Assembly: GCA_951230915.1 (NCBI GenBank) | Contig: OX579634.1 | Coordinates: forward strand, 18,378,725-18,442,724 | Source: Antitrichia curtipendula | Lineage: Eukaryota > Streptophyta > Bryopsida > Hypnales > Leucodontaceae | Direction: 5' to 3' | Length of the DNA: 64,000 nucleotides | Shown: positions 1 through 64,000 of the stretch, in pieces | How positions within the stretch are numbered: the first letter of the stretch is position 1 | How the letters are laid out: each line of letters opens with the position of its first letter | Notes under the pieces: model-generated | The model's database searches: none | The model's input: only the letters and a program-made list of their open reading frames with translations | Told to the model about the DNA's origin: nothing | Made by a program: the position numbers and the translations under genes

Positions 1-29
1 GTTTGGACTCTGGGCTTGGCCTTTGGAGT

Positions 30-179
30 CTTCACACTAAGTTTGGCCGTCCAAGTTGAGAGGCCGTGCCCAAACTATGGTCGAGAGACCAACGAAATGG
101 GCTCTTTAATGGGCATTTCTTTGGCCTCTCACCCAAAGTTTGGGCACAACCTCTCAACTTGGTCAGCCATAGTGTGAAG
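30..179. repeat. Small foldback MITE
   Basis: Two arms of about 45 bp are near-perfect inverted repeats. The left arm begins CTTCACACTAAGTTTGG and the right arm ends CAGCCATAGTGTGAAG. Between them is a spacer of roughly 55 bp. Nothing coding is visible. The hairpin form and short length fit a non-autonomous DNA transposon; the superfamily cannot be assigned. Confidence 0.6.
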
Positions 180-215
180 CGGCCCTAATTCAATGTATCA
201 AGCTAATTCCTAAGT

Positions 216-636
216 AAGGTAACATGCTCTTAAAGCAACCATTTAAAGACTGGTCCGCCTTTTTCACAGGCTTCTATGGGCAGAAATATTTTTAGATCAT
301 TTTTCAGAGAAAGAAAAATAGATATGGAATCTAACACAAGGGGTTTTGTATTTTTTCAAGCATTTTTGAATGACTTATAAATTTTCAAAGGTTTGGGATA
401 TAGGCACCTATTTGTGATCATAGATCTTCCAAAATCTGTCCACTTGCAACTTGTAAAGAGATGAGCGGAAATCAAAGACAATGATTGGCTCTTGCAATAG
501 AAAAATAATTTTTCCTTCATACATTCAATTGCTAAATTGGTCCATTTAAGGATCAACTCATTTTCTTTCTCCACCTAAAAATAAGGGCGGTTTGAAGAAG
601 ATGGATGCTTTTAGAGCACACTACCTTAGTCATTTA
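216..636. repeat. Foldback MITE, family E, copy 1
   Basis: The ends are inverted repeats: left TAAGGTAACATGCTCTTAAA, right ending in GAGCACACTACCTTA. A related sequence in inverted orientation lies at about 2596-2849, where the blocks around GTTGCAAGTGGAC, CACAAATAGGTGCC and ACCAATCTTTAAAT recur. The open reading frame crossing this element looks fortuitous. The superfamily is unassigned. Confidence 0.55.
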
Positions 637-1565
637 TTCGGCAGTAAGTTTGGCACTAGTGAGGCTGAAGTTCTGGACTTTTTGTGTAAAATCAGTTTTT
701 TTTTTTATAGAGATTAATGGAGGTATCCACTTTGGGCTCTGTAATTAGAGCAACTTCCCGAAGATGAAATTGTTGAATATGTATTCTATGTGCTCAAATC
801 CATTTTATATAATATTATATATTTTTTCATTTTTCTGTTTTTATTTATTTTTATTTTTAAATTTTTTGATCAATTTATTTGGAAAAAAAATAGTATTTTG
901 AATAAATTTATACATAATGTAAAGGAGGAGGATTATGACATAATTTGAGATAGTATGAAAATAGAGCGCATTTTATTGATTTTATCTATACTATGAACTA
1001 CCACATTAGTGAGCATATTATTATTGTACTAAATGAAATAACTTTAATATTTTATAGTTATTTCAACAAATGATACATGTGAATTTGATAGTTTGGTTTC
1101 AAAAATGAATTTCCACTTCACTTTTGTTTAACTATTGGTCAATCAAGGAATGACATTTGGCACTTGATGGGGGTAAAATTAAGTTTTCTTGTATAGAATC
1201 AACTACCATACATTTGAAGAGCATGGTAACTAGTAGTGTCTAATGGATTCATGTAGGGATGGAAAAAACTTACAAAAATGAAGATGTGATGTGTAGATTC
1301 TACTTATGCCATGATTTATTTTGCTGAAATACCTTAAAACATACATCCACCTTCCTACCAAGGATTTTTGGCTTAAATTTTTTAGCCTTAAGCAATTACC
1401 CCACCGCATCTTAATACTATGTACTAAAATCCTCTAAAAAAATGTGGACATGCCAAATCTTATAAAATGATGGAAACGTTGACAAGTAAAGTAGTCTCCT
1501 CTAGAACCAACCACCCTCTTCACATCAATTCTATATTAAGTTATTGAATGGATATAAAGTGGTCC
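637..1565. other. AT-rich intergenic DNA, no gene seen
   Basis: Long A/T runs and no open frame with recognisable protein features. The last bases (AAGTGGTCC) form an inverted repeat with GGACCACTT on the far side of the TTAA element that follows. The TTAA element may therefore have landed in the centre of an older palindrome. Confidence 0.5.
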
Positions 1566-2508
1566 TTAACCCCTAAAAGCCCATTGTCCCTACGGGGGAC
1601 AAATGCGTTTTTGGGCAGGTACCTACGGGCTGCAATTTTCTCCTGATTTTTTGAAACTTTTTTTGGAGGTAGAAAAGTTGATTAGCTACGTGGGAATATA
1701 ATTTTTTTCACAACCGGTGCCCGGTAATAAAAGTTATGACCAAATAAGCTCAAAACAGGGGACGGGGGGCAGTGCGGGCAGCAAAAAAAATTTGCACTTT
1801 TTTATTTTTTATTTGTTTTTAGTATTTTTTTCTCATAGATTATATTTTTGTCTATCTGGAAAGCTTTTATTCATTTCATTTGGATTTGTTATGAGAAAGT
1901 TATGGACATTCTTGTTTTTCGGGCAGTTAGACCATCTTTTTGAAAAAATAACTTGTAGGATTCATTTCTAAATGCAATTTTTCAAATTTTTCAATTTTTT
2001 TTTTTTTGCATGATTTAGTTTACTTGCTAGAACAATCTCACCATAGGGATTAGTGCATTTTAATTCCATCTAAAATATATAAATACTTTAGATTTTCCTT
2101 CTATCTCGTATCTACTTCTCCTTAACAATTTTTTTAATAATGAAAATTATGTTTATTTTATTTTATTTTATTTAATTAGACGCTCAACTCAATTCTCCAC
2201 TATAGAGATTTAAAGCTCAAAACTCTGTAGTGCAAAAATTTTAAGTTAAAAATGTTCAAAGTCAAAAAATCCAGTCCCACAATGTGCTGAAAATTTTGTT
2301 TTTTTCACTTTAAACGTAGATATCTTGCAATCTGTGTGGTCAAGAATTCTGAAATTTTTTCCGCACATTCTCATACTAGTTAGGTGTAAGATCCTACGGT
2401 TAGATGTGCAAAAAAAACATTTTTAATTTTTTTTCACTCTTTGCTAAAAAAGTGGCAGTTTTGGGTGTTTTTTGGCAGAAAAAAAGGCCTTGGGCCTTTA
2501 GGGGTTAA
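1566..2508. mobile_element. TTAA-flanked non-autonomous transposon, subfamily A, copy 1
   Basis: A 935-bp element (1570-2504) lies between two TTAA tetranucleotides (1566-1569 and 2505-2508). The ends are inverted: left CCCCTAAAAGCCCA, right TGGGCCTTTAGGGG. Inside are GGGCAG repeats and a 3' block (AAGATCCTACGGTTAGATGTG) shared with the copies at 13379-14299, 21177 and the B and C subfamilies. There is no credible transposase; the 84-codon frame at 1717-1971 is not protein-like. TTAA duplication plus CCC-type ends is the hallmark of piggyBac; Sola3 and Kolobok elements also use TTAA, so the superfamily is an inference. Confidence 0.8.
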
Positions 2509-2519
2509 ATGGACCACTT

Positions 2520-2849
2520 CAGCCATTGATTGAATCGAGAAAAAAAAAAATTTAATACAACAATCAATCATTGGCCTTGATTTTCTCAAATCACTTTAGA
2601 AGTTGCAAGTGGACACATTTTGGGAGAACTAGAGTCACAAATAGGTACCTACAATAGAAATCTTTGGAAATTTATAATTAATTAAAAAAATAAATAAAAA
2701 ATATGAAACCACTTGTCTTACGTTTGGCATCTAATTTATTTTTCATAAAAATAAGTTAAGTTTTTTTTTTTTATGCAAATCTGTGAAAAAAATAGACCAA
2801 TCTTTAAATAGGCGCTATCAGAGCATACTACCTTACAAGAACCAGTTTC
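2520..2849. repeat. Family E foldback MITE, second copy (right part)
   Basis: Blocks GTTGCAAGTGGACACATTTT, CACAAATAGGTACCTA, ACCAATCTTTAAATAG and the end GAGCATACTACCTTACAAG match, in inverted orientation, the element at 216-636. Its left end is not resolved and may lie beyond the TTAA element inserted at 1566-2508. Confidence 0.5.
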
Positions 2850-2852
2850 TCA

Positions 2853-3378
2853 AGAGCATCATCAATCCAATTTTCTAAACAACTCACTAAATTATCTTTC
2901 TATCTTTTGCTTGGTTTGAAATTAGAAAATGTTATTACTATCATTGGAAGTGTCAATAAAAATCTTTTTGAATAAACACAATAAAATTTGGATTTGAAAA
3001 TTGGAAAAGTGAAACCTAGCTTATTGAAAGAAAGCTAGAAGATAACAAATTTAATGTGCTACTACAAATCATGCTCAAAAATTGCAGTGGCACTTAAAAA
3101 TTTGAAGTACCATTGAATTTCTTGAACATGATTGTTGTGACACATTAAATTTGTTATCTATTAGCTTTCTTTCAATGAGCTATATTTCTCTTAATTTGTC
3201 CATTTGTCAAATTCGAATTTTGTTGTATCTATTTAGAAAGATTTTTGATGCACTTCCAATGATAGCAATCATAAGTTCTAATTTTACACCAAGCAAACAA
3301 TGCTTCAAGCTTTCCCAAATTGCTCCGTCGTTAACATAATTTAGTGAGTCGTTAGGAGTGTTCCATTGCTGATGCTCT
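2853..3378. repeat. Long-arm foldback element
   Basis: A 526-bp hairpin with arms of about 240 bp. The left end AGAGCATCATCAATCCA pairs with the right end, which reads GATGCTCT. Shared arm blocks include CACTAAATTAT, ATCATTGGAAGTG and AGATAACAAATTTAATGTG. The loop lies near 3080-3110. It ends about 175 bp before the eS1 start codon, so it is part of that gene's upstream region. Terminal AGAGCATC resembles common plant Mutator/PIF-type MITE ends; this assignment is tentative. Confidence 0.65.
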
Positions 3379-3445
3379 AAGTCATAGTGGTCGGGGATTT
3401 GAGTATACAATGTGAAAGCGGCTCACTATATTAGGGCACACGGAA

Positions 3446-3458
3446 TTAGGGTTAGGCC
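3446..3458 (+). promoter_or_regulatory. telo-box-like / GGCC promoter motif of eS1
   Basis: TTAGGGTTAGGCC, about 100 bp before the eS1 start, resembles the telo-box (AAACCCTAA on the other strand) and is followed by TGGCCC, similar to site II. Both are enriched in plant ribosomal protein promoters (family knowledge). Function here is inferred from position only. Confidence 0.4.
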
Positions 3459-3554
3459 AGTGGCCCTGACCAAAACTGAGAAACTTCGAAACAATGGTTC
3501 TCTTTCGGTTCACGCCCTTGCCGTACCCTGTCGTCGCTGCTCCGTTCCGCAACC

Positions 3555-5466
3555 ATGGCGGTCGGCAAGAACAAGCGTATTTCCAAGGGCAAGAAGGGTG
3601 GCAAGAAAAAAATGTAATGCACTCAAGCTTTTCATAATCGTGTCGTCCCTTCGTCTTGCATCTTTTAGGTCACCCGTGGGCTTAAGCTAACAGGAAATAT
3701 GGCCTTTGAATTCTGTGCAGTGTCGATCCTTTCTCAAAGAAGGACTGGTATGATATCAAGGCTCCCACCATCTTCACGCAGAGGTCGTTGGGAAAGACCC
3801 TTGTCACCAGGACTCAAGGTACCAAGGTGAGGAAATTGGTGCTCCTGGGATTCTATTTTGGGGGCGTTTGGAGGTTCTTGAATTCGATTACTGACGTGCG
3901 TTTTCTGCTTGGTGATTTTGCAGATTGCCTCGGATGGTTTGAAGGGCCGAGTGTTCGAGGTCTCCTTGGCGGACTTGCAACAGGATGAGGACCAGGCTTT
4001 CCGCAAGATCAAGCTTCGGGCCGAGGACGTGCAGGGCAAGAATGTCCTCACCCACTTCTGAGTGAGTTCAACTCCAAAACGACCAATTCGACCTCATGAG
4101 AACTTTCTTTTGTTCATAATATGTTTTATTAGGTAATATGGCGATCTTGGTTGATTTTGGATTCATTAAAGTTCGTCTCGACTGAATTATATTTTTCGCA
4201 ATATAATCCATCGAAGTCATTTTACAACTTCAGTCCTTTGGGGGTAACCCCAACTCTCGTCAGGGTACTAGTTCGTTGAGCGGAGCGAAATTCGCAATGG
4301 ATGGCATGCACGTTAATCATGTGTGATTGGATCGTAGCGAGAGTACTTTGAATGACTAATTTTCGACCTTGCAATGCTTTTTTGACAATCGTGGATACTG
4401 AATTGGATTTGGTTCGTTCCAACGATTAGGGCATGGACTTCACCACCGACAAGCTTCGTTCACTTGTGCGCAAGTGGCAGAGCCTGATTGAAGCTCATGT
4501 GGTTGTGAAAACGACGGACAACTACCAGTTGCGGCTTTTCTGTATCGCATTTACCAAGAAGAGGCCCAATCAGATCAAGAAGACCTGCTACGCTCAGAGC
4601 AGTCAAATTCGTCAGGTTCTTTGTTATGCCTTTCCCCTGAAGGATAAAGTGTTGCGGACTATCCTCCTATTTCTTTTAGAGGTTTCGAGTAGATTATATG
4701 AAAAAAAAATTTCGGGTCCATTTTTTTGTTTGGTTTCAACCAACGAATGCACTGTTCTTCATTGATTTTGCCCCAACTGAATTACATTTTTCACTATATG
4801 ATCAGTTGAATTTCTCAATTTCTAATCATGAATCCGAGGTCTTTGGGGGTGAATTGAATTTGGTATGTTCAACAGGATTTATGTTGAATTCATTATGTTG
4901 GTTTAATGACATGAAAGATGCTCGATGAACTGTTACTGAGCAAGATGTCGTGCCTTTGCTTCTGCAGATTAGGCGCAAGATGAGGGAAATCATGATTCGT
5001 GAAGCCTCGACTGTTGATTTGAAGGAATTGGTTGCCAAGTTCATTCTTGAGGTTATTGGAAAGGAAATTGAAAAGGCTACTCAAGGAATTTACCCTCTTC
5101 AGAACACTGTCATTAGGAAAGTGAAAATTCTCGAGGCCCCCAAGTTTGATCTGATGAAGCTCATGGAGGTGAGTTGATTGATCTGCTAAATATTCAAACA
5201 TAATTTCTCTGGCTCTTGATTTTACAAGGTATGGTTTCCGTGGTTTAATAATCCCTTCACACTAAAAGGTTCTGACCTTGGCTTCACTCATGTTGTTGAT
5301 TATTGTGATTATATAGGTCCATGGGGATTACAGTGAGGAAGTCGGTGCCAAAATTGAGAGGCCTGCTGGTGGTGATACTGAAACAGAAGCTGTTGAGGCT
5401 GTCCCTGTTCCTGGGGCTCAAGCTGTATTCTTGTGCCCCATCGAATTCAAAACATGTGATGAATGA
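3555..5466 (+). pseudogene. RPS3A: 40S ribosomal protein eS1 (S3a) gene, with in-frame TGA
   Basis: Structural protein of the small ribosomal subunit. Six exons: 3555-3613, 3721-3826, 3924-4061, 4430-4615, 4968-5168 and 5317-5466, with GT-AG introns and unbroken phase. Recognised by MAVGKNKRISKGKKGGKKK at the start, [63 protein letters not shown] and [16 protein letters not shown]. Total 279 codons, compared with about 262 usual. Oddities: codon 101, normally the Trp of the F-W-G-M-D motif, reads TGA at the last exon-3 triplet, directly before a good GTGAGT donor. Residue 190 is Leu where Pro is near-invariant. The C-terminus continues past the usual end for about 15 residues (QAVFLCPIEFKTCDE). 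No frameshifts. It could be a recently inactivated duplicate, or a functional gene with a one-base assembly error (TGG to TGA). Confidence 0.8.
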
Positions 5467-6054
5467 CTATTTGCTCATCCGTGGTTGGTTTTTGTATCAA
5501 AAGTTTGCACTAAAGTTCAAGTCGAATTTGTCTATCAAGAACTAGAATTGTGCATTTACATGCTTTGTGACTGCTTGGATAGATAGTTGGCCCTTAATAA
5601 AACGGGTCTGCGCTCGTGCCTACTCCCAGGCCTTGAAGCTCCAAACTAGGGTGGAGTTTCATATGTGGACAATGATACAATTGCTTTTTGTTGTGGATTG
5701 ATACATTTGTTGAACTGAGGTTATTAGGAACTTTGTTTGCTACTTCTGAAAGACTGTCATTCTCCATTCATAGTGCAGCATGTATAAAGTTTTTCTTTAG
5801 CTAATGTGTTCAAAATTTGAATGGGAACCTGCCTGAATTTTTGGGTTAGATATGTACGTGACGATAGGATTATATAGATAGGATTCAGGGCTTGGCCAAC
5901 TCCTCCGGGTCCTTGTCCGATGGATTTCTGAGTAAATGAAAATCTGGAAGTTACTCTACTTTCTAAAAGGTCCTCCAGCCAAAGCCCTAAACCAGTCACA
6001 GGATTTTGTCAATCATTTTCTTGGGTTTTAGCACCTTCTTTTCCCTCCCTCCCT
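5467..6054. other. 3' flank of eS1, no gene seen
   Basis: AT-rich downstream sequence. It includes CTTAATAAAACGGG near 5594, a possible polyadenylation signal for eS1. No protein-like frame was found before the assembly gap. Confidence 0.4.
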
Positions 6055-6254
6055 NNNNNNNNNNNNNNNNNNNNNNNNNNNNNNNNNNNNNNNNNNNNNN
6101 NNNNNNNNNNNNNNNNNNNNNNNNNNNNNNNNNNNNNNNNNNNNNNNNNNNNNNNNNNNNNNNNNNNNNNNNNNNNNNNNNNNNNNNNNNNNNNNNNNNN
6201 NNNNNNNNNNNNNNNNNNNNNNNNNNNNNNNNNNNNNNNNNNNNNNNNNNNNNN
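6055..6254. other. Assembly gap (200 N)
   Basis: Exactly 200 undefined bases, a typical fixed-size scaffold gap. It hides the outer end of the left LTR of the copia element and any target-site duplication. Frames spanning it are artefacts. Confidence 0.99.
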
Positions 6255-6419
6255 TACAACAAAGACAGTACTTATAGTGTCGAGAAGGTGGGAAGTCGTA
6301 GTGCCAGAGAAAGAGACAACTAGAGTCATCCATTAGATCAAGAAACATCTAACAATAGATATCATCTATTATAGCTAGTGATTGCTTTCAACGTTCGGAG
6401 CAATGTCTAATCACATTTG
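6255..6419 (-). repeat. Left (3') LTR of copia element, partial
   Basis: Shares about 165 bp with 11413-11579 in the same orientation. The remainder lies in the N gap. The two repeats differ at many positions, which argues that the insertion is old. Confidence 0.7.
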
Positions 6420-6749
6420 TTCTAACACACCCATTCATTGTTAAAGAACATATAGAAGCATCACTCCCACTAATTCTCTCACATGATGATGTATTTTCTT
6501 GCAAATGTTGAGTGCCTTTCTGAGTTTGTAAAAAATCTCAGGTGTTAGGGGCTTCGTAAAGATATCTATGAGTTGTAATCGAGCAGGAGCTTAAAGTAAC
6601 ATAATTTTGCCCTTGGTTTGAAACTCCCAAATAATATGAAACATGACATCAATGTGTTTTGTTCGTTTGTAAAACTCTGGATTGAGCACAAGGCCAATTG
6701 TCAATTGATTATCGGATAGTAATGAAGTTGGCTTCATCTACTCGTACCC

Positions 6750-7070
6750 CAAATCCACCAAGAGTCTCTTTGTCTAGACAACCTCTTTGCTCGTAAGAGA
6801 TGCAGCCACATATTCAAATTCAGTTGTAGATCCTGAAGTGTAGAATTGTTTTCGACTTAGCCAAACAACTAGTCCGTTGTTGATAATCAGTACACTTCCA
6901 CTCTGACTTTTACGATTGTTCAAGTCACCTACATAGTCAACATCAGTGTAGACTACAAGGGTTTGATTTGACTTGTTATCGGAGGAGTAACCAAGGGAGT
7001 AACATAAGCCGAAATTGGTAGTTCCTCTTAGATACTTTAGAATTCTTCATACAGTAGTACAATAGATCTG
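6750..7070 (-). pseudogene. copia RNase H remnant
   Basis: The minus strand at about 6791-6842 translates to a TSGSTTEFEYVAASLTSKEV-like stretch, matching the copia RNase H motif (S-T-x-E-A-E-Y-x-A). It is followed by a stop. Other frames in this stretch are interrupted. Confidence 0.65.
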
Positions 7071-7508
7071 TCAATAGTTACTTGCATATTGTGCAACAGT
7101 TGACACGGCACATACAATGTTGGGTCTAGTATGCATTGCTAAATACAGTAAGGATCCCACAATTTTTTGAAATGGAAAAAGTGGAGCGCTCTCCTCATTG
7201 TCTTTCTTAGGATAGCTTAGATGTACATTTGCATCGCTTAGGGTCAAAATAGAGGAAGCATCCTGGAATCCATATTTTTTTAAAATAGTCTTTGTGTACT
7301 TTTGCCGGTCAATATATAGCATTTTTCGAAATCTATCACGGCTAATATGTATTCCCATGTAGACATTGGCATCACCAACAATGACTTCAAAAGTTGACTT
7401 TAGGTATGAGATCACTTTGTCAAGCAATTGCTTATCTTTGCACATGGCAAGTCCATCGTCCATCCACATGATAAGAGTGAGCTTGGACGCTGATGCTGAA
7501 AAGAACAA
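7071..7508 (-). pseudogene. copia reverse transcriptase, C-terminal half
   Basis: A 145-codon open frame. It carries WMDDGL in place of the usual Y-V-D-D catalytic box (both aspartates kept), then YMGIHISRD, LYIDRQKYTKTILKKYGF and GSLLYLAMHTRPNI, which are hallmarks of copia RT and its connection to RNase H. It is separated from the N-terminal half by a MITE insertion and a frame change. Confidence 0.85.
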
Positions 7509-7664
7509 ACATGAATCTGCTTGACTTTGGATTAGGTTATACAGTTTTAAGAAATCTAAGAAGGTTTTTTCCCCACTCTAGCAAATTGTTTTGGCGGTTT
7601 AGTCCTTTCCGTATTCTACACACTTTGCTTTGACTACCTGGAAAGAGTCGGTATATTTCTTCTT

Positions 7665-7867
7665 CACTACAAGAGAAAGGGGTGTTTTAAGTAGTGTCCT
7701 AGACATCACGTCTTTTAAGTAACGTCTTTTGAGTAAGTTTTTAAGTAAAATTTTACTAAAAAGATTGTCTTTTTAGTAAAATTTTACTTAAAAACTTACT
7801 CAAAAGACGTTACTTAAAAGACGTGATGTTTAGGACACTACTTAAAATACCCCTTTCTCTTGTAGTG
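7665..7867. mobile_element. Palindromic CACTA-like MITE inserted in copia RT
   Basis: A 203-bp nearly perfect palindrome. It starts CACTACAAGAGAAAGGGG and ends with its reverse complement, CCCCTTTCTCTTGTAGTG. Arms are about 95 bp. It is flanked by CTT on both sides (7662-7664 and 7868-7870), a 3-bp target duplication as expected for the CACTA superfamily, whose termini also begin CACTA. Copia reverse-transcriptase coding sequence lies on both sides, so it inserted into the retroelement. A related copy sits at 20830. Confidence 0.85.
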
Positions 7868-7904
7868 CTTCAAAATCCTTTGGTAACGCCATGTAGATTT
7901 CTTC

Positions 7905-8294
7905 CTATAATGTAGTGTTTAAATAGACTCTCTTGATATCAAATTGCACCACATCAAAACCTTCCGCTCCTACAATCGATAGCATAACTTGTATAGTCTT
8001 TGTTCGTGTTGTTGGGGCAAAAGTTTCATCGTAATCCATACCTTGAGTTTGAGTGAATCCTTTTGCTACCAAATGGGCTTTGAATTGCTCTATAGCACCA
8101 TTTGTTTTTACCTTGATTTTAAAAACCCATTTGTTTTTTACAGTAGACCTCCCTTTTGACAAGAAATCCATAATCCACGTTTCATTTTTAAGTAGCGAAT
8201 CTATCTCTTCAGCCATAGCTTTTTGCCATTGGTCTCTAAATTCACTGTTGATGGCCTGGTTGTAAGTCTTGGGCTCTTCTGGGAGGACTAACAT
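7905..8294 (-). pseudogene. copia reverse transcriptase, N-terminal half
   Basis: 129 codons starting near the classic copia RT entry (QWQKAMAEEIDSLLKNETW). They continue through KNKWVFKIKVKTNGAIEQFKA and VAKGFTQTQGMDYDETFAP to a V-Q-F-D-I-K motif that contains the first catalytic Asp. The sequence is well preserved up to the break. Confidence 0.9.
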
Positions 8295-9013
8295 TCTTTT
8301 AGCATGAACTTTTTTAGTAATAGCAATGCAGAATGTAGACAGTGATAATCCACTACCATCTCAACAACTTATTTGTGTCTGTCCACTCACATGTATAGGC
8401 TTGGTTGCACTATATAAATCTTCTATTAGCCTTGTTTGTAATGTTGGATTCAAATCATCATCTAAAGATGTTGGCAACATTAGCTTGTAGCTCTTGTGAC
8501 TTGCAATGCTCCCATTGCTTGCAATGTTGCTACTGATTTGATAGTTGCTCACATTGGTTTGAGTGTTGTTTCTACTTATTCGATCGCTCCCCCCACTAGT
8601 TTGATCACTACTCCCATTGATTAGTGTTTCCTGCATATTGATTGGCACGCCAATTTCTTGATCTATTGGTAGATTCCGATCAACAAAAGTTTCTTGTATG
8701 TCGATTATTGGTGGAAATTCCTAATCTCCTTGTTCATTCATACTGACGCATTGAGATGAGGAATTAACGTTGTTAAAATCGAGAGGTGGTGTAATAGCTG
8801 TCTCAATAGTTTCTGGAAAGAATACCGCAACTGTTGTAATGTCTTTATAATTGCTTGTACTTGTCCCAAAATTTGGAACGCTCTCCTCATCAAATATAAC
8901 ATCAAAACTATTATCTTTCTTCCTTTGGGACACCACAGACAGTAGGCTTTTAAAGTATTACAATAGCCCATAAAAATAACATCTTTGGCTTTAATATCTA
9001 GCTTCTGACGCCT

Positions 9014-9360
9014 CTATTTAGGGATACGAGTGTAGCATAAACTACCAAACTCTTTGAAATAGTTGAGATATGGTCTCTTTCCATGCCACATTTGAAATGA
9101 TGTAGACCCTAGAATTGTCTTGCTAGATATACGATTAAGTGTATAAACTATTGTATTAACAACTTCTCTCCAGAATTCCAATAGCATGCCTTGATGATGT
9201 AACATTGAGCATGCACTTTCTACTATCATTCGGTTGTCACATTCTGCTACTCCATTTTGCTTAAGGTAGTATGGTGCCGTGAATTCATGACAGATGCCTT
9301 TGCTAGATAGATAGTCCTGAAATTTCTTCAACACGTATTAACTCCCATTGTCTGTTCGTA
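9014..9360 (-). pseudogene. copia integrase core remnant
   Basis: The minus strand gives a stretch beginning LRTDNG (second catalytic Asp), then a TAA, then YLSSKGICHEFTAPYYLKQN and GVAE, which holds the catalytic Glu. SFQMWHGKRPYLNYFKEFGS follows. This is the copia integrase catalytic core and its C-terminal edge, interrupted by a stop. Confidence 0.85.
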
Positions 9361-9539
9361 ATTTCACCATCCTATTTCATATCTCATTTTTCACAAGCTG
9401 ATATAGGCTTTGAAATTTTGTGATTATGTTTTGTTTATCTTTAAGAAAATATACAAAGCGGAAACCACTATGGTCATCTTTGTATATTACAAAATATCAA
9501 TGGCCTTCGTACAAACAGACTTGAAAAGGGCCGGAGATA

Positions 9540-10006
9540 TCAGAAATGGAAAAAATGACCAGGTTCAGAGTCCCTTCTTCTCTCAAAATTTACTAGAAAT
9601 GTAGTCCGATGGATCTTGCCATGAGCACAACGTCTACAAATGAGTTTCACTTTCGCTTTTTCTAGAGGTGGCAATCCTATCGCAACATTATCCCTAGCCA
9701 TTTGTTTCAACGCGTGTGTATTCACATTGCTCATCGATAGTGCCATTTCTGCAGATCTCTGTTGAAATGAGAGCTAGGTGTAGGAACATTGACGTTTGAC
9801 TTGGCCACATTAGCTGAGCTCTGATTAGTGGCAAAGTGAATATCCATGCACCATAAGCCTTTGTGCTTGTGCGCTGTCATGATTAAACGGCCTAAACCAT
9901 CTTCTGAAATCATCTTGCAAATATCTCTTACATGTAAGATCACAATTCTCTTCTTTGTTAGTCTATTGGTCAAGATTAGATTTTTGCGTAGCTTAGAGAC
10001 ATACAA
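9540..10006 (-). pseudogene. copia GAG-pre-integrase / zinc-binding region
   Basis: Two overlapping frames cover the segment between protease and integrase. One contains GLWCMDIHF. The other contains ICRRCAHGKIHRTTF, a C-x2-C...H zinc-binding pattern typical of the copia pre-integrase domain. A frameshift joins them near 9735. Confidence 0.7.
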
Positions 10007-10033
10007 AACGTTCTTAAGTCTTAGAGAATTGAT

Positions 10034-10420
10034 CTAGTCGTTCACCTTAGCTTGAATAGTAATATCGCCGATTCTTTTGACATACAACTTGCGGTCATCT
10101 ACTACTGCTACGTTCCAAGTCATATTTTCAACCGGTTGAAAATTGTGAAACCATTGTCTTTTGTTGGTCACATGCTTAGTCGCTCCTGAATTTGCAAACC
10201 ACAAATGACTTGACTTCTGTTCTTCTGAACTAACACAAAAAGCCACCGCTAATGATGATAACAATTGCTTAGATAAGACTTCGTGAACAACACTTGCACT
10301 GACATTAACGTGACTATGCTTTGTTTTTTTTGCCTTTCTGTCTAGTGTGTTGATTGCTATGAGAGTGCTTGGGTGATACTGACTCATTTGAACTTTGACT
10401 CTGCTCACGTTGTCTCCCAA
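10034..10420 (-). pseudogene. copia aspartic protease remnant
   Basis: 128 codons with LWFANSGATKHVTN, which aligns with the copia protease site W-x-x-D-S-G-A-T. Asn replaces the catalytic Asp, so the protease would be inactive even without other lesions. Downstream HNF and VKRIGDITIQ fit the family. Confidence 0.8.
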
Positions 10421-10617
10421 AATGTCCTCTAAAGCCGCACTTATAGCATCAAAAATGCCTTTTTAGCTTAGCCAAACGTTTTGTTTGTTCCTTCTTTTGG
10501 CTCAACTGTGAGCGAAGTTTTTGACATGGTGCTCTTTGTGAAGAACGCCATATCTGCTTACACATCAAACAATCATTCCCAATCTTTCTTCTTATTTTGA
10601 AATTTAACCAAACGCAT

Positions 10618-11182
10618 CTAAAGATTTTTTAATGGGTGCTTTGTCCTTGGGGCACTGTCCCTGGCAAACATAAGTGGATCATATGATGGAGGAAGGCCAC
10701 ATCGAATCTTAGCAATGAGCAATTTTTCAGTTATCATTTCTCCCAGATCATTAAGTTGTTTGTATAGCTTTTGCAGTGTACTAATGTATACTGCTATTGA
10801 ATCCTTATTACCTAGCTTGCAACAAAAATACTTCTCTTGCAATGCTATTGTACTCATCAGATTGCTTATTGTGATAAGCTTAGAACTGTGTCCACATTTC
10901 ACAAAAGGTTTCACAATTAATTACTTCTTGTTTGTGGTAGGAATCGATTGATCCTAAGATGGCTACAATAGCCTACAAGTTATCTCGCTACTCCCACTAT
11001 GACTTCTCTTCATCGCTTATAGAATTGACTTTCTGTTTAGTTTTGTTCACAATTGTAAACAGATAACGAGACTTAAAGATGAACGACATGCACATTTTCC
11101 ATAATGAAAAATTTGAACCATCATATCTCTCGACTGTGTTGACTTCTTTGATCTTTGATGACATAGCCATATTCTGAGCCAT
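10618..11182 (-). pseudogene. copia gag remnant
   Basis: Two frames. 10997-11182 starts MAQNMAMSSKIKEVNTVERY and contains DGSNFSLWKMCM, the classic copia gag opening. 10618-10914 contains LQKLYKQLNDLGEMITEKLL and CGLPPSYDPLMF, matching the UBN2-type gag domain. The two are out of frame with each other. Confidence 0.85.
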
Positions 11183-11412
11183 CTTTCATAAACTCTCTCC
11201 AAAATGTATTCCTCTTGGATTCTTCACTAACTTCTTCAAAATATCAATTTCTCTTTTGTGTCCTACTTCTTGGATTAACTTTACACTCTCAACGCAACTA
11301 ACTGTGGGTCCATAATCAATTGAATCTAAGGAACCAGACAAGCATTCATATAACACATGTTTATCAAACTGCTTCTATTACAAATTCCGTTGTGCACATA
11401 GCCATGAAGGCA

Positions 11413-11579
11413 ATACAACAAAGATAGTATTTACAGCATTGGGAAGGTGGGAAGTTGTAGTGCCCGGGAGAGAGACAACTAGAGTCATCCACTAGATCAA
11501 GAAACATCTAACAATAGATAGCATCCATTACAGCTAGTGATCACTTTCAATATTTGGAGCAATGTCCAATCACATTTGC
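11413..11579 (-). repeat. Right (5') LTR of copia element
   Basis: Direct repeat of 6255-6419. Because the element is on the minus strand this is its 5' LTR. Immediately beyond it is a fragment of a TTAA-type element. Confidence 0.65.
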
Positions 11580-11582
11580 TTT

Positions 11583-11830
11583 GACTTAGATAAAGTACAA
11601 AAATCTCCAATTTTCTTCACTTCAATTGCAAATATCATGCAATTCATGTAGTCAAAGTTTTGAAATTTCTTCCACACTTTTGTACCAATCTAGTGCAAGA
11701 TCCCATAGTTTGACATGAAAAAAAAACAATTCTTAAAGCTTCTTGCACTGTGTAATAGAAATGGTAGTTTTGAGTGGAATTTGATGAAGAAAAGGCCTTA
11801 GAAATTTAAGATTTACTGTAAGGGGTTGTT
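11583..11830. mobile_element. TTAA-element subfamily A, 3' fragment
   Basis: Resembles the last 250 bp of the elements at 1570-2504 and 13379-14299: a TGCAAGATCCCATAGTTTGACATG block, then ATGGTAGTTTTGAGTG and AAAAGGCCTTAG. It has no clear TTAA end, so it is a truncated relic. Confidence 0.6.
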
Positions 11831-12600
11831 TATTCCAAAATCAAAGTGAAGGACACTTCAATTCTCACAAGTTTATTGGCAAATAAATAGGTTGCAATAA
11901 AAACATATTGCTTTGTTGAAGTATTTGACACTAATGATGATATGTTCACAATGTCAAACTACAATAAATTACTCATTCTTAGGATTTTTCAAGCAGATTA
12001 GAATCAAGAATTGAAAATTGAGAAATCTTCAATTTGTTGGTAGTAGTTAGTAGTAAAAATTATCCTTTTGAATTTTGAAGTGAAGTTGAAAAACATAGAA
12101 AGTCATAAGCCCAATAATTTAATCCGTAGATATTTTATTTTTTGAGACAAAACTCCACATAGATCTTTCTAAAATATAATCTATGGATTCTTGCCTAAAT
12201 CATTTTAATCAGTGAGAGTTTAGGGTTTCTTTAGATACACCTATTTTCAACACTTTAAAAATTTAGAAAATTTTTATATAGTATCCAAAAAATACATAAG
12301 CAAGGCAATTAAAATTCGCTTTTGTCCTCCAACAAGATTCAATAAAAATTAGGCAATTTAATAATTTATTATTTATTTGTTTCAATATTTGTTCCTATTA
12401 TTAGAAAATTAGATAATTTAATAATAAGAACAATGCTTGACCTTTTTACAATGGTTAATTTCAAATGAATTACTTTAAAATAAAAAACAAGCATTATGAT
12501 TAGAGTGATATATAAAAAATGGATGAATATCCAAAGCTAAGGATTATCTTCATTTTTCTTAAAAGACATTTTCTATTCACAATGACCTTGAATTGCAAAG
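11831..12600. other. AT-rich DNA, nothing recognised
   Basis: Very AT-rich, with no frame longer than background and no repeat shared with the rest of the window that I could see. Confidence 0.4.
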
Positions 12601-13340
12601 TTAATTCCTAAAAGTTTTTTACTATGTTTTCACCAAAAACACTCCAAAACTGCCATTTCTATTGTAAGTACCAAATTTTAGAAAAAAAACACATTTTTGG
12701 ACACATGAAATTGTAGGATCTTGTAGTTAGCTGGATTGAAAAGATTTGGAAAAGATTTCAAAAAAATTCACCATGTAGATTGCAAGATATTAGCATTTGA
12801 GGTGACAAAAATCAATTTTTTGGTTCTGAAAACCTCCAGGGAGTTGCACTTCACAAGGTTACATTTGTATGAAAATATGTCTATGTTGGTGGTTACTCTT
12901 TGGAATCATTTTGCAAGTCAAGTTGGCTACATGCTTGAAAAAAATTTAGCATTTGGAATTGTACAACATGTAGAAAAAAATTACTAAGTAGAAAAATGTT
13001 GAGAATGATTCAAATTAAATACTAAATTGTTGAGAATTTATTTATGGAATTGAAAAATGTCAATCCCAATGGTTGTAATGTTGTAATAAAAAATCTACAC
13101 CTAATGATTTTATTTTATTTCTAAAAACATTGAAAGTTGAGTTAAATAAAGGACTTCAAAGTTTATCTTAGAATAGGGATTTTGTAACTACCTGCAAACT
13201 ACCCACAAACTAGAACTTTTCATAACTTTCATCTCAATTATCAAAATGGAATGATTCAAAGCTTTCCTCGTATAAATAAATCTAAAGAACTAGTTTCAAA
13301 TTTTTATTTCTTAAAAAAACGTTTTTAAAGATGTTTTTTT
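12601..13340. mobile_element. TTAA element, subfamily B, truncated inverted copy
   Basis: Starts at a TTAA (12601-12604) followed by TTCCTAAAAG. It shows the same order of blocks as 17381-18301: ACTATGTTTTCACCAAAAAC, TGCCATTTCT, TAGGATCTTGTAG, GGAATTGTACAACATGTAG, then CCCACAAACTAGAAC. The far end is missing and a subfamily A copy begins at 13375. Confidence 0.7.
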
Positions 13341-13374
13341 CTTTTTCCTTTTTTCTTTTTTCCTAGCTTCTTCT

Positions 13375-14303
13375 TTAACCACTAAAAGACCATTGTCCCT
13401 TCGGGGGACAAATGGAATTTCGGGCAGGTACCTACGCTAAATTTTTGTCGTGATTTTCTTAAACTTTTTTTGAAGATAGAAACTGATAAGCTTTGTGGGA
13501 ATATAGTTTTTTTCACAATCGGTGCCTGGGAACAACAGTTATGACCAAATAAGCTCAAAACAGGGGACGGGGGGCAGCCTGGGCCGCAAAAAAAAATTTG
13601 CAAAACTTTGAATTTTTTTTTAAAATTTTTTTTTTCTCATAGAATATATTTTTTTCTATCTAGAAAGATTTGATTCATTTCATTTGGATTTGTTATGAGA
13701 AAGTTATGGACATTCTTGTTTTTTGGGTAGTTAGAGCATCTTCTTGAAAAAAATAACTTCTAGGATTCATTTCTGAATGCAATTTTTCAAAATTTTCAAT
13801 TTTTTTTTTTTACATGGTTTATCTTACTTGCTAGAAAAATCTCACCATTGGGATTAGTGCATTTTAATTCCATTTAAAATATTTGAATATTTTAGATTTT
13901 CCTTCTATCTTGTACTTACTTCTATTTAACAATTTTTTTAAGAATGATAATTAAGTTTTTCTGAACTTTTTTTTTCACCCTTGACTCTCAACTCAATTCT
14001 CTAATTGAAGGATTTAAAGCTCAAAATGCTGTAGTGAAAAAATTTAAGTTAAAAATGTTTGAAGTCAAAAAATCTAGTCTTGCAATGTGCTAAGAAACTT
14101 GTTTTTTTCAATGCAGATATCTTGCAATCTGTGCGGTCAAAAATTCTAAAAAAAATTCCACACATTCTTATACTAGTTATGTGTAAGATCCTACGATTAT
14201 ATGTGCAAAAAAATATTTTTCAAATTCTTTTACTCTTTGCTATAGAAATGACAGTTTTGAGTGTTTTTTGGCAAAAAAAAGGCCTTGGGCCTTAAGGGGT
14301 TAA
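13375..14303. mobile_element. TTAA-flanked transposon, subfamily A, copy 2
   Basis: A 921-bp element (13379-14299) between TTAA at 13375-13378 and 14300-14303. Ends are CCACTAAAAGACCATTGTCC and GGGCCTTAAGGGG. It is collinear with the copy at 1570-2504 throughout, including TCGGGGGACAAATG, GGGACGGGGGGCAG and the terminal GGCAAAAAAAAGGCCTTGGG. No transposase. Confidence 0.8.
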
Positions 14304-14791
14304 GATTCTAGGTACTTGACATGTATTTTGAGATAATCTTCCAGAATCTATCTATTGCTTTAGCAACAATGTACTAGAAGCTATGGAATTCTAAGGTCCC
14401 ATTTTGCCAATTTTGATGGAGAATCCATTTATAAGTCCCATGTTAATATTAACAATCCCCTCCCCAGTCGAGCTGGAAAAATATGGATGAACTCTAAGCT
14501 AATTCTCCATAATATGACAAGATTTCCTTTGTAAAGCAAATTTGACAATATATGGGAAGATGTATACATAACATTTAGTAGCAGAGGGAAGGGCTGCCTT
14601 CCCCCTGACAGAATGGTGTGGAATATTCCACACCATCAGTAGCTATGGGGACACGTGTCAAAATTTGTCAGAGGGTAAGTCAGTTGGCTGCAACTGTACA
14701 ACATACATTAAAAATTAAAACAAAACCAATGTCCAAACACCCATTAAATCAAACACACAATAATCAGCATTCTACACCTATACATTGTATG
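14304..14791. other. Intergenic DNA with a 24-bp perfect palindrome
   Basis: No gene seen. A perfect 24-bp palindrome lies at 14613-14636, centred on GGAATATTCC. It could be a dimer-binding site or a transposon end; there is no further support for either. Confidence 0.35.
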
Positions 14792-14912
14792 TTTTGAAAA
14801 CTTAAAACATTATTGGTTTTGTATGAATGCAAGCCAAAAACATGATTCATTATTTTTCTAACTTTTGGCTTGCATTCATATAAATCTAATACTATTTTGA
14901 GTTTTCAATGGT
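14792..14912. repeat. Short foldback
   Basis: Arms of about 45 bp around a 25-bp loop. The inner arm TATGAATGCAAGCCAAAA is matched by TTTTGGCTTGCATTCATA. It directly precedes the larger hairpin at 14922-15500. Confidence 0.6.
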
Positions 14913-14921
14913 AAAGAAAGC

Positions 14922-15500
14922 TATATATATACACTTGGAGTGGTAGGAGGTAGAACAGCCCATGTGGGATAAACAAGTTAGAATTTGTTGTTTGTGAAGC
15001 ACTCATAGTTAAGTCAAAAACAAATAATTTTGTTAAAAGTGAAATTTCAGACCTTATTTAGGCATAGTAGAATGATTCTTCTCAAAAAACTTTGAACTAA
15101 AAGAAGTTGTTAAGTGAAGATAAGTTTCATCTCCGAAAATCCGTTTGGCATTTTGAATATCCAATCAAAAGTTATGGACAAATTTGAGAGAGGGGTTGGA
15201 AAAATGTTAAAGAAATTGTCCATTCCAACCCCTCTCTCAAATTTGTCCATAACTTTTGATTGGATATTCAAAATGCCAAACGGATTTTTGGAGGTGAAAC
15301 TTATCTTCACTTACCAACTTCTTTTAGTTCAAAGTTTTTTGAGAAGAATCATTCTAATATGCCTAAATGATGTCTAAAATTTCACCTTTAACAAAATTAT
15401 TTGTTTTTGACTTAACTATGAGTGCTTCACAAACAACAAATTCTAACTTGTTTATCCCACATGATTTGTTCTACCTCCTACCAACCCATGTGTATATAAA
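14922..15500. repeat. Long hairpin element with about 270-bp arms
   Basis: An almost perfect inverted repeat centred near 15212. Both arms contain CAAGTTAGAATTTGTTGTTT, GACTTAACTATGAGTG-type blocks, and AATATCCAATCAAAAGTTAT next to GGGGTTGG. A transcript would fold into a very long duplex, so the locus is a candidate small-RNA source. It is likely a foldback transposon. The two mirror-image frames at 15110-15377 are by-products of the palindrome. Confidence 0.8.
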
Positions 15501-17054
15501 GAGTATCTTCTCAGAAGAAATCTCAAAATGAGTTATTGATGGCAAATGGTAAGATTACAAGAGTGTATTACTCATTGGATTTTTAGTGTTTTTGGCAAAC
15601 TAGATTTGTATGTTTGGTCCTAAAATTAACAGAAGAAAGTGGAGAATATCATAATTTACTGTCACTATCCCGGTACCGAAGCTTGCATTAATGCTGAGAG
15701 GATGAATTCTGTGGATGAGGACTCCAGAGAGGAAAAGGCAGCCTCTCTGAAGGCTAATGAATGTTATGTAGTCACTTTGATTAGACTGACTAAATAATAA
15801 AAGGATCCTACTGTTAAATTGGTCCCTTGGGCTGCCCGCCTGCCCCTGCTACCAACATAACTCCAAGCTTTATATTGGTTGGTGAACAGGGGTGGTCGTG
15901 TATTCATTAGGCCACGGTGGGTGTGATTTGAGGCTATTATGAGTTATGGAGGATGATAAAGTGAGTGATTACTGGAGCCTTCATTAATTAATTGGTATTT
16001 TTGGGCCTTCCTGCTTCTATGAACCGATCACGGCTGCACTGAACTTGGACAGTCCCTTGTGGCTAATCCAACTCTATGATGGATTAAAGTCATTAAACAT
16101 TTATGTTCTTGTAATTGTACGTGTGAAAACGATAACAAGTGGTGTAGGCTTAAGACACCTGACATACACTTTCTAACTAACTACGTGTTTGTTTGATTGT
16201 ATGCCTTGGGTGCAGGTGAGGTCTACACCCTCAAAGAAGATTACTAGCCTTTACACATATACGTTTATATTATGAAAATATTTCACACAGCTACTCTTTG
16301 TTGTATTGTCCTTGGAACATGCAATATTGGAATTATCGTAGTACTTGGCTCTCTACCTTTTTCAGCTCCTATAACTATGTTAAACAATGAGGTTACCTAT
16401 TCTTGGTAAACTTTGGCTTGGGTTTTCCTCTTGCAAAAAAGTGCAAATATATGAATGATAGCCTCTATTCAATGGATTCCTAAATCTTTTTGCCTTGAAA
16501 AAAAATGTATGCATGTAACTATGCTTACTAAACCTTATATTCTCTATTTTTTTGAATTTTTCTTGCATTACAAAAAAAGTGTGGGCATAGTGGTCTTTAT
16601 AAGCTATGTTTGGGTACTTTTTGTGCATGACTATAAAAGTGAGTGAATGACTACTAGAGTTTTCACAATACATTTTGTTGGACTTTTTTTGCTTTGCAAA
16701 AAAGTGGTTGAGTGCTTGTTAGATACTTAGACACTATGCAATGTTTTTTTACACTTTTTTTGTCTTAAGAAAAGAAAGGACATTCGAGAGTTTTTTTAAT
16801 AAATAATAGACATTATGCTTTAGCAATCACTACAGATGATGACTTGGAATAATTTTTATTCTAAGACTTCTTAGATTCTAGCATTAATGCTTGAGTTACC
16901 TTGATTATAAAATACACAAGGATAAGGACATAAGCTATATACTAACAAAACTTAGACAAACACAAGGAACAAGAAAGTGTCCTTGTGAAGCAATCTATTT
17001 AGCATGGATGAAGCTTAGATGTGTGCGCAGTTCCTAGGATGTTCCAACGAAGTT
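15501..17054. other. Intergenic DNA, no gene recognised
   Basis: Moderately AT-rich. 15660-16250 is less AT-rich (CCCGGTACCGAAGC, GGGCTGCCCGCCTGCCC) but holds no protein-like frame. The overlapping frames at 16380-16673 lack any family signature. Confidence 0.35.
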
Positions 17055-17279
17055 CATTTTCCCTTACCCGGGCTATTCGGTGTACAATGAAATCTGCATA
17101 TCATACAATAACTTTTTAACCATGTAGTTAAAAGTTATGAAAATTGTTGGGCCTTAAAGCTACTCTTTGGGTACATGTGTGATAATATTTTAAAGAAATA
17201 AAATAAAATTTTCATTCATAGTGAGCTGCCCAAAATCGCTATGTTGCCAAAAAAAATAGTTTAGTGTTGTATGGGTTAA
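17055..17279. mobile_element. TTAA element, subfamily B fragment
   Basis: Matches the terminal 220 bp of subfamily B in inverted orientation (AATAACTTTTTAACCATGTA, TTGTTGGGCCTTAAAGCTAC, GAGCTGCCCAAAATCGCTAT). It ends at GGG-TTAA (17276-17279). Confidence 0.65.
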
Positions 17280-17376
17280 TAAACTTCATCTGAAGTTCAT
17301 CAAACATGATAACTTTCTAACATTTGAAACCATTGTTTAGTGCTTCTTTTAGAAGAGAAGAGAATTTTTTTACTAA

Positions 17377-18305
17377 TTAACCCCTAAAGTTCTGTGACTA
17401 TGTTTTCAACAAAAACGCTCAAGAACTGCCATTTTTAGTACAAGTATCAAATTCTTGAAAAAAAACTTTTTTTGACACATATAACCGTAAGATCTTGTAG
17501 TATGTTGATTAGAGAACATGTGGTAAAAATTTCAGAAATTTCCACCACGTGGATTGCAAGATATAAGCATTCAAAATCACTGAAATTGTTTTTTTGACCC
17601 TGCAAAAAACTGGGCAGCTGCACTTCACAAGCTCACTTTTATATGAAAAAATGTCTAAAATGGTGCTGCTGCTTTGGATTCTTTTTCCTAGACAAGTTGG
17701 CTATATGTTTAAAAATTTCACATTGTTTGGAATTGTACAACACATAGGAAAAAAATAGTAAGTTTGTAGAATGAAGTAGAGAATGATTCAAAATACAAAA
17801 TTGTTAAGAATTTTGGTATGGAATTGAAAAATCCCAATCCCAATGGTTGAAATGTTGTAATAAGCAATCTACATCCTATAATTTTATTTTTTTTCAAAAA
17901 TATTGAAAATTGAGTAAGATAAAGGAGTTCAAAGTTTATTTTAGAGTAGAGATTCCATAACTACCCACAAACTAAAACTCCTCATAACTTTTGACTCAAT
18001 GGTCAAAATGGAATAATTAAAAGCTTTCCATGCATATATAACTCTAGAAAACCAATTTCAAATTTTTGTTTCTGAAAAAAGTGATTTTTTTTAATCTGCC
18101 TGGACTGCCCGTTTACAAAAAAAAGCAACATACCATGCCATAACTCTTAAATTACATTTCCAAATGTCATAAAATTTAGTTCAAATGAAAGGTACTCCTC
18201 ATCCACAACTTCTATTAAAGTTTCAACCTCAAACTTGTAAACCACATGTACTTGCCCAATTTTTTTATGTTGCCAAATTTTGTAGGGTGGTCCTTTAGGG
18301 GTTAA
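17377..18305. mobile_element. TTAA-flanked transposon, subfamily B, inverted copy
   Basis: A 921-bp element (17381-18301) between TTAA at 17377-17380 and 18302-18305. Left end CCCCTAAAGTTC, right end GGTCCTTTAGGGG. It is the reverse complement of the elements at 25545-26489 and 43023-43956, collinear with them over most of its length. Confidence 0.8.
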
Positions 18306-19329
18306 AAGGATTATAATGCAGAATTTTAATGCATTATTTCTTTACATTTTGTTTTTTACAAAAATTATTCCTTTACCACCCAAATTCGTTTTCTGAATTT
18401 TTACATCCTCTTATTTATATCTTTGTATATCATTCACCTTTAACATCAGGGTCTAAGCCTCTAATGTAATCACGAGTAACTGAAAATCTTTTGCAAAACT
18501 AACACTGAACCATCTTTTGCAACAAACTAACAAATTTCTTGCCCATGATATATTGCCTAAGAACAAGAGGTCAAATTGTGGCAAATTCTTTGGTCAAGTT
18601 CTTTATGTATGGCCATAACAAATATTGTAACTCCACTGCAATAGTTGGGAGTATAAAAAACAATCCACTTACTCAAGCCACAATAAGGGAAGGGCACCCA
18701 TTGTTGCCACTTTCTACTTGGAGTCATAAAGGATGTATATGTAATTTAAAAATTTTCAACTTTGAAAATTCAAAATATATTTTTTGTATGTTAAATTTTT
18801 TTGAAATGACTTGATTTGAATTTGTATTTCTCTTGAGGTCTCTTAAATATCATATTCTAGAAAAATGACCACATGATATTGTGGAATTATAAAAAAGTGG
18901 AATTATTGGTATTCCTACCTTGTATGAAATGAGGCAATTTAATATAGCAACTCACTGAATTGAGTTAGAAAATTGGGTGCATTAATGACGACTAAGGAGC
19001 ACTACCTAAGGAAGATGATAGGTATCTAGTTGTTTTGCCAGTAACAAAGAATAATGAAAAATCCTCACATGTAAGATTGAATTTTGAAAGAGAACCACAT
19101 GACTCACTTTTTGACTACAAGTTCAATTGTTCTATATTGTGAGGGTGCAATCAATAGTTTTTAGTTCATAGTGAGTATAGTTAGTAAAGCAAAAGTGTTA
19201 TTTCACATTCACAAATTGTCTACAAAATTTAGTATTGTTTCACGATATGACATAATCATTGCCTTGTGAGAATCTATATAGTATAATGTGGTATTGTTGC
19301 TTCAAAAGGGATAAAATACACTTTATGTA
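18306..19329. other. AT-rich DNA, no gene recognised
   Basis: A 91-codon frame at 18539-18814 has no recognised motif and a composition that does not convince me. The part near 19000-19329 could be the 5' region of the Tc1-like element that follows. Confidence 0.35.
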
Positions 19330-19462
19330 GCCAAATGGCTCAGTCAATTCACTGTTGAGAAAATTAGAAAGAAGCAACTTCCTAATGCCAAACTATCTAT
19401 AAGACGAAGACCATCTATTTTCTTAGATTCCTTGAAGTGAAATTTTTTGAAAGTGGTGATGA

Positions 19463-19783
19463 CATTACAAAAAATATGAGGCCTCCGGAAGGCCGTTAAG
19501 CCTGGACCCCATAGTGATACTACGGAGTCTTTTTTCAAAAAAAATAATTCAGAAACTGAAATTCTGACGTGGTCGAAGTTCCACGCCAGCGCTGACGTCA
19601 GCGCCACATCAGCGTGACGTCACTTTTCAATTTTTTTTTCGGGAAAAAAAAAAAAAAAAAAAGAAGTTATTTTTTTTCAAAAAAAAAAAGATTTTTTTCT
19701 TTTTTTCTTTTTCCGTAATATCACCTGCGGGTCCCGAAAATCAGCACTCACGGCCTTGTTGAGGCCTCATATTTTTTGTAATG
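19463..19783. mobile_element. MITE with CATTACAAAAAATATGAGGC ends
   Basis: 321 bp with 23-bp perfect terminal inverted repeats beginning CATTACAAAAAATATGAGGC. It is inserted in the Tc1-like gene. The interior is GC-rich, then a long A/T tract. It contains TGACGT at 19564 and the palindrome TGACGTCA at 19593-19600 and 19615-19622. Flanks GATGA and TTGGA do not give a clear target duplication. The end sequence recalls CACTA/hAT-like MITEs, but the superfamily is open. Confidence 0.7.
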
Positions 19784-20349
19784 TTGGAAGGTTTGATACT
19801 GCTACTATTGCTTGCAAATAAATTAGGCAATAATTTTCTAGTGAGATTAGTATCTAGACAATGCAATGAGCATTAAACTTGGTAGGTTTGGAGGCTTGCA
19901 TACAACAAATTAAACTTCACTTTGGTAAAAAAAAGAACATCCAACCTCATTTAGATTTTGCCAAATCTCATAAGATTTAGATCTTTGCAAATTGGAGGCA
20001 ATTATTTTTGTAGATAAGACTAAAATCAATCATTTTTGCTCAAATGGTCATTCATGGTGTTGGGTTTGGGGTGGAGAAGGTCTCATAAAATAAATAGTGA
20101 AAAAACAATGAAGCATGGCAAAAGCCAAGTAATGATTTGGAGATGTATAAGTGCAATAGGACCTAGTTTGATTTGCAAGATAGAATTTAGAATGAATCAC
20201 TACAAAACATGTTCAAAGTTCCACTTAAAATCCATCTATGGTCATATTTCAATATGACAATGATCCGAATTACATACAATAATAAAAATGATAGAGTGGC
20301 TATCAAAGCAATCTTTCAATGTCTAAACTGACTTGTACAATCACTTGAC

Positions 20350-20733
20350 TTAATCCCTAAATGCCTGAGGCACCAAATTTGGGTGTCAATAATACTTTGA
20401 AACTATAAATTGATTGGAGTTATGCATGTTATGCCCTTCAACCTCATATTTTTTTGGTGACCAACTTTTTAGAATTGACATGTGAAAAGAAGATTGAAAG
20501 ACTTCAAATCATTTTCACAACTTTAATACACTCATAATCAAGCATTATAATCTTTCAATATAAGTGAGATTGTTGTGTTATCTTTTTCCATGTGATCTCT
20601 AACATATCTAGTTTGGTTTTGTATGGTTACAATACAATTTTTTTGATAAAACTTATCAAAATGTTGGCTTTTTTGTTCAATTAAGAGCAAATTCTAGGAA
20701 GCTCAAATTAAGCCTTGGTCAATTAGGGGTTAA
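20350..20733. mobile_element. Short TTAA-flanked element inside the Tc1 transposase
   Basis: A 376-bp insert (20354-20729) between TTAA at 20350-20353 and 20730-20733. Ends are TCCCTAAATGCC and GGTCAATTAGGGG, which are imperfect inverted repeats of the same type as subfamilies A and B. Transposase coding sequence reads up to the left TTAA (S-L-D-L) and resumes right after the right TTAA (N-P-I-E-H-L). Removing the insert and one TTAA restores the conserved S-x-D-L-N-P-I-E motif, so TTAA is the duplicated target. Confidence 0.85.
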
Positions 20734-20829
20734 ATCCTATAGAACATCTATAGGCAATACTAAAAAGGAGGCCCAACAATTATCCAACACCTTCCAAGAA
20801 TTATGGAAATGTGCACAAGACATTCCATT

Positions 20830-21345
20830 CACTACAAGAGAAAGGGGTGATTTAAGTGTATTTTTACCTATACGTGAAGCTTTGAAACATTCTATTTGGA
20901 CTAGGGATGAGAAAGTTATGGACAATCTTATTTTTTGGGGCAATTCAAGCATCTTCTTGAAAAAAAACTTTTTGTTCAACTTTGAATGCTAATATCTTCC
21001 AATCCGTACGGTCAAATTTGATGAAATTTTTACTACATGATCTCAGACAAGTTAAGTACAAGATCCTACGGTTAAAATTTTTGAAAAAACAAAAAAATTG
21101 GTTTCCTTAAGTGAATACATCAAAAGTGATAGTTTTGAGTGTTTTTTTGGCAGAAAACACCCTCGGGGCTTTGGGGGTTAAGTAATGACCTTTATGGAGA
21201 TTTTCAATAAAAATTTATTATACATACATGTATTTATAGTAAATTTTTATTGAAAATCTCCATAAAGGTCATTACTTAATATCTTATCTCTAGGACTATA
21301 CTTAAAAACACACTTAAAACACCCCTATTACTTTACAATATTGTA
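20830..21345. mobile_element. Second CACTA-like palindromic MITE, interrupted
   Basis: Begins CACTACAAGAGAAAGGGGTG like the copy at 7665. Its right arm (about 21185-21330) mirrors the left: AGTAATGACCTTTATGGAGA pairs with its reverse complement around a TATACATACATGTATT centre, then AAAACACCCC. The left arm is interrupted by a subfamily A-type fragment at 20866-21177. The right terminus is degraded, so the end coordinate is approximate. Confidence 0.7.
20866..21181. mobile_element. TTAA element fragment inside the CACTA-like hairpin
   Basis: Contains the subfamily A 3' block (AAGTACAAGATCCTACGGTT, GATAGTTTTGAGTGTTTTTT, GGCAGAAAACACC) and ends GGCTTTGGGGG-TTAA (TTAA at 21178-21181). The hairpin sequence resumes with GTAATGACC. 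The intact opposite arm reads TTAA next to GTAATGACC in mirror form (21276-21279), so insertion was at that TTAA. The left part of the element and some hairpin sequence are deleted. Confidence 0.75.
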
Positions 21346-21358
21346 AGGTAAGAGGCTG

Positions 21359-22327
21359 TTAACCCCAAAATGACAAAGAGGATAGAAAGTGTCCTCACAC
21401 AATTTCAAGTCCAGTTCAAAGTGCTGTAACTTTTGCATCCAAGGTCCAAATTCAATAAAACTTGTTGGAAAAGTTGAGTTCTCCCCTATGATAAAATTTT
21501 CAGATTAATCCAAGGTTTATTGATTTTTTGGAAGCCAATCGAAGTTCACAACTTCAATTTGAGTTCACCAAATTGTATTTTAGGGCTGCAACTTCGGGGC
21601 CTTTTATCTCCTTCATCCATTGCTCATTTTCAATAAAAAAAATTTGGATTTTGTTCCCCTTGAAGTATAGTTATCGTGGTAAAGTTTTCATGCCAATCCA
21701 AGTTGTTTTGAATGTTTGGGAGCAATTCGAAGAGCCAAATCCTGCCATTTTTGGAGTATAGTGAACTTCGGCGGCTTGTTTCTTCTTCATACAGAGTCCA
21801 TTTTCAATAATTTTTTTTGGAAAAATTGCGCATACTAGTCTAGTTTGTGTGACTAAAATTTCATGTTAATCCAAGAATTAATGAGTGACAAAGAAGCATT
21901 CTAGTAGAAGGAGGTTCAGCTTTAGATCTGTTTTTTGCAATTTTTCTTGCTGATTTTTGACATTTCAAAGCCGTTTTGTAGGCACAATGAGTCAATTGAA
22001 TGAATTTTTTTCCCACCAATGTGTTTGTATACTAGTTTTGAATCATTTTGTAGTATAAAGTTTTTTCATTTGAGTAGGTTTAGAAATCAAATTTCACCTC
22101 CAAATGTGTTTTGGGGAAAATTTCAGCATCCATTTTCAACACTAAAACATTATGATCTTGCAATCTATGTGGCCAGTTGACTTCAAATTTTGTACATGTC
22201 ATCTACAACATGTACACTACAAGATTGTACGGTTGAGATTTGTATAACTTAAAGACATTTAGATCCATAAAGCTTCAAAGCAATGATGTTTTTGAACCCC
22301 AGAAATTGAATGTCACTTTGGGGTTAA
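21359..22327. mobile_element. TTAA-flanked transposon, subfamily C
   Basis: A 961-bp element (21363-22323) between TTAA at 21359-21362 and 22324-22327. Ends are CCCCAAAATGACA and TGTCACTTTGGGG. The body differs from A and B, with several diverged internal repeats (TCCAATTTCAATAAA-like blocks near 21450, 21630 and 21805). It keeps the shared 3' block (GCAATCTATGTGGCC, CTACAAGATTGTACGGTTGA). No transposase frame. Confidence 0.75.
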
Positions 22328-23212
22328 AGCATGCATGTAAGCAAAAACAAAGTTTTGTAGAGAAGTCAGTCCACCAAAGCATTTGGAAATTTTTATGGCA
22401 AGGAGAGAAATGAGCAATTTGGCAATTTTCATCGGAATTTTCACAAAACAGAAAGGCACGTACGTAGATAATTATGGTGCACTAAGCGATTACAGGATGT
22501 CTTTGAATAGCATAAGTGAGTCTCAAAAAGTGCTCAAGAAGTTAATGTTTATAGATTGACTACTTTATTCTAATTTAATTACAAACATCTTAGCAATAGT
22601 ACTTGTCAACTCATTTACACCCCCATAATCAAACAGATAGCACAACAGTGTGTCACCACAAAAATGCTCATCCATTTCAGCTTCACAGTGCTCTGTTATA
22701 CACAGTGCTCTGTTTATGACGATTTTATAGGGTCGCTTCAAAAATGCCCGATTGCAGTTCGAGCCTCCTACCTTATCAAAGTCTAATAAGCTCTATGAGA
22801 GCATGCCACAAAGAATGCGGGCAGTTAAATAGCAAAGGGCAAGTGGACCCATTTTTGAGTGCTTACAGACTTCCCGGGGCCAAAACTGAGTCAGTGAAGG
22901 ATTCGTTTTCAAAATTTGAGTGCTTCCCTGTATGGTGTGTACTTTGTTTCCAATTTGTATGTGAACAATCAGTAAAGATTATTTTATCTGAAGAATTTCA
23001 ATACCGTGGAAGAAGCAACCGTTCTGAAAATTTGTAAAACCACTAAAGAGGACACATAAATGTGGGAGCCAATGAAGAGCATTTTGACTTAGGATGCAAG
23101 GGATAAATAAGCATTTACATCAGTAAAAGAACCCCATTTGTCATTTCCCTAGCAATGCATCCTGTAGCATGAATAAACCGAGGCCGGTCAACAAAATCCA
23201 GTTCTGAAGAAC
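22328..23212. other. Intergenic DNA downstream of uL13, no gene seen
   Basis: Mixed composition. A 97-codon frame at 22744-23037 has no recognised motif. The last few hundred bases should include the 3' UTR of the minus-strand uL13 gene. Confidence 0.35.
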
Positions 23213-24761
23213 CTACGAAGTGTAAGTAATGGGTGCCAAGGTCTCTTGTAGAGAACTGAGCTGCTCCTCAACACGTTGGGTGGCCTTCAGACGAAGCTGA
23301 ATGAGCTGCTTCTTGCGCTCATAAAAGACCTTCGACTTGGCTTTACGCTTCTCCTCCAATTCCTAAAAATTCATTTGACAGCACTTTGAGTAATCTCAAA
23401 TACAAAATCTCCAGGACTTCAGACGGACACCCGCTAAGAAGAGACCTCATCCGGAATAGAAATAAAACCAGATGTACCCATCGCAGGTACAAAGAAAATA
23501 TAATTTTAAGAATGCTGTGAAACATGAAAGCTACTTTTCTGAATTGCTGTCGAGTAGAATCAGTTGGTCTCGACAATATTTAAAAAGAACCACGAGAGGA
23601 ATCCACACCTTAATAGTGTCGTAATGGTGCCATCCAACCTCCTCGGATAAGCGACCCAACAAGCAGAACTTGTGTCCAGGTTGCAACCTCAAGACCCTGC
23701 ATACAGTAAGATATAGAGGTCCTCAATGAAAGCGATTTAGGGTTTAGGATTTACAAGAGACACACAACTTAGCTTCGGATTCGCAAAATCATCTTCTGTC
23801 TAGAAAGAAAGGGTCCGGTCATAAAACCACCTGCTTTGAGTTTTAGTAGATAAGGAGAATGAGGACATACTTGAGAGCATCAGGAATCACCATCCTCTTA
23901 ATCTTGTCATAAGGTGCAGGTACACCCTCGAACGCCTTCAAGCGCTCAAGTGCAGCAGCTCCTCTCTTGGTCTTGTGTGGGATCATTCTGCAAAAAGGAA
24001 ATTAAGTTCAGAAATAGTCATCAAAACTTCAATTCAGGTCTTTCGATGACTCCAGTTGCTAGCACCTAAAACCCTAAACGAGAGATGCCACAAACCTTCT
24101 CACACAATACAAAATAAATCCATTCAAACAGGTTGGTGTGATATAAAGAGAGTGTCCCACCCACGAATGGTCCTCCAAAGAATGCGAGCAGGTGCGCGGA
24201 AGTGGATCGGTCCTTTGCTAGGCTTGGTGTTCATTCTCTTCCTCAAAAACCGCAAATATTTCATTTTCTGTCGGACAAGTCCACCTGAAAGGCAAATCTC
24301 CTCACATCGGACTACCACCTGTTGTATTAAAAATCAGCACAGCACATCAATCACATCATTCAATGTGAATTTCATTCACTCAAAACATCGCACGAACTCA
24401 TACACACTCCAACAACAAGCCACAAAAGCGCAATCCAGATACAGCAAACCCCCTAAAACCCCTCAATTGACCTAATCGAAAATCCTCAATCGCTGAAAGC
24501 AGCATAACCGATTCGATCAAACCCACATTGGTGAAAAAAACTAAAACTCGATAGATCTTGAATACCCTAAAACCACCAATGATCTTGCAAACCCTGGAAA
24601 TGAGCATTTTTGAAGGTGTTTGTCTCAAAACTAATGGCGGGACGTACAACTTTCTGTCCGTTGAGGAGCTCCTTCGCGAGGATGGAGGCCAAGCGGCCGA
24701 GCATGTGATGGCGTGCATCGACGACCACCACTTTGGCGCAAAGGCCAGAACCGGAAACCAT
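23213..24761 (-). CDS. RPL13A: 60S ribosomal protein uL13 (L13a)
   Basis: Structural protein of the large ribosomal subunit. Five exons on the minus strand: 24761-24648, 24318-24161, 23987-23871, 23696-23609 and 23362-23213, all with GT-AG introns and consistent phase. They encode 208 residues, the normal eukaryotic length. Recognised by the start [20 protein letters not shown], then [87 protein letters not shown] and [20 protein letters not shown]. The charged C-terminal helix ([14 protein letters not shown]) is typical. No lesion was seen, in contrast to the eS1 gene upstream. AAACCCT telo-box-like motifs lie in the upstream region (near 24849 and 24870). Confidence 0.95.
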
Positions 24762-25540
24762 GGTTTCTGCGTGAGGGACGACGCTGCAAGCTCAAAGCTG
24801 GGCAGGGAAAAGAGGTGCCCCAGGTCCAGCCGCTCCCCTTAAGCCCCAAACCCTGGAAAATACATACCCCGAAACCCTCTACCTCCAGCGAAGTTCCGGG
24901 TATTTCGACCCCCTACCCGCCTGGTTCCTGCCCCATGGGCACCGGAATATGTTTATCCAAACCATCCTTCTCTAATATCACACCTTGGGACCATACTCAC
25001 TTTTGGACCATCTTTTGGAGGCCAGCAACAACAAATAATTTTTTAATATCACTTTTACTAGCAACATTATATTGTCACAATGTTATAGAGTTCCAATTAT
25101 TTATGTGCATTTTCGATGCCTAGGCTGTGACATAAAGAACTTCAAGAACTACACTAATGTATTTTGAGTGATGTTATCAGACATACCTTCTCTCACAAGA
25201 ATGACAAAACTACCCTTAAAGGATGGATTGGTGATCGTGAAAATCATCCATTTCAGTATTGTGCGAATCATTGGTTTAGAAAATTCCAAAAGTACTCATT
25301 GGAATCAAACTAGTATAGAAGACCTCCCCTTTTTACACAAAAATTGGAAGATAATTAGTTGCACTTTTGTCCCATATAGAAGGATTCTTTGCCATTCTTT
25401 AGATGAAAAATGTTTGCAATGTCATTTATGGATTAAGCATAAACCATTGCTTGTGCTAGACATTGGCATGCAATAATTAATAAAAGTAATCCTGTCCATA
25501 GGATACGTAAGTAAAAGTTAAAATTAAAGCAAAGTAATTA
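24762..25540. promoter_or_regulatory. Upstream region of uL13
   Basis: The first 150 bp are relatively GC-rich and contain CCCCAAACCCTGG and GAAACCCTCTACC. These resemble the telo-box elements common upstream of plant translation genes. The rest to 25540 is AT-rich without a recognisable gene; a 102-codon frame at 25168-25476 has no family signature. Confidence 0.35.
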
Positions 25541-26493
25541 TTAAAACCTAAAGGATCAAACTGCGTTTTTTGGCAACATAGCAATTTTGGGCAGCTCACT
25601 ACAGATGGAGTTTTTCTTTTTTTTCTTTGAAATTTTCACACAACATGTGCCCGAGGATTAGCTTTAAGGCCCAACAATTTTTGTAACTTTTGATTACATG
25701 GTTAAAAAGTTATTGCATGATATGTGATTTTCTTTGAACTTTGGGCAACCCGGGCAGCTCAAAAATTTTCTTTAAAAATGACTTTTAAAAAAAATAAAAA
25801 TTTGAAATTGGTTTATTAGATTTTAATCTAAGTGGGAAGCTTTGGATCATCCCATTTTGATCGATGAGTCAAAAGTTATGAGGAGTTTTAGTTTAAGATA
25901 GTTTGTCACTAGTTATAGAATCTATACATTACAAAAAAAGTTTGAAATCCTTTATTTAATTCAGTTTTTAATATTTTTGGAAAAAAACAACAACATTAGT
26001 TGTATATTGTTTATTAAACATTTTTACCATTGGGATTGGAATTTTTCAATTCCATAAATAAATTGTTTACAATTTAGTATTTCGGCTCATTTTCTACTTC
26101 TTTCTACTTACTATTTTTTTTGTACATGTTGTACAATTCCAAATGATTTGAAAAATTTCAAGCATATAGCCAACTTGAATTGAAGAATGAATCCAAAGAG
26201 TTACAACCATTTGGACTTTGTTTCATACAAATATTGCCTTCTGAAGTGCAGCTGCCCGGATTTTCGCAGTGGTAAAAAAAGGATTTTTGTAACTTCAAAC
26301 ACTAATATATTGCAATCTACACGGCGAAAATTTCTGAAATTTTTTCCACATCTTTTTAAATCAGTTTACTAAAAGATCCCACGGTTAAATTTTTCCTAAA
26401 TTATTTTTTTATCTAAAATTTGGTGGTTGTCTTAAAAATGACAGTTTTAGAATGGTTTTGGTGAAAACATAGTCAAAAACCTTTAGGGGTTAA
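25541..26493. mobile_element. TTAA-flanked transposon, subfamily B
   Basis: A 945-bp element (25545-26489) between TTAA at 25541-25544 and 26490-26493. The left end AACCTAAAGGATC carries two changes from CCCC; the right end is CCTTTAGGGG. It is collinear with 43023-43956 (TTGGCAACATAGCAATTTTG, GGCAGCTCACTAC, GTTATTGCATGATATGT, AACACTAATATATTGCAATC). No transposase. Confidence 0.8.
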
Positions 26494-27813
26494 CATTCTT
26501 GAGCTTCAATGTTGCTAGGTGGTTGCTACCCAAAAATAATGAGCATTTCTCTATTGGAAATCTTGAATACAAGCTTTCCTATGTCATTGCACGGAATGCC
26601 ATTGTGGATTAAAACCCTCAAGTTCATGTATATAGGACATAAAAGCTAATGTTAAAAATTAAATTAAAGTTATTATAAGCATTTTGATCCATACATGGAT
26701 CATATAAAATTAAAAATAAATTTGTAAAAACTTATCCTATACATATATCATAAAAAAAAAATAGTGTAGAATTTGAAAATCAAGATAGAAATCTAGTAGA
26801 GTAATATAAAAGTAATAACTTCCCGTTTACAATTTGCATATCCTATTGGATTCCCAAACGAATCTGCTCATGCCATTTATCCACATTAACACAATATCAT
26901 TGGTGCTTCCTCTCCATTCAACCATGTTTCTTTTAGAGACTTATGACCCTACTTTTGAAGGTGCCAAGGATCATGGTATTCTCCCAATTAGCATTTTTTA
27001 GCCAAATTATTTTGTCTGGTGCAATTTGGCACCAAAAAGCCAAAAAAAGAAGCCCTCATTAAGAGTAGTCCATCTCATTGGTTCCTCCAAAAGAAACTAT
27101 TCATACCTTTCATGTCCAAGTGACCTCTCTTTCCACCCATGTTTCTTTCGTTGAATGGGACATCCACCAAACATTATTGCTTCTTTTTTTCCATCCCCCC
27201 ATGTTACGTTTGTACTTTCAATGAATGTGACTCCCGCTATGATCCTTCAGGAAGTCTGTCCGCGTGCTCTAGAATCTACGGAAATGTAAATCTATCAATT
27301 TAGAGAACCAACGTATAGCACATTGGAATAGGTAGGTACCTTCCAAAGTGCTACTATTTGCTACTGTATTTAGTTATTATTATGAGACTTATCAAATTTT
27401 CATAATTTTTTTGGTGACAAGTGAAAAGACGTTCTAATGTACCAAAGAATGCAATATTTGGAAAAGTTATGAAGGGTCAAAAATGTTTTTTAATACACGT
27501 TTTAAAATTCGTTTTTCTGATCCTACAGCAATTGCAGCAGTAGCCAGCATGACGTCCAGAACTCCCCCAAACCGCGCGTGTCGAACCACTTTTCTGAAGC
27601 AGACGCAGTTTCTGCCAAATTAGAAATGCCTTTGCACTGTTTTGTCGACCTCTACACGGGCGAGTGAAAATGGCGGGGCGGAATTCGAGCAGACTACCAT
27701 ACCCACCTTAGAATAAGTTCAAGCCGCATCCCAACCATATCCCAAACAGGAGGGCCGGGAGGGGGAGTCGGGCGCCGTGACACAAGCTTCGGTGCTCAAG
27801 AGAAGCTTTGGCG
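26494..27813. other. Intergenic DNA and promoter of naphthoate synthase
   Basis: 26500-27400 is AT-rich with no gene recognised. From about 27540 the sequence becomes GC-rich (CCCCCAAACCGCGCGTG, GGAGGGCCGGGAGGGGG), consistent with the promoter and 5' UTR of the gene starting at 27814. No TATA box was identified with confidence. Confidence 0.4.
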
Positions 27814-30800
27814 ATGGCGGACCGGCAGCGCCACCGTCTGGCCACTATTGCGCGTCATCTTGCTCCCGAAGAACGAAGCGAGAATGGCACACATGCTTCG
27901 CTCTCGTTGTCGCAGTGCGTGGCCGCGCTTGCCCCAACCAATGCCACTCCGGGAGGTCGCAAATTGAGCAGTTACGACCGCGTGCACGGATCCGTGTCCC
28001 GGGAGCTTCCCGTCTGGGTGTCTGTTTCGCTGCCTGCAGGCCAGGACTTTCAGGATATTCTGTATGAGAAGGCCGCTGGCGAAGGGATTGTCAAGGTAAT
28101 GCGCACTCGCTAACGTAGAATTTTCTCTTGTGGTGACTTTGTGTGTGAGGTAGAGGCAACGAAAAAACGTCCTTCGAAGGGCTGGTATCATTTTCAATTT
28201 TTCTTGAAAGAGAAATTGAAGCCGCGTCGAACCCACTTTTCTTTATATATTTTGAAGAATTGTGGAATCTGTTATGGATTTTGAAGTTGTAAGTGCTCTC
28301 AAAGCATACCCACCCTTCAAATATTCGCTGCTGCCCTCCCTATTCCTCGCTTTGGTAATTGTCGTTTTGGGAGGGCATTGCACGTTGAAGAATTCAATGC
28401 CATCCATGTGGTAGATTTGCATAAGCGACACCCTCTACCTCAGATAGAACTTGAATTGACCAGCCTAGTCATGAAATTGGGGTCTCGTACACGGACAGAT
28501 TGTCTAAAGTTCATGGTGGGTGTGTTAAATTTTTTTGGCAGAGTTTGCAAGTTCTTTCTTCCGAGTCGATTTCTTGAATGATGTGGTTGCTTTCGGCAGA
28601 TTACGATCAACAGGCCGGAGAGAAGGAATGCCTTCCGACCTTTGACTGTCGGGGAGCTAAAGCGTGCCTTTGATTTGGCGCGTGATGATACTCAAGTGGG
28701 AGTGATTATCTTCACAGGCAAGGTGCTGCGCTGCTCTTCTTCACATTCTGCTGGCTCTATAATTAATCTTCCCAGTGTTGCTCTTCTACTGTGCCTGTGC
28801 GTGTCTTGATTCCGGTGACGCATGTGAGTTAGTTAGAATGACGCCTCTCATGTTTCAATTGGGAATGCGCGCTTTTGCAGGGGATTGAAGCTTTCTGCAG
28901 TGGAGGGGATCAAGCAGTTCGGGGAAAACATGGCTATGTTGGCGATGATAACATTGGTCGCCTTAATATTCTTGATGTACAGGTACTAGTTGGCTTTTCA
29001 TGCATGCTACGGCTCCTCTTGACCATGACCTCTGGTACATATCATTATGAAAGTTCATTTAGCTCGTACGTGTATAGTGGATGTCTTGGAGAACTCAGAG
29101 ACTGTTAACCCAACCTGGAAGGACGTTGCGGCCGATGGATGACTTTCAAGATTAGTGTAGAAATGAAGAGTGCACCTAGTGTTTCAAAAATCGGATCATT
29201 TTGGGTAAAGTACCTTGGTGATAGGTCTTAGGTCTTGTCCTTTCAGGGTTACCCCAAGGGCAAAAGTGGCAAAAGTGGTTGCTTTGTTATTTAACTAGGA
29301 GTTGAATAAACCATTTAAGAAGCTTCAAGGAATGTGACAGAATGGATCAATAGAGAAGCAAATCATGCTCTACATTTCTGAATGATTGAAATATGTTTTG
29401 AAAGTTTTTATAATCGACTATTAACTTCCAAAACGAATCCCTATTTTTAGATTGGGCTATTAGGGTTTACGTACCTTTGGATTAGGACCACGTATCCTGT
29501 TGAGATTGAGGAGTACAATAGGGTGACATGAGCAGGATTTCGAAGCTCGTAGTCTGCGTTCTTGGACGCTGGTTTTGATATTTTTTGGTTGAATAGTACT
29601 TCTTGCTGTCCTCTTCAATTGCTAAGTGTGTCTATGCTCCTATCTTGCAGATACAAATACGGAGGCTACCAAAGCCAGTTATTGCAATGGTGAGTTGGCC
29701 AATTGTGTTTTGACCCCACTTGTGAAATTGGGTAATGATATGTCGGAGGTCTCTTTATTCTTAAATTAAAATGAACATAATTTAAAATGAGCTTAAACTT
29801 TTATTTTAGATTAATTCGAATTCATAGCTATCTTCTTGGAAGATCGGTCTTAAAGCTGTAGTCTTGATGAGACCACATTCTTGAATGGAAAGTAACAGGA
29901 ATGTTTCGTTCCAACTTTTTTTATGTAGGTGGCAGGCTATGCAGTTGGTGGAGGACATGTACTTCACATGGTATGCGACCTCACGATTGCAGCCGAGAAT
30001 GCCGTTTTCGGACAAACTGGGCCCAAGGTACTCCTTTTCAGTTATTTTTCTATTGAGATTTTCTCGTTAGTCATTCACATTGTTTGGCTCACGAATCACC
30101 AAACTATTCGTGACATTAATTGGTCTATTCATTCTACAGGTAGGGAGCTTCGATGCTGGCTACGGTTGCAGCATGATGGCACGTCTGGTAATCATCGCCA
30201 ATTGTTTGCTAAATATGTTTGTCTATTCCCAGTTAGTGTGAATTTTTATTGTAGCAAATCCTCTTTTGTGCTCTACTCCATATTTGTGACCGTCATGTTC
30301 TGATTGTTTCCAAAGCTAAAGTGTTTACAGCAGACATGGTGTCATTGTGCTTATAGCTTGTTACCGGAAGTTATATGCAGAGTATTTAGTAAGTAGTGGA
30401 AATCCTATTTACGAAATGATCGCAGGTATCTTATTGTCAATTTTCCTAGCATGGAGGGCAAGATTCATTCTTCACTTGTTGACTCAATCCATCTTGGATT
30501 CTCTTTTTCAGGTTGGTCAGAAGAAGGCACGCGAGATGTGGTTTTTAGCAAGATTTTATAACGCCGAAGAGGCAGACAAGATGGGTCTAGTCAACAAAGT
30601 TGTTCCTGTAAGTTACCCTCCTTACATGCGAATGCCATAACTTAACTGAATGGGAAAGTTTCGTGGTTCACTGATCACTTGTGTTTCAATACGCAGCTGG
30701 AGAAACTGGAGGAGGAAACTGTTGTCTGGAGTCGTGAAATTTTGAGGAATAGCCCTACGGCAGTCCGACTCTGCAAGTCGGCTCTAAACGCTGTCGAAGA

Positions 30801-31026
30801 TGGCCATGCAGGACTTCAGGCAAGGAGCTGTCCCTTTTCCTTAATTTCTTAAATATTTGGAATACCAGTAGTCGGGATGTGCTTGACGTTTTTTTTTTTT
30901 TTTTCACAGGAATTTGCGGGGAATGCTACTTTGCTGTTTTATAATTCAGAAGAGGGACAGGAAGGAAAGAGGGCCTTCTTAGAAGGCCGACCACCAGATT
31001 TCTCGAGATTTCCGAGACTTCCATGA
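27814..31026 (+). CDS. MenB: 1,4-dihydroxy-2-naphthoyl-CoA synthase (naphthoate synthase), peroxisomal
   Basis: Crotonase-fold enzyme that cyclises o-succinylbenzoyl-CoA in phylloquinone (vitamin K1) synthesis. Nine exons: 27814-28095, 28600-28722, 28881-28982, 29651-29689, 29929-30027, 30140-30187, 30512-30607, 30697-30819 and 30910-31026, giving 342 residues. Residues 8-16, RLATIARHL, are a perfect PTS2 signal (R-L-x5-H-L), matching the known peroxisomal location of the plant enzyme. Family motifs: [14 protein letters not shown] (from 95), FCSGGDQ (140-146), [22 protein letters not shown] (209-215), VGSFDAGYG (216-224, the conserved Ser and Asp), [13 protein letters not shown], and LLFY with the conserved Tyr at 315. 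Intron 8 has a GC donor (CAG-GCAAGG), a minor but legitimate class. The start was chosen at the first ATG; it places PTS2 at the N-terminus. Confidence 0.95.
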
Positions 31027-33246
31027 CACTACTACATAGCAAATATGGTATGAATATCTTGCCTCTGAAGTATCACCAAGGCGAGGAGGTTGTTGAATAA
31101 ATCCTTGAATAATTCAAGAATTGCACGTGAAATGGTCATAGGCGAGGTTTTAGATTGGATATCGTTTGGTATTATTCTCAGAAAGGTACACATTTGTGTC
31201 ATAATGATTGAAATAAAAAGGTAATTGCTTCTAATTCTGACTTGAATGACTTGAAACCATTAAGGTAGACAAGCCTATTACCACCAATCTGAATATCTTG
31301 GGGTCAACTCCAAGAGGGGCACATATTTTTCAGAGATGTGCGCTTGTTCATGAATCAATCCCAAGTGGAATTCTAATTTTTTGATTAAAATTGTAATTTT
31401 TGTGAATTTCTGAAGTGATTTGTCCTGAAGTTACAAAACCGCTCATAGAGTGGAGTCATAAACGTCCCATAAATGTCCCATAACCACCTTTCCATGTATC
31501 TACTGACATTTAAGTATTCACCAATAAAGAATAGATTCATTACCCCTTGTTGGCATTAATACACTGATTTTGTCAAAAAATGAATGGATTTGGATGAGTT
31601 TTGTGGTTGAATCGGGATCAAAAGTAGAATGATGGAATTAGGCAATTGGCGGAAATGGGATGGTCTACCTCATCTGAGAGTTGGGGTCGATTTTGGGTAC
31701 AACCATTTTCAGCACTTTAAAACTTCATAATTTATTCATATTTTGTTCAAAAATTGCATGCAAAGGCAATTTGGAATCCCCTTTTGACTCCTTATAGTAT
31801 CCAACAGTAATTGAGAAGGTTTAATAATGGGAATCAAGCTCAAATGCTTACTCTGTAGATTGTAGGTGTAGTTTACGTAATGTTGGCAGGAAATCACTCT
31901 ACTAATATTCAATATAATCAATTGTGCAAGAAATTGTTCATTAGCTATTGACAAGGTCTCCTGTGCATCCGGACATCTATTCTGAAAATGTTACTAACTC
32001 ATGTGGTAACTTACATATCAACTGCATGGGTTGTAATTTCCCAGTGTTCATTTTTCTTTATAAATTGGGTCCCAAGTTTCCGGTTTGAGTGGATGTCAGG
32101 ACCATAACTAATTGTTGTGCCTTCTCCTAGTTTTTAGAGCTCTATGTACTTTGAATGTCGTAATTTTGGCACTTGGAAACATGCTATTTCAACGAACATG
32201 ACCATGATTTTGTTCACATTGAGTCATTGACATAAAACCAATGCCGCATTGAGTTTTGTCTAATTCCTTTCACACTTGAGGATAATTTACCACAAGCATG
32301 GATGATTAGAAGTGGAGTTCTGTCATGATATCTACATCTTTCAATTGCCGCACGGGGCTTCCACCTCTAAGGATTTTAAATTGGTTTCAGTTCATCTTCA
32401 CTTCACAGGAGCCTAAGAACGTTATAATTGGTATTGGCTTGAGTACGACATAGCCTGTTGCTCTTGTAGGGTTGAAATATGAATGATGTTAGTCAACTAC
32501 CTCCTCTATATTCTGATGATTAAGGTACTACTGTTGCAGCATGAAGATGTATCTGATTGACGAAGCCTGGTGAGGACTTGGCGCACGAACTTTAAATAAT
32601 TGTGGCTTCGCTTCTTCTCATCAGTTACTAATGCCGATTTAGAGGTTCGGAGTTACCTTTTTAAGCTTGGATCATCCAATGCTGTTTGCAGGTACATTTC
32701 AAGCATTGATTCATTATGTAGTCGCTCATAATGGTCACTCAGATGTGAAAACGAGATTCATGAAAATGTCACGACTTACTCGAAGTCTGTAGGGACCCTG
32801 CTGCACTCTAATTTCTGGAACAACCTACGACCGTTCATTGTCTAGAGTTGCAATTATGACCTCTGAGACTGTAACCACATAAAACACAGAATTTCAGACC
32901 ATTTGGCCCATCTCTACCACCGAGAGCTAGATAAGAACTATTCTCCAACTCTAGTGTATTAATCGGCACTGCGCAGACTAGCAACTGCGCACAAATTCGG
33001 CAGACTTTCGTTCAGCACCAAGTCATCTATGCTCAGGGAGAATTTTTGAAATTAAAATGCCCAGATTTGGTAGACTAATTTGCATATGAAATGCCTGGTC
33101 CAATCTCCTTCAGACCCGGGGCTTTGGCGGTAGAGAGGACGTTACACTCAAAATTGAGGTTGGGACTGCACACAAATATGAGGCGAATATCTGACATTAT
33201 TTGCAACCAAAAAACTGTGACGGTGCCTTCACCAAAGCAGAGGTAC
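31027..33246. other. Intergenic DNA between convergent genes
   Basis: Mostly AT-rich and non-repetitive. The first few hundred bases include ATTGAAATAAAAAGG near 31210, a possible polyadenylation region for the naphthoate synthase. No gene or transposon recognised. Confidence 0.35.
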
Positions 33247-35491
33247 TTACAACCTGGACTCAGTCCATCTTGGACACGAGCAAGTTTTTCCGCCGCCTCG
33301 CCATGACGCGCCGCAACTGTAGCAAAATTCGTTCTTGCACCTGCGTAATCAATGTGATATCAGCTTACACGTCAAATGAGTACAAGATGGAACGAAGAAA
33401 AAACTCATTATATATTAGATTCATATAGATGAGCAAGCTGCAGAGCACTTACAAGCAAGTCATGTGAAAACAGCCAGAGCTGAGCTCAACCAAGCGCCCA
33501 CATTGCTTGCAGCGTTGCCATTTCTGCTGGTCCGCCAGCTGCAGCAGCTTCTCATCTCCCAAAAGACGAAGGTTCTTCAGGTTGGCTTGAAACTCGCCGC
33601 AACTCAAGTCGCCATGCCAGGGCACCACACACTCCACGCAGAATGCGCGGTGACAAGCCTCACATTCCACACAGCTACTGGAATTGGCAGCAAGGGGTGG
33701 CGGATGTGCCGAACTTGATGGCTTCTCATTGTCTGCGCTGGCGGGTTTCATGAGCAACGCAGAGCAATCTCTGAAGGGACAGTACATGCGCTCTGATTCA
33801 GGAATGGCAGCTTCTATTTGCCTTCGTGTCAGCACTTCCAGCAAAGACGAACTCAGAAGAAATGACAATTGGGTGAAGGATATGAGAGCTGGGCATTCAG
33901 AATGCAGACAGCTCACGTGCATTTGCCCTCCATACTGTATCCTCGCCTCTGCATGTCTTGTCACACACGTCGCACAGAACTGATGTCCGCACCCTGTTAT
34001 GACAAACAAACAACACATGTTACTGGTAATTTGAACATGGTACTCTAAGTTCACCGGACATTACAATCTTTCCCAGCATAGCTGGGATCCCCCTATGGAA
34101 ATCTGACGCATACAGGACATTAAATGTGAAAAATAACACATGTCAAGCTATCTTCCAAGCTCCCTCCCCTTTCAAGATCCACTCGGGTAAGATTGAGGTA
34201 CAGCTGCAAATCTAAACCCAAGTGCAGGCACTACATTCTCTTACATCGCAAGGTGGTTACGAATGTTAAGAAGAGTACCTTCGAGAGTAACAAAGGTGCT
34301 TGTCAATTGCGTGGCTTCAAAGCAGATCTGGCAAATTTGAGTTCCAGAGTCTCCGGCATTCACGTCTGTCTCGGTTGCTCCATGCTCAACACTTAATCCT
34401 GCGATAATCAAGGGTTCGCCAGTCTTGGTGCTCGGGCTATCAAAAGTGAACGGAGAATCATCTGGGAAGCTATCACCATCATCTTCCTGCACCACCACCA
34501 CCTTTTCCTTGCCTTTTCCTTGCTGCTTTGGATCCAGTATGCATCTTCTGGGAGACGTATTCTCACGGATGGTCAATGGCGTCATGCATAGTTTTGCACG
34601 CTGCATAACACGGATAACTTCGCCTGCTGCATCACCATTGTCCCTACCTCCACTACCACGAGACGTCACACCATCATCCAACAGGCTAAGAACTGCGTCG
34701 TATTCATCAACTTCATATAAAAACGGGTCACGAGAATCGGGTGGGGCGGTGAAGGGTTCTGCCATGTTAACTCCAATTCGGTCCCAGTCTTGTTGCGGTA
34801 TGTTCGCTAGCGAGCGTGCGAATTGCGCATCGTGCTCCTGGATGGCGTCTAAGTGGGCTAGTCTGGCTGCCTCTAGTAAGGACAGTTGCGTCTCCTCTGT
34901 CTCCTCTACAAAGCTGCCAAGTTCGTCCACAGCCAAGTTCAATGCAGCTCCCTTGTCTATGTCACTGGGAGCCTGAGCATCTGCACACATTACAAGTATA
35001 TCATAGTCCAAAACACCCGCGTACTCGAGATGTACGAACTTCATTTCAAAGGAGAAGTACAGCACAACACAAGGCTCGTGAGGATTGTCTCATTGTCTCT
35101 GTTACGAGGTACAATTTTTTCCAAGTGAACAAATCCCAGGCCCGATCCCAGGCCAATGACACAATGCCAGCTAAGTGTTGGGAACTTCCAGGTGCTGGGT
35201 CATCAGATCAGACAACCTAACAAATTAACTTGAGTATCCTCGCACAAACTTCGAAACAATTACTAATTGAGGCATTCGTGGAAACCAACCTTTGATGCCT
35301 ACTAATTGCCGCGACGGATCCAGCTCCAAGTCGTCTTCACCAGCTCCAGGTACCTCAAGCTCTGGCAAATCTCTTTTACTCTTCATGATTTCCTGCACTT
35401 GCAAAAGGAACGCCAACTCCGCGTCTCTGGCTTCCACAATGGCCTTGGCCAACTCCACGGCCTGCATCCTAGAAACGGTGACCTCCTCCAT
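33247..35491 (-). CDS. RBR (RING1-IBR-RING2) E3 ubiquitin ligase
   Basis: RING/HECT-hybrid ubiquitin ligase: RING1 recruits the E2 and a RING2 cysteine takes the ubiquitin. Four exons: 35491-35290, 34980-34279, 33993-33453 and 33340-33247, giving 512 residues with consistent GT-AG phases. The N-terminus has a helical region (AVELAKAIVEARDAELAFLL) and an acidic linker, typical of plant RBRs. RING1 starts at C284-x2-C287 and continues CGHQFCATC (303-311). YCPFRDCSALL follows. The IBR zinc ligands include CVECEACHRAFCVEC. RING2 is WQRCKQCGRLVE...SSGCFHMTC, with the presumed catalytic Cys at 476, then CLCKNEFCYSCG. The end is uncertain: the TAA at 33247-33249 overlaps a strong splice donor (GTAAGTA), so one more exon is possible. 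The substrate cannot be told. Confidence 0.9.
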
Positions 35492-36632
35492 GGCTAGCTC
35501 TTAGTGTTGGAGATCTCAGTTGCGGGTCAGCGAAACGTAGTGAAAAAACCACTAACATCCCTAAGAGGAGCCGAATGAGATGAAGGTGGATGTGGCATTG
35601 AAATGGTTGAAAGGAGGAAGTGGTTAGAAACAGTACCGACAATACCTTACTGAGGAAGATATTGCGCTCAAGCCTCAAGGAGTTTGGATGCTAAGTGGGT
35701 CAGCACAAGACGGCGCATATCACGGCAGGGATGTTGACGACGTAGTATTATAGCATTCTTGTGTCACCAGTACAGCCGTCAGTAATAGTTACGGAGTAAA
35801 TAAGAAAGGGCTTCTCTACATAGTGAAAGTCCGGCCAATGATAGCCAATAGGCATGCAAGTTTAAAGGGCGCTTAGTACATCAGGGTTTAGGGTACAATT
35901 AAGTAATAATAAACTATTACAATCCGAAACTGAGACGATATTAAGTGACAATATTATACAGTATTAACTTAGTACCACACTTAAGTTACCTGGGGGACAG
36001 TCCAAATTTCAAATTCCAACTCGATCAGCAAGTCGTTTTGTCAGTCCTGACAGTATGTTGTACCTTCAAGCGAGACTTCCTATGTTCCATTAACTTAGCT
36101 ACACTTCGTTACCAGTTGCTAATCTATAGCATAGGCTACTAGTTAAATTAGGCGTTGGAAAATAAAAGAAGTGAGCTGATCGTCGAGCATAACCTCCAGA
36201 ATAACCGTCTTCTGCACGCAGATATTCGCTTGAACTGTTCCAGAGAAGTGCCCTACTGTAGTTATGGACGCATGGTGACGTCAATATCTGGGTACGTGGA
36301 AGTTGGTTGGTCACAGAGATGCTGAAATCAGGCTTGATCAGTACCAATCCTAACTTAACTTATTCACTAGACAGAAGCAAAATTTCATGTGAAACGCCCA
36401 AAGAAAATCCGGACAATACTGCAAAAAGTACATATGTATTACAGAAATTCTTTATGACAATCTCAAATTCCAACCTCCCTGCTACGACCCTCCTCATCGC
36501 TCTAAGAAAAACGCTTCTACTCATCAAATAACTCATGGAGTCGTAGGAGATGCATATCTGGTGTTGGTGCAGGGTATGAAACTCGCAGTAGACAAATCCT
36601 TATCATACACAGAATACCTACACCTTGGGGTA
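35492..36632. other. Intergenic DNA between RBR and fucosidase genes
   Basis: Contains the promoter of the minus-strand RBR gene (35492-35800, moderately GC-rich) and the 3' flank of the minus-strand fucosidase gene. No further gene recognised; the frames here lack family motifs. Confidence 0.4.
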
Positions 36633-39600
36633 TCACAATATTGTGCACATACTAGTAGCGCCTTCATTTGGGTCATCTAGTGATCGGGACGTCATCAGCT
36701 GAAGATCTCCGTCGTAAGTGTACAACTGAGGGCCACTGGTTGACTTTGGTATTGTGACAACCTTGTCTTTGTAATGAAGCATCCTTGTAGTTGGAAAACT
36801 CTTCTCAACCTGCATGAGTAGAAAATACAAACAGCTTAAGATCAGATGCTCTTTCATTGAAATGTAAAACATAAGTTGGGCGAGTTTCAGTGATGGGTAT
36901 CTTTTTACTTTTGAACACAAAAGAGAATTCCTGTCTGTTACAAAAAGATGCAGACCTGTACAGTGACTTCTTGAAGTATGCCACCAATCCATCTGAATCC
37001 AACAGTGACGGCACCCCTGCCCCTCAAGCCCGCAACCAGTCCATCACGCCACTTTCTCAATGGCAGAGCTGGAAGAACATACAGATTGCTTTCATCACTT
37101 TGGAAAAGCATCTCTGCCACCGCTGCAGTAAATCTGTACACAGGACATGGACGATAGTGAGTAACAAAATACAAGAGCAGTGCCAGCATAGGAGGTGGCA
37201 AAATGCTGCACATTGAAGCACATAGAAAGGATTAAAAAAAGACTTGACTTGGCAGAAATACAAATTCCGCAGCCATTATCCAAGATCACTATGGCATTCC
37301 TGGATTTCCTCTAAAGCTTCGGGAGTCAATGTTGACCCTGCAATTGGACACCTCCGTTGTTCTAGACGTGAAACAGCCTTTTCATTCAGCGAAATTACGT
37401 TTTGAAAATTTCTGGATCATCAAGTGGAAAGATATTCACACTGCAGGATTAACAAATATGCAGGAAACGAGATATGTGCAGCTGTTCCAGAGCATACCCA
37501 AAGTTTCCATCGATCTGGAACGGAGGGTGAGCGCTGAACAGGTTCGAGTAGAGACCCCCGCCATCAAAACGCTCTTGTTTTTCATCCGGAGAAATAAGAG
37601 TAAACATGCGTTTCACCATAGAGTATGCATGATCGCTGTTCCATAGACGTGCCCACAGCGCTGTCTTCCAAGCCACTGACCAGCCAGGGCCGATCTCCCC
37701 TACAAAAAAAACAAAAAAACGGGATACGATGAAGTCACGAAGTGAAAACTTGAGTATGATCTGATAAGGTGCCTTCTTTACGCACAATTAACACAAGACA
37801 TCATTGGAAACTAATTGTTCTACGATCAGACCAATATGTGGAAGAAATTACTAACAACTCTCTGTACAATTGCAAATAATGATGCTTCGTACAACATGCA
37901 CGCGCAACATGTACCTCGCTTTAGTATACTCCGGGTAGCTGCGGCACAAAGCTCTGGAGTAGACTGTGGCGTTAGAGAGTGCCCAGGATAGAGACCAAAA
38001 AGATGTGACATGTGTCGATGAGTTTCTTCTGGGTCCTCAAATTCCTCCACCTATGGCAATAAATCGTCAGCATAATGTTATGAGTAAAGAAATTAGGACA
38101 GAGGATAAACTCAAGTTCAGTTTCAAAAAAGAGGGTTTAAAATAACCAATGTATACGATTACATGAACATGAGATCCTCGACACTGGGATGTTCCTACGC
38201 TAGCAATTGTAACACCGCGTCTCTTCCGTCAAATCACCGAAAAACACGCAAAAACTTACCCATTCCAGAAGTCGACCATCGCTCCCAATTTTTGGAGGGA
38301 GCAACCGCCCAACAGCTGATTTGACTTTGGAGACCAATTCTGTTCCGTCTTCCCCTAGGATCTGTAGCCACGATACAGGTTCAAATGCAATGATCAACTC
38401 TTCTGACCAACCATCTCCTGTGGATTTGCACGAAATATACAAGTGGGAGAGGTGATTACTTTAGATGCTGAGATGACTGCGTTGAAAAGGTTAAGAAGAA
38501 TAGCCATATCCATAGTCGAGCCATAGCTCACAGATGCTCTTTGTCCGTCTGGAGTAATAAAATAATGCTCAGGTGATGTTGACGGGCTTGTCACTAAGTG
38601 TCCCTTCCCATCTTCAACGAGATAGTTCACAAAGAACTCTGCGCAGCCTCTGAACAGAGGATAGGCCCGAATTCTCAGAAACTCCTGCAGTATAGATACT
38701 TCCTTGGCTTAAGTTCTCCACCCATCAGCATAAGTCTACTCCAATTCTAAGAACAGAGAGCCAATGCGACACAGCATAACCATGCCACACCCTCACAACA
38801 GATTCATTTTATCTTACCTCATCTTGAGAGAATGTATAATGCTCCCAAAGGTGGAGACAAATCCAAGCTCCACTCATTGGAAACAATGCCCACACAGGGT
38901 CTCGAGTCACAGGAGCTGATTGCGCCCAGATATCCGCATTGTGGTGGCACACCCACCCTTCTAAACCATAATTCACCTACAGAAAATGGATGAGCATATG
39001 AGATCTGTAGAATATATATATTGAAACCAAGTCAAATTATATATACACACATACCTAGGCTCAAATGGATACGAGGATTTTACCTTGGCGGTGGCAGCAC
39101 CTGTGATAGCGAGCTGCTCAAGGAAATCAAAAAGTGGTAAGTGGCACTCGGCTAGGTTGCAGGTTTCAGCAAGCCAGTAATTCATTTCTAGATTTATGTT
39201 GAGTGTCGGACAGGCTCTGCAAAAGAGCTCACTGGCTTCAGTACAGGATCAAAGGCTGTATTACTCTGTAAACAGGATCTGGTAGCTGTGTTTTGTATTT
39301 CAAGGCACTAGATGGCGATCCGTAACAAGTGCATGAAGACTCCTTGAGCACATGACGTAATAACAATGCCAAACAAGGATTTCAAAGGAATGTAAACCAT
39401 ACTCCAGAAACAAAATAAAATTGGACTACAGAAAGTCCCCGTGTGACTTTCCCAAATCTGCTAAAAAAACATCTAGGGCTTAAGAAAGAAACGTCACCTC
39501 CAAGCTGGATGTAAAGAATTATTCCATATTCCTTGCAAGTTCGCCACAAAAGTGTTTGGTCGAGATGAAGCTATCAGCAAGTAGCGCCCAAACTGAAACA

Positions 39601-41689
39601 AGAGCACCACGAGACCGGGATCTTCATCTCCCCTGTAGTTCAAGATTCTGTCCTTGGTGGCAATTCGATCCTTCCACGGCTTGCGTTTGGACAATTGTCC
39701 ATCTGACGCCCGAGTGCCATTCTCCACATTCGTGCTGTCCATAATCTCTGTGGGAGTCACGAGCTCCCATGAGCTCAGGTCTTTGTTGTCAGCGTTCTCT
39801 GAGATCTCCATGCCTAGTTCATCTCCCTCAACACATCTATGGTTCCCAAGACGTAGGGAGACTCGTTGGAAAAGAGGTTGATAATCAGCCAAGTGAGCAG
39901 CCAGAACGTCGTCGAATGAAAGATCCCTTAAATTCTCCAAAGTGGAGAAAGCCAGTGTTTCAGGCTGTTTATCTGACACGCTTGGGTCTTTGAATGGCCC
40001 ATCGAAAGAGGAGTTGGCTGACACATACAGGACCGCCCAGTCGGCTTGATGCACTCTCAGGGTTTGCTCATTCACAACTTGTAGACTTCCAGTCTCCCCG
40101 AAAATCTCTATTTGCAATACAGCTGCAAATGCCATCCCCTGGTGTGTACTGGATCTCGTTGTACCATCAACTTCGTTACCATCACTGGGACACTGACCCT
40201 TCAAAACGATATGCTTTGAGCCAACAACTTGTTTTGCTATCACGAGCTGGCTATCCATAGCCACAGAGAACGAAACCGAACCACTCTTGCTGCCAGCTAT
40301 GCGCATTGCAAAGACCTGCAATGCTTCAGTTCGGAGAGCAGACTTAGCCTTTGAAATCAAGTTGACAAAACAAAGTCACAGAATCTTATCTCAATCGGAC
40401 CCAGCATCCGAGAGACGCATTGTCATGTCCGTTCAAAATGGCGAATTTTAGAACGCCAACACAGTGACGTTCAAGTGCATCAAACTTTGAAAGCTAGTAC
40501 TATCAAGTGCCTAGAGCTTTGAGAACTAGTGCTTAGGGTTTTGAGGTGGTCAACTGGAACCTCAGCCCTAAATCTAGGACACCCATGAAGATACGAGGTT
40601 CGACTGAGCCCCAGTTTTCAGTCGGGCAAACTCAAAACTGCTCCGGTAGCTCGAAACGCAGACTTTACTATGCTCGCCGGTTTCGCGAAATTCCGCCATT
40701 CTAACGAATATGGGGTTTCATGCAGCAAAGGCTAGAGAAAACAGAAAATGAGTATGCACAATGACAGAGGAAGTAGCCATGGCTCGTTACCTGGTGAGGA
40801 TAAGAAGTAAATGCTTGTCGAATGTATGAAACATCACCAACTGTGTAATTTACATAAGTCATGGCCGTGTCGAGATCCAGCTCACGGTGATAGCTCTCTT
40901 TGTCATAGGTTTCATGTGAGTCATCAAAGTCAAGCTTCAAATCTCCCAGCGGTTGATAAACCTAAGAAACAGATTTGCACTTTACAAAGGGATCTATGAC
41001 TTTGAAATTCCAGTGCAGTGGTTCATATGTAAAGTGCACCTGAATCGGATCTAACTTTTACATGGAAAAACAAAAAATGGCACCTGTGGATCAGGTCCCA
41101 GCATCTTCTTGGCCTCGTCGGTGGCCTCCGCATACTTGCCTTCCATCACAAGCTCTCGCACTACAGGAAGGCTCTCAAGGGCATGAGGGTTGTTCCAATC
41201 GGTTGGTCCACCGGACCACAGTGTATCCTCTGCACAATTCAAGTGTGTCACAGAGCCACCAAAATGTCGACGAGAACAATTATGAAGTAGACTAATCCAA
41301 ATACACAATATACTATGGACCACAGTAATTACAAGAGGCCACACTATTATTACTTTTTCAAATTCAGTTTGGCAATTCCGATCACCGTGGGAGCTGCAAA
41401 GGAGGTTACAACCTCCTTCGTCATAATTGTTGTGGGTCACAGAAATTCTTCACCCACTGCAATTGAACACTCATAGAGAATAGTGTGTCCGTGGTATCAA
41501 TTAGAGCCATGGAGATCAGATTTCGTTGAAAAACTGGAGAATTGCAGAGCGCTTACCATTGAGCTGCACAAGTTCGGATTTCACCCCCCCGAACACCATA
41601 GCTCCCAAGCGCCCGCTTCCGAGTGGAAACGCCTCGTTCCAAAATTGTGCAGGTTCGAAAGACTCCACCAGTAACTCATCGTCATCCAT
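36633..41689 (-). CDS. GH95 alpha-L-fucosidase (1,2-alpha-fucosidase, FUC95A-like)
   Basis: Glycoside hydrolase that removes terminal alpha-1,2-fucose, in plants from xyloglucan and other wall glycans. Twelve exons: 41689-41557, 41229-41084, 40961-40791, 40315-39498, 39216-39084, 38976-38818, 38684-38460, 38361-38260, 38050-37915, 37699-37498, 37133-36956 and 36809-36633. All phases fit, giving 859 residues, close to plant homologues. Motifs: EAFPLGSGRLGAMVFGG near the start, EDTLWSGGPTDWNNP, NLQGIWN, NINLEMNYW (429-437), CHHNADIWAQ, WALFPMSGAWICLHLWEHY, SPSTSPEHYF (Glu559), HRHMSHLFGLYPG, GWSVAWKTALWARL and HPPFQIDGNFG (Asp738). The N-x-N pair, Glu559 and Asp738 are my candidates for the family's active-site residues (inference). 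The protein begins MDDDELLVE with no signal peptide, although studied plant GH95 enzymes are secreted. An upstream coding exon may be missing, or this form is intracellular. Confidence 0.93.
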
Positions 41690-42490
41690 GGCTGGCCCTT
41701 GTTAGGTTTCGGACAACTTCACAGAACCCCACCAAAACCAAAAGCTTAAAACACGCAACAGTGTGCCTTCAATTCCTCCCAATACAAGCGCATTCCTTGA
41801 CAGAGAACAAATGCACCCCCTCCGCCTCAAGCGTTGCCGTGTTCACCAAGTAAGAGCACAAGCCATACCCGCCCTCAGACCCTGACACTCCCAAAACGAC
41901 CAATTCGGAATCGCAAGCGCATCATCCGAGAAATGGGTATCAATTGGGTCGTCCCAATGGCAAAATTGGTGGTGAAAAATTGGTGGATTGCGGAGAAAGA
42001 ACAAGCTCACGAGTGGGTGTGATCAGAACATGCGCATGAACGTGGAGATTGCAAGGCAAAAGTAAAGAACTTGGAGCAGCAGACTTCGTCGGTAGAGGCA
42101 CATCCAGTATATGATTCGATTCTACGGTGAGAATGAAGAACACGCAATGTCCATTCGAAGAGCAACTAGCAAGTTACAGACGACGGAGGAGTTGTGACAT
42201 TGAAGCGTGCGGAGTGAAGCTTCGGAGAGGCCGCAAGTCTTACATTTTGTGGCCTGCACTGCAGGCAATCTTCGCCACTTGGGTTCCGCCACAAGGGTCC
42301 CTTTCTTCAATTGCGGACGCTGAATAATGTTTGCGTGGAGTTTGGACTTTTGGACTTTTGAACTTTTGGACCAAACCATCTATCCTAACATTCTTGACCC
42401 TGAAACGCCGGGTTGCAAGACGAATTCCTTCATCCTAGATGCTCGCATTTAGCAACTAAATGTGAATGAACTTTTTTGTTTTTAATTTTC
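41690..42490. other. Upstream region of the fucosidase gene
   Basis: Moderate GC content up to about 42300, then AT-rich. No gene recognised. A missing 5' exon of the fucosidase with a signal peptide, if present, would lie here on the minus strand; I could not identify one. Confidence 0.35.
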
Positions 42491-42491
42491 A

Positions 42492-42826
42492 GAGATGAAA
42501 TCATATGTCTTCTTCATGTAACGAAAATTTTAGATTTTTTTGTGAAAAATTGAATTTTTTGAGAATTTTTGAAGAGGAAGTGGTGAAAAATCATATGTAA
42601 TAGGAAATTATCTCAAAAAATCTGAAAATTTCACCATAGGTGTATATTGTAGTGAAGAACATCATAGTGCAAACAAAATTTCTGTGTCATTATATTAACA
42701 AAAATCAATAGAAATTGAAAATACTCCCACAATTTACATTGTAGTAAAATATTCAACTTTAGGAATTTTTCAAATTTTCAAATTGGAGTAGAAACTAAAG
42801 TACATGACCTTCATTTCAGTAGTTGG
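42492..42826 (+). repeat. Direct repeat, left copy
   Basis: Diverged direct repeat of 44142-44450: TGAAATCATATGTCTTCTTC, TTCACCATAGGTGTATATTG, ACATCATAGTG and AAATTGGAGTAGAAACTAAA recur in order. The two copies flank the TTAA element at 43019-43960. They could be LTRs of a small non-autonomous retroelement or an old tandem duplication. Confidence 0.55.
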
Positions 42827-43018
42827 ATTCGAAGTCAAAAAATATTATTTTAATGCAAAAATTTCAGATTTAGAACAAGGAGCACCAAGTTTCCAAAATA
42901 AACCAAAATAGCATATTTTGTGATTTGTTTTAATTTGTTGCATCTTCTTGGATTGAAAGATAGGAAACTCCTCACTGAGGTACTTTCCATCCAAAGCAAC
43001 TTCCATTCAAGCAACTCC

Positions 43019-43960
43019 TTAACCCCTAAAGGACCAAAGTGTGTTTTTTGGCAACATAGCAATTTTGGGCAGCTCACTACGAATGGAATTTTTATTTTTT
43101 TTCTTTGAAATTTTCATATAACACGTTCCCGAGGAGTAGCTTTAAGGCCCAACAGTTTTCATAACTTTTGACTACATGGTTAAAAAGTTATTGCATGATA
43201 TGTCATTTTCAATCCTTGGCGGGCAGTACGGGCAGAAAAAAAAACTTCTTTAAAAATCAATTTTTAAGAAAATAAAAATTTGAAATTGGTTCTTTAGATT
43301 TATATGTACACAGGAAGCTTTGAATCATTCCATTTAGATCTATGAGTCAAAAGTTATGAGGACTCTTAGTTTAAGGGTAGTTATAGAATCTCAACTCTAA
43401 AATAAATTTTTGAAATCCTTTATTTAACTCAATTTTCAATATTTCTGAAAAAAAATAAAAACATTGGGTGTAGATTGTTTATTACAACATTACATCTATT
43501 GGGATTGGCATTTTTCAATTCCATAAATAAATTCTTCACAATTGAGTGTTTTGAATCATTCTCTACCTCTTCCTACTTACTATTTTTTTCCTATATGTTG
43601 TACAATTCCAAATGATCTGAAATTTTTCATGCATGTAGCCAACTTGCCTTCAAGAATAAATCCAAAGAGTAACCACCATTTTGGACATTTTTTCATAAAA
43701 ATGTGATCTTGTGAAGGGCAGCTGCCCGTTTTTTCGCAGGGACAAAAAAAGGATTTTTGTCAATTCAAACGCTATTATTTTGCAATCCACATCGTGGAAA
43801 GTTCTGAAATTTTTTCCACATCCTCTTAAACAAGTTTACTACAAGATCCTATGGTTACATGTGTCCAAAAATTTTTTTTCTAAAATTTGGCACTAGTATT
43901 AGAAATGGCAGTTTTGGAGCGTTTTTGGTGAAAACATAGTCAAAAACATTTAGGGGTTAA
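43019..43960. mobile_element. TTAA-flanked transposon, subfamily B, best-preserved copy
   Basis: A 934-bp element (43023-43956) between TTAA at 43019-43022 and 43957-43960. Left end CCCCTAAAGGACC, right end CATTTAGGGG. Shared internal blocks: GGGCAGCTCACTACG, TAAGGCCCAACAG, GGCGGGCAGTACGGGCAG, CCCATTGGGATTGG-like, GGGCAGCTGCCCG and TACTACAAGATCCTATGGTT. No transposase. Confidence 0.82.
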
Positions 43961-44141
43961 ACAAAAATTGGATGAAAAATGTAGTGCAATCATCTTCTAC
44001 TTTGTTCTAAAGTCACCCAAATACCATTTTGTGGTGTTGATGGCATTTCAAGGTTAACTCTTCAACAATGCATCCTAAAATTATGTATTCAACTTTGATA
44101 TTCTGGCTTTTGTATGCTTTATTTTATTTTATTTTTTTCAT

Positions 44142-44450
44142 AAATGAAATCACATGTCTTCTACATGTTCTAAAAATTTCAAGACTTTAGGTGAAAGTTT
44201 GAATTATTGTAGTTTTATAAAGAATAAGTGAAAGAAGTTCATATCAAATTCAAAAAATGCTTTAAAAATCTCACCATTGCTATATATTATAGTTCAAAAC
44301 ATCATGGTGAAAATCAAAATTTGATGCTATAATTTGGAAATTGGTAGACCATAGTTATAAGCTCAAAGTTCAAATTACAATACAATATTCAATTTTGAGA
44401 ATCTTACAAAATCTCAAATTGGAGTAGGAACTAAACCTTCATTTCATTAG
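44142..44450 (+). repeat. Direct repeat, right copy
   Basis: Second copy of the repeat at 42492-42826, same orientation, diverged. Confidence 0.55.
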
Positions 44451-45292
44451 ATAGTCTCTGAAAAATCTAGGCTGTCTTTTGAGTGGATAGTGAGGGATGC
44501 CTTCACCATCCACTCATAAAGACCCCCACCTGGTTTATTCTTAATTAAAAAAAAAATTTATCCCACCCCCACCCTCTAAGTTTTAAAAAATTAATTAAAT
44601 TTTTTTTCCCTCCCCGCCCTCCCCCTCCCAACCCTTTTGTAATTTTGAGGTGGAGTGGGAGTGGCAATGGATATGGGATATATCCATTGCATATCCATTA
44701 CATATCTATATTTGTACCAGGTGTATATCCGTATCCATATCGTATATATATGCTCGAACTCATATATGTATTGTATATGTATTCATACACATACTATCTA
44801 TCTGTATATAAATCAACGGCAAGAAGAAAGGGAGGATATTTTTTCCAAAAGAAATCAAGGGCTGTCATTTTTTTCCATAGGAGGAGGGGGGCAACTAATT
44901 CCCAGGAGGTGTAATCACAGTAGATAATCTTTTGGTTTCTCTCAATTTCTTTTTAAGATCATTTTAATGTCTAAAAATCATATTAAGAGCAAGAATGTAG
45001 ATGTTGCCAAAATACACTAAAGGAGCATCTTTTTTCATTTTTTTTTTCATCTTCTTTTGTATAGAAAAAAAATTGTTCTGTAAGAAAATTTCCACTACAA
45101 TCTGTTTCACAAACATTAAAAATAAAATAAAAACAAAAAAAATAAAAATTACAATCTTCAATCTTGAATTTTGCATTTGAATTCATTTTTTAGCTTTCCC
45201 ACTCTAAATTCTTTTTTGATTAGTAGAAAGTTGAAATTAGGATTTAAGTTCCAAGGCCCTAGGTTCAGTGTACTCAGAAATGACTACATGGC
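44451..45292. other. Low-complexity intergenic DNA
   Basis: Holds a C/T-rich tract (44560-44640) and an imperfect TAT/CCATAT array (44670-44810) reading ATATCCATTGCATATCCATT-like units. No gene. Confidence 0.4.
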
Positions 45293-45656
45293 AACTATAA
45301 CAGATGTATAAGACACAAGACAAGACAAAACAAGATGAGTTTCTAAATAACAAGACTTGATATTAAAATTCAATTAGTATAAGAATAGAACTTGAACCAA
45401 GAGCTAAGGTCAAAAGAGGTGTTTTCTAGACTGAGGACTACCTCAGCCTTGACTCTTGTATATACTACTAGCTAAGAGGTTATTCTAAAGTTTTTGTTGC
45501 TTGAGAAGTTTTTCAAGAAACTATTCTAGAAGCTTCCCTCTAACTTGAACGTCTTTCTAGGAACTTCTAGAACCTTCTTGCTGCTTGAGATGTTTCTCAA
45601 GAAGCTTCCCTCAATTACAAGCTTCTTGAAGAGGGTTCTAAACTATGTCTGTGACA
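45293..45656 (-). repeat. gypsy 3' LTR (left)
   Basis: Shares most of its length with 52740-53103: AACTATAAC-GATGTATAAGAC, TAACAAGACTTGATATTAAA, GACTGAGGACTACCTC, TATACTAC, GGGTTCTAAACTAT-TCTGTGACA. On the minus strand it begins TGTCACAGAC. Confidence 0.85.
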
Positions 45657-45672
45657 TTATCCCCTTCTCTAG
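45657..45672 (-). other. gypsy polypurine tract
   Basis: On the minus strand CTAGAGAAGGGGATAA sits immediately before the 3' LTR start (TGTCACAGAC), the expected place and composition for the plus-strand primer. Confidence 0.75.
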
Positions 45673-46368
45673 CGACAAGTTTTAAAAGGAGCTCAAGTGG
45701 TCATTTTTCTTCATTTGCAAGAACTTAAAGATGCAACAAACAATATTTGTAACGTAAGCTTTTCATTGATTTCTAGACAAAGATTCGACAAAGCCATATA
45801 GCCAACGATTGTAACTACGGCTTCCTTTTACAAGAAAAAACCCAAAATATTGTTCTATGTTGAGGCCCTCAAAACATCTTTGAAAGATAACTTCTGATAC
45901 ATCAGGCTTGAGTCTTCCAACTTGTAATAAGATCATTAAAGCTTGAGTGTCAGGTTAGAGATTACCATGCCATGGCCACTTGAGACGTAGTTGTTTTTGT
46001 TGTGTCAAAGATCCACCTTCATCTTGAGGTGTAGTGGCGAAGAATCTAAAAGTTGTAGAGGTTGATTTATTAATTGTGACATAGAAAGCTCAAGCTTGGA
46101 CTCAATAGTATGCTCGGGATCTACAAAGTCTCTAAAGACCTTCCAATTAGACATATTGGAGTTTCCACAGAGGCTGACTAAATATTAAAATTTTGTATAA
46201 CTATTAAAAATATTGTCTTTTTTGTTGACTCTCCCCTCTTTACATTCAACTTCAAGTTGAGAGGCTTCTCAAAAAAATTATTGTATAAATAGGCTATGGT
46301 TTATTAGGATAGAGTTGGTAGAATTCATGTACTTTTTGGGGTGCGGTGATCAAGTTTGTTACTGATTC

Positions 46369-46596
46369 CTATGTGCATTCATTAATGTTGTATCTGTGCC
46401 AATATATCAAATACTCCAACTTGTTACGTCTACATTGTGAATCAAGTATTATTTCCATCTGATGTTCTTCATGATTGTCTACGTCAATAAAAGGTGATGG
46501 TGGTTGACTTCTTTTCAACAAAGTTGACTTTATATACGGCTCAAGAAGGGAAATATGAAAGACTGAATGTACTTTTATAGATACTGGAAGTTTCAA
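46369..46596 (-). pseudogene. gypsy C-terminal chromodomain
   Basis: Contains KLPVSIKVHSVFHISLLEPY, the post-integrase linker, then MEIILDSQCRRNKLEYLIYW and HRYNINECT, a chromodomain core (E-x-I-L-D-S...L-x-Y-L-I-x-W). This domain targets chromoviruses to heterochromatin (family knowledge). Confidence 0.85.
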
Positions 46597-46782
46597 TCAA
46601 TAAACAATGGGATTGATCCGCTTTTGAATGGGAAATGGTCTAAGCCATCAATAATCCAATTTTTCACATGGTCGAGTGGTCTTGATGTTGCACCAGAGGA
46701 GCCAAACATTTTCATCAATTTGGAATGAAGATGATTCTTTTTGCAACACGTTTGTTGATTTTTTGTAATAATCATGAGCTTC

Positions 46783-47470
46783 TCATAGATGTAGTTTCAT
46801 AGTGTCTTGGAGCTTTGATAACCATAAAGTCAATTTTTTGGCTGTTAGATTGTTCATTTGAAAAATGCCAAATAGATCAAACTTGGGATGATATCCATAA
46901 TTGACATAGAATGGCTTTTGTTGAGTAGAAGTGTAGATAGTATTGTTGTACGCAAACTCCGTCATTGTCAAATATAAAATCCAATCATCTTGTTGATAGT
47001 TGATGATGCAGCATAAATATTGTTCCAATATTTGATTTATACGTTTAGTTTATCCATCCATTTGAGAATGAAAGGTAGAAAAACTTTGACATCTATTTTT
47101 AAAATCTCAAAAAGTGACCTCCAAAATTTAGAGGCAAATTGCGGTCCTTAATCCGATATAATATCGTCTAGCAGTCTATGATATTGATAAGTATTGTTAA
47201 AAAATAGCCTCATTGTTTTTTTACTAGTAATTATTTTTTTATATGGAACAAAATGCGTCATCTTTGCGAGTCGATTCACAATCATGCATATAGAATCAAA
47301 AATCTTGGATGAAGATAAATCGGTAATGAAATCCTTAGAAATCAAAGATTATGGTTGTTTTGGATTGGATGATGGCTAAAAAAGTCCATGCAGCAGATGT
47401 CGAGGATTCTTAGACCTTAAGCAAGTGTTACAAGTGAGTACAAAGTCTTTGACGACCTTCCACATTTGAG
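46783..47470 (-). pseudogene. gypsy integrase remnant
   Basis: Pieces in several frames. A C-x2-C zinc-binding region lies near 47402-47460 (FVLTCNTCLRSKNP-like). 47148-47345 contains DSICMIVNRLAKMTHFVPYK (first catalytic Asp region). 46783-47028 contains DDWILYLTMTEFAYNNTIYT and QKPFYVNYGYHPKFD, the end of the core. Stops separate them. Confidence 0.85.
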
Positions 47471-47699
47471 GCCATCAGAAATCTTGAGACACAAGCTCTA
47501 ATGTTTTGTTGAATTGAAATATCTAGCCGCAAAAAAGTCATGTCAAGTTTGAAGAACTCAGAGATGCAAGAGACCTTCAAATTTATACAATTGCTCTTCA
47601 AAATATAAAATTTTGTCAAAAAGTGTGAAGTTATCGCTATCATGGCGAGACCGACGCTTGATGTCAAAAATTAAAGGATCTAAAGATTCGATAAAAGTT

Positions 47700-48500
47700 G
47701 GCAAATCCAAGAAACCATTGTATATCGCATACTATTCGAGGAGTTGACTAGTCTATGATAGCTTGAATTTTCTTTGGATCAATAGTCCTTCATTGGAGAT
47801 GTTGTAGCCAATAAACTTCACTTGTGATTGATGAAATATGCATTTTTCTAATTTGGTATATACTCCAACATCTCATAGTTTTTGTAGCACTAGTTTTACA
47901 TGTCTCTCATGTTCTTTAATATTCTTGAAATAGATCAAGATGACATCAAGATGTCATCAAGATAACAAACGACAAATTAGTTCAAAAATTTGCAAAAGAT
48001 ATCATTCATCAAATGCTAAAAAATAGTTGATGTATTTGTAAGTCCAAATGGCATGACATTATATTCAAAGTGTCTATATCTTGTTCAAAATATTATCTTC
48101 AATTCATCTCCTTTTTTTATGCGAACCAAGTTATATACTCCATGGAGTGATGGAGATCAATCTTGATGTGGATTTTAGCTTGTTCTAGTTGATTGAGAAG
48201 TCCAAATATCAACAAAATATTGATTTTTGACAATGATTTTGTTCAAATCACAATAGTCAACGCACATTTGTAAAGAGTCGTCTTTCTTCTTCACAAAAAA
48301 TATTGGCGGTCTTGCTAGATATTTGGAATGTCAAATAAAATTCTTTGCAAATTTTTAGTTGATGTACTCCTTCAATGCCAAAAATTTAGTTTGCGACAGA
48401 TTGTAGATTGGACCAAATGGTGGCTGAGTTCTATCTTCAAGACCAATGGTGCAATTCTATGGTTGATATTCTAGAAAAATATTGACATTCTTTTTTTCAA
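47700..48500 (-). pseudogene. gypsy reverse transcriptase / RNase H remnant
   Basis: The minus strand near 48241-48275 reads [17 protein letters not shown], the RT motif with the first catalytic Asp. 47930-47980 reads VVCYLDDILMSS, the Y-L-D-D box. Around these, stops and shifts break the frame. A short internal duplication (GACATCAAGATGTCATCAAG) sits next to the catalytic box. Confidence 0.8.
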
Positions 48501-48914
48501 ATACATCTCCAAATTCTTGATTCTAAATTGAAATACTTGATGACATATTGTTATTTTCCTGTATCGGAGTTGCGTAGATAATATAAGGAGTATCCTTCCT
48601 TGCTACTTTGATAAAAACTTTAGCCCCAACAAGTATGAGCTTGACGTTGAAGGGCTTTGAAAAAGATTCTATGGCCGAAGTTTCTAAAGAAAATGATAGA
48701 TTTTGTGACTTTCAGTCTACAACTAGATTGTATTTTTTGAGTCAAGAAAATCCTAAAACCACGAGATTAGACGGATTTTTTATAATATTGAATATGATTT
48801 TACTTTTATGTCCTTCAAATAAAACCTTTAATGGTTTAGTTTCTTGAGTGACATCCCCTAAAAATAAGGCCCAACAGTCTATAACTTCTACACGTGCATG
48901 ATTTGGTTTGTTGA

Positions 48915-49151
48915 CTAGAAGAATTTTGTAACATTTTGCAAAATTTCATCTAAAAAACAAGTTGAAGCTCCAGAATCTAATAAAACATAAATTCGTAACT
49001 TCTTTTGGGGGCCCAAATGTAGGAGTATGGCCGTATGATGAAGCAACAAGAAGGCTGAGAAGAAATGTGAAGGCTTGAACTCATTTGTACAACTTAAGGC
49101 TCTTGTCGTATAATCCCTATTGTAATTGAGTATCTTCGTTTTTTGATACAT
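48915..49151 (-). pseudogene. gypsy protease remnant
   Basis: A 78-codon frame with YVLLDSGASTCFLDE, an intact aspartic protease active-site motif (D-S-G-A-S). It lies between the zinc knuckle and RT as expected. Confidence 0.85.
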
Positions 49152-49159
49152 GCGTGGCT

Positions 49160-49720
49160 CTTATCTTATAAAGGTGGGTCTTTTTGTGGTAGTTGGTGGT
49201 TTTGTGGCCTGAGACTCCACAATATAAACACAAATCTTCATCTAGATGTTTTTTTATTTTCTTGCGCAGTGAGCGGTCCGAATCGCATTACATCGATTTG
49301 CATGTCCTTAGGGCTTTTAAAATAAATATTTGTAATATGTGTTGTCTTAATTGTTGGCAAAGAATTTGTTTGTATTGTTGGTGTAGTTCATAACTGTCGA
49401 TCTTGACGTTTGTAAAGTAATCGATTGTTATATATTACGGCTTAATTTATCGTTTTATTTAGTATTTGAGGGTCGGAAAACGATAGTAATAAATCCTTGA
49501 CATTGTCTCTTAAATCCAATTGGAATTGACTCATAAGCGTTTATTCACCTCAATTGATGTTGCAAGCAAATTACCGGAATTCAAATACATATACCGAAGC
49601 TGAGTGAGATCCTTGTTGTAAAAAATGAACTTTAGTTGTTGCCCAATGGATCTTGTCATGTTCTCCAAATGCTTCAGAAAATGTTGTTATCGTGTAAAAA
49701 ATGGTTTGCTTTGGAAAATC
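49160..49720 (-). pseudogene. gypsy gag C-terminal part with zinc knuckle
   Basis: The minus strand at 49185-49230 encodes CLYCGVSGHKTTNY, a C-x2-C-x4-H knuckle with the last Cys replaced by Tyr. 49440-49720 in mixed frames encodes MSQFQLDLRDNVKDLLLSF-like and HSASVYVFEF-like stretches typical of the retrotransposon gag domain. Confidence 0.7.
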
Positions 49721-49859
49721 ACAAAAATTTTGGCTGCAATTAGAAATGACTTAGGAATTAAAGAAGTCATAGTCATTTAGATTCTTCAAATTTGATCGTT
49801 GAATCTTCAAACTGCTCTCCATTGACCTATCTGTAATGGCTCTAATTGGATTCAAAAGT

Positions 49860-51769
49860 TAAAGTAGGTGATAAGAAACCATGAGCTTCAGACAAGTAAA
49901 ACAGGACAGTCAGACCACGAGCTGAAGTGTCCGAGGGATTGGCTCCTAAATTTTAAACCTACGGTGACCAACAAATGTACGTCACCAATGAGAACAACAT
50001 AAAAATACAATCATGTACACAAAAAAGTCCTCTTCATTGTATCCACAACACAAAAAGAGACTAAGCAATGGTTTCATCCACGTCACCCACAATAACAAAA
50101 TTTACAATGAAAGACAAACCACAAGCCACAACACACAAGTCTTTAATGTCTTCTTCAATTCCAACTTCAGCTTCAACTCCTTAGCTGAACTTAAATTTTG
50201 TGTTACTATTTCATGCAGAGTTCAAATAAAATGTCTGATATCTTTTTGAAAAATTAGCACAAATGTCTCCTCCAAATTTCAACTCATTCTAATACTCTGT
50301 CCAACTTCTATGGTCATTCAAAATTTTGGCCTTGAGAAAAAAAAAATACATTTTCTCACTTAGTCACTCACAACTCATTCATTAAAAACTCTAAATATAA
50401 TGAATGATAGCTTCATAGAAATCCAACACAATTATCTACAGTCTTTCCAAATTTCATTTCAAACAAAAGACTTGTCTGTCTTTTATGACTAGTCAAAATC
50501 TCTACCCTTTTATATAGAAGGCAGTAGACCTCCCTCCACTCAAACTAACACAACTTTTGATTGACAAATCCAAATCAAATAAGTGAGATTAATTTAGAAA
50601 CTTCACATCATGATACACAACTCTTCCAATTTTTATTCCAAAATTCTCAAATACAACACACTATGGTTCCTCAAACATTCGGACCTTAAAACAACAAGAA
50701 AGAAGATGAATAGTATTCCTCCTTTTCCTCCACCTTATCTTCTACCTAAACCACACAAATCAAGTGGACTTCAACCCATATCTTAACCATAACATCCATT
50801 GGGTATGAATTTTGACCATAAGAATAATTTCAAATCCTTAGTTAGAAGATGAATCACTCTAAAGTATCTAGAAGGTAAACTATTTGAATATTTCCCTCGT
50901 ACAACTTCATATACACAAATTTAATTTAGAAAAACACTCCAAATATGAAATTAGAATTAAAAATTAACATATATCTAATAGAGATAAAAAAAATGGAGTT
51001 TCAATTGGAATATCATTCTATCTAAAAGAACTTGAGAATACGTTTGACACTAGTAATGACATAATTGGCATGATCCGCCTTAGTTAAACGATTAACTGGC
51101 CCTTCCAACCATCATTGGTGACCATGACTTTTCTTTATAGGCTCAACCATGCAATAATATTGATCAATGTTTAAACCTTCAAAACAACCTTCAAATGTCA
51201 CTTCACAGTTGTTGGGTTCAATGTGTCCAACCTGCAACAAGCTCATCAATGCCCGAGCGTTTTATTGAAGATTTTTGTATCATCGTCGCTCCATGCGAAG
51301 TTGTTTTGATGGTCAAGATGGTCCAACTTCATCTTATGAATACCCATGCAATAATGGAAGACTCTGTAATAGTTGAGGTTGGTCCAGCAAATGCAATAAA
51401 GAAAATTCAACCTCACACTCTGACCTCCGGTTGAGATTTTTCATCTTGAGACTCAAAAAAATTCCTCCAATTCAACATAATATAACTTAAATGAAAAACA
51501 AATAATAATAACATCAAATACAATGAAGCTCATAAGTGAACTTTTCTCTTTATAGTTGTTTATTACAGCAGTGAGAAACATCACCGTGAAACCACTCCAA
51601 ATAATGTCATCTCCTTTACTACTTTATAAATATCAAAATCCATTTCAAAAACGTAAATATACATATTTTTACATAGTACCTGCATTTGCAATACAATACC
51701 ATTAAAGATGCTTTAAAATTGTTTAGAATTGAAGATATTTTTTTAAATGAGGGCGAAAATCAAGATAAA
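49860..51769. mobile_element. Nested retroelement-derived insertion splitting gypsy gag
   Basis: Gag sequence stops near 49860 and its missing N-terminal part resumes at 51770. The intervening DNA includes 51120-51480, which resembles 45830-46240 of the host element (CTTCAAAACAACCTTCAAAT versus CTCAAAACATCTTTGAAAG; CCAACCTGCAACAAGCTCAT versus CCAACTTGTAATAAGATCAT). It is therefore probably the 3' part of a second related gypsy element. 50000-51050 is C/A-rich and may be its LTR. Boundaries are approximate. Confidence 0.55.
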
Positions 51770-52074
51770 GCTTGTCCGCTGAGCAGACTCTCAACCAAGG
51801 CAACTTGTGATTTGTTAGTTGAGTATCATTGAGGATGAAGAAAAATGATGAATTGAACTTCATTCAAAAATTCTCAAAATCTTAATTTAGAACCATCAAA
51901 AATTTTGGAGAGACTAATCTATGGCTTTTTTGTGGTTGAAATATTTGAGTCAAAGTTTTGGGTAGACAAACTTGTCTCCAAAGTTGAAATAGATTACATG
52001 GGTTGAAATGCCCCAACCACTCTTGAACTTGTATTGACCGTTGCAGCAAAGTCTTCAAGAACATTCATCCTCAT
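51770..52074 (-). pseudogene. gypsy gag N-terminal part
   Basis: From an ATG at 52074 the minus strand encodes MRMNVLEDFAA, then, with stops, SLSKIFDGSKLRF, EFLNEVQFIIFLHPQ and YSTNKSQVALVESLLSGQAL. This is the beginning of the retrotransposon gag domain (F-x-x-Q-L...L-L-S-G-x-A-L). It lies next to the 5' LTR as expected. Confidence 0.75.
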
Positions 52075-52739
52075 GGATAAAGAATCAATGCTCCAGGGAG
52101 TTTACTTAGAGTGTCCATTAAAAACTATGTGTGTCCAGATTTTAGACCCTCTATATTATGTCCTAAAACTTAAATAAAATAAAAATAAAAATTATGAGTA
52201 GATTTTTCTACTTTGAAAGTTTATGTCTTGAATTATTGATATTCTTATTTGCTAATTATAATTAGTTACAAATTTTTGAAGTAAAAAAATACACTATAGA
52301 GTTGAAAATAACTTTTATACCCTTATATTATATAAAAAAAAATTGTCTAGAAAATGAACAAAAAATTGCTAAAAATAACTCTCTTGTGAAAGTTCATTTT
52401 TCTTGAATAACAATGCAATGGTCATCTATATGCATTCTCTATAAATATTTGAGTTGAAAAACATGCCATTTCAGTTCATTTTTCAACCAATTCTAGAAAT
52501 CATTTCATATGTTGTTTGAGTTTGGAATTTTTTGCAATAGAAATCTATAGTCATTATTAAATAAAGCTCAAAATTATAGGTTGAAATTATAATTTATTAA
52601 AAAATAAATAGGGGGCCAAAAAATCACTTGAATACACATGGTTTGTTATAGATACACTAAGTGATCTCCCCGTGGTCCATTCGCTAAAATGTTTGAATCC
52701 AAAACTTTTTAAACAAAATTTGAAAGGTTAGTTTCGACA

Positions 52740-53103
52740 AACTATAACGGATGTATAAGACAAAAAATAAGACAAACAAGACAAGATGAGTTTTTAGATA
52801 ACAAGACTTGATATTAAAGTTCTAGAAGTACAAGAGTAGAGCTTGAGATTTGAGAAGCTTGAGCCTAGAGCTAAGGTCAAGAGAAGTATTGTCAAGACTG
52901 AGGACTACCTCGGCCTTGACTCCTATATATACTACCAGCTAATAAGTTCTTCTAAAAGCTTACGCTGTTTGAGAAGCTTCTCAAGAAGCTTTCCTCTAGC
53001 TTGGACATCTTTCTAGGAACCTTTTTGCTGTTTTGGAAGTTTCTCAAGAAACTTCTTTCAATTACAAGTTTTATAGAGAGGGTTCTAAACTATATCTGTG
53101 ACA
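52740..53103 (-). repeat. gypsy 5' LTR (right)
   Basis: Direct repeat of 45293-45656. Clear divergence, including small indels, suggests an old insertion. Target duplication not identified (ACAAA on the right, no match on the left). Confidence 0.85.
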
Positions 53104-55261
53104 ACAAATTAGAGGGGCAAGAAAGTAGGATTTGGAGCCCGAGTTGGTCTTACAAAAATTAAGACCTAATTCGAGCTTAAAAATATCTCTTTATTATTTT
53201 GTATATATCATGAGAAGAATAACACTAAGACAAACATCCTTGTAGATTTATTTTATTTAGAAATCTTTCATTGTAGATTGTATGCAAAAAATGCCCAAGA
53301 ATTGGATTTTCATCTTTTTGATTCATTATTGAACATATTAGCCATCAAATGTTATTCATGCTCAATAATACTTGGTATTTAGAGTTAGAACCTTGGTCTT
53401 TATACTAAGAAGCTTCAAGTTCTACATAATATTATTTATTTGCCTTCTACAACCTAAGATAGTTAGAATTTAGTCTCAAACAAGATTTGTAGGATCCTAA
53501 ATTTGGATGTATTTAGAAACATAGTGAAAACAGACCTTTACAAAGCAATTGAAGTTAATTTATACCCCAAGATATCTTGGAAGGAACATTCTCTAGGAGG
53601 GTGAAATTAGACCGGTTAAGAATAATCATATGATTTAGGCAATACTATCAACTATTGACAATGTTAGCCAAGGTTCACTAAGTAGTGTAGGATAAGGAGT
53701 TCTTACATACCCACTCTCATTGGGCTAGATAAATTTGACTTCTTAAATTTCTAGCCAAGGATATTGTAAAAATTTCTCTCCTATTTTGAAGAATTTAGTT
53801 TTGTATTTCCCAACTTCTACACATTATTTCAAGGTTTTTAATATCAAAAATGATTTCAAACTTTTCAAATTTTATTGGTGGTAAATAGTAAATAAGCTCT
53901 TGTATTCCCTAGAAATAAATAAATTGTACAAAATTACTACTTTCAATGACATTGAATCACTATCATTGGGAAATAAATCTAAAAGTGTAAATTAAAGTTC
54001 ATTTATTTTTATACAAATGAAAATAATCTTTCAAAATTCTCTTTTCAATTTTTGGCATCTATTAAATTTAAAAAAAAATTATTAAATAGGACTATGTCAA
54101 TCTTGAACCTCACTTATGGTGGTATCAAAAAATCGTTGAAAAATTGTCAAAAGTAAGGTATTTTTATGCTACAAGTTACTTAATGGCTTTAAAACTAAGA
54201 CTGGATTTTTAGTGTATATTGTGCATATAGAACAATTATTACTAAAATGATAATTTTGAAATATATTTTGTAATGAGTTCTTATGAAATTAATAACATAT
54301 AAATTTTTCTAAAAATCTATAATGTATGCATAATCTATTATTATTTTTAATTTAAAAATTTAAAAATATTTAAAGTGGATTTTTTCTTCCAAAATTATCT
54401 GAAATAGTTTCTAGCTAGAAGTTGATTGTCAATCAGGTGTGTATGGTAGAAAGGAAAAGCATAGAAAAATTCTCTAAGTAGAAAAACTAGAAAAGTGCAA
54501 AATCTTATGAAAATAGGTGTTGTCACTATAGTTTTATATTTTAATTTGTAGAATATATAGAAAAATCAATTAAAAAAAAAATTGTAAATTTGGGAAGAGT
54601 TCATAGTGATGAGGTTTCACCAAAAGATTGATCTTAGAACCATTTTCATTGTTCAGAAATTGCACGCACCAAGAGTGTTGTTTGCACTCATATGGAAGAC
54701 ACAAAATAATATATTTTTAGATTTCCTTTGGTAGGAATGTGCTAATTGTGCTTTTCTACTATGCAAATAGACCATAAATTTTTTATCTCCAGATCATTAA
54801 ATTTGGGGACTCCTAATGTAGTAAAAACCCTAAACCTCATAGTGTGACAAGTAAACAATAATGATTTTAAAATATAAAATGATTTCTAAAGAAGATATAC
54901 CCTCATTGTGACTCAAAATAGAATTAGTCTTTCTTGCAATGACCCTATTCCAAACCTACTTGCAAAACATTGTGACAACGCTATGTATAACATAATTAAG
55001 GATCAATGTTTTTTGCAAACTTTTACTATTCAAACTCTAGTACTATTTGAAATCTTGCAAAACATTTGATGGAATATAAAACTTATTCTAGATGTCACAA
55101 TATGCCTTAGAGGTACTACACATATACTATCAATCAAATAACTTACATACTACATTCAATGTCCTAAAAGCATCAAACAAATACTTCTAACAATGAACTA
55201 CATCATATGTATTTACCACCAAATGCCAATTTAAAACCAACCATCCTCCATTCTCCTCTAC
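53104..55261. other. AT-rich DNA, nothing recognised
   Basis: Long AT-rich stretch without protein-like frames or repeats shared with the rest of the window. Probably old decayed transposon DNA. Confidence 0.35.
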
Positions 55262-55265
55262 CATT

Positions 55266-55383
55266 AACGGCAATTTCGTTAAAATGGCATATGAAATCCG
55301 CCAATTTGTCTGAACATCTAGGACAATTATAGATGTAAAACCGCCAAAGTTCTGGAATGCCGCCATTTTAATGAAATTCACAT
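55266..55383. mobile_element. Short deletion derivative of the 321-bp MITE
   Basis: Starts CGGCAATTTCGTTAAAATGG and ends CGCCATTTTAATGAAATTCA, i.e. both ends of the MITE family at 56606, 59535 and 60173, with most of the middle missing (ATCTAGGACA and CCGCCAAAGTTCTGGAAT remain). Confidence 0.65.
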
Positions 55384-56605
55384 TCATTGTAGATTACTAC
55401 CACTATTTACAAATCCACTCCAATATATTTAATTTTGTAATCAACATTAAAACAACATATAATTTACAATCCAAATAAATACATCCTAATACGCGTACTA
55501 AATGAAATTGAAAAACTTAACCAAAATTAATAGGCTGTTAACTCACGCCAACCAAGTTCTTTCACTCTCTCTCAATGTCTTGTCTCAACTCTTACACTAA
55601 AGTAGCATCACCTAATTTTAAAACCTTTTGTCCTCGGGCACCTAAAAAATAATTTTGAATGAACACTTCCATGATTCAAAAACACCACAACTTTTCAGAA
55701 ACAATCAATACAAGGTGAGAAGTTTTTTGAAGCAACGAATGAGACTTAAGACATTTCATACTTCAAGGGTGTCCATTCAAGGTGAGTCTTCCATTTAAGG
55801 TGAGTTTAGTGCTATGTGTAGACTATCCTATGTTTTCAACATTAAAAATTTGTAAAATATTATTAAAGCATTGGAAAATTACGAAACCACTTGGGTTGCA
55901 TTTTTCTTGTTTGTGTTTTGCTAGTAACATCATCAATTCTTTTTTGTCATTCGAACTTTCGAGATAGTGGGACTAGAAAAAGTGTAGCTTTTAGGGTGTT
56001 GTTACCTTATCTGAACCCTTGCACGAATTGAATTACCTTGCCCAGTAGAATATAAATATAGACTGCAGGATGTCATCTTCCGTTTCTGCTGTGGACTATC
56101 TGGGTAGGTTTGCTGAATCGTTGGCAACCTCCCGGATGCTCCGACATGGCAACGGCCTACTCCTTGAGCTTGTGCCCACATAGTGCCCACCATGCGCTCT
56201 CCGACTGTGAGCTCGCGCTCGCAGGTTGCCGACGCGCTCCCCGCTTCCACCGCTCTTCCAGATGCGCACCCGTCTTCTGCTCGCCACGCCCTCCTGGAGC
56301 CCACAATCTAATATTTGCCTGCTCGTCCTCAGGAATCTGGCCGTACGGGCTTCCGCACATCCGTAGTCCGGAATGTACGACTGCACTACGGATGAGAACA
56401 GGCGCCGGTTGACTTGCACATCCTGAATGCATGGTCGTCCCCCCGGCCCTTTGGGGATCGAGTGAGGAAGCTGGCATGGGGATTCGACTGGGGATTGGGG
56501 ATACAGAATAGACTGAGCTTCCAGGACGACGTATATAAGCACAACCCATTGCTCCTCTGGTTTATCATTTTCCTGGACTGACTTGCTCGATTGATTACTG
56601 CAGTT
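55384..56605. other. Intergenic DNA with a GC-rich block upstream of the transferrin gene
   Basis: AT-rich to 56080, then a GC-rich block 56100-56560. Several long frames cross the block in both strands, a consequence of its composition; none shows a family motif. It may be promoter DNA or a decayed exon of another gene. A similar GC-rich block precedes the transferrin pseudogene (60780-61150). Confidence 0.35.
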
Positions 56606-56926
56606 ATGGGCAATTTCGTTAAAATGGCATATTCCGTATGCCATTTTCAGAGCGGCCACTTTGAACTGCGAAAGTGACATCTACGAAGGGTATAGATTAC
56701 AAAAATCTTTGCCTGATATAGATTTTACAAATCTACCACTAATGTACATTTCAAATCGTGCGGTCTGAACTTTGAAAGCAACATCTATGCCTATTGTAGA
56801 TTTCAGACATCTATAAGTGGTTTAGATTTCAAAAATCTAGGACAGTTGAACATTTCAGAGCGGCCGCTCTGAACTGTGAAAACTGCCAAAGTTACGGAAT
56901 TTCGCCATTTTAACGAAATTGCCCAT
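56606..56926 (+). mobile_element. 321-bp MITE, copy 1
   Basis: Perfect terminal inverted repeats of 23 bp starting ATGGGCAATTTCGTTAAAAT. The interior is also partly self-complementary (CAGAGCGGCC near one end, CAGAGCGGCCGCTCTG near the other). TA lies at both junctions, and AGTT flanks both sides. It ends 56 bp before the transferrin ATG. Confidence 0.8.
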
Positions 56927-56982
56927 AGTTACTTTGCTTTCAATTGCAAGCGCTGCGTTAGGGAGTTCAGTGGCGCGCAGTC

Positions 56983-58666
56983 ATGGCGGGCGTGGCGTTC
57001 TTGCTGCTGGCTTCCAGCTTGTTCGTGGGCTCGGTCTTGGCGCAAGCGCCAGCTCCAGCTCCACCGGCTGCAGCTGGGAGTGAGTGCGCATTGAATTAAT
57101 TCGTCGCTGAGAGACTAGCTTAAAATTGATATTGGAAGCTCATGTGCTGGATGGTGTTGAGGTGTGTACCCAGCTAATGCATGTTCGTCTCGACAGCTCG
57201 TGGTACTGATTGTTCGTCCATGTTCAGGTTGGGTTTGGTGTGTGAGCTCGGCCGATGATAAACCAGTCTGTGATCAGATGACTGCGCTTCTGGCTACAAT
57301 TGAGACCTCCGGCGCCCACAGGCATTCTTGGTAAGTCAGAGCTAGTGTTTCTCTGCCTTGCTAGTTCAAGTGTAAACTGTCTTGAAGTTCGGGAGTCAGT
57401 GGGAGCCTGGAACTTATTAATTCTATCGGAATCGACGTTCCTTACTATATTCGATGCAGTTCGGTATTCTACTTACCGAATATTATATATTGTCCTTTCA
57501 GGGTATGGTGATGTGCAAGTACACTTGTCAATTAATGTTATCTGACTCGTTTACGTGATGCAGCGTTCTTGGAACGGACGAGGAGGACTGCATGAAGAGG
57601 ATTAACGCAGGAGCCGCACAAGTCGGTGTATTTGACGGCAGTTTCATCGACACCGCTGCTGGGACGTACACCTTGAAGCCCATTCGCACAGAAGGCTCGA
57701 GCTCGGGACTTGATAACCAGTACTACGCTGTGGGCATCGTGAAGAAGACTGCTTGTCCTGGAAAGTTGGCCGACCTCAAGGGAAAGCGCTCATGTCACAG
57801 TGGCTATGGAAGGAGCGCTGGTTGGACTCTACCAATCTCGGCCTTGGTTGAAGCCAACATCATTCCAATCGTCTCCAAGTAAGCTCTGTTCCATTATTTG
57901 ATGACTCCAATAAATGATAAGTTTGGAATTCATTAGAGAAGAGGACGCAGTCAATCAGCTCTGATGTGGTTTTATTTGCAGGACTCCTGCGAAGAATGAC
58001 ATTGAGTCTGTGACGGCCTTCTTCTCCAAGACGTGTGCTGCTTCGGCCACTCCAGAAAATTCCATCTGCACTGCCTGCAGGAACACTACTGGTTGCACAA
58101 CATCTGATGAATTCTACGACTACGAGGGAGCCTTCCGGGGCGTCGTGGAGGACAGTTGCGACATAGGCTTCACAAAGTTCACCATTGCCGCCGAGTATGC
58201 CCTGGGTGGACCCAAGGCGCAAGCCTGGACTGGATTGGAAGCTCCGTCTGCGTACGGGCTCGTCTGCAGCTCCGGCACCGGGCCTGTCTGCGGAGACATC
58301 TCCAGCTTCGCCACTTGCAACTTTGGCTCTGCTCCCCCTCACACCATCATGGTTGCTGGAACTTACTCCCAGACCGAAATCACCCAGTTCAATGTCGTGA
58401 TGGACCTCGCGAACTCCAACGCTGAATTCAATGACCTTTTCTTCTCCGGGAAGAACACCGCTGGAGCCATCTTTTCGTCAGATGCCACGAAGACGTTGAC
58501 TTACAACGGAACTGCTGTGGCTTTGACTTCAAGCATCAACGCCGCCAGGGCTACCATCACGAGGGTGAATGAGACTCCCACTGAAGCCAGCGGCGCCTCC
58601 GCCATCGCGAAGAGTGGGCTGCTGGCCGTTGCTTCCGCAATTGCGTCGATGTGGATGTTCTGCTAA
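56983..58666 (+). CDS. Single-lobe transferrin, secreted with GPI-type C-terminus
   Basis: Predicted iron(III)-binding surface protein. Four exons: 56983-57079, 57228-57330, 57564-57878 and 57982-58666, giving 399 residues with consistent GT-AG phases. Residues 1-20 are a signal peptide (AGVAFLLLASSLFVGSVLA), followed by an Ala/Pro linker. The lobe begins WVWCVSSADD (34-43). The four transferrin iron ligands are present: Asp91 (VFDGSF), Tyr121 (NQYYAVGIVKK), Tyr219 (YDYEGAF) and His292 (PPHTIMV). The anion-binding loop is SCHSGYGRSAGW (143-154), with Arg150 kept and Ser146 where Thr is usual. About 16 cysteines fit disulfides. The end, ASGASAIAKSGLLAVASAIA plus SMWMFC, is a small-residue site and hydrophobic tail typical of GPI anchoring. 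Length equals one lobe; animal serum forms have two. The start is the only in-frame ATG giving a signal peptide. Confidence 0.9.
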
Positions 58667-59534
58667 GAAGCTGACTCGAGCTTGTAGTGAGCAGGCCGGG
58701 ATCCCATTCAATTCTGTTATACACAGGTAAGAATTGCGAATATCTGGGAAACTGGGACAGAGAATACCGGTCGTAGAATCGGTATCGGGCGTGAAAGTAA
58801 GAAAGCCTGCCACAGTGGAGATTTCCGTGAAAATGGCACAATAAGAGAGCTGTAGAATTAATGAGTTCTTACTTCTTAGTTTGCAATCTGCATGGGTCCA
58901 GTGTCAGTGTGATGTTAGAGTCGGATCGGAGAATCCTTTCAGGGTTGCTTCGAAGTGGACATGTTACTTCAATCAAATTCCTTCGAATGTGAATCGTAGC
59001 AGATCTTCTGTTATTATGCCCAGCTGAGAATTAGTGGTTAGTATGGCGTTTTGGTCCCATTGTGGGCTTATGAGCAGTTTCAAGCTTCTCCAACTACTTT
59101 GTGAGGGAAACTGAGTGCTCTTTGTAATAATAATACTATGCGTGGACCTCATCTTTCCATTGTAAGTCAAATTGCCCAGTCCGAGTTGCTTTTCCAATTT
59201 GTTTTTTTGATTTGGTGTTACATCTTTGATGCCTAATCGTGAGCGGTCCATCTCGGCACTCAAGCTTCAGCTTCCAAACAAGTCGACGTATCAGTTCATG
59301 TCCCAGCCATTTCAAATTGAAATCTCCTCTGTTTGGAAACATGTGCACAGAGGATATATATATATATATATATATATATGGTCATTCCAATTGGTGTAGG
59401 ACCAGGTACCCACTGTGTAGATTTGGCTTATCCTTATAGTGGATAATATATGAGCTGACTATGTTAGTTGAATTGTAGGTATACAGCGGATAATTTAGTA
59501 GCACAGTGAAGACAAGGTGACTTTCTGATCACTT
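58667..59534. other. 3' flank of transferrin gene with AT microsatellite
   Basis: No gene recognised. A perfect (AT)n microsatellite of about 26 bp lies at 59354-59379. Confidence 0.5.
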
Positions 59535-59855
59535 ATGGGCAATTTCGTTAAAATGGCGAAATTCCGTAACTTTGGCAGTTTTCACAGTTCAGAGCGGCCG
59601 CTCTGAAATGTTCAACTGTCCTAGATTTCTGAAATTTAAACCACTTATAGATGTTTGAAATCTACAACAGTCATAGATGTTTCTTTCAAAGTTCAGACCA
59701 CGCGATTTGAAATGTACATTAGTGTTAGATTTCTGAAATCTATATAAGACAAAGATTTATGTAATCTATACCCCTCATAGATGTCACTTTCGCAGTTCAA
59801 AGTGGCTGCTCTGAAAATGGCATACGGAATATGCCATTTTAACGAAATTGCCCAT
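59535..59855 (-). mobile_element. 321-bp MITE, copy 2 (inverted)
   Basis: Same 321-bp length and ends as copy 1, but in reverse orientation: the end reading GGCGAAATTCCGTAACTTTG comes first. TA at both junctions. Few differences from the other copies. Confidence 0.8.
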
Positions 59856-60172
59856 ATAACCGGTTGTTGACTTTTGAACGCTAATGTGAGACCGTCCCAT
59901 TGGGGACCCGTCACCATTGTCATTACAATTTGCAACTCATAACCTTCTTTCCTTTCAACTTGCTACCTACACTCCTAGATCATGAAGATCAAAGGTTTAA
60001 GGTTGTCATTGGAAAATTGCGCAACCGGTTATGTACGATAACCTATTTTGCCGCTAGCTTGACTCATCAGTTATCTAATACATAAGCAGATTACAAACCT
60101 TGCACCAAAATCATGAAGCATGGAGTGACCAAGCTTCAACTTACTTGGATTCACTTCACCCATTTTGTATTG

Positions 60173-60493
60173 ATGGGCAATTTCGTTAAAATGGCATATT
60201 CCGTATGCCATTTTCAGAGCGGCCACTTTGAACTGCGAAAGTGACATCTACGAGGGGTATAGATTACATAAATCTTTGTCTTATATAGATTTCAGAAATC
60301 TAGCACCAATGTACATTTCAAATCGCGCGGTCTGAACTTTGAAAGCAACATCTATGACTATTGTAGATTTATGACATCTATAAGTGGTTTAGATTTGAGA
60401 AATCTAGGATAGTTGAACATTTCAGAGCGGCCGCTCTGAACTGTGAAAACTGCCAAAGTTACGGAATTTCGCCATTTTAACGAAATTGCCCAT
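60173..60493 (+). mobile_element. 321-bp MITE, copy 3
   Basis: Same orientation and length as copy 1, with only scattered differences (for example CTACGAGGGG versus CTACGAAGGG). Flanks TTG and TTA do not give a clear target duplication. Confidence 0.8.
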
Positions 60494-61447
60494 TTATGTA
60501 AAGATGAGAAGGAAAGAAACTTGTCAACGTAAAGATCTTCTGTTTGGATTCTTCTCAAGCGATGATTCATTTGCTGCCACATTAAACTCCTGATAACGTC
60601 ATCATTCACTCACCCACTGGACTTTGACTCTCGTAGAGGCTATAAAGGCTCATCATGTCAAACGTAGACGATCAAAATTTGCATTCTGAGAGAATCACTC
60701 CATATTCCATTAAGCTCAATACCAAAAAACGAGCCAGCACTCTCGCTACCACCAACAAATTGTTTAGGTCACCAAATGGCCAGGCACAATTGGAGCCGAG
60801 TCTTCCTCAGTCGCGAAATGCGCCACAAGGAACTGCAGTGCACCTTCGGCGGTGCAGGCCTGCCCCCAATCCCACATGGCCAGCACCTACTCCCGGAGGC
60901 TCGTGGATGCGGAGTGCCTCCCTTGCGCGCTGCAGATGAGTCCCACTGCGGGCGAGTTCCGAACTTGCTCCACCCCTTTGTTAGCCACAACACAGTCTAA
61001 AGATATCGACTTGCCAGATAGCCGGGCAGCCGAGGTGTCGTTTTCGTCAGAAAATTCGGGGACCGAATCTACACCCAGGGGAACAATTCCAGGGCCGGGT
61101 ACGTCCGGAAGGTACACTTCGGTACGGGTGGTACTACGGATGTAACTTTTCACAGATGCAAAGTTTGGATCTCTTCACGGATGGAAAGCATTGACTTTTG
61201 ACCCGTTCTAGCCAGGGTCCTGTTTTTACTCAGGAAATTTGACTGGGTATCTGGGTTTGTCGTCTCTGGGCATCCTGATGCTACGGCATGATCGTCGGTG
61301 GAAATTCGATTTACATGTAAAACCAGGGACTTCGACTGTTGAGAATAAATTTTTCTGGTAATCGAACATCGATGCGATTATACCCATTTTACGTTATTCA
61401 GTTGTCACTTTACGTTGCGGGAAAAGTTTGCAGACACGGGTGTCTCA
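60494..61447. other. Spacer before the transferrin pseudogene
   Basis: Contains a GC-rich block (60780-61150) resembling in composition the one at 56100-56560; both include TACGGATG and CCGGAA-type words. Frames through it on both strands have no family motif. No gene called. Confidence 0.35.
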
Positions 61448-62563
61448 ACGGTGGCGTGTTTCCTGGTGGCGTCCCTGCTGGTTTATTCTGCCTGGTCTCA
61501 AGGGCCTGCAGCTGCGCCAGCGACATCAAAGAGTGAGTGCCATGGCTTCTTGCATTTCGAATTTAATGTCCTTTAATACTTTGTCTATATGATAATTTAT
61601 GTGATTGTCATGAATGGCTACCGAATTTGTTAATACTAATGTTGCCGTTTCTGAACAGGCTGGACGTGTCGTGTTGCCGATGCCACCGATAAAATAACTT
61701 GTGATGAGATGACTGGACTTTTGGCCACAATTGAGACCTCTGGTGCACACACACATTCTTGGTAAGTCAGAGCATGTCCCGGCCGAGAGTCTGTTTCATA
61801 TAGAACCATGATTAGCTGACCAATCTTAGCGATTTTTGCCTTGAGATGTGAGCAATGTGTGTGTCGATCTTCTCGTAGGGAATGCAATATTGCCGAAGCT
61901 GGATACGGTGAATACATGTAGGAATCACGTTGTTTGAAGTGATAATTTTCAGATTCTAGCTTTTGGAATCCAACTGTACGTAGAGTCACGACTGTGGTGT
62001 TTCAGTTGTGCGATTAAACGAATGCATGCTATCAGCGTGGTGGGAGCAAGTGGAGAGGATTGCATGCATGAAGATTGAAGAAGATCAACACAGGCGAAGT
62101 GCAATTCGGAATGTTCGACGGAGGTTTCATCGACACCGCTGCTGCGACATGCATACAGCTTGAAGCCCATTCGCACGGAAGGCTCCAGCATGGGGCCTGA
62201 CAATCAGTACTACGCTGTGGGGGTCGTGAAGAAGACTGCTTGCCCTGGAAAGTTAAGTTGGCCGACCTCAAAGGAAAGAGCTCATGCCACGGTAATTACG
62301 GGCGCAGCGCTGATTGAACCCTTCCCATCGCCACCCTAGTGGATCTCAACATCATCCCCACCATCTCCAAGTAAGAGGGCAACGCCCTATACACAGCCAC
62401 GCCATTGAAAAATTAAAATTCGAATTTGATTGAGTAATTGAATAGTTGATCGATTGAATATTTCTGCTGATTTATTAATTTTGTTTACGGCCAGCATCAA
62501 TGGCGCCAGGGGGGAGCAATCATCATCGCCTCCGTGATGGTGTCAATGTGGATGCTCTGCTAG
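61448..62563 (+). pseudogene. Transferrin pseudogene, tandem duplicate
   Basis: Retains the exon plan of the gene at 56983: exon 1 at 61448-61532 (hydrophobic leader, but ACG where the start ATG should be), exon 2 at 61659-61761 (103 nt, same size; DEMTGLLATIETSGAHTHS), exon 3 at 62036-62370, and a final 69-nt tail at 62495-62563 encoding the C-terminal hydrophobic end (SMWMLC). Exon 3 has several short insertions (net +20 nt compared with the gene) and a TGG-to-TGA change in the anion-loop region. Some 600 nt of exon 4 is deleted, including the second Tyr and His ligands. It cannot make a functional protein. Confidence 0.88.
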
Positions 62564-64000
62564 CCCTAATCATGCCTGCAGGAGACCATCTAACCTGACC
62601 GGTCTGTTCGAATTCTAATAAATTCCTTCACCACGGGTCCACGGCCTGTGGATTGAGCAACTTTGCACTCTGGACTTTGAGGAGCTACTTTGTGAGCCGG
62701 TTGCAGAATTAAGTACTTGGATGATAGGTTCTTCAGGTTGTGGATTTCTTCAATGGAGCAGAGTTTTAATTAGGTTTTTTTAGCAGTCTGGATGTATTAC
62801 AAGGTGCCTTGCAAATTCGACATGACTACGCAATAAAATTCGTTCTTTGAGTTGTAAATTATCTATCAGATTCATTACAGTACCTACACATTGTAGGAAT
62901 TCCACGTTTCAACTCGACGCTCATGGTAAAGGCTTTTCAACAAGGAGCTAAGTTAGTGCAATTTTGAATTGCATGCCCCATAACTGAAACCGGGGAAGTG
63001 TTGAGTTGCTTACTTGCTTTCATTCTAAAATGGGTTGTATGGTGATACACATGCATACATGTGTGTGATTTCATGGATTAATTACTTACATTTCATTTTC
63101 TACGATTTTGGAGGTATTGGACCTTGTGGCTAGACCTTGAATTTTGAAAGTTTGACTTGGATGCTACCACTTTAGGTTTCATAGTTTAAAGTGCAGTGAA
63201 TCACACTCAGAAGTTCCGCTACATCTGCACGCGCCAGCTACACTAATTCTCATTCTCGTCACTGGATAGAATTCTTGTGATGGACTTTACTTGAATCTCG
63301 ATTACAAAGGGTTTATGGACTATGCAACACGAAAATAGACTGTTTCGTGACAAGAATACATGCCAAGCCATGGGAGTAAACAGGGGTGTTCTTTTGCAAA
63401 CCTAAGCTCAACCTTCACAGTGATGTCCAATCGGATGTAACTTTTCCACCTCAATGCTAGGAAACCTCAGTGCTAAAGATTTGTTCAATCATGCTCAATG
63501 AAGGATCTAACAGAAGAAACCCGGGATAATACTTTTAGTTAATAACATGAATATGACCACACTCAAAACACGCTGGTTAACTAAATATTCATTTAAACAG
63601 CATGTTTTGAGCGCCAAAATTGGAACATGCAAATGCACAAAGCTCAAAAGACTAGGACTACTATGGACTAGACGCAATGAGGCTAGGTTCTAAATGGGTG
63701 CCGGTAAAGTGCCAATTTCTTGTTCAGATCTAACCACGCTAAATTCCATATCCAATGCTTGCTTCCCAACTCCACAGATAATGGTAAAGAATCCTAACTT
63801 GCTTCAGTTGTTGTAGACTTTTCTCTAAAGTCCTTCCAGATACCATTTGTGATGTTCTGGAAGCTTTTTAAACAGCAGGCTCAGTTCCCTTGGAGAGCTA
63901 CAGTCGAAGCTTATATGATCTGTAAAGTTGACGTTAATTACATAACAAGCTTGCCTACTGTTCCAGGGGGTCATTTCTTATGAGATCAAACTCCAGATTT
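62564..64000. other. Intergenic DNA to window end
   Basis: No protein-like frame, transposon end or RNA gene recognised. Composition is intermediate. Confidence 0.4.

Follow-up and report, generated by a model that had tools for sequence, protein, structure and literature searches.

The analysed window, a stretch of most likely moss DNA of 64,000 nucleotides, carries on its forward strand an intact transferrin gene whose four joined exons form a single frame of 399 aa, running from 56983 to a stop codon that ends at 58666. The introns are of the GT-AG type, in phases 1, 2, and 2, and an in-frame stop lies 7 codons 5' of the ATG. A second, broken transferrin copy follows 2.8 kb downstream of the intact gene (61460-62562), and three near-palindromic MITE-like elements of 319 bp are present as full copies only around the transferrin locus within the 64-kb window. 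Neither the broken copy nor these elements figured in the original prediction. The features of the locus are the following:

56532..56537, + strand: TATATA, a TATA-like hexamer ahead of element a that might mark a promoter (consensus match only)
56607..56925, + strand: MITE-like element a; a near-palindrome with TA on either side, its end lying 57 bp from the start codon
56983..57079, + strand: exon 1; start codon, signal-peptide-like residues, Ala/Pro-rich linker (joined frame; donor GTGAGT)
57228..57330, + strand: exon 2; the transferrin lobe begins (joined frame, Pfam; conserved in the degenerate copy)
57564..57878, + strand: exon 3; D91, Y120, S146, and R150 (joined frame, alignment, splice sites)
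57982..58666, + strand: exon 4; Y219, K237, and H292, then the hydrophobic tail of the C-terminus and the stop (joined frame, alignment, splice sites)
58592..58663, + strand: candidate GPI-attachment signal; SGAS small residues, then the hydrophobic tail (hydropathy 2.01)
59536..59854, - strand: MITE-like element b; TA on either side; identity to a 94.7%
60174..60492, + strand: MITE-like element c; flanks without TA; identity to a 95.3%
61460..61530, + strand: degenerate copy, remnant of exon 1 with signal peptide and AP linker; its stop-to-stop frame lacks an upstream ATG
61661..61759, + strand: degenerate copy, exon 2; aa sequence 66.7% identical to that of the intact gene; GT donor after it
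62037..62371, + strand: degenerate copy, exon 3; shifted frames and in-frame stops; 77.7% DNA identity over 300 bp
62507..62562, + strand: degenerate copy, end of exon 4; approximately the last 18 codons; a weak match when taken alone (protein E=0.59, DNA E=0.003)

The protein encoded by the intact gene is a single-lobe transferrin. The Pfam family Transferrin (PF00405) covers residues 36-352 with 129.8 bits (E=1.8e-37, cut-off 20.3), and a search of the PDB with the 399-aa protein matched 94 distinct sequences at E<=1e-3, the best of which is melanotransferrin. The single frame, the splice sites, and the Pfam match bear out the complete four-exon transferrin that had been proposed from the DNA. 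The only other Pfam match listed, PF12974 (24.2 bits), falls below its cut-off of 27, and an identity as a bacterial periplasmic phosphonate-binding protein was rejected. The AlphaFold model of a full-length relative (P0001; 10 rows) has a mean pLDDT of 41, and is unusable for cleft geometry or lobe fold.

We mapped the iron ligands on the printed HMMER alignment of the 399-aa protein with the serotransferrin N-lobe, using the numbering of the latter. The residues that we take to be the serotransferrin ligands (D63, Y95, Y188, and H249) align with D91, Y120, Y219, and H292 of the moss protein. R124 of the anion site corresponds to R150, K206 corresponds to K237, and the anion-site Thr120 is replaced conservatively by Ser146. 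Four of the residues listed in the original prediction (Asp91, Tyr219, His292, and Arg150) align with their serotransferrin counterparts, and the fifth must be corrected: Tyr121 aligns with serotransferrin Tyr96, and the ligand position is Y120. In the Marchantia protein P0005, Y120 is retained and position 121 is Phe. D91, Y120, S146, R150, Y219, and H292 are invariant in all five full-length bryophyte proteins (the moss gene and four relatives).

The same five proteins share 14 invariant cysteines outside the tail. The moss protein keeps 11 of the 14 aligned serotransferrin cysteines; it lacks C137, C177, and C194 and has three additional ones (C131, C231, and C275). Because G225 replaces C194 and a cysteine, C231, stands six residues further on, at least one disulfide differs from those of serotransferrin. 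These three losses and three gains, together with the 14 invariant positions, suggest that bryophytes probably have a variant disulfide pattern. The same shift, with AFRG and a later Cys instead of AFRC, occurs in the second lobe of a priapulid melanotransferrin-like protein (P0010). We drew no kinship from it, the branch leading to this lobe having a length of 4.4 changes per column.

Protein searches gave 10 matches among 7998 scored candidates, a profile recovered the same 10 of 7998, and another search gave 4 of 108. The 10 listed relatives comprise three proteins of Ceratodon purpureus (M758_11G125800, KC19_11G130300, and M758_3G112300), two of Marchantia polymorpha (MPTK1_5g14940 and MPTK1_5g14910), four from contigs with the source label 'lgn', and the priapulid protein. 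The nearest among these matches are bryophyte, with identities to the moss protein of 69-81% in Ceratodon purpureus and 50-52% in Marchantia polymorpha; the full-length relatives P0001 and P0002 are 78-79% identical to it (P0001 79%). M758_3G112300 and MPTK1_5g14910 are shorter gene models. NCBI names the Ceratodon and Marchantia proteins 'hypothetical protein', and the UniRef label begins with 'Transferrin-' for three of the five (P0003, P0005, and P0008). In the Ceratodon locus tags the chromosome is given as 3 or 11; the two Marchantia tags are close in number (5g14910 and 5g14940), so tandem transferrin copies are likely there too. P0001, from an 'lgn' contig of 1680 bases, has an unbroken frame of 401 aa, which fits the spliced transcript of a relative. 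The sequences of three other relatives (P0006, P0007, and P0009) open with apparently intron-derived residues, precisely at the point where exon 4 starts in the moss gene, so the position of the intron before exon 4 appears common to the moss and the Marchantia-type relatives. No algal protein and no named Physcomitrium, fern, seed-plant, or charophyte protein was among the matches listed (10 of 7998 and 4 of 108 candidates, preselected by shared words and capped in number), which is no evidence of absence; the diatom phytotransferrin ISIP2a was likewise absent from these matches.

We surveyed the gene neighbourhood with a Pfam scan of 10 of the 38 frames of at least 110 aa in the window. Six frames matched, one of them below the cut-off, and four had no match. 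The matches are an enoyl-CoA hydratase-family piece (29929-30300, + strand), an IBR-domain piece (33452-34060, - strand), two pieces of the glycosyl hydrolase family 95 type (PF22124 and PF14498, 39497-41449, - strand), and two retroelement pieces. The latter are Copia-type retrotransposon fragments at 7074-10462 (- strand), with RVT_2 below the cut-off and Pol_BBD above it. The assembly has a gap, a run of 200 N, at 6055-6254. By their families, these neighbours are compatible with a plant genome and not diagnostic of plants; the moss identity of the stretch depends mainly on the transferrin.

The best-known transferrins are those of animals, which carry iron in the blood, and the gene might in principle be animal DNA brought in by contamination or misassembly. 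Two transferrin genes passed from insects to cacao according to a review passage (PMC8401529) that refers to Bai et al. (2016), a study which may extend to more plants. In a tree of 10 bryophyte rows, the moss gene groups with P0006, P0001, and P0004 (support 94/97), and branches with a support of 100/100 separate it from the two Marchantia rows and the near-identical P0009. A second tree, of 11 rows, places the five bryophyte proteins and six animal lobes on the two sides of one branch (99/97, length 2.8). Long branches meet in this tree, and a Priapulus lobe attaches to the bryophytes with weak support (65/84) and via a long branch, which could be read in favour of an animal source. This second tree speaks against a vertebrate contaminant and does not settle descent. 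Against contamination also stand the Ceratodon and Marchantia relatives, which sit on contigs of 15-31 Mb, the degenerate copy 2.8 kb away, and the fact that the gap noted above is the sole run of N in the window. Because the nearest relatives are Ceratodon and Marchantia proteins, we regard the gene as probably a genuine bryophyte gene, and animal contamination or misassembly as so improbable that we set it aside, mainly on account of the bryophyte relatives, the apparently shared intron position, and the second copy. The earlier view that the gene is no contaminant is supported by the large contigs of the relatives and by the 99/97 branch.

The degenerate copy retains parts of all four exons, and within exon 4 the part with the equivalents of Y188 and H249 was not found. 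As candidates for its parent lineage, P0003 and the intact gene have similar tblastn scores. Shorter stretches related to the MITE-like elements lie within 55269-55378. Folded as single-stranded DNA, element a forms a strong hairpin, far stabler than its shuffles (z=-11). Five upstream ATGs occur in 56560-56982, four within element a and one at its edge, and open frames of 8-23 codons. Because element a and these ATGs stand between the TATA-like site and the start codon, the leader would include the whole hairpin if transcription starts behind that site, and the intact copy may then be weakly translated. The intact frame could be a relic or silenced copy, its expression cut by the MITE-like insertion and its decay still to follow that of the adjoining copy, which is already broken. 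We consider this unlikely: the frame, the splice sites, and the ligands are intact, identity to P0001 and P0002 is as high as given above, none of the five upstream frames overlaps the main ATG, and the true start of transcription may lie elsewhere than behind the TATA-like site.

Both ends of the protein carry the hydrophobic segments that had been described, here confirmed by hydropathy. Residues 1-20 (56983-57042) are signal-peptide-like, with a 15-residue hydropathy of 2.30, and are followed by the Ala-Pro stretch QAPAPAPPAAAG. Such stretches are O-glycosylated in plant arabinogalactan proteins. The C-terminal segment is the more modest one: its hydropathy, 2.01, ranks last among the nine bryophyte proteins with a C-terminus and is only a little above the interior maximum of the moss protein, 1.77. 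The last 15 residues contain no charged residue, and the same holds for all eight relatives that reach the C-terminus (P0001-P0007 and P0009; P0008 is cut short). Judging from hydropathy and composition, the C-terminus fits a candidate GPI signal with a modestly hydrophobic tail.

We put a probability of roughly 0.55 on the reading that this genuine moss nuclear gene encodes a secreted transferrin with a single lobe, one of a bryophyte family, which would be held at the cell surface by a GPI anchor, bind Fe(III), and feed its uptake. We favour it because of the PF00405 match, the invariant ligands and cysteines, the hydrophobic ends, melanotransferrin as the best PDB match, the transcript-like frame of P0001, the apparently shared intron position, and the plasma-membrane role reported for Dunaliella transferrin. 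Against it weigh the altered disulfide, the modest hydrophobicity of the tail, and the MITE-like element that places upstream ATGs before the start codon. Family, residues, gene structure, and conservation among bryophytes were observed directly; from them we infer export, anchoring, iron binding, and uptake. The transferrin would be exported, its Ala/Pro linker possibly O-glycosylated, and a GPI anchor would hold it at the plasma membrane. Its two half-domains would close on one ferric ion and a carbonate through D91, Y120, Y219, and H292, the carbonate anion being held by R150 and S146. Ferric iron would in this way be concentrated from water films and then passed into the cell, either by endocytosis or by handover to a reductase- or ferroxidase-linked transporter.

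The main rival is that the protein, on the surface or within the cell wall, binds iron to keep it from microbes and not to feed the cell. The conserved iron ligands suit such a defence, tandem duplication is common for defence genes, and a passage on Drosophila describes nutritional immunity via Transferrin 1 (PMC9343624). The uncharged hydrophobic tail, present in all nine bryophyte proteins that reach the C-terminus, suits a membrane-held protein better than a diffusible scavenger, and we judge iron withholding unlikely. The moss protein is most likely a cell-surface binder of ferric iron for uptake, which would work like the Dunaliella transferrin or the endocytosed phytotransferrin of diatoms.

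Iron uptake in land plants is known as reduction-based or phytosiderophore-based. According to a passage in a 2017 review, higher plants had yielded no identified transferrin-like protein (PMC5404504), and no paper on bryophyte transferrins was among the literature matches listed. Because related genes occur in another moss and in a liverwort, the locus seems to hold an authentic plant gene that has been little described. Its novelty is lower than the original prediction implied, bryophyte relatives being already deposited in databases. We offer it as a tentative conjecture, more probably wrong than right, that bryophytes retain a third land-plant iron route, a GPI-held single-lobe transferrin catching Fe(III)-carbonate on the cell surface, which the common ancestor of mosses and liverworts already had and which was lost toward the vascular plants. 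If a conserved transferrin family of mosses and a liverwort is real, iron capture in early land plants would become testable in Marchantia, which is gene-targetable, and the family could show when vascular plants lost this system.

Among the systems compared, the Ceratodon and Marchantia proteins share the single lobe, where full-length also the ligands and cysteines, and a hydrophobic tail wherever the C-terminus is present. Serotransferrin is two-lobed and soluble. Its four iron ligands and R124 align with the moss protein (PDB 9dc4 and others), and 77 of 246 aligned N-lobe residues are identical, whereas it has Thr120 in place of Ser146 and its C137, C177, and C194 are absent from the moss protein. 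The Dunaliella transferrins are multi-lobe. In the green lineage, the transferrin of Dunaliella salina offers a parallel as a protein reported, in titles cited in PMC12207447, to take up iron at the plasma membrane. The diatom phytotransferrin ISIP2a is, by the description in an abstract, a further case of transferrin-type iron uptake with endocytosis. Melanotransferrin (PDB 6xr0), the best PDB match, differs in being an animal protein with two lobes and in having a Cys where the moss protein has G225; both its lobes align with the moss protein, and it is itself GPI-anchored.
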